A stretch of DNA of 64,000 nt from Siphonodentalium dalli (lineage: Eukaryota; Mollusca; Scaphopoda; Gadilida; Siphonodentaliidae). Below the pieces are notes generated by a model. It did not search any database, was not told the origin of the DNA, and saw nothing but the letters and a program-made list of their open reading frames with translations. Position numbers and translations under genes: made by a program. Location of the stretch: NCBI GenBank assembly GCA_032622095.1, contig CP136069.1:157161043-157225042 (forward strand), in the 5' to 3' direction. Every line of letters begins with the position of its first letter. Position 1 is the first letter of the stretch. Of the stretch, positions 1 through 64,000 are shown piece after piece.

Positions 1-639
1 CTATAGAAAGGTTTCACAATGTTATAATAATTGCTTTGGTACGGAATGAGAAATCTGAACTGATATGAATACAAATTGTGCTAAAGGTTCTTAAAGAGTC
101 GGGCCTTGTTTGAATGTATTAAACGGGTGAAAATTATTATTTCCAGTATATCGGTACATTGTCAGAAATCTTATTCAAAATAGAATAAGACGAAGTTGTA
201 ATTATAAATATAGATAGTTAATATAACTTTGCTAGCTGGTTTCATTGTAAAATTGGTTATTCTATCTAAGGCAAGATCTCATCTACTTTCTGCCATCAAA
301 ATTGTGGCCGATCATGTGCATATAGCAGAAATCATGGAAATTGGTTATCCAACAGGAACCAATATTTCGAGTGAGTTTTCCAATAACATATTATTTAAAT
401 TTTGATCAATGTCTGTAAACCAAATTGGCAAATTGCTCAGGCTCAAGGTTAACTCGTTAAAACATATTTGTGAAACCCTCTAGCCACAGAGCTCGCCAGT
501 GCCTAAACAGTAGATAGGTGTAATTAGTTAAAAGATATACATGTTGATATACCACCACAAATAGAGAGAACATGATAAACAAGAGAGTCAATGACTGAAC
601 TTGAGAAAATAACCAGAATACAGAGAAAGACATGACCTT
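1..639. other. AT-rich intergenic DNA
   Basis: I see no convincing exon, RNA gene or terminal repeat here. All reading frames are short and the base composition is AT-rich. Confidence 0.5.
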
Positions 640-941
640 TAGTTACTTGCCTCTATGGGAGACCTAGGATCAGTTTGAAGTTCCCCAGTTGAAGTCACCT
701 CAATTATGCATTTTACCTCTGCAAATTAGGGGATATAGAAACTGAACAGAAGAGAAACAGTAACTAAAAAAACAATGTTAATTTGAGACTATAGATACTT
801 CTCACAAGATGAGGCCTGAGCAGAATGAGGTTCCCAGAGAGTGAATTTGGTGATGCTAGCTCAATGCGTGGGATAGCATCACTAAATTCACCCTCTGGGG
901 ACCTCATTCTGCAAATGACAGACACACTATTTGCAGGCTTG
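640..941. mobile_element. Family D foldback MITE, copy D1
   Basis: Family D is defined by a motif of the type GAATGAGGTCCCCAGAGGG followed by TGAATTTAGTGATGCTA. It occurs in both orientations in one copy, with an outer end reading GTGTGTCTGTCATTTGCAG. Here the motif pair lies at about 826-915, giving a short hairpin with a small loop. The right end is at 941 (TTTGCAGGCTTG). The left part, with the diagnostic 'atgcattttacctctgcaaattagggg' style interior, is degraded. No transposase is present. The superfamily is unknown. Confidence 0.7.
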
Positions 942-1390
942 ACTGTGGGTGGGAATATATCTAGGCAAACATGCTACGCTATTCACCGGCTAGCAACCAT
1001 ATTTATGTCATATCGGCATGCGACACAATTTATTCCCAGGATTGGTCTTAATCCTAGAGTTTTGACACATGTTTTCTCTCTGGTTCCCGATTGAGTTGAG
1101 CTCTTCACATTTAACCTGTTGTGATATCATGTCACTCGCTGTATGACAAAATGCAGATAAAACCCAAATATGGTCTAAACTGGGCATCGCTTAGCGTGTA
1201 ATTAGCACTTTACTTTTTGCTACTGTAACAAAATGAGCTACATGTACCCCCCCCAGCAAAGAACACTGAAAAAATTGTAACCCTAATACAATCATAAGAA
1301 ATGTGTTATACTCAATATCATTTGGATGTCAATAACATTGTTTTTCATGTTCTCGGTTTCATAGCATAATAACATGTATACATGTATCTG
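942..1390. other. AT-rich intergenic DNA
   Basis: Nothing recognised apart from a short C-run near 1248. Confidence 0.4.
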
Positions 1391-1694
1391 TTAACCTTTT
1401 CATGATGGGAGCTATGCTGGTGCAGCATTAAAGATCCTGTGCCAGTGCATTATCACCTCAGTTATTATCCATTCCACGACTGGAGCTTCTTTAAATTTTG
1501 CAAAAACCATGTGTCAATGCATTCTCTTATATATAACAGAATGCACTGGCTTACAAGGTAAATATTGTTAGGCCAACGTATTCTCTTATACATGTATATG
1601 CAAGGCTCCATATTGGAGATTCGCATATATAAGAGAATGCATTGGCACAGAGTTTTTTTTTAATTTCAGGAAGCTCCATTCATGGAAAGGTTAA
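1391..1694. mobile_element. Family A TTAA hairpin MITE, composite copy A1
   Basis: Family A begins TTAACCCTTTCATGATGGGAG and ends in an inverted version, GAAGGGTTAA, so it is flanked by TTAA as in piggyBac-type insertion. Its interior holds two ~69-bp hairpins of the form GCATTCTCTTATATATGCGAG and its complement. A1 starts with TTAA at 1391 and ends with TTAA at 1691. It contains a second internal end (about 1471, CCATTCCACGACTGGAGC), so it is a fusion of two partial copies. No protein is encoded. Confidence 0.75.
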
Positions 1695-1797
1695 ACCTTT
1701 CTCCCACCATGAAGGCCTTGAGGTGCTTTAATATTGTTTCATTTTATAATATTTCAAGAATTTATATGGTGCCACCCTCCAGTATATCAAGCAACTA

Positions 1798-2342
1798 CAG
1801 CCGTGCTCTAATTAATTGACCCTCTTTAATGAGGCTGACCACCGGTATTACCACAGTAATCGACCACGTTCATGAGATCAACCATGGTCAATTACACCGC
1901 CGACGACCACGGCAGCACATCCCATTCACAGTTAGACCGTACTCTTCATGCGATATTTTAAGTATTTATTTTTTAAGTCGACATTGCAACCACACCAGAA
2001 AAGTTGTTTATATCTGGCGTGGTATGATGCTGCATTGATGACCATGATACATGTACAATCAAAATGTTGGGCAGTGACCAACTTTGTATGTTGAATAAAA
2101 TGTAAACAATTTATTAATTGAATGTATTAAATATGGTTTTCTGTTTAGTTAATTTGAAAATAAAGATCAATTGAAAATTTGGTGATTGAAAATATATAGG
2201 TTGAATTGCCACCATTTTTGAGGTTGCAAAAAAAATTAACACGTTGGTAATTTACTTGGTTATAGCAAATTAAGAATAATACTGTGGTAAGATTACCGGC
2301 CTACAACCTCGTTAAAGGGGTCGATTAATTAGAGCATAGCTG
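1798..2342. mobile_element. TA-flanked MITE with ~55-bp inverted ends
   Basis: The left end from 1798 (CAGCCGTGCTCTAATTAAT) is matched in reverse complement by the right end finishing at 2342 (CAGCTATGCTCTAATTAAT). The similarity runs on for about 55 bp through the CCGGTA/TACCGG and ACCACAGT segments. TA dinucleotides at 1796-1797 and 2343-2344 fit a Tc1/mariner- or pogo-type target duplication (inference). The interior has no transposase-like frame. Confidence 0.75.
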
Positions 2343-2344
2343 TA

Positions 2345-3244
2345 CAAATTATGATCCAATCTTTCCCAGACTAAAAGCACTTATAGCAAGAAGCAAAATA
2401 TATGTAACTAAGCCAACTAAATCCTGAAACAGACTTGACTCAAACTCAATATTATTGGTATTCCTATGAAATTCAATACATTTATAAACCCAATCCATTT
2501 TGAATAAAAATCATAACCCTCACTTTCATTAGAGTTTTTTTTCTATTCTTTATGGATTTATTGGCATTGAATTACGAAGTCAGATGATCAATCAGCAAAT
2601 TCCATGAACTGGAAATTTGCCTCACGACCAGCTAGCATCTAAAACATGGCATGTTCCGCATGTTAACAACGCGGATTAAGCGAACAGTTTAATTAAAACA
2701 ACCAAGCATCTTACAAGCTAAATAAAGTGTCAGAGGTACATGTATCCAACTGTGATGACACATGTTGTTATTTAATCTGTTATGTAAACTTAATGGCAAT
2801 ATGCTGATGGAAATTTCTGTAATTAATATAATTTCCATTTAACAGAAAAGTAAGATATTCTTCAATTCAAGCACATATCAAGGACTGAAGAAAATTCATA
2901 AACTTTTCAAGAAAGTGATCAAATTCAAGGTCTGTTTAAACATGTACAAACTCTGTAAACTGTACATTATGCATGTAAAAGCTTGGTTAATACAGTAGAA
3001 TTTAAATAATTTAAATTATTCATGGCTTAATGCATGTGGGTTAGAGATGGAATAAGATCAACACTCAAAAGAAAATTGTGTTAGCTCCACTACAAGTTTT
3101 CTACAATAGATTGTATCATTGTATGCCAGAGGATTTTTAAAAGAATCTCCAAATGGAACACTACAGCATATGGTTTGCATACAGTACAAATCTGTCACAT
3201 TTTATTTTATCAATAAATTGTGACAGTTAAATTTGCAAATAATA
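2345..3244. other. AT-rich intergenic DNA
   Basis: No coding or repeat signal could be supported. A short AT palindrome lies near 3001. Confidence 0.4.
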
Positions 3245-3455
3245 TTAACCCTTTCATGATGGGAGCTGCACTGGTGCATCATTAAAGACCATGTGCCAGT
3301 GCATTCTCTTATATATGTGAGTCTCCCATAGGGAGCCTCGCATATATAACAGAATGCACTGGTCAACGTAAATATTGTTGGGCCAATGTATTCTATTATA
3401 TATGCAAGGCTCCCTATGGGAGACTTGCTTATATAAGAGAATGCATTGGAATACG
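3245..3455. mobile_element. Family A hairpin MITE, 3'-truncated copy A2
   Basis: It starts with TTAA at 3245 and has both hairpins (about 3294-3362 and 3390-3450), but the right terminal repeat and TTAA are missing. In its second hairpin the usual GCGAG/CTCGC stem segment is GCAAG/CTTGC. Both strands of the stem have changed together, which keeps the pairing. Confidence 0.75.
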
Positions 3456-4536
3456 GTTTTAGAATCATCTAAATATCTATCTGACAAAAAAAAAATAAAA
3501 AAAAATGTTAAGGTAAAAAATATTAGGACTCAGTATTTAAAAAAAACGTTTGGAGACAACACTCTGTGAATTTTAAAGGACCATCCAACAGTGTCATTTT
3601 TTATTTATAATCACACACTGTAACAAAAATATCATTGTTCTAATGTTGAACATCAGATCTATGTCCATAAAGTCCAAATCTTTGTGGAATTTTGTGTGAA
3701 GTGTTTTAATATTACTCAATGATAAATGACTGAAAGCATGAGCTACACATACCCGGTACTAGGATGGCAGCATTGGAAAATGCTGCAGTAAATTTCCTCA
3801 AAAAGAAAAAAAATTTTGAAGTCAAAATTAGTGAAAATGTAAGTTGAGTAGAAAAATATAATTCCCTCAGAATCTGTCAGAACAAATAAAAATTATAAAT
3901 TCAAAAGTAGTAAATATATCTGAGTAGAAAATAAATACTAAAAACGAACTTAATTGAACTGTAGTTGTATCATTATGAAGATAACAAAAACTGAAAGCAT
4001 ATGTTGTGATCCAGTACACTCTTAGGCTCAGATAGATTTTAATCTAAAAACAAATTGTGCACTAACTACCGGTTTGTCCACATCAAATGTTTTCATCACT
4101 TTTATTTTTCTGTGGAAATTTAAAGACATATTACACATTTATTTCACTGCATCAAACAGATCTTTTCCGACTCAATCACTACACTCATTTGAAGAATTCA
4201 TAATTAAACTATTACTGTGAAAATGTTCAATAACATCTACTGTGCCATTTCGTAAAACATGACGTTCAACTACCGTAAGCAGAAATATAAAAAAAAAATC
4301 TGTCGTTCATCACAAACAAATCACCAATAAATAAATTAGAATAATTTTGCGAATGAGAGTCACTTTATTTAATTTATACGAAAAAATGGCGTCATGTGCT
4401 GGCAATTTTGATACAAAAATATATTGAAATACCTGTGTTGAGCAAGGTTATTCGATATGAGCCGCAACAAAATATTTTCAGATCATTTAGATTTGTTCAT
4501 AAAAAAAAAACACAGAAACAACTCTCCAGATGCACA
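3456..4536. other. AT-rich intergenic DNA
   Basis: Very A-rich on the plus strand. No exon-like or repeat structure was recognised. Confidence 0.4.
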
Positions 4537-4939
4537 TTAACCCTTTACCCAACAAACAGGCCAAAAACGCCCAAATACAGCTTCAACAGCCTAAAATATC
4601 TTCGGTCTGTCTCAATAACACCATACAAATATGGATATCATTGGAACCGGTTCATTGACCACATTGTGATGGTTACAGTTATGCCCTGTGCCAATGCATT
4701 CTCTTATATATGCGAGTCGACCATAGGTCGCCTCGCATATATAAGAGAATGCATTGGCCTAAAAAAAATCTTTTTTTAACACTTTTTACCATTTTTTCTT
4801 ACAACAATTTTATAATTTTTTCTTACATTTTTAATATGTTAAGCCAATGCATTCTCTTATATATGCGAGGCGACCTATGGTCGACTCGCATATATAAGAG
4901 AATGCATTGGCACAGGGCCGTTGTTGGGTAAAGGGTTAA
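4537..4939. mobile_element. Family B TTAA double-hairpin MITE, copy B1
   Basis: Family B starts TTAACCCTTTACCCAACA and ends TGTTGGGTAAAGGGTTAA; the TTAA copies are at 4537-4540 and 4936-4939. Two 69-bp hairpins occupy 4690-4758 and 4843-4911. Read base by base, the second is the exact reverse complement of the first. Each is nearly self-complementary, with an off-centre core CGACCATAGGTCG and one T/C mismatch beside it. An AT-rich spacer lies between them. No protein is encoded; a piggyBac-like source transposase is inferred from TTAA and the CCCTTT start. Confidence 0.85.
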
Positions 4940-5855
4940 AAGCCTTTTTTTTGGTTCTTAATATAAAAAATTCTCCTCAGCCATCGCAAATCATGGTTGT
5001 AGCATTCATATCTGGTTCTCAAATCGCAGCAAATCTGACCGGGGCCAATCAGAAGATTATTGGCAGATCTGCGGTTAGCTGCCACCAACATAATATTTTC
5101 TTAAAGTAATGGGGTTCCCCGTTATTTGTTCCACACTATCGTATGTGTAAATGGTTGTTCAAAGTTTATATTGAGTTAGTACTAGCTTATCTCTTGCTTT
5201 GGCACTACAATGTCTTTTTGAGGATAATTTTAACATTAAATATTGAGCTAATAGTGGAAACATGAGTCAATTTATAAGACAAATTTCAACCACCAAATGC
5301 TTCATGAGCTATGTTTATGAAAATTATGAGATCACAACACAGTCTTGCTGCTTTTGTTTTATTTGACTAAAATAAGAGAATTAGAAACCGGTAAATATAC
5401 TTTTCAGTCATATATAATTATTTATAATATTAAATACTTTGGAATATCACATCCGTTTTATAATTATTTATTTATTACATGATCCTACCCTTATTCCATT
5501 CAATAAACCAATTCTATAAATTGTGATATGCAATGTTCGTGCCAGGTGACCATTGACTTTCAGTATGTTGTCTGTTTACGTCTCAAAATACTATGGCTTC
5601 CAATATTTTTTCAACAAACTCTAATGAATGAAGAGTTTAAAAAGTTATTTCTTTAATACATGAAAAAGCCATTAAATATCATGTAAAAGAGTCTTTATTT
5701 ATCTGGGACTATTTTGTTATGTGGGCAATCAATGCATACTGTAGTTAAATAACATGAAACGTCATTGCAGGCCTTATAGAAGCCGATGTTAATTTCATGT
5801 CCCATTTGTTGATTTAAGTACGGTATGTTTTATCAAGATTTTGGATCATGTAATA
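4940..5855. other. AT-rich intergenic DNA
   Basis: Nothing supported. Confidence 0.4.
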
Positions 5856-5970
5856 AATAGAATCTACAACTCGTCCCCAGTTTATAGCAGAATTTACAAA
5901 ACTGATCCAGTAAATTAGGTCGTTTTGTAAATTCCGATATAAACTGGGGACTAGTTGTAGATCTTCTATT
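5856..5970. repeat. 115-bp foldback repeat
   Basis: Arms beginning AATAGAATCTACAACTCGTC and the near-complement ending at 5970 pair over about 50 bp around a loop near 5910 (GATCCAGTAAATTAGGTC). It has the shape of a very short MITE. No clear target duplication was seen. Confidence 0.7.
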
Positions 5971-6101
5971 TAAAATATTGAATACTTAGTAATATCATAT
6001 GGATCTGTTTTAGTAAATAAACAAAAGATTGGATTACATAGACAAAGAACCAATATTCCATGTGTAGAACAAGAATTTTTGGTAATGGAGTGTGAACATA
6101 C

Positions 6102-6298
6102 CAAATACAGAACATTCCACATGCAATAGCCATGCCTAATATGAAACGTAATCCAGATGGAAAACCTAAACGCAACAATTTGGTAAACAAATACATAACC
6201 CAGATGGAACTACTATCCCCACAACTTCCACAAGTCTGTCGGTATGTTGGCATATTCAGCCTTGGGTTATGTTGAGACAACGTTCTCAAGCGCAAACA
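6102..6298 (-). CDS. Possible membrane-protein exon, unidentified
   Basis: On the minus strand an open frame reads through CGSCGDSSSIWVMYLFTK and a hydrophobic run (GLRFILGMAIACGMFCIW). It then meets a GTATGT sequence (rc of 6096-6101) that could be a splice donor. The amphipathic and hydrophobic composition is more exon-like than the surrounding frames. I do not recognise the family and found no partner exon, so chance is a serious alternative. Confidence 0.18.
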
Positions 6299-6508
6299 AT
6301 ATAATAATGCCAGAGATAGGTGAGGTCACCCACATAATGGTAATTCTAATGCTTGTTTCATGCAATAATCAGGCCTTAAAATCCATACTATTTTGCAAGA
6401 ATCAAAATATAGCATTTCTGTAGCGAATCAGCTGCTTTTACGAGAACCAAACTAAGAATCATGATTCTGGTCATGTTTTAAGCCCTGAATTTCAAGGAGT
6501 ACACTTTA

Positions 6509-6777
6509 TAAACCCTTCCATGACTGGAGCTTCCTGAAATTTTGTGAAAACCCTGTGCTATTGCATTCTCTTATATATGCGACTACAAGTCTCCCATGAG
6601 AGCCTCACATATATAAGAGAATACATTGGCATAGCAATATTTACTTTGACATGTAATCTGGGCATTCTCATATACCGTATGTGAGGTTCCCTATGGGAGA
6701 CTTGCAAAAATAAGAAAATGAACTGGCACAGGAACTTTAATGCTGTACCAGTGTAGCTCCCATCATGAAAGGGTTAA
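6509..6777. mobile_element. Family A hairpin MITE, copy A3 (reverse)
   Basis: It lies in reverse orientation: the CCCTTCCATGACTGGAGC end comes first and the ATGAAAGGGTTAA end last (TTAA 6774-6777). The left TTAA has decayed to TTATAA. The second hairpin (6665-6720) is strongly eroded. Confidence 0.75.
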
Positions 6778-7784
6778 ATTTATGTTCTCACTCCTCAAAA
6801 TTTCCAATTCAACATCCAGTTCAAACTGCCACTAAGAGGAACCATGCTTCAATTCAATTCGGTGGTTGTCAGGTGGGTCTATTTTCGCAGGACGGACTAT
6901 TTTGATTTTGTTCGTACATCCGGGAAGTTGTGACGTAATGTGCCCTGAGTTGGGTGACAAATCCAACAGGTTGTAGTCAATGATGCTGATACTATTAATT
7001 TAAACCACGCCTCCCTATACCTACATTCGAGTGCTCATTCAGATATTTTCCATTGATTTGTGGAATTTATGACAATACTCATTAGATCAGGTGCATTCGC
7101 TGTAGGGCGTGTTTTTTATAGAGCAAACCAGTGTCTAAAATTTTGTGATGGCTTCTCAAGTTCTAATATGTCATCAACAGCATTAATTACGCCTTGATTT
7201 CCAACTGAAGTACATTTATTTAGAGAGCTTGACCACCCACATGAATCCAAATAAGTGATAATGCCAAGTTGGTACTGGTTGCCTAGTTTTTGCATGAACA
7301 GAAAAAAGGACAAGCAAACAGATTTTGTACGAACGGTGCATTAGCGATCATGTAATTTTTCAAGGCCTGGTTCATGAACGACTGGGACACAAGAACGAAC
7401 ACAGAGAAACAGGTTTTTTTTTACAATTTGAACACCGAGAACAGCTCCAAGAAAAACCATGACGTCATGTCTGCAGGGTTGGATTCTCACTTCCCCCAAA
7501 ACCAGGGAATGGCAAATTTTCATAACTCATGGTCTGTGGATCTGAATACATGCATTATATACAATAGTACTGTTGAGTGTTGATAGTGAGTGACGCTGAT
7601 GGGGTCGTTGTTGTACAGTTTTATACAAAAATGCACACCATGTGCATTTATGTATACAGTAATGCACACCAGTCTCAGTCGAAGCGTAAATAATTGCTGT
7701 CTGCTCCAAATTTAAACTATTATTCCCCCCCCCGAAGTTCTGATATAAAAGGCATAAATTTCTTTTAGCACAAGGACGAAACTA
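6778..7784. other. Intergenic DNA
   Basis: Short frames occur on both strands near 7120-7700, none resembling a known protein. There is a C-run at 7726. Nothing else is supported. Confidence 0.35.
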
Positions 7785-8693
7785 CAGTCCTTCGATTTTG
7801 AGGTGCGCAATTGCGCGCCTTGTCACGCGCGGATCTAAAAACCAGCGAGTTATTAAATACGCACGCCGAAAATTTCAAATGCGCACCTCGGAATTTGCAA
7901 CCAGTGAACGAGATTTTAACAAACAACACACCAATGGTTAAACACCGACAAGACTATTCACCATGTATCTTTCTCAGCAGTGATGACGATGATTACGAAC
8001 CTGGTAACGAAATTCCGATACTATCAAAGCGAAAGAGGGTTGACTCGTCGGATTCCGGTGAATCTGATTGCGGTAACGATTAGGATTCCACTTCCGAGTT
8101 TGAAACTTTAAGCGAGTCTGATGAGCATGCGCTCTCAGATGCGGAAGTCGACCAATTAGGTTGGCGATTATCGCAATACGATAGGGGAACACTTTTTTGC
8201 TCTGGGTTTCACAGGAAAATGGCTAATTTGATTCTGTTTGTTGCTATATATATATATCACCTCATTTATTATTCTTTTTCATAAACATAAACTAAAACAA
8301 GCCGAAGATGATTTGTTTAAAATTTCTGAACCATGAAACTGGCAATGTTATCAGAGTACGTTATACTTGTGATAGTTACGTTACGCACAATGTGTTCCCC
8401 TATCGTATTGCGATAATCACCAACCGACTAATTACCATGATCAGATTCACCGGGATTGCCGGATTGTTGATGTTATTATCATGTGGACTATTGTACAATA
8501 TAAACAAATGTTTTTATTTCTGTTTCTGTTGCCACACTTGGAATTAAACGTGTGTATACCATTATACTTGTGTTTGTCTTTATAATTTCATCGATGTTAA
8601 TTTGAATTGTGCTCCCTCAAAAAAGACGCGCGCAAATCCCAAAAGCTCCGATCGATATATCGCGCACCTACGTTTTCCAAATTCGAAGGACTG
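7785..8693. mobile_element. DNA element with CAGTCCTTCGA ends and 6-bp duplication
   Basis: The left end CAGTCCTTCGATTTTG at 7785 is matched by the right end, whose complement reads CAGTCCTTCGAATTTG (ending 8693). AAACTA flanks both sides (7779-7784 and 8694-8699), a likely 6-bp target duplication. Sub-terminal DNA is rich in CGCGC and GTGCGC. Inside, segments near 8150-8200 and 8385-8435 are inverted copies of each other. A frame at 7811-8083 carries an acidic run (SSDDDDYEPGNEIP) and a basic patch (SKRKRVDSSDSGESD). It may be the N-terminal remnant of a transposase (inference). Confidence 0.65.
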
Positions 8694-9715
8694 AAACTAT
8701 GATCAAATATTGATCTTAACTAGTATTAAACAGGGACCAAAAGAACTGCATGGTTGTTTGATTGATGAACGGAAGAACAGGAACTTACATGTTATGATCA
8801 ACATGTAGAAAACACTACGACAATGACCCCTGTCGTTACGTGAAACTGGTATGCATTTATGTATAATACAGGAATGCACAGTGTCAGAGTGTGGATCTAT
8901 GTATAAAACATTACGACAATGACCGCATCAGTGTAAGTGACTGAATCGGAACATATGTCAGCAAGTTCAGGCTTCACTTCAACCAGCAACAGATTTTAAT
9001 TTCATTTTCAGTCTTCACTTAGTTTCAAAACCATATGGTGCTTGGAAATGAGCAACACAAAGGCATATACAAATCACCAGAACAACATCATTCTGAAAGC
9101 ACTCTGAAAAGAGAAATATATAATGAATCGGATACGATATTTCCAAGAGACTACACCCATAAATTTTATTGGCTGTCTGTCAATGACACGTCCCCTAATT
9201 TCGCTGTAACGACTAACGGGCGGTTGAAACTGTACACTTACTCAGTTTCACTGCCGAGGATCTGACTATAAATCCCGACTTGCAAGATATAAGTTGTATA
9301 ACGGAAGTCTCTATTGAAATATTCGAATTATCTTCCTATTGAAAAGAAAGCATCGCAAATGGCTTGTCACTCCGAAATAAAATAAGCAGGAAATGCCCCG
9401 ACTGCCATGTTCGGATGGATACGTGTGATAAACATGCGCAATACGATTTGACCTCTGACATCCGCAACGGGCACTTAGCGTTGACCCTGACTTGTGATGG
9501 CGAGTAAAATGGCCGGCATAATACAAAAACGTGCAATCATTATGGGCTAATGGCTATATCAAACACTTTCGTTAATTTTGTTTTATATTTAAGTTATGAC
9601 AGGGCTATTTAAGCCTACCGGTATATTAAACTAATCCAGTTGGCACGCAACCACGGTAACCCACATCATTCCGACTTTACAAACGTGCGGTTCGTAGATA
9701 GTGCGGGGGGTATCC
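8694..9715. other. Intergenic DNA
   Basis: A 76-codon frame at 9035-9265 has no recognisable domain. No repeats or RNA genes were seen. Confidence 0.35.
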
Positions 9716-9850
9716 AGCTAACTGGGACCTTGGCTAACTGGGACCTTGGCTAACTGGGACCTCAAGTCAGGCTAACTGGGACCTTGGCTAACTGGGACCT
9801 TCTGGCTAACTGGGACCTTGGCTAACTGGGACCTTGGCTAACTGGGACCT
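9716..9850 (+). repeat. Left terminal array, 8 x 16 bp
   Basis: Eight GCTAACTGGGACCT words, with short interruptions after copies three (caagtcag) and five (tctg). Confidence 0.9.
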
Positions 9851-10026
9851 TCAGATATATTATGAATCATTTCATTGAAATCATTTTTATTAAGTCATGA
9901 GAAAGTTAAAAACAAATAAATAGATAAATAACATTAAACAGAACAGTAAAAACACAATAAAAACACTATACAAGTCTGCTGGTTTTGCTGTATCTGCATG
10001 TATATACCCATACTGGTATGCTGTAT

Positions 10027-10775
10027 TTACTCTCTGTCACCCATGTCACGCATGTCTGGTTCTTCAACTGGTGAGAATACCTGAGTGCATTCTCTGTCAC
10101 GCCTGTCTGGTTCTGGAACTGGTGCGAATAACTGAGCGCATTCTCTGAGCAGTTGAATGGTTGAGACCTCTTTGGCATCGTATTTGTCCCATAGGCTGAA
10201 GATTTTCCCCTGCATTGCCATGGTGTTCTTCTTTTGGCGACGCTTCAACTTTCCTTCACTCACCATCTTAATTGTTGTCGGAATCTCCTTGGCTTCGTGA
10301 TACAAAAGAGTCAGGAGGAGATACAGTGGTAAGTTCGCCTTCATCGCTCTCTGGTTGAGTTTATTGTGCCATCCTTCGACATCATTGTTGGTTCTTATGC
10401 TGCGTCCGAAGACTGACCATTCATCAACCGACCACACTGGGCTCTTTATCCAGGTTTTCTCAACGTATGCCATATAGTTGCTGACATGAGGTACCTGGCT
10501 GTCTACCTTTGCCTTCAGTCTGTCGAATGCGGCTGGGATGTCGGCGGCAGGCAGGAATGGAATGGACATGACGCGTCTGAGATGTTTGTGGATTCGGTCT
10601 CTTCTGTTGTAAGCAATCTGCAGCTTCTCGACTTGTAGATGTCGCCATAACGCTTGCCCAAAGTGGAAAGAACAGCCGTGGATGATTGGGTCGTTGAAGA
10701 CGGCTCTGATGCCTTGCCATAGTCCAGCCTCAAAGTCGAGCACGAAGGAAGGTGTGTTAACACGGCTTCGAAAAC
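10027..10775 (-). pseudogene. MULE-type transposase, C-terminal part
   Basis: The frame reads from a splice-acceptor-like TTTTCAG (rc of 10776-10782) to a stop at 10027, about 248 codons. Features typical of Mutator-like (MULE, PF10551-like) transposases are visible. FVLDFEAGLW contains the Asp/Glu of the central catalytic block. GCSFHFGQALWRHL is the Cys-x2-His segment that follows it. Further on is TNNDVEGWHNKLN, the conserved late motif. The N-terminal third, with the first catalytic Asp and any zinc finger, is absent. The C-terminus has short degenerate repeats (CTQVF, EPDMRD). The frame has no internal stop, so it is either recent or was selected until recently. Family assignment comes from these motifs alone; activity is unlikely without the missing half. 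Confidence 0.75.
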
Positions 10776-11249
10776 CTGAAAATAAATTATAGTTGATTTG
10801 AAATTTTTACATTTAGTTCTGCTCTTTGATTGATGACTGGTCAGTTGTTACAAGTGAACACAAGTAAGCTGACTAGATCACAAGATCAAATGGACCAACT
10901 GATTAAAACAACAATCGCTTTCAAAACAAACTCACACCTTCACTGTGAATGCCATGAGTAACAATCACTTTATTGCATCTTAACTGTGAATGCCCATAAT
11001 AACCATCACTTTATTGACTTTATTAACAATAAATATTCATAGAAATATATAAGATACAAATAAGATACAAATAAGAAATTAAAATAGTGACCTTCAGTTT
11101 TATAGATTGACAATATATTTTTTTTCATTTTTTTTTTTATTAACTGGTTGAAACATATCTAAAACATTTTTGAAGCAATAACATATATAAAACCAACAAT
11201 ATTCTATTATCAATGTTCTATTCTACTTATATATTTAATAAATATAACC

Positions 11250-11379
11250 AAGGTCCCAGTTAGCCAAGGTCCCAGTTAGCCCAAGGTCCCAGTTAGCCAA
11301 GGTCCCAGTTGGTCATGGTCCCAGTTAGCCAAGGTCCCAGTTAGCCCAAGGTCCCAGTTAGCCAAGGTCCCAGTTAGCT
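11250..11379 (-). repeat. Right terminal array, 8 x 16 bp
   Basis: Eight AAGGTCCCAGTTAGCC words, the complement of the left array. The fourth copy has diverged (GGTCCCAGTTGGTCAT). Confidence 0.9.
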
Positions 11380-11795
11380 GACATTCGTGCGGGGTAGGCC
11401 AATAGTACGCCACATCGACTAACTTTTAGCGCACTTTTACCAGTGGGATCCATAGGCCCCTACAGTGGTAGTCATGTGCCATGGTATATTGGGCATCGAT
11501 CACCGGTACTGACACAAGCATGTACAATGGAAATTTATCCATCATATCATAACATTGTTTTTGACAATCGTCATATGCACCGTATCAATTAAAGACGAAA
11601 AGAAGGTGCCGGTACCGTATACGTTCAGGACTGTGTATATTATAGCATATAGCCTATAGGTAGGCGCTGTAAAACTAATTGAACTATTTATGCATCTTAC
11701 ATGGGTGTATACATGTGTGCACATACATCATATATCATCATGTACATGTAGCAGGTTCTAGATTGTAATGCTGTCATATATATAGACAGAACACA
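11380..11795. other. Intergenic DNA
   Basis: Nothing supported. Confidence 0.35.
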
Positions 11796-12235
11796 ACGCG
11801 CATCTTAATCGAGACTCTTTTATCGAATGAGTTGCGGGTGGCGCAAGGATATATTTCGCGACAGCGTAGCGAGAGCGAAATATCACTTTGCGCCGTCCGC
11901 AACGAGTTCGATAAAAGATTCAAGATTATGATGCAAGTTGTGTTCTGTATTTATTCTATTTACACCGTTCAGTCAGATAAGTTCAATTCACGAATGTCCC
12001 CTCCATTGTTACTATAGCTACCTTTATTGTGATTTAAGTCTGACAAATAACCAGTAATTATGGGGGGATCACCGGAAGCGGATGATCGACGTAATGTACG
12101 TCATCTTTCTTGGCGACAACGTCAACAAGAATAGTTCCGGCTTGTATTCCACTAGAGGTATACACTTATATGTATTCAATGGCTGGGATTCCGTTGAATA
12201 CATGTGCCTCGCGTCAATGGGTGTGGAATAAAAAG
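11796..12235 (+). repeat. Family E dispersed repeat, copy E1
   Basis: The segment matches 39187-39590 in reverse orientation. Shared parts include TGGCTGGGATTCCGTTGAATA, the AAGAATAGTTCCGGCTTGTA stretch and the CTACCTTTATTGTGATTTAA stretch. At 11826-11928 it holds a hairpin: TCTTTTATCGAA pairs with TTCGATAAAAGA and GGCGCAA with TTGCGCC, around a centre rich in gcgacagcgtagcgagagcg. No coding potential is clear. Confidence 0.7.
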
Positions 12236-13272
12236 TACGTGCATGACATCACTCAAATATGACAACCAATATTATGAAAAAAATCGATTGTTGGACCAGT
12301 CAATGTGGATATTTATGTTCCCATAATTTGCGATCAGTTGCTTTGAATAATAGTTTTTTTTTAAGATTTATTAAAAGTGATTTAAAACTATATGTTGACA
12401 TTCGCGGCGACAATCTGCATGTGACTCGACAAGAAAACCGCCGACCCGCCGCGACAAACAGAAGATATATAATTATATGTATTGCATATAAATCATCTCC
12501 ACTCATAATCGCGACGACGTCGCCGCGATTCCGATATCGGCGATCTGCCATGCTTCAAAGGTACACAATCCGATTCCATGACCGCCGTATCATCAGATTC
12601 CAACAACAACAACAACAACAACAACAACATTTCTTCAAAAGAAACTTTAGTTATCAGAATCGATTAATTACCACAAAAAAAGTAATGCTGACCACTGTCA
12701 ACTCTAGTATAAATTTTTCCAAACCGTGTTAAGTATCAACGCAATTTGGTATCGAGAGTATATGTTGGTCGGCTCGTCGAGTATTTGCTAAGCCGCCAAA
12801 TATTCTGCACAGGTGGTGAAAAATAACAGATTATTTTAAAAATCAAGGTCTGAAAATTCTTGAACTTTGATGTGTGGATTCCTCGACTAGAATCAAACAT
12901 TTACCCCCCCCGCCGTAAACTTAAGTACTTGCATAAATCAATTATGTAATGAGTTTATTGACAGGAAAAAATCTGGCAAGGGATGGTTTCACACATATTA
13001 TACACCCAGTAAACATCAACACATTTTAGAGCTGGACATGCCAGCACATTTTAAACTTCTAACTCACGACTGTCATGTACAGATCAGAGCAACATCGAAT
13101 GGGGACCAATTGTGAATAGGCGTAAATATTCTTGGAATGTAAGTTCTCAGAGGCAAACTAAGATGACCAATGAGACAGCTAATAACATACAACGGATAGT
13201 TGCGTTCATTCTAGGTGCGCGGACAGTAGACATATTACATGTGCATATTAATAAATGATATAACATGATGGC
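12236..13272. other. Intergenic DNA with (CAA)n microsatellite
   Basis: A CAA microsatellite lies at about 12603-12630 inside a chance frame. No other signal. Confidence 0.45.
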
Positions 13273-13490
13273 TAATCCTTTTTGTAGTAAACACTCATTG
13301 ATGAGTATCCCCACGGTAATGTTCAGTTAATAAGTTCGTTTAATTATCTGTCCACCAATGAATATGAATCCTTTTGTATTCTCCTTTCAGCTGCATGTCG
13401 TCTGCTGCTATTACCCGAATATCCAAATGAATAATATCCAGTTTCAATGAATAACTTTATAAACTATTCAGTATATAGTTAAGGGACATT
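13273..13490. mobile_element. Family C MITE remnant, copy C4
   Basis: Family C elements run from TTAACCCTTTCTATACTAAAT to ATTTAGTATAGAAAGGGTTAA, with an interior marked by ACTCATTGATGAG, ATGTTCAG and AATGAATAAT words. C4 keeps the interior and a worn right end near 13470-13490, without clear TTAA ends. Confidence 0.55.
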
Positions 13491-13640
13491 AATTCTGAGC
13501 ATCATAACTTAAAGCACGCGGATACTATATAACAAGGGAGGTGCTGACTATGGAAACTACGTAGTATGGCAATTGTAGTCAAGCAAAGTCCGCCAATTAC
13601 ACAATTTAAGCGCCAACGTTTTTGATGGCACCCATGCATG

Positions 13641-13939
13641 TTAGTCCAAGAGATATTGGTCGACCTCTGCACCCCCATGACTCAACTTCACCCTATAATT
13701 TTCTTCCTTGAGGTCTCCTCTAAATTTGTTCACTTGTTAACAAGAAAAAAACTGGCCGCATAGACTCAAAACAAGATGGCGTCCATTTGTCTTGATATGC
13801 ACCAGGTCTCTTTGATCGCCATTATAGTAAATATAATATCACATTCGCTTTTATTTTCCACTCGATTTGTTATGCTAATATACAACGCTTACAAACTAAC
13901 CAAAAACCCCGACACCAAAATCCAATATGGCGGCCAAGT
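13641..13939 (+). mobile_element. Terminal fragment of the giant foldback family (copy 3)
   Basis: It begins TTAGTCCAAGAGATATTGG and follows the left arms at 15091 and 24054 for about 300 bp (CTTGTTAACAAG, CAAGATGGCGTCC, GACACCAAAATCCAATATGGCGG). It stops abruptly at 13939. No opposite arm is nearby, so this is a single broken end. Confidence 0.8.
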
Positions 13940-14039
13940 TATATGAATTCACAGCAGAGTATATGACATATGAAGCAATATCTACGTACGTACGTCCAAA
14001 AAAAATGAAGTTCTTGCTCGACATCTGCTAGCGGAAGTA

Positions 14040-14440
14040 ACAGCTGAAGTACATAGACAAGAAAGCATTCTTTAAACTTTTTTCAATGGTCTATCATCTC
14101 ATGTTATTCAACAGCGTTTACTCGAGATCAAACGAGGGCTCTGTAATCTACTCAAAAGAGCAACGAACTGTATTCACAACACCTTCCTCTTGTTAATGCA
14201 GCTACCAGTGTAGACGTGAAAAACAGGAATCCTCATTCAAATATTGGTGATGAACAACCATATACTCTTGCTGCTCCTGATAGAGCTCTGGCCGCATCTA
14301 ATTAACGAAACCGCCGAAGTCAACAGAAATGATTTTTCTGTGGGAATAATCCCCACCAACGTATATTCAGTCCAGCCAGGGACGCCCACATGTAAGAACT
14401 ATCGAAAACTAGGACATTTTTCATAGGTCTGTTGGTCACC
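14040..14440 (+). pseudogene. Gag fragment with broken zinc knuckle (Ty3/gypsy)
   Basis: A frame near 14090-14160 (TFFNGLSSHVIQQRLLE) resembles the Gag segment before the nucleocapsid. At 14391-14435 a CCHC knuckle is visible as C-x2-Y-x4-H-x4-C. Its second cysteine is a tyrosine and a stop (TAG) precedes the last cysteine. Another Cys/His-rich stretch (FCGNNPHQR) precedes it, with a frameshift between. In the family this region binds the RNA genome; this copy cannot. Confidence 0.65.
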
Positions 14441-14519
14441 TAATATGAACTCTAAGGGAACTGCCGCCTCATGTGCACATGTTATTGCAAAGTGACAGCT
14501 GCGTCTACGCAATGTTTAT

Positions 14520-14644
14520 CTAAAGCTGCCATTGATGTTACAATAAATGAAATGAAATGTAAAGATCTGGTGGGCACCTGATGTTCGTGGACAAAAGTTT
14601 GCTGAATCCTTGAATCTGACCACCCTACCAGCCTCTGGACATGT
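14520..14644 (+). pseudogene. Protease, N-terminal part (Ty3/gypsy)
   Basis: The frame reads AAIDVTINE then reaches the active-site position. The expected Asp-Thr-Gly is there as Gly-Thr-stop, so the catalytic Asp is lost. The reading is cut at 14644 by another transposon and continues after 20914. Confidence 0.6.
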
Positions 14645-15090
14645 CGCGACCTGATTTCCATTCTGTCCTAAGTGACATGTTGGTACGAAACGTCCGTATG
14701 GGTATCGTTGGAATCGGCATCAAATTCCGCGTCTAACGGTACCGGCCCCTAAGCGGTATCTGTTTTTTTCGCGGTGATATTAGCTATTCTTTTCTGTCCG
14801 TTCTGCATAAAAAAAACTATTTCTTAGAACCAGTATGTCCTATAAATAAAACATACTTATAAAGCCAGTTATATCCTGTCATTTAAAAACAAAGATGAAT
14901 TCTATCTTGAGTTTCAGACACAACAAATAATTATTCAGATCGATGTTGTTCTATGTGCAGTTCGGCTTTACGAACTGTCACTTACTACAGGATGGAACTG
15001 AAATATTTTGCTAAATTCTCTCACATCGAACAGGTTGCAACTCAAGTTGCGATCGAACAGAGAAACTTTTTCCCGCGAAAAGAACACACG

Positions 15091-18000
15091 TAGTCGAGGA
15101 GATATTGGTCGACCTCTGCACCCCAGGACTCAACTTCACCCCACTAATTTTCTTTCTTAATGTCTCCTCTAATTTTTTTTTTCGGTTGTTAACACGAACA
15201 AAAAGTGGCCACAGAGACTCCAGACAAGATGGCGTCCAGCATGGCGTCCATTTTTTATATGCACCAGGTCTCTTTGATCGCCGTTATCGTAAAGATTACA
15301 TCAAATGCGGTCTTGTTTTCTGCTCGATTCGTTATGCCAATATATAACCCTTACAAATTAGCCAAAAGTCCGACACCATAATCTAATATGGCGGTCAAGA
15401 TGGCCGCCGAAATGTGAAAATATGCTATTTTTCTGACATTTATCCACTTTTTGTTTATCTCTATGGGAATATATTGGCATCTTGGCATGAATTTATACAT
15501 TTATCGTATAGAAGAATCATTGACGAACACAATGGGATCATAATATATATTAATTGTGGGATATTTTTGTCCGATATCACGTTTTCCCAAATGCCGATAT
15601 AATAGGTCAAAGCCGAATCGACGCTAATAACGCGATGTAATGTTTCGAATCAATGAAAGTTATTGCTATCATAACAACACCCATGCATATATGTGCAGGA
15701 GATAATCGAGCTATGATTCCACTTATACCTGATTTGAGGAATATTCACCCAAATCCAAGATGGCGGCCAAAATGGCCACCAGAAATAGAAAAATTGCCGA
15801 AAATCGCTGATTTTAACATCAGTGAGCGTTATTGTCACGACAACTCCACCTGCTTATTATTGTGAATTGGGAACACTTAGACGAAGAACTGTCATTGTAC
15901 CATATCCAAATAAAAGTTTCCAAAATGGCGCCACAATGGCACCGAAATTCCCTCATATTCACATCATTATACCCCCCCCCCCCCCGCAACGAAGTTAGGG
16001 GGGGGGGTATACTGGAGTCAGCTTGTCCGTCGTCCGTCCGTCCGTCCGTGGACACAAATTTGTCCGGAGTTTTTCTCAGTAGTTTTTTGATCAATTTCCG
16101 TGAAACTTGGCACAGACATCAACCACCATGGGAACCTGTGCACCTGCGATTATGACGTCTGTCGGACTTTTTTTGGTGGAGTTATCCCCCCTTTTTCGAC
16201 TTAGAAAATTTTCGCAACATGTATACTTTTGTCCAAGCTTTTATTCCTACATTTTTCGGTCAATGTTATTTAGTACCATGGGAACCCGTGCACCTGCGAT
16301 TATGACGTCTGTCCGACATTTTTTGTGTGGAGTTATTCCCCTTTTTCGACTTAGAATTTTTTTGCCAACATACATAATTTTGTCCAAGCTTTTATTCCTA
16401 CATTTTTCGGTCAATATAGGTTTAAGATTAGGGTTATGGTTGTACACCTGCAATTGGAACTGTTAATTTATTATTTTAACTAAATGTTTACTGACATGTG
16501 AAACATCTTAGTATTTTAAAAACAGGGGGGGGGGGGTATCCGTAGTCCCATTGGGACAGTCACACCTCTAGTTGGATACTATTGTCGAGACAACTCCACC
16601 CATGCTTACAGTTGAGTTGGAAATACTGAGTTACAAGAATTTTTTTCTCCAAATCGAACATGGCGGCCAAAATGGCCACCGAAATTTTAAAACAGGCCTA
16701 CATTCCTTAATTTCCTATAGTTTCTTACGATGAGCGTTAATGTTTCGCGATTTCTACCCCCATTACATGTTGAAATGGAATATTGATATGAAGTATTCAT
16801 TTGAGTTTGGCAATTGATACTCACAGTCAAGATGGCGGCTAAATTGGCGTCCAGAAATTGAAAAGAAATCGATATTTTCACATACTAATTTCAACTTTTT
16901 GTCATAATATCAATATGTCTGGACGAAACTGTACATAAACAATCTATTAGTTTAACTTAATACGTATCAACATGCATAAAATGGCTTGTATCCTTCTGGA
17001 AAGTCGAAAACCCACCATTAAGTTCGCGATGTGGCATTTCGAAACCCATTCTCCACTTAGCACCGATAATGGCCGTAACCGTATATAGGTGCGCCGAATA
17101 GTAATATTAGAACAATTACCTGATAACAGATTCTGATTTGCCACATCACGTCCATAATTATCGGGACCAGCTTCCATTTCTTTGTCTGGTCAATCTGGGT
17201 CGCTCACACCGACAAAGTATTCAACACCTCCTGGGAGAAGGGTCCCTCTAATCATAACGTTTCAAACAATTCATTCTCCGGTGTCTAGCTTACGATTTTA
17301 AATATGCTAAATATGGGATTTGTGCGTCATCTTAAACTAGAAAGGCATATGGTCGATGAGTATACAAGCTTGCATAATGTCATATCTATGTATGTGTCTC
17401 ATACCCCATGGGGATAACGGAATGTACACCTGGCGAACCAATTAGCTAGTCACTTCTTAATAGATGGTTCGTCAACTCACAAACTTAGCGAACGCATTGG
17501 CATATGTGGACAACCTCGGCATTGTTTCGAAGGTTGCTAGCTGTCTTATTCCCTTGGCTAGATGTATATCTGCTAAGGAGAAGACAATAATGTACCGACT
17601 ACCCACACTTCTTGACCATGATCCTAAGGAAACTGTGTGATGTCCCGCAGTCGTCTCGTCGAATAGCTCCCAGCAGAGAAGAACAATACTCGCGGTGTTA
17701 GTTTGTGGACATACGCCATGATAGTGGGAATGACATAAATTGGCCATGGTAAAATGGTCGGAATGGTGATGTTGCCAAGAAATCACTTGGTGTACCCAAC
17801 GTATGCTGAACTGAATGCAAGATCTCATCAACGTAACATTCCTCTGGATGTTCTTCGCGTTGAACATTTCACCCTTGTGTTGATGGCATTTGTACGTTCT
17901 TGAACCATATCGACCACCACCCAGTGTGTGTATGACATATCAACCAACTATGAAAGGCATCGCCTTTAAGACTGCACCCCAGTATGGGTGGTGCTTATAT

Positions 18001-20306
18001 AGTAGTAGCCAGTGGTACACGCCTGGTCCAGTTGACTGTGAACGGCTTCCAAACGGATGGGAACAATCTTAGCATACAAGGAAAGCAAAGCCACACATGA
18101 GGTCATGTCTGAATCTAAAACATACCAAAAGAAGGGCGGTGCAGTCATGGTCCAATTTCATTTCCACTATCATGACATATGCCCACAAACTAGCACCGTG
18201 CGTATTGTTATCATCTGCTTGAATTTGTTCGATGAGACAATTGCTGTACGCAACAAGATTTTTCTTTTGTTCATGGTCAAGATGTGTGGTTATGTTATGC
18301 ATTATGGTCTTCTACGCGTTAGCAGAAAGGCATCCGTCAACTGTCTGGCTTTCAACATTCGAAGCCATACACATAAGTTGTCCGGGTACGTCAGTGCATT
18401 AGATTAGTATGTGAATTGATGAACCATATATTGAGAAGTGGCTGTTTGCCAGTGTTTGGTAAGATCACCAGGTGTATATGTTGTTATCCCCATTAGGTCA
18501 CCAGGTCCTTCTGAAAGCTAGTATACGCATCGACCACATTCCTTTCTAGTTTATCGCACAAAATAACGCTCAGATCCCATAATTATGTAGCATCTGAATT
18601 ATACCATAAGCTATACCACGAATGAAGATCGCGAAGAATAAGGATAAGAATTCCCAGCTTTCGAGACAAACGCGTGAGCTGGACACCGGCATATGTATTG
18701 TTTGAAATATTCCGATTAGTGGGGCCTTTCTAAAAAGAAGTTTAGAAAACTGTGATGGTGTGAGAGATATAGATTAATCTGACGAAGAGACGGAAACTGG
18801 TCCATGCAGATAATGCTGAATGTGGCAAATCAGAATAAGCTCAGGTACTGTTGTTTTGATTTTTGGAGGCCATACTATGGCTATTTGGCGCACCTAAACG
18901 GCCGTTATGGGCGCTTATGGTGTACAATGGATTTCGAAATGCCACATCGCGATGATTAATTGTGGGTTTTCATCTTTCCAGAAGGCTACGACTTATGTTG
19001 AAACTAATAAATGGCCTATAGTATGTACAGTGTCGTCCATACCTATCGATATAATGACAAAAAGTTGAAATTAGTATGTGATAATATCGACTTGTTTTCA
19101 ATTTCTGGCCGCCAGTTTGGCCACCATCTTGACTGTGAGAGTTTGCCAAACTCAAATGAATACGTCATATCAATGTTCCATGTGAACTTGTAATTGTGGG
19201 CAGAATTCGCGTAACAATAACGACCATCGTAAGAAAGTAAAGGAATGTGAGCTTGATTTCAAATTTCGGTCTCCATTTTGGCCGCCATATTCGTTTTGGA
19301 AATCAATTTATTGTATGAGATGCAAGGTAATTACTTCACCTCCGTATTTCCAAATCAACTGTCCGCATGTGTGGAGCTGTCTCGAAAATAATGCCCAATA
19401 ATGTGAATATGAGGGAATTTCGGTGATTTTTCAAAATCTTTCCGCCATTGTGGCCGCCATTTTAGATCTGGGGAACTTTTATTTGGATATGGTATAACGA
19501 AAGTACTTCGCCTAAGTGTTCCCAACTCACAATAGTTAAGAGGTGTGGAATTGTCGTGACAATAACGCTCACTGATGTTAAAATCAGCAATTTTTGGCGA
19601 TTTTTCTATTTCTGGTGGCCATTTTGGCCGCCGTCTTGGATTCGGAAAATATTCCACAACTCAGGTATAAGAGGAATCCTAGCTCGAGTATCTCCTGCAC
19701 ATATATATGCATGGGTGTTGTTATGATAGCAATAACTTTCATTGATTCGAAACATTATATCGCGTTATTAGTGTTGGTTCGGCTTTGACCTATTATACCA
19801 GGATTTGTGAAACGTGTTATTGGACAAAACTATCCCGCTATGAGTGTATATTATGATCCCATTGTCTTCGTCAATGACTCTTCTATGCGATAAATGTATA
19901 AATTTACGCCAATATGCCAATATTTTCCCATAGAGACAAACGAAAGGCGGTAAAATGTAAGAAAAATAGCATATATTCACAGTTCGGCGGCCATCTTGGC
20001 CGCCATATTGGATTCTGGTGTCGGACTTTTGGCTAATTTGTGAGGGTTGTATATTAGCATAACGAATCGAGCGGAAAACAAGACCGCTTTTTATATCATC
20101 TTTACTATAATGGCGATCAAAAAGACCTGATGCATATATACAAAATGGCCGCCACGATGGACGCCATCTTGTCTGGAGTCTCTGCGGCCACTTTTTTTTC
20201 TTGTTAACAACCGAAACAAATTAGAGGAGACATTAAGAAAGAAAATTAGTGGGGTGAAATTGAGTCCTGGTGGGGTTCAGATGTCGACCAATATCTCCTG
20301 GACTAA
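15091..20306. mobile_element. Giant foldback element, copy 1
   Basis: The left end (TAGTCGAGGAGATATTGG, 15091) and right end (complement of TTAGTCCAGGAGATATTGG, 20306) open two long arms. By eye these stay complementary almost to the centre near 17900. The arms carry a recurring module with CAAGATGGCGGCC ... AAATGGCCACC (about 15227, 15386, 15757, 15920, 16657, 16830, and mirrored on the right). There is a TSD-like gap on neither side. No transposase was recognised; short frames such as 17472-17867 and 18057-18407 are parts of the two arms. The left arm is interrupted at 15969-16575. Confidence 0.85.
15969..16575. mobile_element. ~600-bp insertion in the left arm of foldback copy 1
   Basis: Compared with copy 2 (24945-24970), the arm is split between 'cacatcatt' and 'attgtcgagacaac'. 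The insert opens with a C-run then a G-run ending in GGGGTATACTGGAG. It holds a (CCGT)n stretch at 16025-16050 and closes with a G-run and GGTATCCGTAGTCCCATTGG. Inside are two direct ~149-bp units starting at about 16125 and 16274 (ACCATGGGAACCTGTGCACC). A related sequence occurs in reverse at 31840-32020 and in part at 30585-30655. Confidence 0.7.
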
Positions 20307-20884
20307 TAATATATACGCGTCAAATTCGCAATGTATCATTAACGAAGAGTACATTCCATGAAGCCATATCAACATTACGTATGCAATATATCATCAAGAG
20401 TCGCGTGCTTTCCATACAACACCAATTCAAAATGCTTGTTTCTATGTCGATGCGCTGGCTAACTGTTCCAAAGAGCGCACATATCACACTCTGCTCACAT
20501 TGTAATCTCTAATTCTATCATGTTATACGGTAAATTGAGACTAAATATTTCTTCATGTTGTCCCAAGTGCGTATTATCTCTTTTATAATCACCACTTGGA
20601 ACAGACCGGTCCTGAAAAAAATTCCGTTTCCATAGTGTCCCACGAAAAATATTCTACTAAGACTGAGTCCATATTGTGCTAAATGCAAAAAATCGCACCC
20701 CACCTCCCGAATCTGGTCGAAATATCATATAAGAAAGAGCATCTCCTTATCAAAGATGATGGTTATTGACAGAATGAATACTGATTTATCGGCAGATACC
20801 AGGATATCCACCATAAGTCTAATAACAACCAATTGCCAGAACTTTGAAATTTAAAAATCGATTTACTCGGAAACACAAAAAATG
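20307..20884. other. Interior of element X, right of foldback copy 1
   Basis: Non-coding as far as can be seen. It lacks similarity to the 14675-15090 left part, so element X is not itself a long foldback. Confidence 0.45.
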
Positions 20885-20918
20885 CACTTAGGACAGAATG
20901 GAAATCAGGTCGCGATGT

Positions 20919-21070
20919 ATTGATGGCTTCAGTTCGTTATCTAGTCCAATATAAGGACTTTGTGAAGTGACTATGATACCCATGAGTACAATATCTGTGT
21001 TAGATACTCTCTGCTGTGGCCATGACTATATGGATACACATACGATTGTCACTATATGTTTTGAAGGCAC
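20919..21070 (+). pseudogene. Protease, C-terminal part (Ty3/gypsy)
   Basis: After the ATGT duplication the reading LMASVR ... LDTLCCGHDYMDTH matches the end of a gypsy protease, where a Leu-Gly-x-Asp-Phe-type motif is usual. It is frameshifted. Confidence 0.55.
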
Positions 21071-21287
21071 AGGAGAATCTTTTGATATTCAAGAATATTT
21101 GTGGCATCACTTCTACTGATATTGATCATCCTCCGCTTATGGCTAATCTCTTAGAGGACTGTCATCTGATCGACAGTAAGTCTCTCAGCTAGAGTACCGA
21201 TGATTTACACAGGAGGAAACTAGTCGTTTACCGAAAGAGGGAATCATAGAACCAAGTGCATCATCCTGGAGGTCCCAAGTGCAAGTG

Positions 21288-21349
21288 ACCGCTACACCGC
21301 ATAGCGGGCTAGCATCACCAAATTCACCCTCTGGTGACCTCATTCTGCT
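21288..21349. mobile_element. Family D fragment, copy D9
   Basis: GGGCTAGCATCACCAAATTC and CACCCTCTGGTGACCTCATT are the inner half of family D. TACACC occurs just before and just after it (21293, 21350), possibly by chance. It breaks the RT frame. Confidence 0.65.
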
Positions 21350-21433
21350 TACACCTCCCACCAACGGAAGACACAGAAAGCGCCTCGTAATCGATTATTC
21401 ACAAACAATAAATACATTCACTGAACCTGATGC

Positions 21434-21575
21434 ATACCCGCTTCCATAAAATGATGAACAGGTGTCTGACGTAGCAAAATATCATGTGTTTACCACCAAA
21501 TTCCATACCCGCTTCCATAAAATGATGAACAGGTTTCTGACGTAGCAAAATATCATGTGTTTACCACCAAGTTCC
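21434..21575 (+). repeat. 71-bp tandem duplication inside RT
   Basis: Two consecutive copies start at 21434 and 21505 (ATACCCGCTTCCATAAAATG), differing at a few positions. The duplication repeats RT codons, so it arose after the element had lost function or caused the loss. Confidence 0.85.
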
Positions 21576-22063
21576 ACTGCAGGAAGGTGAGAAAAAGTAC
21601 AAAGCTTTTGAAGCGAACGGCAGCTTGTTTGACAAATGGAGTTGATTGTTTCCAGAGAGTAATGGACACAATTGTTCAGGAAAATAATCTGAAGGGTCTG
21701 TTCGTATACCTGGACAATATATATGACCATTGGCGGCATGAATCAAGTGGACCATTGTGACAATCTGAATATATCCATGGATGTCACAAAACAGTATAAA
21801 CTGACATTAAATGAAGACAAATGTGTGTATTCGGTGAAGACATTAAACCTTCTGGGGTACTCTATTAGTCATGGCTGTCTGATGACAGATCAGCTAAGAG
21901 ATCCACCATTGTCACATAGTCTCAAATCTTGAAGAGAGTAATTGGTTTGTTTGCATACTACGGTCAGTGGATACCGTAATTCTCTAATAAAATACGGCCA
22001 TTAGCCAAATATTCTACATTTCCATTGGACAAAGATGACGTAGCTGTTTTTGTTAAGCTTAAG

Positions 22064-22771
22064 GGGGGGGGGGGTCCGTGAAGTTAGCACAACATTCAAC
22101 ATTCGTGTGAAGTTGGCACAACATTCAACATTCGTTCAACATTCGATTTTACACTGGTAAAGTCTATATTGGTATTTTAGTAATTTTCCCCAGGGGCCTG
22201 TGGGTCGTATATATATAGCACCCCTATCAAAATTAGAGTGTTCGATACTTCGATTCTCATTTTTGAGGAATTTTAATTCCGGTAGAAAGATAGGGGGCAC
22301 ATCATATACGCATGATCGGATCGGGCCCATATACATGTAGGGATTGTACCCTGATGGTACTTTAATTCTCCATAGGGCCCACTTAAAAAAAGGAAATCGA
22401 ATGTTGAATGTTGTGCCAACTTCCATGAATGTTGAATGTGCTCTCTGTTCAACATTCGCCAGCGAAAACCACACATGCTAGGCGTGGGCCCTATGAAGAA
22501 TTAAAGTACAATCAGGGTACAATCCCTGCATATATGAACCCGATCCGATCATGCGTATATGATGTGCCCCTCTCTCGCTCTCTCTCTACCGGAATTAAAA
22601 TTCCTCAAAATGAGTATCGAAGTATCGAATACTCTAATTTTGATATACGATCCACTTAATCCATTCACGTTAAAAAAAACTTATGTACAAGAAAAATCAA
22701 ATGTTGAATGTTGTGCCAACTTCACAAGAATGTTGAACGAATGTTTAATGTTGTGCTAACTTCACGGACCC
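22064..22771. mobile_element. hAT-like foldback MITE with 8-bp duplication
   Basis: AGCTTAAG flanks the element at 22056-22063 and 22772-22779. The ends are a G-run followed by GTCCGTGAAGTTAGCACAAC and its complement. The arms (about 22070-22400 and 22480-22766) remain alike: CATATACGCATGATCGGATC pairs with GATCCGATCATGCGTATATG. The short word AACATTCG recurs near the ends. An 8-bp duplication suggests hAT; there is no transposase. Confidence 0.8.
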
Positions 22772-22779
22772 AGCTTAAG

Positions 22780-22957
22780 GAGGTGTAAAATGCCAGTGTG
22801 AAAGATGTGGATGAATCCGAAACATTTCTGGTGGAAACCTATGCATCTGATGTAGCTCTCGCTGGAAGTCTAAATCAATGAGGATGTCCGGTAGCATTCT
22901 CATGAAATGAACCGCTCTCCAGTTAAGAAGGAAATAGTTAGGATATGGAGATGCGTG
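22780..22957 (+). pseudogene. RNase H, first part (Ty3/gypsy)
   Basis: The frame ESETFLVETYASDVALAGSL carries the usual start of a gypsy RNase H, where an Asp in TDAS is catalytic; here it is TYAS, so that Asp is lost. A stop follows. The part ends at the TTAA where B2 inserted. Confidence 0.7.
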
Positions 22958-23358
22958 TTAACCCTTTACCCAACAGAATGGCCCTGTGCCAATGCATTCT
23001 CTTATATATGCGAGTCGACCATAGGTCGCCTCGCATATATAAGAGAATGCATTGGCTTAACACATTAAAAATTATAAAATTGTTAAAGAATGTAAGAAAA
23101 AATGGTAAAAAGTGTTAAAAAAAGATATTTTTTTAGGCCAATGCATTCTCTTATATATGCGAGGCGACCTATGGTCGACTCGCATATATAAGAGAATGCA
23201 TTGGCACAGGGTATAACTGTAACTATCACAATGTGGTCAAGGAGCCGGTTCCAATGATATCCATATTTGTATGGTTCTATTGAGACAGACCGAAGATATT
23301 TTAGGCTGTTGGAGCTTTATTTGGCCGGTTTTGGCCGGTTTGTTGGGTAAAGGGTTAA
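22958..23358. mobile_element. Family B double-hairpin MITE, copy B2, inside RNase H
   Basis: TTAA at 22958-22961 and 23355-23358. RNase H reading lies on both sides, so TTAA is a true target duplication. The orientation is opposite to B1. The hairpins are at about 22986-23054 and 23137-23205. Confidence 0.9.
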
Positions 23359-23540
23359 CCAAAATTAATTTCACTCTTGTCACTGATCAGGAAGCAGTGT
23401 CGTTCATGTTCAATGTGAAACATTGGGGGGAAATAAAGAATGACAACATAACTCACTAGCGATCAGAGTTTAGTTGTTATAGCTATGACATCAGATACAG
23501 ACCCGGTAAAGACAATGTTGCTGCTGATCCATCTGTTCAT
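23359..23540 (+). pseudogene. RNase H, second part, and tether (Ty3/gypsy)
   Basis: FTLVTDQEAVSFMFNVKH holds the TDQ motif with its Asp intact. SCYSYDIRYRPGKDNVAADP is the classic end of gypsy RNase H. One stop lies between (TAG at about 23457). Confidence 0.8.
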
Positions 23541-23549
23541 CTTAAACTC

Positions 23550-24053
23550 GTGACATTATACAGGAGCTGCATGATTCCTTGTGTCATGCTGGTGTAACTC
23601 GACTGATGCATTTCATCAGGTCGAATAATCTTCCGTATTCAGTGGAAGACGTGAAGTGTGTCGTGAAACAGTGCACTGTATGTGCTAAGGTCACCACTCA
23701 ATTCTTCACTTATCAATTTTAGGTTACGCAGCCTTTCAATTAAGAGAGTAAATATTGGCTTTAATTGATTTACCTTCATCATCTAGAAACAGGTATTTGT
23801 TAACTGTGGTTGATGAATTCTCAAGGTTCCCGTTTGACTTTCCGTGCTCGGACATAACATCAGAAACAATTAAATGCCTAACTCAATTATTTACCTTATT
23901 TGGAATGCCACCTGATATACATTCCGATCATGGATAATATCCGGTCTTTCATAAGCGCGCAAATCAAGTAATTTCTGAAATCACATAGTACTGCCTCTAT
24001 ATAGTACGTATATATAGAACAAAGCCGTATAACCCTCAATACAAAGGACAATG
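23550..24053 (+). pseudogene. Integrase, zinc-binding and core start (Ty3/gypsy)
   Basis: The zinc domain reads LHDSLCHAGVTRLMHFIR ... CTVCAK (His pair and Cys-x2-Cys). The core continues at 23755 with RNRYLLTVVDEFSRFPFDFP and LFTLFGMPPDIHSDHG, which holds the second catalytic Asp (about 23927). The position of the first catalytic Asp is degraded. The reading is cut at 24053 by foldback copy 2. Confidence 0.85.
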
Positions 24054-27000
24054 TAGTCCAGGAGATATTGGTCGACCTCTGCACCCCCCCCCCCAGGACT
24101 CAACTTCACCCCACTAATTTTCTTCCTTAAGGTATCCTCTAATTTTTTTCACTTGTTAACAAGAAAAAAAAGCGGCCGCAGAGACTCCAGACAAGATGGC
24201 GTCCATCATGGCGGCCATTTTTTTTAAATGCACCATGTCTCTTTGATCGCCGTTATAGTAAAGATGATATCACATGCGGTCTTGTTTTCTGCTCGATTCG
24301 TTATGCTAATATATAACTCTTACAAATTAGCCAAAAATCGGACACCAGAATCCAATATGGCGGCCAAGATGGCCGCCGAAATGTGAAAATATGCTATTTT
24401 TCTGACATGTTACCACCTTTCGTTTGTCTCTGTGGGAAAATGTTGGCATCTTTGCGTCATGTTATAAATTTATCATATAGAGGAGTCATTTTTGACCACA
24501 TTGGGGACCATAATATACATTCATTGCGGGATATTTTTGTCCGATATCACGTTTTCCCAAATGCCGGTATAATAGGTCAAAGCCGAATCTACGTTAATAA
24601 CGCGATGTAATGTTTCGAATCAATGAATGTTATTGCTATTATAACAACACCCATGCATATATATGTGCAGGAGATACCCGAGCTATGATTCCTCTTATAC
24701 CCGAGTTGAGGAATATTTACCCAAATCCAAGATGGCGGCCAAAATGGCCACCAGAAATAAAAAATCGCCGAAAATCGCCGATTTTAACATCAGTGAGCAT
24801 TATTGTCATGAAAACTCCACACCTGCTTACTATTGTGAGTTGGGAACACATAGGCGAAGAACTTTCCTTGTACCATATCCAAATAAAAGTACCCCAAATC
24901 CAAAATGGCGGACAGATTTTGAAAAATTACCGAAATTTCCTCATATTCACATCATTGGGCATTATTGTCGAGACAACTCCGTCCATGCGTATAGTTGAGT
25001 TGGAAGTGAAGTAATTACCTTACATCTCAAGCAAGAAATGGTTTTCCAAATCGAAGATGGCGGCCAAAATGGCGACCGAAATTTGAAAATACGCCTACAT
25101 TCCTTTACTTTCTTAGGATGGGCGTTATTGTTTCGCGATTTCTACCAACCATTACATGTTGATATGTATGAATTACTCATTAGGGTTTGGCAAGTGATAC
25201 TCACAGTCAATATGGCGGCCAAACTGGTGGCCAGAAATTGAAAAGAAGCCGATATTATCACATACTAATTTCAACTTTTTGTCATAATATCGATTTGTAT
25301 AGACGAAACGGTACATAATATAAGCCATATATTAGTTCCAATGTAAGTCGTAGCCTTTTGGAATGATGAAAACCCACAATCGCGATGTGGCATTTCAAAA
25401 TCCATTCTCCACTAAGGGCTCATACTGGCCGTAACCGTATATAGGTGCGCCGAATAGTCATATTATGACTTCCAAGAATCAAAACAACAGTACCTGAGCT
25501 TATTCTGAATTGTCACATTCAGCATTATCTAGACCCGTTTCCGTCTCTTCGTCAGATTAATATACCTCACTCACAACAACAGTTTACTACACTTCTTTGT
25601 AGAAGGGTGCCACTAATCGGAATGTTTCAAACAATACATATGCCGGTGTCCAGCTCACGTGTTTGTTTCGAAAGCTTGGAATTCTTAGCGAGCTTCATTC
25701 GTGGTATAGCTTATGGTATAATTCAGATGCTACTATAGGCGACATCTTGTGCGATACACTAGAAAGGTATTCGGTCTATGCGAATACTAGCTTTCAGAAG
25801 GACCTATCTATCTGCGTATTGTCAGCTTTGGTGGCCCAATGGGGATAACAACGTGTACACCTGGTGATCTTCCCAAACAGCCACTTCCCAATATATGGTT
25901 CATCAATTCGCATACTCATCTAATGCACTGACGTACCCGGACAACTTCTGAATATGGCTTCGAATGTTGAAAGCCCGACATTTGACGGATGCATTTCTGC
26001 TAAGGCGTAGAAGACCATAATGCATAATATAGCCAAACTCCTTGAACATGATCATAAGAACAAGCTTGTTGGCGTCCAGCAATCGTCTCACCGAACATAT
26101 CCAAGCAGATGCTAACAATACACACGGTGCTAGTTTGTGGGTATGTGTCATGATAGTGGAAATGAAATTGGACCATGACTGCACCGCCCCTTATTTTGTT
26201 ATGTTTTAGATTCAGACAGGATCTCATGTGTGGCTTTGCTTTCCTTGTATGCTAAGATTGTATGTTTCCATCCGTTTGGAAGCCGTTCTTAAACAGCTGA
26301 ACCAGGCGTGTGCCATTGGCTACTGCTATATAAACCCCACCAAGACTGGAGTATAGTCTTAAAGGCGATACCTTTGATAGTTTGATATGTCATACTCACG
26401 CTGCGTGGTATGGTTCAAGAAAGTACAAATGCTCTTGCATTCAGTTCAACAAACGTTGGTACACCAATTGATTTATTTGTAACATCACCATTGCGAACAT
26501 TTTCCTGCATGAGACATTAACTGCTATATTCTAAAGTGATATATAAAGCTATATGACCATAAAGGTCGCGTTTCCCAACGTCCACAGCCATTGCCATCGA
26601 GACTGTAAATTTTTCTTTAAATACATAGTGAAATAAATGCACCACAGTTCCTGACATTTTCTTGAATAATACCGCCAACATACTAACACTAACCGTGAGA
26701 GAGGATAACAAAAAACGCATACATTCATGCTATAAAGACATTATCCTTCAGTCCATCCGACTGTTTTGAGGGAGGCTAGCATAGTATTATCCAGACAAAA
26801 ATGTACGTAGTTGAATCAGAAAGGCTTCGAAACGGATGTGGAAATACAATCTTACCACACCAAATAAAACCGACACGCATGACATTCTATATCTTAAACA
26901 TGCACCAGGTGTAGGGGTGGTGTATACCGTGGCCCATTTCATTCCTACTATCATGGCGCATGTCCATAAACTAGCACCGCGAGCATTGTTCCTCTCTGCT

Positions 27001-29001
27001 GGGAGATATTCGACGAAACAAATGCGGGGCGTCACACAGGTTGCTTCGGATCATGGTCAAGAAGTGTGGTAGTCTGTACACTATGGTCTTCTCCTTGGCA
27101 GATAGACATCTGCCCAAGGGAATCAGACAGCTAGCAACCTTCGAAACACTGTCGAAGTTGTCCACATATGCCAATACGTTCGCTGAGTTTGTGAGTTGAC
27201 GAACCATCTATTGAGAAGTGACTAGCTAACTGGTTCGCCAGGTGTACATGTCGTTATCCCCATGGGGTATGAGACACATACATAGAGATGACCTTCTGTA
27301 AGCTTGTATAGTCATCGGTCATATGCCTTCATAGTTCAAGATGACGCACAAATATCATATTCAGCAAATATATAAAATCGTAAGCTAGACACCGGAAAAT
27401 GAATTGTTTGAAACGTTATGATTAGAGGGACCCTACTCCCAGGAAGTGGTGAATACTTTGTCGGTGTGAGCTACCTAGATTTATCAGACAAAGAAATGGA
27501 AGCTGGTCCATATAATTATGGACGTGACGTGGCAAATCAGAATCTGTTATCAGGTAATTGTTCTGATATAACTATACGCTTACGGCCATTATCGGCGCTA
27601 AGTGGAGAATGGATTTCCAAATGCCACATCGCGATATTAATTGTGGTTTTCATCTTTCCAGAAGGATACGAGCTATGTTATGCGTTTTGATACCTTCAAG
27701 TTGAACTGGTAGATGGTGTATGTACAGTTCGTCCATACATACCGATATTATGACAACAAGTTGAAATTAAGATGTGAAAATATCGATTTCTTTTCAATTT
27801 GTAGCCGCCAATTTAGCAACGATCTTGGCTGTGAGTATCAATTGCCAAACCCTAATGAATACTTCATGTCACTATTCCATATCAACATGTAATGGTGGAT
27901 AGAAATCGCGAAACAATAACGCCCATCGTAAGAAAGTAAAGGAATGTAGACTTGTTTTCAAATTTCGGTCGCCATTTTGGCCGCCATCTACGATTTGGAA
28001 AACAATTTCTTACATGAGATGTAAGATAATAACTTCACCTCAGTATTTCCAACTCAACTGTAATCATACGTGGAGTTGTCTCGACAATAATGCCCAATGA
28101 TGTGGATATGAGGGAATTTCGGTGATTTTTCAAAATCTGTCCGCCATTGTGGGCGCCATTTTGGATTTGGGGTACTTTTATTTGGATATGGTACAAGTAA
28201 AGTTCTTCGCCTAAGTGTTCCCAACTCACAATAGTAAGCAGGTGTGGAGTTTTCATGACAATAATGCTCACTGATGTTAAAATCGGCGATTTTTTATTTC
28301 TGGTGGCCATTTTGGCCGCCATCTTGGATTTGGGTAAATATTCCTCAACTCGGGTATAAGAGGAATCATAGCTCGGGTATCTCCTGCACATATATATGCA
28401 TGGGTGTTGTTATAATAGCAATAACATTCATTGATTCGAAACATTACATCGCGTTATTAACGTTGATTCGGCTTTGACCTATTATACCGGCATTTGGGAA
28501 AACGTGATATCGGACAAAAATATCCCGCAATGAATGTATATTATGGTCCCCATGTGGTCGAAAATGACTCCTCTATATGATAAATGTATAACATGACGCA
28601 AAGATGCCAACATTTTCCCACAGAGACAAACGAAAGGTGGTAACATGTCAGAAAAATAGCATATTTTCACATTTCGGCGGCCATCTTGGCCGCCATATTG
28701 GATTCTGGTGTCGGATTTTTGGCTAATTTGTAAGAGTTGTATATTAGCATAACGAATCGAGCAGAAAACAAGACCGCATGTGATATCATCTTTACTATAA
28801 CGGCGATCAAAGAGACATGGTGCATTTAAAAAAAATGGCCGCCATGATGGACGCCATCTTGTCTGGAGTCTCTGCGGCCGCTTTTTTTTCTTGTTAACAA
28901 GTGAAAAAAATTAGAGGATACCTTAAGGAAGAAAATTAGTGGGGTGAAGTTGAGTCCTGGGGGGGGGGGGTGCAGAGGTCGACCAATATCTCCTGGATTA
29001 A
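24054..29001. mobile_element. Giant foldback element, copy 2 (inverted relative to copy 1)
   Basis: The ends are TAGTCCAGGAGATATTGG at 24054 and its complement ending at 29000-29001. ATG stands before the left end (24051-24053) and after the right end, and integrase reading continues across the pair. Arms of about 2.4 kb carry GGCGGCCAAAATGG modules (near 24192, 24354, 24730, 24902, 25056, 25210 and mirrored). The two arms differ from each other. The inner left arm (25850-26260) matches the right arm of copy 1, while the inner right arm (26880-27300) matches the left arm of copy 1. Copy 2 is therefore the same element reversed. A ~350-bp central piece (26470-26820) has no clear partner. No protein domain was recognised. 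Confidence 0.85.
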
Positions 29002-29440
29002 TGCGAATGCTATAATTATAATGGTATTAATTGGAAGGCAGTTACATATTGGCTCTTCATACTGAGGGATTGAAAGACACTGAGTGGAAATTTGTTTTGC
29101 ATGATGCACTGCATTCTGTCCGTAGCCTACTTTACACTACTACTACTACTACAATCGTGCTACTACTACTACTAACTGCACCCCTCACGAACGATGTTTA
29201 GGATTTCATCGTAGGTCCTCTACTGGTCGATCGATAGTTCGATACCTACATCGCTTATGGAGCCAGATACTGTTGAGAAAAAAAACATGTGAGAGCCAGC
29301 AAGTATGACCCGCGTGTGGCGGACGAAGTTGAGTTATTGGAGGCCAATCCTACTTATGCACATGTTCCTCGTAAATCAACAGTATCTCTCAGAGACTTGG
29401 CTCCTTTGGTGGTAACGATAGTTTTGGTATCAAACCCACT
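29002..29440 (+). pseudogene. Integrase, core end and C-terminal region (Ty3/gypsy)
   Basis: The reading includes the region of the third catalytic residue at the junction, then WKAVTYWL-like and TEGLKDTEW-like core residues. The CESQQ/RASKYDPRVADEVELL block (about 29290-29340) and TVSLRDLAPL (about 29385) form the C-terminal part. An (ACT)n tract at 29139-29181 interrupts it. Confidence 0.75.
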
Positions 29441-29710
29441 GACATTGCACAAACTAAGTCTGACAATGTTCCAAGTTTAAATCAGAATGCGATTCAGCAG
29501 TCTGGTGCTTCAGAGCAAGACCTTCAACTAGAATAAGCAAGCACCCTGATCGCTTGGGTGCTAAGTGACTGCTGTGTTGAGAGTTAAAGGCTTGGAGCTT
29601 TTCAATAATTCTAAATTGTGGTACTTTTCTAACTTGGAGTTTTTGTTCAGACTTGGTTACCACGGAGAACTTTAATATTGACTGACAGTTATTTTTCTTT
29701 ACTGTGACAG

Positions 29711-29856
29711 GGGGGGGGGGGGGGTGTGATGAACTTCACTGTTTATTTTGTTTTCCTGTAGGGATGACCTAATGTATAACCAGCTAAAGTTTAGTTGTGT
29801 AATAAAAGTAATTCCCTGAAACTGGACTCTATTATAGCCTCACACTCTTCAGTACA
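29711..29856 (+). other. Polypurine tract and possible 3' LTR
   Basis: A run of 14 G (29711-29724) is followed by TGTGATGAACTTCACTG. An AATAAAAG signal (about 29801) and a CA end near 29856 come after it. TG...CA limits and the position just after integrase suggest a short 3' LTR. No matching 5' LTR was found, so the limits are uncertain. Confidence 0.45.
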
Positions 29857-29959
29857 AGCAGTTGCTGGTGGATATCCACACTGTCATCGCGTTTAATAGT
29901 AGTAGTGTTTACAGCAGGCTTTACTTTTTCTGGCATTTTGATTTAGAAGATCCATAGTT

Positions 29960-30480
29960 ATGAAGTTTAATTGGTGATGGTCGGATATGGGAGTTGTCTG
30001 TAGGGTGTGCCGAAGGATTTAGTCATATAAAGAGTAAAATCCATGACGGCCATGTTTTAAAATAAAATTCTGTAAAATTCTATAGCTCTCATCTAGAGGT
30101 CACACCGAATATCCATATGAAGATTGGTGGTGATAGGACGAGGGATGTGGTCTGCAGTGTGCCAAAGGATTTAGTCACGCAAAGAATAAAATCCAAGATA
30201 GATGCCGACGGGCATGTTTTAAAACGAATTTCGGTCAAAATAGGAGGCCCCCAACTAGATGTCACCCCAAGGATCCATGCATATGAAGTTTGGTGACGAT
30301 CGGATGTCAGATGCTGGCTGCAGGGTGTGCCAATGGATTCAAATTTTAAATCCAAGATGGCTGCTGGCGGTCATATTTTTTAACGAATTTCAGTCAAAAT
30401 AAGAGACAGGTCACCCTGAAGATCCATATGAAGCTTGGTGACGATCGGATGAGAGATGTGGTCTGTAGGGTGTGCTAACG
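29960..30480 (+). repeat. ~160-bp tandem repeat, locus 1
   Basis: About three units share GATCCATATGAAG, TTTGGTGACGATCGGATG, the GTGTGCCAAAGGATTTAGTC stretch and ATCCAAGATGG. The same unit occurs at 36690-37100. The class is unknown. Confidence 0.7.
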
Positions 30481-30484
30481 GAAT

Positions 30485-30964
30485 TGTTGAAGGACGAACT
30501 TCGTCAAGTTGAGCTCAAATGGCGGACATACCTCATAATCGCAGGTTTACTGGCTGGTTCCAATGTACTAAATATCTGTGCCAAGTTTTTAAAAAAATTG
30601 CCTGAAAAATGTAGGAATAAAAGCTCCAACAAAGTTGCATCATGGCCGGATAAGCGGATTCCTATCTACCCTACCCATAACTTTGTTATGGGTATAATTA
30701 TGGTTAATCAGTTTCTGGTGGATATCCATATTGTCATCGCATTTTGTGGTGTCTACAGTAGGTTTTACTTTTTCGGGTATTTTGTTTCCGATTACAGCCA
30801 CTAAGAATTGATGGAACAAAGCTTTCTGTTTATGGCTGCCACCAATTTTCTTGATACTTACAGCAGGTTTTATGTTAATTTCCTGCCTACCTGTCAAGTC
30901 GGATTCAATGAACGATTGCAGGGGTTTATCTGTTATGCTTCAACCCAAGCCTCCAAATATTGTG
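30485..30964. repeat. Mixed dispersed repeats
   Basis: A piece of the 16125-type repeat (AAAAATGTAGGAATAAAAGC, 30605) lies here. So does a ~85-bp segment (30704-30792, CTGGTGGATATCCATATTGTC...) that also occurs directly after the putative LTR at 29865-29945. Confidence 0.55.
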
Positions 30965-31241
30965 TGTCATTTGCAGGATGAGGTCTCCAGATGGGAAAAA
31001 TAGTGACGCTAACCAACACAGTGGGCTAGCATCACCAAATTCACCCTCTGGGAACCTCAGATTGAAGTTCTCCAGTTGAAGTTGATGATGTTCACCAATT
31101 AGTCACCTCGATTATGCATTTTATCTTCCGCCAATTAGGGGACATAGAAACTTCCCATAAGGGAAACAGTAACTAAAAGCATCATTAATTTGTGACTATC
31201 GATACTTCCCAGAAGATGAGGCCTTAGCAGAATGAGGTCCG
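30965..31241. mobile_element. Family D MITE, copy D2
   Basis: The left motif pair is at 30978-31062 and the interior (AGTCACCTCGATTATGCATT) is intact. The right motif is only started (GCAGAATGAGGTC at 31228). Outer ends are missing. Confidence 0.65.
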
Positions 31242-31290
31242 CTATTGTATCGGCAGTTTCGTTTGTATCCAATTGTAGTTTTTTTGTACT

Positions 31291-31534
31291 TTAACCCTCT
31301 CTATTCTAAATACTCATTGCCCGGTAGTTCCCTTAGGAAATGTTCAGATAGGTCATTTGTTGAACTTATTATCGGGACATTTCCCCCATCAAGGGCTCCT
31401 TTGCACTTGTATTAGCTTGTCGCCTGTCTGTCATCTGCTGTTTTACCTGAACATGCCTTCAAATGAATAATAGACATTCCAATGAATACTTTGATAATTG
31501 AATTGGAGAAACCATTAAATAAATAAAGGGTTAA
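31291..31534. mobile_element. Family C MITE, copy C2
   Basis: TTAACCCTCTCTATTCTAAA at 31291 and AAATAAATAAAGGGTTAA ending at 31534. TTAA on both sides suggests the same insertion chemistry as families A and B. Confidence 0.7.
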
Positions 31535-31839
31535 TAGCTGAAAAGATGTGTTTTCCACAGGTAAAATCAGGTGTGACCAGGTAGACATATCAAAAGGAAA
31601 TCACAATGCATGTCAGAATGATTCAAATATTTATTTACACTGTATATCAGTCCACATCCTTACATACATCATAATTATCATAGAACAAACTTGAGTTGGG
31701 AAAGTCCCAGTGGGAGCAATGGTCTCCCTGCATTGCAATTGAGCTACGTTAAGGGTAGCAATATTAAGATATATTTTGAAAAAAAAAACCCACAAGAAAT
31801 AGCTCAGACAAAATTAAGCATGTTGCGAAATATTTCTGT
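31535..31839. other. Intergenic DNA
   Basis: Nothing supported. Confidence 0.35.
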
Positions 31840-32020
31840 CGAAAAAAAGAGGGAATAACTCTGCTAAAAACGTTGGATTGAGCTCATAATAGGAGGTTTT
31901 GAAAAATTGACCACAAAATGTAGGAATACATAGCAAAACATTTGTAAGTCGAAAAAGGGGGATAATTCCTCAAAAGGTGCACAGGTTCCCATGGTACTAA
32001 ATATCTGCGCCAATAACTTT
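31840..32020 (-). repeat. Reverse copy of the 149-bp repeat seen at 16125
   Basis: GGTGCACAGGTTCCCATGGTA, GTCGAAAAAGGGGGATAA and AAATGTAGGAATA match the complement of 16125-16420. Confidence 0.7.
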
Positions 32021-32130
32021 GGAAATACAATTGTATTCAAGAAGAGTAATGTTCTATTCTAACAATAGGGAGGTTTAGATCAAGGACTTCTAATTCCAAG
32101 CTTCAGGCGCTATCACCTACATACAGTCAG

Positions 32131-32530
32131 ATACAAGTCTGAATTTAGTGTGTCTGACATTTGCAGAGGTCCCCAGAGGGTGAATTTAGTGACGCTATAC
32201 CGCATGGTGGGCTAGCATCACCAAATTCACCCTCTGAGAACCTCATTCTAATTCGACCTCAACTACCATGGGAGTCCTAGGATCAGATTGAAGTTCCCCA
32301 GTTGAAGTTGGTGATGGTCACCCATTAGTCACCTAGATTATGCATTTTATCTTCTGCAAACTAGGGGATATAGAAACTTCCCAGACGGGGAGAAAACAAA
32401 TGTTAATTTGAGACTACAGATACTTCCCATAAGATGAGGCCTAAGCAGAATGAGGTGTGGGGTTGCATCATTAAATTCACCCTCTTGGGATCTCACTCTG
32501 CAAATGACAGACACACTATTTGCAGGCTTG
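32131..32530. mobile_element. Family D MITE, copy D3
   Basis: Nearly complete, from CAAGTCTGAATTTAGTGTG at 32131 to TATTTGCAGGCTTG at 32530. It has motif pairs at both ends and the 'ctaggatcagattgaag' interior between them. Confidence 0.75.
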
Positions 32531-32608
32531 GTGCCATTAACTACAGATGGTCAGATGATGCATGTGATCATCAGATGTTCTTGCATATCAATAAAGATGG
32601 ATCATGAC

Positions 32609-32983
32609 AGGGACCAGCCTAGGGGGCGACGTGGGCGAAATGGTCGCCCTGTGTGGCTGCAAGTCGCCCTGAAATGACGTCAGGGAGAAGTGGATGTCTC
32701 CCTATAAACAAATATGTTTTTTTTAGTTAAATTTTTAATCTCCCTGAAAATTTGGTGACTGGATGATCTACTGCTCAGCATAACACTTCCAGTTTATCCT
32801 CACCCATGTAGAAAATCTATTGTGGACATAATAACAGCTAAAACAATCAGTTCTAATCAATAGTTACTAGCGACAAATAGTCGCACTAACGCTCCACTTC
32901 TCCCTGGTAAGCGCCTACTTCTCCTTATTTTTCCAAGAGGGAGAAGTCACTTCTCCCTATATTTTGACCCTAGGCTGGTCCCT
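32609..32983. mobile_element. 375-bp element with perfect 10-bp duplication
   Basis: GGATCATGAC flanks both ends (32599-32608 and 32984-32993). The ends are AGGGACCAGCCTAGGG and its near-complement CCTAGGCTGGTCCCT. The interior is rich in GGGAGAAGT/ACTTCTCCC words in both orientations. Long duplications of 9-11 bp are typical of Mutator-like elements, so a MULE-type MITE is likely (inference). Confidence 0.8.
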
Positions 32984-33039
32984 GGATCATGACTATGCGT
33001 ACACAAAGTCATCAATCTAAATCTCCTTAATAATTGGTA

Positions 33040-33273
33040 TCAACCCTTTCATTATGGGAGTTGCGCTAGTTCGGCATTAAAGATCCTGTGCCAGTGCATT
33101 CTCTTATATATGCGAGTCTCACATATTTGAGAGAATTCACTGGCTTTGAACGTCAAGGTAAATATTGTTAGACCAATACATTCTCTTATATATGCAAGGC
33201 TCCCTATGTGAGACTTACATATATAAGGGAATGCATTGGCACAGTGTTGTTGCAAAATTCCACGAAGGGTTAA
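33040..33273. mobile_element. Family A MITE, copy A4
   Basis: The left TTAA has changed to TCAA; the right TTAA is at 33270-33273. The first hairpin has lost its centre (33094-33145); the second spans about 33172-33240. Confidence 0.75.
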
Positions 33274-34270
33274 GGAGTTAAGACACAATTTGAATACAGA
33301 TGTGTGAACAGCCAAAATAACACCCTACACCAGGGAGCAAAATTTTACCATACATGGAAGAACCCTGTCAATTTATATAATAGTTAACAATCAATGTATA
33401 TACATATCCATAAATTGGCATGATGATGGTGGGAATATATTGACAATCGTGTGTATGTAATATAAATTATCTATAAGCAACAGTTATATCCAGTCAAATG
33501 ATGATAGACATTACTAGAACTCATTCTCTCCAGGTTTAAAATTGTTATATTATCAATAAAATGACTAGATATATTAGTTTCCAATTATGATAGCTGAGAT
33601 TAGTGAGCACAGTTCTTATTCCCATGTTTAGGGATGAAGAGGTCACTATCACCAGAAAGGTGGAAAGAGGTACACCGCACCTACATGTAACTTTTAAAGC
33701 GCTATATATGAAATTGGGTGGACAAATGAATCTCTGATGTCTTGTTAACATAAAAAGCAAAAATATGCTGACTATATGCATTGGGTTATCAAGTTTGCTA
33801 CAAGTTTTAAATTGCTGTATGGACTCTTAAATGATCTTAACCAGTATCTCCAAAATAGGAACATCTGCTGATCGTATGAATCAGCAGCTATTAGTGACCC
33901 AAGTTAAAATTTTACAACCTAAACCTCTCTCATCTCAGTTGAAAAAGAGCATACCAATAGCGAAGACAAAATTCATCACAGGCATTGATTTTTCTTTCTA
34001 TAATGCCACATTCTCTCTATTTGTCCTCCAAATTACATTCGAAGGACAAACGGAGGGAAATGAATTAATAACCATCCCTTGTTCTCATACTCATAATTAT
34101 TACAATGATAAGATTTGTTGATTTTGTAATCATTTACAAATCAATAAGACTTGGCCCAAATAAAAGGGTTTATTATAAAATAACTGGCCTTCGATATAAT
34201 ACCAATTAGTTGGACCCAAATCAAATTATTTGATATAATTACAATAATCATGGCTGCTTGTATTGATTGA
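33274..34270. other. Intergenic DNA
   Basis: A 96-codon frame at 33831-34121 has no recognisable domain. No repeats were recognised. Confidence 0.35.
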
Positions 34271-34611
34271 AAGCCTGACTATAGTGTGTCTGACATTTAC
34301 AGAGTGAGGTCCCCAGAGGGTGAATTTAGTGATGCTACCCCGCACAGTTTTCAGTTACTTTTTCCCTTCTGTTCAGTTTCTATATCCCCTAATTTGCAGA
34401 AGATAAAATGCATAATCGAGGTGACTAATGGGTGAACATCACAAACTTCAATTGGGGAACTTCAATCAGATCCTAGGTCTCCCATATCAGTTGAGGCCTA
34501 AGCAGAAGGAGGTTCCCCCGAGGGTGAATTTGGTGATGCTAGCCCACATCACTAAATTCACCAGCTGGGGACCTCATTCTGCAATTGTCAGACACACTAT
34601 ATCCAGGCTTG
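34271..34611. mobile_element. Family D MITE, copy D4
   Basis: Outer ends AAGCCTGACTATAGTGTG and CACACTATATCCAGGCTT are both present. The interior is in the reverse order to D1. Confidence 0.75.
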
Positions 34612-34659
34612 TATTGATTGTACTCAAGTCTAACTGGTTTGGTAGAAATACCTTCATTT

Positions 34660-34922
34660 TTAACCCTTTCATGACGGGAGCTGCGCTGGTGCAGCATTGA
34701 AGATCCTGTGCCAGTGTATTCTCTTAAATATGCGAGTCTCCCATAGGGAGCCTTGCATATATAAGAGAATGCACTGGCTTGCAAGGTCAAGGTAAATATT
34801 GTTAGACCAAGGCATTCTCTTATATATGCGAGACGCCCAATGGGCGAAATACATATATAAGAGAATGCATTGGCACAGGGTTTTCGCAAAATTTCAGGAA
34901 GCTCCAGTCATCGAAGGGTTAA
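34660..34922. mobile_element. Family A MITE, complete copy A5
   Basis: TTAA at 34660-34663 and 34919-34922. The second hairpin (about 34806-34874) has core CGCCCAATGGGCG where other copies have CTCCCTATGGGAG, again paired changes. Its last TTAA is shared with the next element. Confidence 0.85.
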
Positions 34923-35179
34923 CCCCTTCTGTACTAAATTGATTATCTCATTCATTTCCAAAAGTACACATTAGAATGGTCTATTATTCATCAGGAGGAA
35001 TGTTCAGGAAATATAATCAGACAACAGATAATAAGTGCAGAATTATTCCTATTTATTGATGAGAAATGTTCAGATGAAAAGTTCAACAAACAGCATGTGA
35101 CCATCTATTGAAATTATTTTATCTGAACATTTCTTAAGGAAACTGCTCATCAAGGAGTATTTAGTATAGTAAGGGTTAA
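34919..35179. mobile_element. Family C MITE, complete copy C1
   Basis: TTAACCCCTTCTGTACTAAAT to TTTAGTATAGTAAGGGTTAA, with TTAA at 34919-34922 and 35176-35179. The interior has several inverted segments around ATGTTCAG/CTGAACAT. Confidence 0.8.
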
Positions 35180-35212
35180 GTAACATCAGCTTGCAGGAAA
35201 CCTTATAATCAA

Positions 35213-35579
35213 GCCTGAGTTTAGTGTGCATGTCATTTGCAGAATGAGGTCCCCAGAGGGTGAATTTAGTGACACTGTCCCTCATAGCAGGCTAGCATCA
35301 CTAAACTCACCCTCTGGGAACCTCATTCTGCATGGCCTCATCTGATATGGGAGACATAGACCCAGATTAAAGTTCCCAAATGGTGAATATTGTGATGTAC
35401 TCCCATTTGGGAACCTCGATTATGCAATGTGTCGTCTGCAATTTGGTGATATAGAGAAACTAAACTAAAAAATAAAGAGTCTGTATAAGTCTGATAAAAA
35501 GAAATGTGGGATAGCATCACTAAATTCACCCTCTGGGGACCTCATTCTGCAAATGACAGGCACACTAAACTCAGGCTTG
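35213..35579. mobile_element. Family D MITE, complete copy D5
   Basis: This is the best-preserved member. CAAGCCTGAGTTTAGTGTGC at 35213 and its complement ending CTCAGGCTTG at 35579 give ~65-bp terminal inverted repeats. Internal hairpins lie at both ends and around 35370-35425 (TTCCCAAATGGTGAATATTG). No obvious target duplication. Confidence 0.8.
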
Positions 35580-36164
35580 TTTACAATATGGGTGCAATGA
35601 TATTTTGTAACATAATAAGTGAATATAAGTAAGAATTAAATAAATATGGAGATTAACAAGAGAAGATGAACAAGAATGTAATGATTGATAACAATCCAAG
35701 AGTACCAATTTTCATGCTAAAAATAAGAAAATGATACCTTACCAATGCTCACAATTAAATTTGTGTAGTACTTTTTTCGCCCATTATATTCACAAGCAGG
35801 CAACCAATCTCACTACCTTTATTGACATGTACAAATAATTGTACGAATAAATTTAAAATCTTTGAAGTTTCAATGTTTGTAAAAATACACATATTTCAGA
35901 CTGAAGGTGCATGAAAGCACGTCTCCATACACCAACCCTGAATGGAGTGGCACTGCGGTTAAATAATGGTCTCAGTTATTGATATGAACCCAACTATTTA
36001 AAATGCAAGCAACAAATTTTTCCTGAAGTTGGCCGCTTATGCGGTTTACATTTTTCGAGTTCATTTCAATGAGCTCCATAACTATTTAAATATCAGAATA
36101 ATAACTTGGAGCATATAAATCCATCTTCACAACAAAGTTATAATGCAGTAAATTTCCATTGGCC
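35580..36164. other. Intergenic DNA
   Basis: Nothing supported. Confidence 0.35.
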
Positions 36165-36401
36165 CTTTTTATGCTATAGCATCATTGATGAGTAGTTATC
36201 CCATATTAAAGAAATCTTCAGATAATAAGTTAAACAAACGACCATATGTTGAACTTTAAAATATTATCTAAAAATTTCCGTCAGTAAATAGGGCACTTTT
36301 ATTTATCTGTCGTCTGCTTTTAACACAAAATGAATAATGGATCATTCCAATGTCCACTTTTTAACTGACTGGGAGAATCCATTTAGTATAGAAAGGGTTA
36401 A
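36165..36401. mobile_element. Family C MITE, copy C3
   Basis: The right end TTTAGTATAGAAAGGGTTAA ends at 36401. The left end is worn, and the interior ATCATTGATGAGTAG matches C4. Confidence 0.65.
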
Positions 36402-36489
36402 TGCACACACGTTTATCTTTAGGATCAATTAAGAACTAAAACTGTCATTAAAATTTATACAGGACTTTTTCGAAAATATTTTTGTCAGT

Positions 36490-36523
36490 TTTGAATTCGC
36501 ACAGCACGGTGTGCGAATTCAAA
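36490..36523. repeat. Short perfect hairpin
   Basis: TTTGAATTCGCACA and TGTGCGAATTCAAA pair over 14 bp around a 6-bp loop (GCACGG). Confidence 0.8.
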
Positions 36524-36689
36524 GTGCACAAATTTAAAACTGAACGATAAATAGTACTACGCGAATTGAAATACGAGTAAGGTCATTTAAAGTGTAAAAG
36601 ACACAGTAGGTCAACTTGGACATAGGATAATTTCAATGGAGCGATAAGGAAAGCGTAAGGTTTAAATGTTTAAGCTATACCAAAGGGCA

Positions 36690-37100
36690 ACCTGAAGAAC
36701 CATATGAAGTTTGGGATCAATTGGATTCAAAATGTTGGCTGTAGGGCGTTCCAAAGTATTTAGTCATGCAAAGAGTAAATTCAAAGATGACTGCCGGTGG
36801 CCATGTTTTTCATTGAAAATCGCTCAAATTTGATAGCTCCCATCCTGAAATGACCCTATACATGCCTGTAAATATTTAAGTCGATTCTCCAATAAATGTG
36901 GGCTGCCGAGCGTCTCTATAAATTTAAATGTGACATCCAAGATGGCTGCTGGTGGTCATGTTTTTCAACGGATTCCTGTGGATTCCGGAAAAATTGATGG
37001 CTCCCATCTAGAGGTCACATCACAAGATCCATATGAAGTTTGGTGATGATCTGGTGAGTAATGCGGACTGTAGTATGTGCTGAAGGAAATTGTTGATGGA
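36690..37100 (+). repeat. ~160-bp tandem repeat, locus 2
   Basis: Same unit as 29960-30480 (ATATGAAGTTTGG, TTTAGTCATGCAAAGAGTAA, AAGATGGCTGCTGGTGGTCA), about two and a half copies. Confidence 0.65.
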
Positions 37101-38077
37101 CGGACGTCAAGTTGAACTAAAAATGGAGTCGATCACTCAACTCGATCTTCCCCTAAAAAAACATTATCTTTAATTATTAACCGCCAAGCAAAGGGCATCT
37201 TTTTTCTGCAAATGTATGCCACATCATGTATTTGACACATACAATTAATGTTTACCTAGCTAACTCTATGTTGTGGCCCTATAGGTCAACAAATGTCAAC
37301 AAATTCACAGAGAAAATAGCTAACTAAAATATCTCTGCATATCTCTATTTTTCAAATGACATTTTTTGGCTCAGTTTTATTACATTTAGGAGATAAACGT
37401 ACTCTATTGAGTTGGATATATCAAAATAAACAGGGTACGTGTATCTCCATTGTAATATCAATCCACTGAAAAGTTTTTGAAGAAAATGCACAAAAAGCAC
37501 ATTACATGCTATTAAGTCTTAGTGAGATAAGTGAGATAAATAACATGGGGTTACATGTACTCAGAACAACTTCCTGTTAACTGCCTCTATAGTAAACGTT
37601 CCAGTTGACTTGATTATGTGACTCCTGGCAGCGTGGTAAAGTATTTTATGCACGTTGTCAATGACAACATGCTCCAATCAAAATTTGTTCTCCGATCAGC
37701 GGCCGATGGCACTAAATCAAAGTTAGCAGCTCTTGGCCAATCAAAATGCATGTGTCAACGACAAATATCCAACTTGAATTACAATAAGAATTAGGAAACA
37801 TTGTTTTTCTTAGAAACTTTAACTGGGAAGACTGACTCTATAATTAATTTCAGCAGTAGTCTTATGCATTCTGATTCAAATTCCTCCTGCACTTTCAATC
37901 CTTTTGTACCTTCTGTTGTGACATAAGCAAATTTAGTTGAAGTTCAGTTAGCAATGTGAGGTAACTGTCAAAGTCAATGGAAAAGAAGTGTTTGACATTT
38001 TTAATGTACATACAAATTGAATCCATCATTCATTTAATAACAATGTAAAGAGACAACAATGATTTTTTTTCTCTGAA
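37101..38077. other. Intergenic DNA
   Basis: Nothing supported. Short CpG-containing stretch at 37630-37730. Confidence 0.35.
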
Positions 38078-38477
38078 TTAACCCTTTACCCAACAAAACG
38101 GCCAAAACCGGCCAAATAAAGCTTCAACAGCCTAAAAAATCTTCGGTCTGTCTCAATAGAACCATACAAATATGGATATCATTGGAACCGGCTCCTTGAC
38201 CACATTGTGATAGTTACAGTTATGCCCTGTGCCAATACATTCTCTTATATATGCGAGTCGACCATAGGTCGCCTCACATATATAAGAGAATGCATTGGCC
38301 TAAAAAAAATCTGTTTTTAACACTTTTTACCATTTTTTCTTACATTCTTTAACAATTTTATAATTTTTAATGTGTTAAGCCAATGCATTCTCTTATATAT
38401 GCGAGGCGACCTATGGTCGACTCGCATATATAAGAGAATGCATTGGCACAGGGCGCTTCTGTTGGGTAAAGGGTTAA
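38078..38477. mobile_element. Family B MITE, copy B3
   Basis: TTAA at 38078-38081 and 38474-38477. Hairpins at about 38231-38299 and 38381-38449, the pair being reverse complements except for single changes. Confidence 0.85.
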
Positions 38478-38630
38478 GACATTTACTGTGCAATTCTTTT
38501 GACAGAGGAGAGGGTATGATCTGACAAGCTAACATGGTATTCAGGATGTTTCAAGGCTTTGCGCTCACAATTCAATGTAAATATTCTGAAACAGTTATAA
38601 CACCAACTTCGTAATGTTATCATAATGCAT

Positions 38631-38880
38631 TTAACCCTTCCATGACATTGGAGCTTCTGAAATTGTGCAAAAATCCTGTGCCAATGCATTTTCTTATATA
38701 TGCATGTCTCCCACAGGAAGCCTTGAATATATAAGAGAATACATTAGCCTAACAATATTTACCTTGACCTTGTAAGCCAGTGCATTATCTTATATATGCG
38801 AGGCTCCCAATGGGAGACTCACATATTCGAGAGAATGCACTGACACAGGATATTTAATGCTGCAACTTGAGAAAGGTAAT
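38631..38880. mobile_element. Family A MITE, 3'-worn copy A6 (reverse)
   Basis: TTAACCCTTCCATGACATTG at 38631. Two degraded hairpins follow, then the 'ttaatgctgcaact' end region, with no right TTAA. Confidence 0.7.
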
Positions 38881-39186
38881 GCAGGGAATCGGTATGTATT
38901 TGCAGATTAGTTGTGTGTGTGACTGCTGGCTAGTCAAGTCATGACCAACATGTATATTATTGAATATCAGATCAACTATGTGTTTCAGCAAGTCAATGCC
39001 GTATCGTTCATGAAACACTGAATCTTTAAAATAGTTCTCTGATATGTCAACTTAATGATAATGCAGGTGCATTTAACCAAAATGAATACTTATGCAAAGA
39101 TGAAGTTTCATTATGAGGTAACGGCATGAAAAGCAGGGTTCACGCTGTCAGTGGCAATGTAGGAAAATCGGTGCTAATTTATGTTA

Positions 39187-39590
39187 CTTTATTCCACACC
39201 CATTGAAGTGAGGCACATGTATTCAACAGAATCCCAGCCATTGAATAAATACTAATGTATACCACTTGTGGAATACAAGCCGGAACTATTCTTGTTGATG
39301 TTAACATTGTCCCAAAGAAAGATGACGTATATTATGTCAATGATCCGCTTTGGGTGATGCCCCGATCATTACTGGTTATTCATCAAACTTAAATCACAAT
39401 AAAGGTAGCTACAGTATCAATGAAGGTCATGGACTGAACTTATATGACACAACGGTGTAGAGTAATACAGTACACAACTTGCATCATAATCTCGATTCTT
39501 TAACGAACTTGTTGCAGACGACACATCGCAAAATATATCATTGCGCCATCCACAACTCATTCGATGAAAGATTCTTGATTAAGATGTGTG
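39187..39590 (-). repeat. Family E dispersed repeat, copy E2
   Basis: Reverse-oriented relative of 11796-12235; see there for shared segments. The hairpin at its end (39490-39580) is less perfect than in E1. Confidence 0.7.
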
Positions 39591-39974
39591 TTTTGTTCTG
39601 TCTATATACATTTCCAGCTGAACATATTTTAGTTTTTGCAGTTTCCATCTATGCACATTTCCATTGTAATTTTTGTACAACTCGAAATAAATCAGTAATT
39701 GTTATGCAAGGGTTTATAATTTTTTATTTTGGCTTAAGTTTTTGAAAAATAGCCAGACAAATTCAGAAAATGCCAAAAAATTGGCCAAAATAATTTTTTG
39801 GCCAGCGTGAACCCAAATGAAAAGTGCATTAAGATAACATTGTCAACATACTGATAATGATCAATTTATAACTTTAAAAGTGACTGTATACCAGGTGCTC
39901 TCAGAGACATATCAAATTAGTTCTGTAAAATTTAAGATGACAAATTATGTATCAATTACATCCACAAATTTCAT
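39591..39974. other. Intergenic DNA downstream of Sec22
   Basis: Nothing supported. Confidence 0.35.
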
Positions 39975-40190
39975 TTAACCCTTTAATGACTGGAGCTTCG
40001 CTGGTGCAGCATTAAATATCCTGTGCCAGTGCATTCTCTTATATACTTGTATATGTGAGTCTCCCAAAGGGAGCCTCGGAAATATAAGAGAATGCACTGA
40101 CTTAGAAGGTCAAGATAAATATTGTTAGAGAATGCATTTTGCACAGGGTTTTCGCACAATTTCAGGAAGCTCCAGTCATTGAAGGGTTAA
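39975..40190. mobile_element. Family A MITE, copy A7, at the 3' end of Sec22
   Basis: TTAA at 39975-39978 and 40187-40190. The first hairpin (about 40025-40096) is mostly intact and the second is reduced to a stub. It ends nine bases before the AATAAA signal of the Sec22 gene. Confidence 0.8.
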
Positions 40191-40198
40191 TAATAAGT

Positions 40199-40204
40199 TT
40201 TATT
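40199..40204 (-). promoter_or_regulatory. Poly(A) signal AATAAA of Sec22
   Basis: AATAAA on the minus strand, about 33 bases after the stop codon. If it is the one used, cleavage would fall inside MITE A7. Confidence 0.5.
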
Positions 40205-40236
40205 CAACTGAGAAGAATGGAACAGTACAAAGAGTC

Positions 40237-40391
40237 TCAGAAAATAAAATATCTAATAAATAGAAAGAATACCACAACAACAACAATGATCGCACCAATT
40301 TTAGCATAAGAAGACCGTAAATTGAGATATCTTGCATCTTTTTTATATTTCTGTGAAAGTGTTGATAGATCACTGGCCTTGCTGTCAAGAG
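40237..40391 (-). CDS. SEC22: Sec22 exon 5 (last)
   Basis: Acceptor TTTCTTTCAG then 155 bases to TGA at 40237. It encodes the end of the SNARE helix, the [12 protein letters not shown] linker and the tail anchor. Confidence 0.93.
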
Positions 40392-43300
40392 CTGAAAGAA
40401 AAATAAAACATACATTAAAATTTAATTCAAATAGTTGAAGTGACAACCAATAAAGCTGAAATTTCAAATGATCTTATGCATTAACTTTCTGATGAATACT
40501 GAGTGCAGCCTGTCATTTGCAGAATGAGGTCCCCAGAGGGTGAATTTAGTGACGCTTCATCTTCTCTGGAAAGTTTCAATATTATCAAATTTCTATAGAA
40601 ACTTAGATTCTATTTTTTTAAAGTTTAGTTTCTCTTTTTCCCCGAATTGGCAGATGACACATATAATAATGGAGGTTCCCAATGGGTGTACATCACAATA
40701 TTCACCATTTGGTAACTTCAATCTGAGTCTATGTCTCCCAGAGCAGATGAGGCCATGCAGAATGAGGTCCACAGAGGGTGAATTTAGTGATGCTCGCCCA
40801 TTATGTGGGATAGCATCACTAAATTCACCCTCTGGGGACCTCATTCTCAAATGACAGGCACACTAAACTCAGCCTTGGTCAGCAAGATTGTTTAGTAAGC
40901 CCCAATTCATACTCCTTGCAGATACAGAAAACCAAAAGTCCATTTCCCAATTAAGTCTTATCCATTTTTCACCTTTCAAGACATGTAAAAACACTCTGCA
41001 AGTATCCTATATTGCTAAAACAGACATGGTTTGATTGGCTGGAGTTTCATCTCTTGTTTCTGCAACTATGGATTTATTACCAACAAGTCAGTTTTAGTTG
41101 CAGAGAAAAGACCACACAGAGGATAATTTTACAAGGAAATCACACCAGCCCTTGAAGTTGGCATTTTTCTTCTCCAGCACTACTTTAGAATTGCATGAAA
41201 TTCTATACTGGCTTCTACGGCATTGCTTTTGTCCGTTGCTAATTTTGAGGGCTGATCTCACTAATGCATGCTGAAGCCAGTCTAGGGGTGGGAAGATACG
41301 CTAGTGCCACGATACGATACGTATCTCGATACACCGTTCGCGATACGAGTGCGTATCTAGATACATATATACATACTACATAGATACACTCCAGACATTG
41401 TTTCAGAATTTAATCAAATCAAACATGACAACTCAAACACAAGCTTATTAGGGCAAATAGCATTACTGTGCCTACTTGCAACTGAAACAACTTTCAAACA
41501 AGTCAATAGTTATTATGAGTCTGATCTACTCTAAACAGTAAATACAAGATCGACTATTTATTGGTAAGTTAATGGTAACGCAGGTTCTTTCTCAAAAAAA
41601 TTAAAGTGTCAACATTTTCTGAGTTCAGCATTGAGCGCTGAGCATTTATTAGTGATGTTCCGATAATCGGAATCGGAATCGGCCATCGGCCGATAATAGC
41701 CCATCGGAAATTAATCGTATCTCGCAGTTGAACATCGGCTTTTACCGATTGTCAAAATAAATAAAAACGTTCTAGTATCTAAGCACAATGTGCACGCTTT
41801 AATAAACATACGCAATACAACTGTAGTATTGAATGTAAAACGCAGTTGTAACAGCCTAAAAAGAAGCCATTGGCATCATCAAAGCAGTCTGATATGATGA
41901 TATATTATAAGAATGGCAATACACATGCCCGACATCCCGTGTAATATGAAGTTATTGGTTCAATCGCGTTGACACGAAATAGATTCAAAGAAAGCTTTAA
42001 TTAAAAAGCTGACCTGATTACAGTGAGGCTTCCTCTAGAGCACGTGTCATGTGACGTCACATGCTATGTCAATAACTTGAAGCACACACTGAATGAATTA
42101 ATACAGTTGTTATCAGAACTGTCTTCAATAACGATCAACATTAGTAGGGGCATAATTAGCTTTTTCGTCTGTACAACGTATGCTATGAAATACGCTTAGC
42201 TCCACGTTGAACTTGTGAAACAAAAATTGAGCAGGCGGAACTATAAAAGCTTCCGAGTTGTTAAAAGATAAAAGGTGTGACCAATGGAAACTTGGGAAAT
42301 CTCAGACAAATATGACAGCAATTATTATCCATCAATCAAAATTTAGTTAATAATCATCGCCATTCCATACATTGTTGCAACTTACAAGTATTCAATCAAG
42401 ACTTTTACTCCGCATGCAAGTGTTCCACACATGGTCATAACGTTACACTGAGTCGGCACCTTTGATCTCTTTGTCAAAACAACTACCGGTATACATCAAA
42501 GGAAGCACACAACCGACGTCGGCAGAAATACTGTCACGACAGTGTGTATATATTTCTTTGATGTATTTGGCTTTGAAACTATGCGGGATATGGAGTGCAT
42601 TGGGTGTATATAAGTCCATTATAGGAACAAACGCACAATATATATAAACATCGGAATCGGAATCGGAAATCGGCCGATTGTGCCTCCAGTTATCGGAAAT
42701 CGGTCCGATAAGCTTTTTCATTATCGGAACATCACTAGCATTTATAATATCGCCAACGGGTGTTGAAACTCAAGAGTTCAAGGACGATGACCACAAAATC
42801 GGGTAATCAAGACTTGCACAAAGAAAGTCCGTAAGTGTCAAAGTGATCGTGCTTAAAATCACTTGTTAATAAATCACAAAACGCGGAGCTGCCAATGTAA
42901 GAGGAGTAACTCTAAATACAATGTACTAAATTCAGACCACTGGACTCGTAACTATACGAATTGAGTTTGAGTGACACGCGATTACGCGGTCAAAATGAAG
43001 GGTACCGCGGAAAGTACCGGTATATTTAGAAGGCAGTATTGCGTCAGCTGCGAGTGTGCTTCCGAAAACGAAACGGGAAGTTATATATCAATTGTGCCAT
43101 GTGGCGTAAATATGCACCGGCTCTAATCAAACACGCGATGCACATGCAGCACGGACACATTATAGTACGTTTCATCACTTTCGCGCGAAGCTATATATGC
43201 ACATGCGAAGTCTTGTTTTAACTTTGTTTTAGGACTGAAACTCTCGATATATCTTAATAGCCGATCAAGTGACTATGCTTTTCGAAGTTTTCGTACAGTA

Positions 43301-46300
43301 ATCATTTATTATGAATTATACGTGTATCGCAATATGACGATATTTAAGGATTTGTATCGGTGCATGCATCGTGTGTTACCGTATCGCGATACACCGGTGC
43401 ATCGGTGTATCTTCCAACCCCTAGAAGCCACCAACACCTGGTAAGCTACATGTAGACCAAGTCTTCTCGGTCCACAACAGATTGGGATATCGGTTGGGAT
43501 GATGGTGTTTTGGACCGAGTTTCATCCCGTTACTCTTCTATAATGGTCTTTATGCCAAGAATCATGGGCAGGAGTTATCTTGCTTGTATGTGGAAGCTTT
43601 GTGTATATGAACATAGAAGACAGCATTTTCTAAGCATGATGATATAAAACATGCATATATCAGAGGTCCAATTGTCAAGAGATTTATAGGTAAACAATGC
43701 TTTTTTTCCCAGAGAATTTCGATTTGTCACGCTATCAGAAAATGCATGTAAACAATACATTAAACGATCGTATCATCACTATACCTTTTTCTATCATGGT
43801 AAATGATATATAATTTCCAAGATAAATTAATCGCGGACAATTCTGATGATTATTCACATGCAGAGGTTTACATGAATGCCTGGGATCCAAGTGTACATGT
43901 AGCATGTCTTTTGAATAAAAGTCCAATATAGAAGAGCAACAGGGCAGGACTCGATCCAAAACAGCATCATCCCAACCGATATCCCAAGCTGTTGTGGACC
44001 GAGAAGACTTGGTCTACTAGCAAGTATTATACTAAGTTAACATTAACTTGCCCGAATGCACGAATCTCACTCCATCAGTTTGCTTGGAACCAAGTCTGCA
44101 AATAGTGTGTCTGTCATTTGCAGAATGATGTCCCCAGAGACCAAATTTAGTATTGCTCCCACGCAGCAGGATATTACCAAATTCACCCTCTGGTGACCTC
44201 ATTTTGCATAGACCTGATCTTCTGGGAAGTATCAATAGTCTCAAATTAACATTGTTTTTAGTTACTTTTTCCCTTCTGTTCAGTTTCTATCTCCCTAATT
44301 TGCAGAATCTAAAAGCCATAACAAGGTGACTGATGAGTGAATATCACCAACTTAAACTGGGAAACTTCAATCTGATCCTAGGTCACCCATAGCAGCTGAG
44401 GCTTAAGCAGAATGAGGTTCCCAGATGGTGAATTTGATGACGCTAGCCCTTATTCTGGAAATGTAAAACCATATTTCCAGGCCTGCTTGGAACAGTGATC
44501 TGAGCTCATTGCGATTTGAAACAGCTTCACCACTGATGAACGACATGACATTTTATATACGATACGTCTTAGGGAAATCCACGTTGGAGGGGAAAAAAAA
44601 TTTGTTAAAATTTAAAAGCATTTTTCTGTCTTGTCACAAATGTTATACATCTTGAAGAACTTATACAAGAGGATCGGAAAATGCTCAGAAAATGTTCACA
44701 GCTGGCAGCAAGACAATGATGCTGAAGTGGGTATCAGAAAACTTTCATGATGGGAGCTGCACTAGTGCAGCATTACAGATCATGTGCCAGGAATTCTCTT
44801 ATATATGCGATTCTCCCATACAAGGTCAAGGTAAACATAGTCAGGCCAATGTATTCTCTTATATATGTGAGGCTCCCTATGGGAGAATCACATATATAAG
44901 AGAATGCATTGGCACAGGTGTTTTCGCAAAATTTCAGGAAGCTCCAGTCATATAACGGGAAATATGAGTCATTGAAATTGATGTGGCCAGATTATTCAAC
45001 CAATCACCATCAATGTTTTATTTCCACACGCTAAATGGAATTTCCCAAGCAGTGACCTCGAACATATGGAAACAATCGAAGCTTCTTACGTGTTTCCTCA
45101 AGCGAGGTTTTTAATTAACTACTTTACTTAACTAAACAAAAACAACATTAGCGAAAGTATTGTGTAGTATTATCAACTATATAGTTAAATATTTAAATAA
45201 ATAATAAAAGACAGTAATAGAATAACTGAAACGAAAACATATCAAAACAAACCATGAATCGTACCATCGGCATGTACTGCGAATCACTGAAACCGCGATG
45301 TATCGCTGCAGCCCTAGTGCCACAGCATTCTCTTGTATATGCAAGTCTCCCATAGGGAACCTCGCATATATAAGAGAATGCACTGGCTTACAAGGTCAAA
45401 GTAAATATTGTTAGGCCAATGTATTCTCTTATATAGGTGAGGCTTCCTATGGGCGACTCGCATATATAAGAGAATGCATTGGTACAGGGTTTTTGCCAAT
45501 TTTCAGGCAGCTAGTCATGGAAGGGTTAATCTTCTAAATAGAATTGCCCTTTACTAACTGAGCCACTTTTGGCAGCCGGACATGAATTGAGATCTTCTAT
45601 TTGAGGCCACTATTAAAGATCCTGATATTCACCAGATAGAGTTTCTCCCCTTTGAAGAACATCTTCTATGTTTTGCACCATAATTCTTTGTACGTCTTGT
45701 AGTTCATTGTTTATATTCCCTAGTGACTTTCTAGCTCTTGAGTCCATGTAGTTCTTTCGCGTTTTCTGTATGTAGGTATCTGCAATGAAAAAACACCAGC
45801 AAATACAGTAATAAATTTTAAGCCTCTTGATAACACAACTCTAGAAAAATCATACAATGGCTTTATAGAAAGAAGATAACTGAAATTCTCCAATTGTACT
45901 TTGGATGCTGGCATATACACCCACAGTGCTAAATGAGCAGGACGGAACCCAAATTTAAAATAAACAAAGAAGGATAACTATAGAAAGAATATGCAAACGT
46001 CATTTACCCCTAATTCAAAAGCAGTCATGATGGCAACCCTCCATATCAAATTTCATTCAGATTCAATAACCCAATTAGGCTGAGATATCCACACGGACGG
46101 ACAAAAAACTAAGATTTCCAGATAAACGAAGGATAACTCTGGAAAGGAAAATACTAACAACGTAATTTGCCCCTCATTTGAATGCAGTCATGATCGCGAA
46201 CCTCTATACCAAATTTCATTCTGACTTGATAACCCATAGTTGATATATCTGTGCGGACAAACAAATTTATTATTTCCCGATAAACAAGGAAGGATTCCAG

Positions 46301-49300
46301 ACCTCTTCTTGAAAAGTTTGCGAACACCATTTTATATCTATATAAGTGAATGTTAGCTCGATTTTACACATTGAGTGACATATATCTGACGTGTTTGTAC
46401 ATAGTTGTCAGTATTTCAGATCAGACATTGTCAATTAATATATACAAACATGTAGCAGCAAAAATATTGCTAAAAGTTTTGAAATTTGACATAACTTCTA
46501 TTGAGATCAATAAATGATGTGTGTAAACTATTCAAGAAGATGTCTTTGTTGGAATTTCCAGATAATGATTTGAATTTTCTGAGAAATTTATATGGAATGA
46601 ATTTACACCAATGTGCAAAGTGATTCTTAGATTATGACGTTGCCGTCAACAACAAATTGTATTTAGCACCCGGATCAGTAGTTGTAGGTGCAGATCAGGA
46701 CATTTGATTGTATGGCGTCATTCTACATATAAAAATAATTGGAAAACTGAAACTAATAGTATCATACAGAAACACAAAAATCAGCAAACGATGCAATTGT
46801 TTAGATTGCAAAACACACATTATTTAAATTGTTATCGGTTGTGGAACAACATTTCTATATTCTCAAAGTTTTATTGAAAGAGTGGTTTGTGGTCAGTACC
46901 AATACTTACCAAATTCTATAAAGCTGTAAGGACGAGACACTGTTTCCACTTTCTTTGAATATTGTGACTGAAATTCGGTCTGTAAATCCTCAAGATAAGA
47001 GTAAGCCAGCCTCTTAGAGAAAGATTTATCACAAAGAACCAAAACACACACTCCTTTCTCTATTAAGTAGCTGGAAATTAAATATCACATATTATACAAG
47101 GGTCAATTTAATTTTTTTGATTTGTATAGCATTTTGCAGCTCTTGGTAGGTTTTGTTTTGGATTCCCTACTGATACATGTTTTTTTTTACATTTTAAATA
47201 GGTTAGCAGAAATTGCAAATTGCATTGCAAATTGCGATGTGAATCCAGTTAAGTTGAGCCCTGATTATATATTCATCAATAATTACTCTCAAATAAAGGT
47301 ATCCTACTCTTGAAAAGAAAGTTTTTTTTATATGTTTTTTATAGATTCCCTACCAAAACATGTTTTTTTTTACATTTAAATATGTTAGCAGAAATTGCAA
47401 ATTGCATTGCAAATTGCGATGCGAATCCAGTTAAGTCGAGCCCTGATTATATATTCATAATATTACTCTCAAATAAACTTATCCTACTTTTGAAAAGAAA
47501 GTTTTTTTTCACATGCGCAACACATCATTAATATTGCTCATAGAGACAGAAAACACAGTTTAAGACTAGCCATTCAAGGTCAACGAATCAAATTCTTACA
47601 AATGAACCATCAATTTTTGGAGGCAAACTCAATAACACTACTTCAATCCTCAAACAAGTTGACTTGTAGATCCTAGGCTAATGTTGAATTATATATTATT
47701 ATGTCATAATAGAACGAGAGGCCAATCACGATTGGCAACCCATCCCTCGAAGATAGTAAATATCTATGATCAGAATCATAATCTAGAGTTTTGAAGTTTA
47801 TTTATTGATTATACTATTACTCCCAGGTGCCTAATAATAGTGTCAACACTATTATTATTTTTGGAGAAAATTTCTCCCAATCAATAGTATTTGGCAAAAA
47901 GAGGGAATGAACTTGCCATCACTATCATTAATTTTAGCCCAAAATCCCACCCATCACAATTATTAGACTACCACTATCATTAGGCATCTTAGAGTATGTA
48001 CTGAAGTAGTATGTACAAATGTACATAATAACACAAAATTCTCAGAAATTATTGGAATTTATGGGTCCTAGTGCCAATTTTGCAACAGTAGTGTCACTAT
48101 GACATCGGTAGGCATATAATAACATTGGGTTACCCTACGACCCCTAACCTGAGATGAATGAACACAGTCCATATCCTGCTAATCAGTATAGCTTCCAAGA
48201 GATTTGAAAATAGTTTGTCCATACAAAAGTGTTATCCATATAATGTTTATACAGCCATATAATATGATGAGAATTATACAACTGTAATACGATGAGGATG
48301 CTGGCCCCTCTGACCCCTAAATTGAAACAAGATTACCACAGTTCATATAAAAGAAAGTAAGTAGCACTCAATAAAATGGTTTCATCACAAATTACAGTGT
48401 TTTACAAGTAGCTTGGATGCTAAAATCCATAACCATCAGTGTTAATCTTCTTTCTAATGCTATTATGTGCCCCCTAAAATTCAATCAGCCATGACAATAT
48501 AAACAAAATGGACCCCCCCCCCCCTAAAACCACTGACATGTAGTGGTGTCAAGATTTGACACATTTGTGTTGCGGTATGATACCTATCGCTATACACATG
48601 CCATGATACGATATGTACCTAGATATATCTTGAGTCAATGATACCTATAGGCTATATGTGGTCATTCATTTAACCCAAATTAAGACATGGTACTATATAT
48701 GAGTGCCTTAAAAGGGGGGAATCCCATCCCAATGTGGGAATATATGTCGGAAGAATAAGATCGAGTCAAGTTGGGTGAGTATAGGCTATGCAGCTGTCAA
48801 CAATGTAAAAGAATATGGACTGTCACTGACACCAAACAAAGAAATGTTTTAAAGCCTAAAAAAAAGAAGACTTTTCTTTCCGCCAACAGGCTGGAAAAAA
48901 TAGGGACAGAAGGCAGGCAAAACATTTTTTTTATTAAACATTTTTTATTTTTCTATATTTTTAACAATAATACTTGATATTATGGACTTCTTAGTCTGAA
49001 GGTGGTCAACCCATGGGATATAGTTGTTCCAGAATCTCTCTATCACCGCAAGCAAACTCGATATGGTTTATGTTGAATGCTGACAACTCCTTAACTTTCA
49101 TTTAAACATTTGTCAAACGGCACCGACTCGGCCGATGTAAGGCACCTCACTATTATTTCTGAACGCATTTCACGACCTTTGACTGTTTGTTATGATAATA
49201 ATGCAAAGTTGTTATCAGATCTGAGATCTCATGACTTTTAAACGATATTGGGTAATAGACAGTCTTACTGAAGTCAGTCTTGTCCGGGTGGATTAAAAAG

Positions 49301-52092
49301 AAGAGTTCTTCAATTTTGGCTTCGTTGGTCTATCGATCTGATCTCTTTTTTGCTTCCGCTGTGGACACATTTGTCCAGATAGATAGCCACAACAACGTGC
49401 TAGCCTACGGAGGTAGCCATTGTTGCTGTTGTTGTGGTGTGAATTCTGTTTACTTTCCAAAGCACTGGCTGTTTTCAATGGGAGATATAGCTTGGTGCCC
49501 AGGCCAACAAACGTATTCTATCGGTATGAATTGAGTCACGGTACGAAACTATGGGAGATACGTATCTATTTATAGTATGTGGGTATTTCCACCGGAAGCA
49601 ACCGCCATGCTTTTATCTCTGTTAAATGCGTGAAACATTCACAGATACCATTATTTTTTCAGTTTTTCGATCACAATAAAAAGTTTAGACTCTGCGCTTT
49701 TAAATAGGGTCGGTCGGGTTAGCGGAAACAACACATCTATTTTTTTAGGCCTAATATAGGCAAGTATAATATTGGAATTTATGAATAAAATCCATAGACT
49801 TGTGCTTTTCATACCCAAAATGTCTATTACCCAATATCGTTTAAAAGTCATGAGATCTCAGATCTGATAACAACTTTGCATTATTATCATAACAAACAGT
49901 CAAAGGTCTTGAAACGCGTGAAGAAATAACTTGATTATCAATCACGCCGCTGACACTGAGTTATCGCAGTGTGAATTAACACGTGTCAATGTTCGTCGGC
50001 GTGCATTGGGCGTCTCTTGATGTTTGTGAATGCATGTATAGCCATAGATGTCTGATGTACATTACTGTGTTTAAAATGGTTTTCAATAAAATATGTACAC
50101 AATTTTCAGCAGCCCACAATCTATTAATCTAGTCTACGCTTACAGTTAGGCCACTGTACAGTAATACTGGGTCACATGCTCCTTGTATGAGTGCATGTAT
50201 TTGTAGGTTGAAACAATAATTAAAACAAACATATATGACTTGGTTCCTTTATCGGTTATCCCTTTACCCAACAGAAGGGCCCTGTGCCAATGCATTCTCT
50301 TATATATGCGAGTCAACCATAGGTCGCCTCGCATATATAAGAGAATGCATTGGCTTAACACATTAAAAATTATAAAATTGTTATAAAAGAATGTAAGAAA
50401 AAATGGTAAAAAGTGTTAAAAAGTGGCCAATGCATTCTCTTATATATGCGAGGCGACCTATGGTCGACTCGCATATATAAGAGAATGCATTGGCACAGGG
50501 CATAACTGTAACTATCAAAATGTGGTCAAGGAGCCGGTTCCAATGATATCCATATTTGTATGGTTCTATTGAGACAGACCCAAGATATTTTAGGCTGTTG
50601 AAGCTTTATTTGGCCGGTTTGTTGGGTAAAGGGTTATAGGGGATATTTTACATTTGATGGATTATAATTTCAGGAAATTTCATGGCAATTCATGCGGTGC
50701 TAAATTTAAGGGGAGCAATCAAAATTATAAGCACAGCAGTACAATACATAACCATACAGAAACCACGGAGATGTATCGAATGTATCTGAGTGTTATCTCC
50801 CTTGGAACAAACAAACCACTGCCTATATTCGTGCTATTGTAATTCACTAATTGGGATAAGTATTTAAACCTGTTTTGGTAGGTTTCGAGCAGGAACCATG
50901 TATTGTGATACACGATAGTTGCGTTTAGACTGATGCACATATCGTGAGTTTGCGCATCGGGTACACCGGTGTCCTGGTACATCGTTACACCACTACTGAC
51001 AATGTCTGACATGATAAACTGAAGACAGCCCTTTTCCAAATGCTCAATAGATTTTTGTTCATACATAGAAAAAAATAGCATTGATTTCTATTCTCAAGAT
51101 GAAATCCATGAAAACCCCATAGCCCTCAATGTTAATTTTTTATACCCCCAGTGGCCCCTAAAATTCACTCAACCATGACCCTATGAACAAATTATAAACT
51201 AGGTCTTATAGCAATATTCCGTACCAAGTATTAAGAAAATCTTGCTTGAATCAATCAAGTGACACAAAATAAGAGATATCAAGAAACCTCAAATTTGGAA
51301 AATTCTAAGTTGAAATAGGGCCATAACTCAGTAATAATTTTGGACCAAACTCATATTAGAACTTGACCTGGAATTTGGGCTTTGGTTTGGATCAAGAAAC
51401 ACAAACTTGAGTTATCATAAGGAAACCTCAAATCTGGATAATTCTAAGCCGAAAAAAGGGTCATATGGTAACTGAGTATAAAAAATACTCAGATCAAACC
51501 CATATTCGAACTTGATCTGGATTTTGGGCTGAGATATACCAAATTTGGTTCCAACGGATGGAAGATGTTTCAGTTATCACACCATGCGTAAAATGTCTAT
51601 GGACAGACAGACAGACGGATGGACGAATGATGACTGGTCAATCCGGACATCAACACTATCTATACCATAATATTTTATGGGTACACATAAAAATAAAAGA
51701 TGAAATAAAAATATTGAACTACCGGTACTTTATTGCCGCCTTAACCCTTCCATGATGGGAGCTACACTTGTGCAGCATTAAAAATCAAGTGCCAGTGATT
51801 TCTCTTATATATCCGAGTCTCCCATAGGGAGCCTCATATATATAAGATAATATATTGGCCTAACAACATTAACCTGGACCTTGTAAGTCAGTGCATTCTC
51901 TTAAATATAATATGGGAGGCTTCATACATGTATGTGGGATAACAGAATGCATTGGTACACAGACTTTAATACTCACTGAAATATATACGGTCCAGTTTCG
52001 AGGCTGCACCGCACTGGTGGGTGTGGATCTCCAGAAATCTTCCTGAACAACTTCTTAGCTTGGTCCTGGTAGTCGACCATGCTCCTCCCAGT
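40237..52092 (-). CDS. SEC22: Sec22-type R-SNARE, exons 2-5 (first exon not found)
   Basis: The product is the vesicle R-SNARE of the Sec22 family, which acts in membrane fusion between the ER and the Golgi. Four exons (52092-51977, 47070-46910, 45779-45633, 40391-40237) join in phase to 192 codons including the C-terminus. The joins give TTT-CA|C, TTT-G|AT and TCT-G|CT, all with GT-AG introns. Exons 2-3 hold most of the longin domain ([27 protein letters not shown]). Exon 4 holds the SNARE motif with [20 protein letters not shown], where the Arg of LQRG is the central-layer residue. Exon 5 holds [14 protein letters not shown] and a C-terminal membrane anchor ([20 protein letters not shown]). 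Animal Sec22b is about 215 residues, so about 20-25 N-terminal residues are missing. I scanned 52.1-64 kb on this strand and saw no exon 1. Introns carry many transposons. Confidence 0.93.
40506..40877. mobile_element. Family D MITE, complete copy D6, in Sec22 intron 4
   Basis: Both outer ends (GTGCAGCCTGTCATTTGCAG and TGACAGGCACACTAAACTCAG) and both motif pairs are present. The interior matches D5. Confidence 0.75.
40878..41282. other. Intron DNA
   Basis: Part of Sec22 intron 4; nothing recognised. Confidence 0.35.
41283..43423. mobile_element. Outer hAT-like element
   Basis: The ends are TAGGGGTGGGAAGATAC at 41283 and its near-complement GTATCTTCCAACCCCTA ending at 43423. Sub-terminal DNA is full of CGATAC/GTATCG words. 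Flanks read GAAGCCAG (41273-41280) and GAAGCCAC (43424-43431), an imperfect 8-bp duplication offset by two bases on the left. No transposase. It is split by the element at 41650. Confidence 0.7.
41650..42737. mobile_element. Inner hAT-like element with perfect 8-bp duplication
   Basis: GCATTTAT lies at 41642-41649 and 42738-42745. The terminal inverted repeat TAGTGATGTTCCGATAAT is identical for 18 bp at both ends, and ATCGGAATCGG words follow. The 1088 bp contain no transposase-like frame. It sits wholly inside the outer hAT-like element. Confidence 0.9.
43453..44016. mobile_element. TA-flanked MITE with ~95-bp inverted ends
   Basis: The left arm from 43455 (GACCAAGTCTTCTCGGTCC) and the right arm ending at 44014 pair for roughly 95 bp, through TGGGATATCGGTTGGGATGA. 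TA stands at both outer limits, suggesting a Tc1/mariner-type MITE. Confidence 0.8.
44090..44488. mobile_element. Family D MITE, copy D7
   Basis: GCAAATAGTGTGTCTGTCAT at the left and a degraded right end near 44488. Motif pairs at 44120-44205 and 44408-44450. Confidence 0.7.
44735..44961. mobile_element. Family A MITE, worn copy A8
   Basis: The left CTTTCATGATGGGAGCTGC and right TTCAGGAAGCTCCAGTCAT regions are present without TTAA. The first hairpin is half deleted; the second (about 44845-44915) is good. Confidence 0.7.
45316..45529. mobile_element. Family A MITE, 5'-truncated copy A9
   Basis: It begins inside the first hairpin and keeps both hairpins. It ends with AAGGGTTAA (TTAA 45526-45529). 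Confidence 0.75.
45633..45779 (-). CDS. SEC22: Sec22 exon 4
   Basis: Acceptor CATTGCAG and donor TCTG|GTGAAT. It encodes the main SNARE motif with the central Arg. Confidence 0.93.
45955..46290. repeat. ~165-bp tandem repeat in Sec22 intron 3
   Basis: Two units share GCAGTCATGAT, CAAATTTCATTC, GATAACCCA and CGGACAAAC... TTTCC.GATAAAC words. Confidence 0.65.
46291..46909. other. Intron 3 DNA
   Basis: Nothing further recognised. Confidence 0.35.
46910..47070 (-). CDS. SEC22: Sec22 exon 3
   Basis: Acceptor AATTTCCAG and donor TTTG|GTAAGT. It encodes the second half of the longin domain. Confidence 0.93.
47160..47515 (+). repeat. ~184-bp tandem duplication in Sec22 intron 2
   Basis: Two copies start at about 47160 and 47345 (GATTCCCTAC). 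They share TTAGCAGAAATTGCAAATTG and CGAATCCAGTTAAG and differ at a few sites. Confidence 0.85.
47516..48540. other. Intron 2 DNA
   Basis: A weak inverted pair (GGTGCCTAATAATAG near 47826 and CTATCATTAGGCATC near 47975) hints at a small MITE. A C-run lies at 48513. Nothing else. Confidence 0.35.
49174..49908. repeat. 87-bp perfect inverted repeat with 561-bp loop
   Basis: 49174-49260 and 49822-49908 are exact reverse complements when read base by base. A further ~25 bp outside (TTATTTCT ... ACGC) is nearly so. The loop has no clear gene. Confidence 0.92.
50256..50637. mobile_element. Family B MITE, copy B4, with TTAT flanks
   Basis: Both ends are bordered by TTAT (50256-50259, 50634-50637) where all other family B copies have TTAA. 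Hairpins at about 50287-50355 and 50427-50494. Sequence otherwise close to B2. Confidence 0.85.
51170..51640 (+). repeat. ~140-bp tandem repeat with (GACA)n end
   Basis: Two units (about 51284 and 51424, AACCTCAAATTTGG / AACCTCAAATCTGG) include AGGGCCATAACTC. They end at a GACAGACAGACAGACGGATGG tract at 51603, the arrangement of a dispersed repeat often seen in molluscs. Confidence 0.65.
51741..51970. mobile_element. Family A MITE, copy A10, touching the exon 2 donor
   Basis: TTAACCCTTCCATGATGGGAG at 51741. Two eroded hairpins follow, then the family's 'cacagg.ctttaat' segment, which ends against the Sec22 exon 2 donor (51972-51976). No right TTAA. Confidence 0.7.
51977..52092 (-). CDS. SEC22: Sec22 exon 2
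   Basis: Acceptor ATCCTTAG and donor TTTCA|GTGAGT. It encodes [20 protein letters not shown] and [10 protein letters not shown], the first half of the longin domain after the missing exon 1. Confidence 0.9.
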
Positions 52093-52195
52093 CTAAGGAT
52101 GAAAAGCGAATGTTCAGATTATCACATGACAAATCTCGACCATGTTCCTCCAAGTCTGAGGACGAAAAGCCCATGTTCAGATTACCACATGCAAA
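52073..52195. repeat. 63-bp tandem duplication across the exon 2 acceptor
   Basis: Units start at 52073 and 52136 (TCGACCATG.TCCTCC). Each holds an acceptor (CATCCTTAG and CGTCCTCAG on the minus strand) and the first ~20 exon bases. Confidence 0.88.
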
Positions 52196-52197
52196 CA

Positions 52198-52310
52198 GCA
52201 AGTCTGCAAATAGTTTTTTGTCAATTTGCAGATAAAGGTCCCCAGAAGGTGAATTTGGTGATGGTATCCCACATGGCAGGTTAGCATCACCAGATTAACT
52301 AGCCTGCCTG
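52198..52310. mobile_element. Family D fragment, copy D8
   Basis: AAGGTCCCCAGAAGGTGAAT and GTTAGCATCACCAGATTAAC are a worn motif pair. The rest of the element is missing. Confidence 0.6.
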
Positions 52311-53529
52311 CAGCCCTATGGATATGCCTGTGGCATATCACAGTGAAAAATCCAGGGATTTTTTGGGGACACCTGTTTTTGGGCAATGATATTCCGAAGA
52401 CATATCCTGAAGGCCTGAGCGGAGGAAGGTTTGGGAGGGGGTGACCCCTGCTGATGGTGGAGGTACGTTCTTCCCCCTAGAATTTTTTTGAAAATCCATT
52501 GCATTGAGAGCTAATCTAGGGCTCTTTGAGTCAGTATTTTGTATTTTACTGAGAGGTCAATTTTCTCAACTTTCTCAACCATAACTTTGGAAATTTTTAT
52601 AGATGTATGGATTGGAACTGCTTATAAGTTATTGTCAGATATCTTTTGGTTCAATGGATTATGCTTATCCTGCTTGAAATGAGAATTACCATTATCACTC
52701 TAATTCATATAATATGCTATTTTCAAAAATTCAAGAGAGAGACACATACATAATATACTAGTACAGAAACAATGTCTATTAAGTTAGTAATTACTATAAT
52801 AGTACTAATCTCTATGTTAATTTTTCATTTGGTGTTATGAGATCCCACCTGATAACCAGGTTTATTTGATCTAATTGTCACTGTTCCTGTACTGTTTTTG
52901 ATTGAAATACTGAAGTCTGAAGGCTGAATGATAACAAACCTGAACTCAAACTATTTGAAGTTTTAACAGATGAAAGCTAGATAAAGCCCAACATACTTTT
53001 AAAGTATGATTCCAACTGTTAAACTTAAATAATTTTGTTAACTTAAATGTCTTATGTCAATATATATAAATATATAAATAATTTGCATCTTGCTATGATA
53101 TGAATTGGGACCTAAATTGAAAAAACAAAACAAAAAAAACAAACAATTGTGTCCATTTTTTTTTTTTTTGGGCGCCTGGAGTTTGGGCGCCCAAACCGGT
53201 AAACGGTATGAAAAACGGCCTGGATATGTCTCTATATCATGCTAAGATCTGCCCCTTTAAAACCTATTATATGCATAACGTCTATATTCAACTATTAATC
53301 TAGTATTATAGTAAAATTCAGGAATTGCCTGACTCTTATTAATTAAAGTTCAATGTTATTGTTTTACTTTTCAAAATTACTGTTTTATTGTTGCTCTTAA
53401 TGCTAGTATGGTTATTAATGTTATTAAAGTTATGTTCCAGAAACAGCTGTCACAGATATACCTCACGTATACCACTCTATACTCACAAAACAAAAATAAT
53501 AATTTCCCTACGACCTACCCACTATCTCA
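52311..53529. other. Intergenic or Sec22 intron 1 DNA
   Basis: Nothing recognised except a T-run at 53155 followed by GGGCGCC repeats. Confidence 0.35.
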
Positions 53530-53756
53530 CTATAGAGGAGAAATCTGTCGATAATTCCAACTTTTTTTTCATTTTTTGTTTACAAATCACGCAGCGCCTC
53601 ATTTTAATATTCATTATTCAATAGTAGAAACAGCCAATCACCGCTCAGTATTAGAATGAAGGTCAGGTCATAATGAATATTAAAATGAGGCGCTGCGTGA
53701 TTCGTAAACAAAAAATGAAAAAAAAGTTGGAATTATCGACAGATTTCTCCTCTATA
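53530..53756. mobile_element. Near-perfect foldback MITE
   Basis: Arms of about 87 bp (CTATAGAGGAGAAATCTGTC and complement) differ by one or two bases and enclose ~50 bp. TATA at the limits fits a TA target duplication. The inner sequence is GCCAATCACCGCTCAG. Confidence 0.88.
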
Positions 53757-54089
53757 GAAATTGTTTACTGACGATGTGTTGATTTGTATGAGTAAATAAA
53801 TTATTAGCCAACAAGAAATCCCTGAGCGCTAGATGTTTAGTTGATCGTTTGACCGAGTTTTAATTATAGTAAGCCGTGCGGGTGTGAATTTAGAGGAACA
53901 TATCGGCCATTGTTTTTTGAGCCGGATCAATCCGAAATTTACGCTCTTCGGAGACAATATTCTGTGGTTAAATATTTATCAAATGCTATGTATATGAATG
54001 GTTCTGATGGGAGTTTGTGGTATTGATTGAAATATGAATTCTTCGCCGATATATCCGTGGCTATATCGTTAGCATTACTGGGGTGAATG

Positions 54090-54828
54090 TAGTCCAACAA
54101 ATTAGACTATTCGGATTAATACATATTTTAATATTTGGACATTTTATACGATTGTATTAATCCTTCTAGTCTAATAAAAGAGCTGAAAGAAAAGTTAGCA
54201 CACATTTTGAAGCAGGTCAACATCAGTGACCACCGATATGACCCATCAAAATACCATTTTCTCTTAAATTATCTACAAATACATTAGTCTTACCTGTAGC
54301 AGAGATAGTATTCTTTGTGTTCACACATAGATTGTGATATAAAAGTTGTCAGAATTACAGATTTGTTAGTTTAATCCCGGATTGGAAAACATATCACCAT
54401 TTTCAAATACAAATAAATTATGTTAATTTCCGGGGTTTTCCCAGATTTCTGATCTATTACGCATGCGCGTGCTTTCGTTTTCGTATGTGTTCGCTAGCGT
54501 AGACGGGTTTGAATATTTCTGTCGGTTGAGTTGTTATAAAATTATATGGATTAATAGTGACACAAATTTATGCTAGTTAGTTCAGTCATGATATTTAACA
54601 TTCCAACAAAAGGTATGTGTTTTTTATTTGTAATTTTATTTGTGTCATTAGACGTGAACAGTGTAAGTTAAAGGGGCATGACCTTGCCACATAATTTGTG
54701 TGGCTTCGTAGCGTTCAAAGTTTTCACGTGTTCCATTAGACTGAGTGAAGCTACTGAAGGATTAAAAGGTCCATAAACGTCCAAATATTAAAATTCCTAT
54801 TAATCCGAAAGTCTAATTTGTTGGACTA
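54090..54828. mobile_element. 739-bp element with 9-bp duplication
   Basis: GGGTGAATG lies at 54081-54089 and 54829-54837. The terminal repeats TAGTCCAACAAATTAGAC pair for about 50 bp with small gaps. A 9-bp duplication points to Mutator-like or Merlin-like insertion. The interior has GCATGCGCGTGC near 54463 but no transposase. Confidence 0.85.
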
Positions 54829-54837
54829 GGGTGAATG

Positions 54838-56732
54838 GGCTAAATTTGTCCGATTGCTGAGCGATGGTAGCAAGGTGAATTTCCACAGTTCCCCTTGTCT
54901 CTATAATACTACCATTGACGTGAAGCAGGCGCGTATATATAAGCGGCGTATATCTATATGGGCAGCGCAAAAGGGGGGCGGACAGGCCCCTGTGCCCGAC
55001 CTGACCACTGTACACCGGAACGGCCTCAACCAAAATCATGTTCATCGATTTCATACCTATGATAGTACTACAAAGGCTGAGCGAGAATATAAATTTTTTT
55101 TTTTTAATTTTAATTCTCAGACGCGGAGACCAGACGCTGAAAGTCTCGGCGAGAAAAAAAAAATCACCTGCTCATCTTCTTGCACAGATGCGGCCAGCGG
55201 CAATGCGTCTGCAACTCTAGCGATCGTCGTTATTAAAACCATATTTGGCTTCTTGTCTTAATGACTCTTATGTTAAATGCATAACTCAAAAAGCTGTAAA
55301 TGAAATATAGAAATTACGAAAATTGTACAGCAGTTCGATGTGACGTGGCTTTGATTGCGCGTGCTGAATGTAAACAGGAAACGGTTTGATCGACCTTGAC
55401 CGAGCAAAATTGCTGGGGGGAACTCTGGTGGAATCATGAGTATGGTGTAGAAAATGGTGTAGCGTATTGACATAGACTATCCTTCCTTCATCTATGGTAT
55501 TGATGATCAGTGACCGGTGTACCTCAAACTAAAACATTTCTGCTTGTACCATCCACATAGACCCAAATGGGGAACGGGACTACCCGCCCCCGAGACAACC
55601 CGCCACCTAAATGCAGCCTACAATAATTATTGTCTCTTATATAAAAAAAAACACTCTAGTAAACCATGGTGAACATACCGTTGTATTTACCGTGGTGATT
55701 GGACCAGGTAACATGATGTAATTTTACCACGGTGTTACTCTGGTAAAATTCGTATATAGTGAATCTTCACCATATATTATACGCACATGTAGACCCCCAT
55801 GTATGTGACATGGATCCACCCATGTATTTCACCAATGTATTTTAACGGGATGTTTGTAACTATGTAGGCCTATAGGCCTATATGTAGTTAGCCTACGTGG
55901 TTCTTTACCTCGATGTTCAAGGCGGGGGGCAGACCCCCCCCCCGACACGTATCCTGGGGGTGGTGGTGTCAAAATAAGCCGAAAGCAATTTTTTCCGTGA
56001 CAAAATAAAAAATTTTCCTTCACACCTTTTATTGGATTTTTACTAGTTTGTACTGGTTTGTAACATTAAGAAATCAATAATAAGGAACTGCAGCAACACT
56101 AAACACGATAGGGCCATTGGATGTTTTTTGTGCCTCTTTATGACAAGGGAAAGTATTCTTAATGCAGCTGAATCGCCCATGCAGTATTCTATGTAATTAA
56201 CATCAAATAAGGATAACTTTAAAGAAACAAATTTAATGCCAAATCTGGTCAAACATGGACATTAAACACTGATGTATATACACTGATGTATAAAGAAAAA
56301 AAAACATGTAACATACCTAGACTTGTGAGTGGATAACACAATTATCTCATATGTGACAAAAGAGATAGAAAATGGTAATAATTCACAATCTCATGTAGTC
56401 ACGAATGAGTTAATACAGGTTTCTACTAAAAGTGTAGGTTTGTTTTTTATTATATGCTTTACTCTCACATGCTACACTTGAGCAGTCCAATAGAAATAAT
56501 GCCTTTTCTGAACTCATACAAGATTCCTGAATTCATACAAGATAAACTGTGAACGTTATAAAATTCCTAACCAATACTGACCAATCTGAATCAATTGGAT
56601 CAATCGTAACATTAACTTTCTTTGATTTCCCATTGGTGCTCCTGTGTGCTCTAGTGTATTGCTATATGTGCGATAAACATGTTTTAGTAATGTCTAATGA
56701 GTCTGGGTGGCACGTAGCATATAATAATTTAA
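54838..56732. other. Unique DNA with a 135-codon frame
   Basis: A frame at 54854-55261 (plus) is the longest here outside repeats. It has no recognisable domain and an A-rich, T-rich patchwork, so I do not call it a gene. A C-run/G-run lies at 55920-55945. Confidence 0.35.
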
Positions 56733-56845
56733 CCTATCTGATATAATACAATCACCTATCTGGTGTAAAACAATATCACATATCTGGTGTAAAACAAAAT
56801 CACCTATCTGGTGTAGAGCAATATAACCTACTTGGTGTATAGACA
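56733..56845 (+). repeat. ~25-bp minisatellite, four copies
   Basis: Units of the form AATCACCTATCTGGTGTAAA; each holds a small palindrome ACCTATCTGGT. Confidence 0.75.
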
Positions 56846-57171
56846 TAATATCTTTATAAATTTCCATAACAAAGTAACAGAACACAAAAACTAAAAAGGT
56901 CTCTAAAAAGGACTACCACACACATTTTGGCACTAAAACAGTGACTATTAATTATGATTAACCATGCGCGCTGTGTCAGTGACCGGTTACCCACTCAGAC
57001 ATAGCTGCTATTCACAATAGCAATAAAGATGCTTAATAGGTTTTGTGACGAGAAGGAAATTGAATGCAACCTGGACACAATACAATGACTTCAGTTTAGC
57101 AATAAAATGTTCGATGGTATATAAATATTAGAACGTCAGTTTGTCTATAAATGTTCGATATAATATAATGA
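56846..57171. other. Unique DNA
   Basis: Nothing supported. Confidence 0.35.
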
Positions 57172-57272
57172 TTAGAGCATATCTTGTCGTTGACTACGCG
57201 AATGTAGTGGCCAGTGGGAAGGATGTAGTTCACTCGCCTCGCGTAGTCAACTCTGGACAAGCCATGCTCTAT
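57172..57272. repeat. 101-bp hairpin repeat
   Basis: AGAGCAT..TTGTC.TTGACTACGCGA pairs with TCGCGTAGTCAA..GGACAAG..ATGCTCT. The loop is around 57205-57235. Confidence 0.75.
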
Positions 57273-57943
57273 TCATATACTAAGCTTTAAAATAAATTGA
57301 CTGCAGAGCTGTGGAAATATGATATTTAACACTGCAGTCAAGAATATACTGCTAGAGACCAGTCATGCTGTTCATTACTAGATTCACTGAATCTCAATAT
57401 GTAAGAGGTTTGGTCCTGGTTTTCTCTGTATGTTTGTGTTTTGCGTTCCACAATGGGGTGAGTGTCAAAACATGGCTGGGAAAAACTCTATGAAATAGAA
57501 AAAAAATTGGGGTCGGGGGTGGGTCCAAAAAGTGGTCATCGGCAAAAAATTAAAGTAGCATAGGAGTGAGAGCTTTCCGATGAATGGCAGCAAGCCATAT
57601 TTCCGACCCTACGTGTCTGGAAATTTTGTCCGACTCCGACCCCCCCCCCCCCCTTGCGATGTTAGGATAATTTACCATGGTAGTATCGGGGTACGCTTTT
57701 GGAAGCCTTAAATGTACTCAATCAGATCAGACGCTCCTAAATTACTACTTCTTTGGCTTCGGGGGGTAAAACATATTTGATTCGAGTCGAAGAACCCACC
57801 CATCAAAGCTCAGGGAAACCCAAATCTCAGATCTCGAGTGATTAGATATCGATGTTTGAAGTTTGCTGTTTCTATTGTTTGTGGACCAGATCTTGTCCAT
57901 GACCACGTGCTCAAACGGACAAAATCAGACAAATTGCGGGTGT
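57273..57943. other. Unique DNA
   Basis: A C-run at 57640-57653. No genes seen. Confidence 0.35.
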
Positions 57944-58021
57944 AAGATGGATAACTCGAAAATCAAGTGGTTACTATTGACAATAATAACCACTTGATTT
58001 TAGAGTTATACATCTTACAAC
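57944..58021. repeat. 78-bp hairpin repeat
   Basis: TGTAAGATGGATAACTCGAA pairs with its near-complement ending TTATACATCTTACA. The AAAATCAAGTGGTTA segment pairs perfectly around a 13-bp loop. Confidence 0.85.
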
Positions 58022-58199
58022 CCCCAAACTAAACTACTACTTCGCGACACGGACTCAGTATGAGTGTTCATTGCTTCATATTTGCTTATATATAATAACT
58101 AGCAGGTTAGCCCGCCACTGGCGGCGTTCGTCAGAAACATGACAATTTTTTTTTTTATAATTAATTAAATTATTTATCCGGGGCAAGATACATTCACAT

Positions 58200-61100
58200 A
58201 GCAAATTTCAAGTCGATAGCTCCACCCGTTTCCGAGATCTCGTCTGCGCATGCGCGAAGCTGGCGTCGCACGGGCTCGGCGACCCGATAAAATTCGTATC
58301 CGGGGCAAGATACATTCACATAGCAAATTTCAAGTCGATAGCTCCACCCGTTTCCGAGATCTCGTCTGCGCATGCGCTGCACGGGCGCCGCACGGGCTCG
58401 CCAATACGACAACGTCCACCGCCTGGTCAAACTACACACACGTACCAAGTTTCGTCCCGATCGGTCGAGAATCGTAGATTTGTACAAATGACAGACATAC
58501 AAACATACAGAGGACTTCAAAATATATATGAGACTAGCCGATGAGCCCGACGTTGTCCGGGCTATTCAAAAACAAAATTTCAAGTCGATAGATCTACCAG
58601 TTTCCGAGATCTGGTCTGCGCATGCGCGAAGCTGGCGTCGCACGGGCTCGGCGACCCGATAAAATTCGTATCCGGGGCAAGATACATTCACATACCAAAT
58701 TTCAAGTCGATAGCTCCACCCGTTTCCGAGATCTGGTCTGCGCATGCGCAAAGCTGGCGTCGCACGGGCTCGGCGACCCGATAAACTTCGTATCCGGGGC
58801 AAGATACATTCACATACCAAATTTAAAGTCGATAGCTCCACCCGTTTCCGAGATCTCGTCTGCGCATGCGCTGCACGGGCGCCAAACGGGCTCGCCAATA
58901 CGACAACGTCCACCGTCTGGTCAAACTACACACACGTACCAAGTTTCGTCCCGATCGGTCGAGAATCGTAGATTTGTTTAAATGACAGACATACAAACAT
59001 ACAAACATACAGAGGTCTTCAAAATATATATGAGACTAGCCGATGAGCCCGACGTTGTCCGGGCTATTCAAAAACCAAATTTCAAGTCGATAGTTCCACC
59101 CGTTTCCGAGATCTGGTCTGCGCATGCGCGAAGCTGGCGTCGCACGGGCTCGGCGACCCGATAAAATTCGTATCCGGGGCAAGATACATTCACATACCAA
59201 ATTTCAAGTCGATAGCTCCACCCGTTTCCAAGATCTCGCCTGCGCATGCGCTGCACGGGCGCCGCACGGGTTCGCCAATACGACAACGTCCACCGCCTGG
59301 TCAAACTACACACACGTACCAAGTTTCGTCCCGATCGGTCGAGAATCGTAGATTTGTACAAATGACAGACATACAAACATACAGAGGTCTTCAAAATATA
59401 TATGAGACTAGCCGATGAGCCCGACGTTGTCCGGGCTATTCAAAAACCAAATTTCAAGTCGATAGATCTACCAGTTTCCAAGATCTGGTCTGCGCATGCG
59501 CGAAGCTGGCGTCGCACGGGCTCGGCGACCCGATAAAATTCGTATCCGGGGCAAGATACATTCACATACCAAATTTCAAGTCGATAGCTCCACCCGTTTC
59601 CGAGATCTGGTCTGCGCATGCGCGAAGCTGGCGTCGCACGGGCTCGGCGACCCGATAAACTTCGTATCCGGGGCAAGATACATTCACATACCAAATTTAA
59701 AGTCGATAGTTCCATCCGTTCCGAGATCTGGTCTGCGCATGCGCGAAGCTGGCGTCGCACGGGCTCGGCGACCCGATAAACTTCGTATCCGGGGCAAGAT
59801 ACATTCACATAGCAAATTTCAAGTCGATAGCTCCACCCGTTTCCGAGATCTCGTCTGCGCATGCGCTGCACGGGCGTCGCACGGGCTCGCCAATACGACA
59901 ACGTCCACCGTCTGGTCAAACTACACACACGTACCAAGTTTCGTCCCGATCGGTCGAGAATCGTAGATTTGTATAAATGACAGACATACAAACATACAAA
60001 CATACAGAGGTCTTCAATATATATATGAGACTAGCCGATGAGCCCGACATTGTCCGGGTTATTCAAAAACCAAATTTCAAGTCGATAGCTCTACCCTTTT
60101 CCGAGATCTGGTCTGCGCATGCGCGAAGCTGGCGTCGCACGGGCTCGGCGACCCGATAAAATTCGTATCCGGGGCAAGATACATTCACATACCAAATTTC
60201 AAGTCGATGGCTCCACCCGTTTCCAAGATCTCGCCTGCGCATGCGCTGCACGGGCGCCACACGGGCTCGCCAATACGACAACGTCCACCGCCTGGTCAAA
60301 CTACACACACGTACCAAGTTTCGTCCCGATCGGTCGAGAATCGTAGATTTGTACAAATGACAGACATACAAACATACAGAGGTCTTCAAAATATATATGA
60401 GACTAGCCGATGAGCCCGACGTTGTCCGGGCTATTCAAAAACCAAATTTCAAGTCGATAGATCTACCAGTTTCCGAGATCTGGACTGCGCATGCGCGAAG
60501 CTGGCGTCGCACGGGCTCGGCGACCCGATAAAATTCGTATCCGGGGCAAGATACATTCACATACCAAATTTCAAGTCGATAGCTCCACCCGTTTCCGAGA
60601 TCTCGTCTGCGCATGCGCGAAGCTGGCGTCGCACGGGATCGGCGACCCGATAAAATTCGTATCCGGGGCCAGATACATTCACATACCAAATTCCAAGTCG
60701 ATAGCTCCACCCGTTTTCGAGATCTGATCTGCGCATGCGCGAAGCTGGCGTCGCACGGGCTCGGCGACCCGATAAACTTCGTATCCGGGGCAAGATACAT
60801 TCACATACCAAATTTCAAGTCGATAGTTCCACCCGTTTCCGAGATCTGGTCTGCTCATGCGCGAAGCTGGCGTCGCACGGGCTCGGCGACCCGATAAAAT
60901 TCGTATCCGGGGCAAGATACATTCACATACCAAATTTCAAGTCGATAGCTCCACCCGTTTCCGAGATCTCGTCTGCGCATGCGCGAAGCTGGCGTCGCAC
61001 GGGATCGGCGACCCGATAAAATTCGTATCCGGGGCAAGATACATTCACATACCAAATTCCAAGTCGATAGCTCCACCCGTTTCCGAGATCTGGTCTGCGC

Positions 61101-61240
61101 ATGCGCGAAGCTGGCGTCGCACGGGCTCGGCGACCCGATAAAATTCGTTCCGGGGCAAGATACATTCACATAGCAAATTTCAAGTCGATAGCTCCATCCG
61201 TTTCCGAGATCTCGTCTGCACATGCGCGAAGCGGTTGCCG
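58200..61240 (+). repeat. ~122-bp tandem array, 20 monomers in six blocks
   Basis: Each monomer reads ATACCAAATTTCAAGTCGAT, AGCTCCACCCGTTTCCGAGA, TCTGCGCATGCGC, GAAGCTGGCGTCGCACGGGC and TCGGCGACCCGATAAA. It then reads TTCGTATCCGGGGCAAGATA. TGCGCATGCGC sites lie near 58248, 58368, 58618, 58740, 58860, 59118, 59246, 59490, 59612 and 59734. They continue near 59856, 60115, 60237, 60487, 60609, 60731, 60975 and 61097; two more monomers have it mutated (60853, 61219). Blocks of 2, 3, 2, 4, 2 and 7 monomers are separated by a linker with CCGATCGGTCGAGAAT and GACAGACATACAAACATACA. Confidence 0.9.
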
Positions 61241-61353
61241 CACGGGCTCGCCAATACGACAACGTCCACCGCCTGGTCAAACTACACACACGTACCAAGT
61301 TTCGTCCCGATCGGTCGAGAATTGTAGATTTGTATAAATGACAGACAAATATA

Positions 61354-61380
61354 CAGACAGACAGACAGACAGACAGACAG
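61354..61380 (+). repeat. (CAGA)n microsatellite
   Basis: Seven CAGA units in the last linker of the array, which replace the usual CATACAAACATACAG. Confidence 0.9.
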
Positions 61381-61432
61381 AGGTCTTCAAAAATATATAT
61401 GAGATATACGTAGTTCTCAAAATATATAGTAG

Positions 61433-62079
61433 ACTAGCAGGTCAGCCCGCCACTGGCGGCGTTCGTCAGAAACATGACAATTTTTATATGTTTTATTTTT
61501 CAATGAGTTAATTGTATTAATTTTTTAATTTAATTTTTTGTTTATATTTTTGAATTAGTTTTTGGTTTTTCAATATTTGACCCGATTTGACCTTCAAGGT
61601 CAAGGTCAGGTCGGGGTCACAATTTAACCCGTCCATGACACATCCCGTAGGTAGCAAGTTTGAGCTCAATCGGTTCGATTCTATAAAGGACACACATATA
61701 TATCATTTGTGGGTACCCGTTTCAAGGTGAAGATCACCTGGGCGGAAAAACTGACCCGATCCGCGTTCCTAGGAAGCCCACAACACGCTCATGTCTGTAT
61801 AATGACGCACATGCCCAGACCCAGACGTAAGAATCACATATTACCGACATACGCTCTTTATCAACTACATTGCGGATAGTAACGCTCTTTAACTATCAAC
61901 GCGATTAACCCCGAAGTGCCGATTGCGGTGATTTTGATGATTGGGAGTGGAGAATGAGTGCTCAGAGCTTGTTCAAAATGCGACGTCGACGATCCCCGTA
62001 GGTTTTTTACCCTTATATACGAAATTTGAGCTCGATCCGCGCAGCCGTTTTCGATTCTATGAAGTACCCACATATATAT

Positions 62080-62124
<45 letters not shown>

Positions 62125-62149
62125 CGTAGTTCTCAAAATATATAGTAGA
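61433..62149 (+). mobile_element. Sibling element F2 without the array
   Basis: Same ~55-bp head (ACTAGCAGGTCAGCCCGCCA) and same tail (TACGTAGTTCTCAAAATATA) as F1, joined to it directly. The interior has TGACCTTCAAGGTCAAGGTC and two related TTTGAGCTCGAT/ATCCG... segments (61660, 62025). No coding region. Confidence 0.65.
62079..62124 (+). repeat. (AC)n(TA)n microsatellite
   Basis: About ten AC units followed by about twelve TA units in F2. Confidence 0.9.
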
Positions 62150-62426
62150 TTCTGTGAGTGTGAAAAAATTCTCATTTCTTATCGAAATGGCCATGTTGTC
62201 GATCGGAATGGTACATTGAGATGTCCTTCAAACCTAATCAAGCTTGAATCTGGTGACTTTAAATGATGAAGACCCACCAATCGTAAACATTAGCATCTGC
62301 TAATTCGGCGAGATATCTCATAAACAGATAATATGTTATTATCCCGCCTGGACTTACAGTTTTTAGAGTGCACCTACTGCAAGCGCACCCTATCAAGGGA
62401 GTTAATTCATCCCGGAAAAATGAAAA
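62150..62426. other. Unique DNA
   Basis: Leading sequence to the possible exon that follows; no promoter motif claimed. Confidence 0.3.
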
Positions 62427-62539
62427 ATGGCGTCTAGTCATGGTTCAGAATATTCCATCATAAAACCGTTATTAACTGCGTCTTATTCATCATTCAACCG
62501 TAATGATATTCCAGACTTTGTTAAAATAATATGTAAAAG
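62427..62539 (+). CDS. Possible first coding exon, unidentified
   Basis: AAAAATGGCG gives a fair start context. The frame continues for 37 codons (MASSHGSEYSIIKPLL, FNRNDIPDFVKIICK) to AAAG|GTAATT, a plausible donor. An ATG at 62420 opens a six-codon upstream frame. The composition looks protein-like, but I recognise no family and no second exon is visible before 64000. Confidence 0.25.
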
Positions 62540-64000
62540 GTAATTGCTAGTGACATGTGAATTTAAGTTGAATTTGGCAGCATATTTACGCGCTAATTTG
62601 CTGAGTTTTAATTTAAGTTATGGACTTTTCACCGGCTCGGCGGCTGTCAATCACTGATTCAGATGCAATGTTTTTTTTTGCGACAAATGTGCGCAGTAGT
62701 CAGAGAAGGTAGTTTTGTTCAAACCAGAGAGTTAAAACTTACACAGACTTTCTACAGTAATGCTCTAAGTCAGGGTTTCCGCCAAGGGGAAATTAAGGGG
62801 ATGGCAAAGTCTGTTTCATAAAAAATGTCTGGAAACGGGCTGACAAAATTGGTATTTTTCACATAAAAGCAGACAGAAATAGATATAACAACATAGAGAT
62901 AATATATAGAGCATATATCGTTAAAGGAGGTGCCACGAATAGATGTGAGCTAAAAAGCTTTTTGTACCAGAAAAATGACTTTGAAACAGAGTATATCTGC
63001 AATATTATGTCATTGTTTTGGCATTCAAATGTGAAAAACTATAACTTCAACAGTATCATTAGGCAGCCCATTATGATAAGTGACATACCGTTAAGAGCCA
63101 AGGAGCTATGCTTTAGATTAATGTTCACTGTATCGTTTGCAAAACGTCCGCTAAAACGTGTCAGTTTTTCTTGGGAGCCAGTCGCCATATTTCAATTGTA
63201 AACACATGTTCATGACGTTGTTGTCATTTTTTAATTCGCGGCAGGTACATGAAAATCGACCAGAAAAGCAATCCGATCCTGCAATCGGGCAAGTTTATGA
63301 TATGAAATCGATGCTTTCAGTTTATTTAAGTTGTTGGAATTAATTTAGTTGCTTGATTACCCACGATTTATGAAGTTTTGTGCTGTTTACAGATGGAAAT
63401 GTTGATATTTTATTTTTAGAATTACCAGTCTATAGTCGAAAGCGAGATTACAAGATGTCGTATTAGTACGCAAATCACATAAATAGAAAACTTACATGTT
63501 TCAGAATATTGTATTATTCTAAAATCAAATAGCCTATATAAAAACATATTTATGAATAGGAAAGTACCGTATTCCGACGAAATATGTCATATTTTACGAC
63601 GGACTCCTTGTGCGAGTTCACTTCCGGTCAATTCTATTTTGGTGCACTGGGATCAACAACATTGTGGAGTAAAATACGTTTAATAACATTTGAATGTAAA
63701 TTAATCGAGAAATTGTCGGTTATCAGGTACAATCATATTGCTTATAACCCATATCTATTGATGGGCATAATCAAAAGCTTGATCCCATGCGCGATTGTCT
63801 ATACTGATCGATTTCCATTCGTAATCGTATTCTAGTATTGACGGATGGGTTTGTTTGTAATCATGGCCGCCCCGCCTCCATGGCATGCGTATCGGCTATC
63901 GCAAAATAATGTTAGGATATTATGGTCTCCCATACCAAGAAAAATAGTTCCTAAGAATGTAAACAATGCAAATGGAGGACATTTTGCCATTATTCAGGAT
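62540..64000. other. Unique DNA to the window edge
   Basis: Frames at 62962-63201 and 63584-63835 lack recognisable domains. No repeats or RNA genes were recognised. Confidence 0.35.

Follow-up and report, generated by a model that had tools for sequence, protein, structure and literature searches.

A paired 69-bp hairpin in high-copy, probably piggyBac-type TTAA elements

Background

The nearest precedents for the elements described here are the coral CMITEs, as regards a common interior, and the bacterial REPINs, as regards paired hairpins. In their published description, CMITEs are TTAA MITE families that resemble one another more in the interior than in the TIRs, and tandem arrays are reported; the main text of that paper does not contain the word "hairpin" (PMC2872659). 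The present elements resemble them in that different TIRs enclose a common interior, the hairpin of our family B being shared by three frameworks (B, C and D), and differ in that the common part is a near-perfect 69-bp hairpin, of which each element has one or two and which is found in a framework that is not of the TTAA type as well. Where tandem arrays are reported for the corals, a regular spacing of long units is seen here among the matches listed. REPINs consist of two inverted palindromes and a spacer, and are described as showing compensatory changes and as linked to tyrosine transposases (PMC3116915). Paired inverted palindromes with a spacer are common to both systems, the compensatory changes reported for REPINs being a further parallel, but REPINs are bacterial, with smaller palindromes and tyrosine transposases, whereas our elements lie in an animal-like genome and have TTAA ends.

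Two further systems share part of this design. The repetitive hairpin elements of sponge mitochondria are dispersed, fall into two types that differ by complementary substitutions and form double hairpins, as do the elements studied here; they are, however, mitochondrial, and the relevant parts of their description give no TIR or target-site duplication (PMC2800124). Palindromes close to the transposon tips are also reported for piggyBac and piggyBat, where subterminal palindromes of ~14-19 bp are bound by the C-terminal domain of the transposase (PMC11707139), whereas the hairpins here measure 69 bp, with 33-base arms, and any binding is putative. With piggyBac-type TTAA MITEs in general, the elements share TTAA duplication, CCCTTT ends, high copy number and a length under 500 bp, too short for a transposase; what sets them apart is that two long inverted hairpins occupy much of the element. 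An earlier note on this DNA had known of no described TTAA MITE of this design. Our search of the open-access literature (Repbase and most subscription journals being outside its scope) likewise found no TTAA MITE with paired long hairpins, although, as far as their descriptions were consulted, the common interior is shared with coral CMITEs and the pairing of palindromes with REPINs.

Results and discussion

Elements in the window

The window, that is, the whole 64,000-nucleotide stretch of DNA analysed, contains 14 elements, ten of family A and four of family B (BLAST with seven A and B queries; Table 1), several of which are shortened or rearranged. They lie at the places where the earlier note had counted at least fourteen copies, and the same search returned an extra 26-bp match at 47180 (E 0.002). 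The B element at 4537-4939 has perfect terminal repeats of 19 bp. Its two 69-bp hairpins (4690-4758 and 4843-4911) are, as the note had claimed, exact reverse complements of each other and nearly self-complementary, Watson-Crick pairing being present at 32 of the 33 stem pairs. The sole exception is a T/C mismatch adjoining the core, with T in the outer and C in the inner arm when the TIR-side arm is read first, both in the B hairpins and in the A consensus. Its retention in both families, also claimed, is thus true of the B hairpins and the A consensus but not of a few A copies, from which the mismatch has gone. A strand of this element folds at a predicted -128.75 kcal/mol (z = -22), and none of 100 shuffles was equally stable.

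Table 1 Elements of families A and B, and the hairpins of one B element, in the window
Feature	Position	Strand	Remarks
B element, complete	4537..4939	+	TTAA on either side; left flank long, right flank short
B hairpin 1	4690..4758	+	Mismatch T in outer arm, C in inner arm; loop ATA
B hairpin 2	4843..4911	-	Exact reverse complement of hairpin 1
B element, complete, reversed	22958..23358	-	
B element, complete	38078..38477	+	Two unpaired changes in left hairpin
B element, complete	50256..50636	-	TTAT/TTAT flanks, not TTAA; one unpaired change in left hairpin
A element, composite	1391..1694	+	Left end, then extra right end (by eye), then shortened chimeric hairpin
A element without right end	3245..3473	+	Hairpin 2 GCAAG/CTTGC, CpG-type changes
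A element, reversed	6506..6777	-	
A element	33040..33273	+	Core missing from hairpin 1
A element, complete	34660..34922	+	Hairpin 2 with A' core CGCCC/GGGCG
A element, reversed	38631..38864	-	Left end truncated
A element	39975..40193	+	Left TIR right-end-like for ~20 bp, then left-end sequence (by eye); without second hairpin
A element	44742..44951	+	Ends degraded; without first hairpin
A element without left end	45310..45530	+	Hairpin 2 core unpaired, CGCCC/GGAAG
A element	51741..51970	+	Left end left-type; interior reversed (by eye); truncated far end weakly left-like; hairpins chimeric

Other features of the window are a frame at 10030-10806 (-) related to MULE-type transposases (40 matches, the named ones mostly from molluscs, crustaceans and corals, the best-scoring ~56% identical across 83% of the frame) and, at 58175-61250, a tandem array whose unit is 122 bp and which also shows longer periods of 372-380 bp. 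Unmatched AAGGGTTAA ends, whose neighbouring sequence is similar by eye, occur at 31525, 35171 and 36392 and perhaps belong to another TTAA family.

Class of element

TTAA stands on both sides of the B elements in 35 of 36 rows and in 34 of 35 distinct elements, one row being a duplicate because locus L001, since dropped from the sample, repeats a window copy (4541); rows had to show both B ends within two mismatches, and A and C were left out. The remaining element, at 50256 in the window, has TTAT on both sides and is likely a non-TTAA insertion. The tips read TTAA-CCCTTT...AAAGGG-TTAA in A, B and C, many A copies having CCCTTC or decayed tips. A terminal CC[C/T]T motif has been given as a criterion for piggyBac-type TTAA MITEs (PMC2872659); the tips of A, B and C carry this motif, and the B elements show the TTAA target-site duplication. 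Kolobok elements are described as duplicating TTAA too, but with termini 5'-RR...YY-3' (PMC9587614), and since the termini here are 5'-CC...GG-3', with tips beginning 5'-CCCTTT, membership of Kolobok was rejected and the piggyBac type is indicated. We consider it probable that A and B, with their high copy number, are non-autonomous piggyBac-type (TTAA) DNA transposons organised around a modular hairpin, a grading that applies to the explanation developed below as a whole. Pfam searches with eight of the 67 window frames of at least 90 aa gave two weak matches, both under the cut-off. An autonomous element sharing the CCCTTTACCCAACA, CCCTTTCATGA or CCCTTTGAGTGCC ends would name a candidate mover. 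A structured RNA gene was also considered and rejected, Rfam at gathering score giving 0 matches in the window.

Copy number in the genome

The 2.227-Gb genome (nine chromosome-sized contigs) contains 141,351 instances of the stem TATATGCGAG-N15-CTCGCATATA, whatever its 15-base core, and 0 of the reversed control, so that chance is excluded. The exact B core, T side first, accounts for 113,695 of these stems, distributed as 57,010 and 56,685 by strand. In twenty 10-kb stretches taken at regular intervals from contigs C1-C5, A or B sequence formed 28 BLAST clusters. The exact stem was found 0 and 0 times in the viral_contigs and genome_contigs collections, from which records close to the window's genome are possibly excluded, and the single candidate for an annotated protein containing the element had no match at E up to 1.

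Some local arrangements deserve mention. On contig C1 of genome G000, pairs of B hairpins recur every ~14.5 kb (~742-786 kb) and every 11.18 kb (~837-916 kb) among the matches listed, a spacing (~14.6 and 11.2 kb) which suggests, within those matches, arrays of long units that each hold one B element rather than arrays of the element itself. Loci L004 and L008, ~1.5 Mb apart on contig C6, have a B element and adjoining A hairpins in common and are probably one duplicated stretch, their rows being non-independent. In L067, a truncated B element lies between an apparent direct repeat of ~20 bp of host sequence.

Cores and subfamilies

The description of A and B as different cores on a common stem was borne out for the stem and for both cores. 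These are CTCCC/GGGAG in A and CGACC/GGTCG in B, and a third, CGCCC/GGGCG, defines A'. A and B are separated by two paired changes, at pairs 30 and 31; between the left and right hairpins of A there is one paired difference, at pair 5, and one that is unpaired, at pair 8, with C/A in the right consensus. The A' core at 34829-34841, which the earlier note had read as a paired change within A, is present there but is a recurrent core rather than a private change, with 118 exact copies genome-wide. The 16 of these that were read are right-hand hairpins of A elements: 15 match the A right end outside the hairpin at a loose cut-off (in L077 the right end is shortened, by eye), and the A spacer passes a loose test in all 16. 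Hairpin 1 was found in 14 of them, in some cases degraded, and a paired A' core in none of the 14, that of L073 having, in our own reading, an unpaired CGCCC/GGGAA. This restriction to right-hand A hairpins in the copies read makes A' look like a single subfamily event in one hairpin. At L003:2520-2750, assigned to the A framework by eye, pair 30 is G/T in one hairpin and A/C in the other, as G/C would be with one CpG-type change each, and pair 31 is T/T in both hairpins.

The paired core differences are real and belong to subfamilies, not to single copies. The simplest arrangement is a series A, A', B, alongside which unpaired forms exist (45310 in the window, L073 and L003). An origin of each core in one event, an outcome that the earlier note had set against its own reading, looks likely given this series and the position of A' in the copies read. 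The unpaired forms bear on a two-step compensatory selection at the level of source elements alone, in which an unpaired intermediate would be followed by a second change selected in amplifying copies. Unpaired G/A at pair 30, seen in hairpin 2 of the 45310 element and, in our own reading, in one L073 hairpin, would suit such a path, as would the T/T of L003, but each of these unpaired states may be a private change, and we hold the two-step course to be possible but doubtful. The T/T of L003, an unpaired state in both hairpins, also counts against the explanation that we prefer.

Decay of the hairpin in resident copies

Paired changes had suggested to the earlier note that the hairpin is maintained. 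In resident copies this claim fails. The 17 A hairpins of the window have 50 outer and 53 inner changes, with 8 double changes against 7.83 expected under independence, and shuffling of partners gives P 0.74 for paired doubles and P 0.16 for Watson-Crick cells; this test omits three broken hairpins (the first of 1391, the second of 39975 and the first of 44735). With four broken ones removed, 7 doubles are left, where shuffling gives 5.9 on average (P 0.34). With the fetched loci included, 40 A hairpins have 12 doubles against 13.2 expected and 7 paired doubles against a shuffle mean of 7.9 (P 0.72), the 17 A hairpins of the regular-interval sample have 1 double against 5.0, and 85 B hairpins have 0 against 0.29. 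Four A-framework hairpins (L003:2564, L003:2659, L031:7663 and 34806 in the window) were reassigned from B to A on the basis of their flanks. When the best-matching reference is the sole criterion, the 36 hairpins classed as A have 6 doubles where 11.0 are expected, and the 89 classed as B have 3 paired doubles, where shuffling gives 0.39 on average (P 0.01; P 0.013 for Watson-Crick cells); all three disappear after the flank-based move, which was chosen post hoc.

The GCAAG/CTTGC form at 3402-3428, also cited as a paired change, is indeed present but equals two CpG-type transitions. In a set of 36 A hairpins, pair 25 shows three double states beside single states of 7 and 4, and pair 24 shows one beside single states of 8 and 7. 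Independent decay would give roughly these numbers, so that CpG decay accounts for GCAAG/CTTGC. A further comparison was made genome-wide against the 113,695 intact B cores, for CpG transitions at a single partner pair and a single control pair. At outer 30, G to A is the sole change in 1,156 cores and, at its partner, C to T is the sole change in 1,297, and both are changed in 30 cases against 13.2 expected (odds ratio 2.27). For the non-partner CpG at inner 25, C to T is the sole change in 1,073 cores, and it accompanies the change at outer 30 in 24 cases against 10.9 expected (odds ratio 2.20). The quotient of the two odds ratios is 1.03 (95% CI 0.60-1.78); that both exceed 1 is in keeping with copies that differ in age. 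Stem changes are therefore paired at chance level, an outcome that the earlier note had itself named as contrary to maintenance. In addition, private changes common to both hairpins of one element number 3 against 2.5 by shuffle in 51 pairs, where exchange or homogenisation between the two hairpins of resident elements is not seen.

Within these samples, inserted copies decay regardless of pairing and no structural constraint is visible. Selection on each inserted copy to keep its hairpin, whether as a DNA cruciform or as an RNA fold, would agree with the paired cores between families, but it is at odds with chance-level pairing within copies, with a partner pair that behaves as a non-partner pair genome-wide, and with decay within the two B groups defined below, where hairpins (0.4-0.9%) come close to the long flank (0.7-1.0%), though the spacer changes faster (1.7-3.2%). 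This reading is largely refuted and we consider it very improbable.

Constancy between B source lineages

Selection or arm-to-arm conversion, the two causes that the earlier note had offered for maintenance, thus find no sign in resident copies, but a different picture emerges between lineages. Across 44 B elements, deviation from the majority is 1.0% in the hairpins, 2.6% in the long flank and 4.9% in the spacer. This sample is non-random, with 27 best matches to the window copy, nine hairpin-picked loci, four elements from the regular sample and four from the window; the hairpin-picked loci have one hairpin base changed and the remaining 35-mer intact, which affects the hairpin figures. Clustering by the long flank gives groups of 27 and 12 copies, five single copies being excluded, and the smaller group comprises five picked, three regular, three window and one best-match copies. 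Fixed differences between the groups number 0 of 19 positions in the TIR, 7 of 129 in the long flank, 5 of 70 in the spacer, 1 of 24 at the right and 0 of 137 in the hairpins, that is, 13 of 242 outside against 0 of 137 inside (hypergeometric P 0.0026 in this non-random sample). Within the samples, then, two B subfamilies with diverged flanks and spacer show no change in the B hairpin, which recurs in C and D. These conserved hairpins, together with the paired cores and the joined ends described below, leave room for a constraint on source elements or for copying between arms.

Joined ends and possible template switching

The left side of the element at 51741 scores 86 as a left end against 47, and its truncated far end is weakly left-like too (27 against 21). 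In this element and in those at 1391 and 39975, sequence from both ends is joined (partly by eye). Template switching among inverted arms would be expected to leave joins of this kind in rearranged copies, and it has been put forward in the literature as a source of compensatory changes in hairpins (PMC8794818). A purely mutational account could draw on both points: palindromes would correct themselves by template switching in replication, and their uniformity would reflect recent transfer and amplification without selection. It agrees further with the age of the B copies, which are young (three CpG sites, each changed at ~1%). The persistence of the T/C mismatch in A and B speaks against it, as do the 13 fixed differences that separate the B subfamilies outside the hairpins and nowhere inside, and we regard the account as plausible while falling short of probable.

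The B hairpin in other frameworks

Two further frameworks carry the B hairpin, in identical or near-identical form. Framework C, in which TTAA is followed by CCCTTTGAGTGCCAGG, has one hairpin (L034:2446 and L047:880), and framework D, with an unrelated TIR, GTGACCCGCCATATCAAATCC, has two around a different interior. The two complete D copies that were read (L042 and L007) are flanked by AAAT or ATTT on both sides, a 4-bp duplication. Twenty B hairpins on C1, picked from 100 among the matches listed, comprise 14 in B, three in C, two in D and one unassigned. The right A hairpin has the flanks ACCCTGTG and CTAACAAT in common with C and D, and this sharing points to A as the likely source of the cassette. 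C-like ends without a hairpin were found at L047:5490-5728 and in L004. The former is a TTAA element of ~240 bp, mostly palindromic and lacking the cassette. In the D element at L042:4177-4560, the second hairpin holds an internal duplication of ~25-35 bp.

The cassette might instead be mobile itself, having been inserted into frameworks A to D, with the composite then amplified. One-hairpin C (L034 and L047) existing alongside hairpin-free C-like relatives, and the similar cassette edges in C and D, are in keeping with this. By eye, though, no target-site duplication was noticed at the cassette edges, the hairpin-free C departs from a clean empty site, and the common flanks reach beyond the hairpin as though copied from A. 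We think a mobile cassette unlikely.

Proposed origin and maintenance of the hairpin

The explanation that we prefer is that of MITEs with a modular hairpin and, with cassette transfer and constancy at the source level included, we judge it probable as a whole. The hairpin would have arisen in framework A, from which recombination or template switching may have copied it into the other frameworks. Source elements would keep it constant because it may help amplification in cis, possibly by being extruded or by offering a site to a transposase or host factor, and a rare change could become paired through copying between the arms of one hairpin. For the source-element hairpin we favour a mixture of cis constraint and templated copying, the two being inseparable here. 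Complete arm-to-arm copying has against it the T/C mismatch in A and B and the C/A mismatch of the right A consensus; the T/C mismatch and the few private changes common to the two hairpins of one element likewise argue against the copying of whole arms.

The reasons why certain MITEs become extremely numerous are poorly understood. The changes in the hairpins studied here advise caution, as compensatory-looking changes in MITE hairpins may be independent CpG decay together with a few subfamily events, and a count of partner against non-partner pairs tells these from compensation. A hairpin that occurs in unrelated frameworks and stays constant across source lineages while the flanks drift makes a cis-acting role directly testable. 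Tentatively, and as an idea that we hold to be reasonable rather than probable, the 69-bp hairpin may be a portable amplification cassette, adopted by MITEs with different ends (those of D apparently served by another transposase), invariant in each active lineage and standing behind well over 100,000 hairpins.
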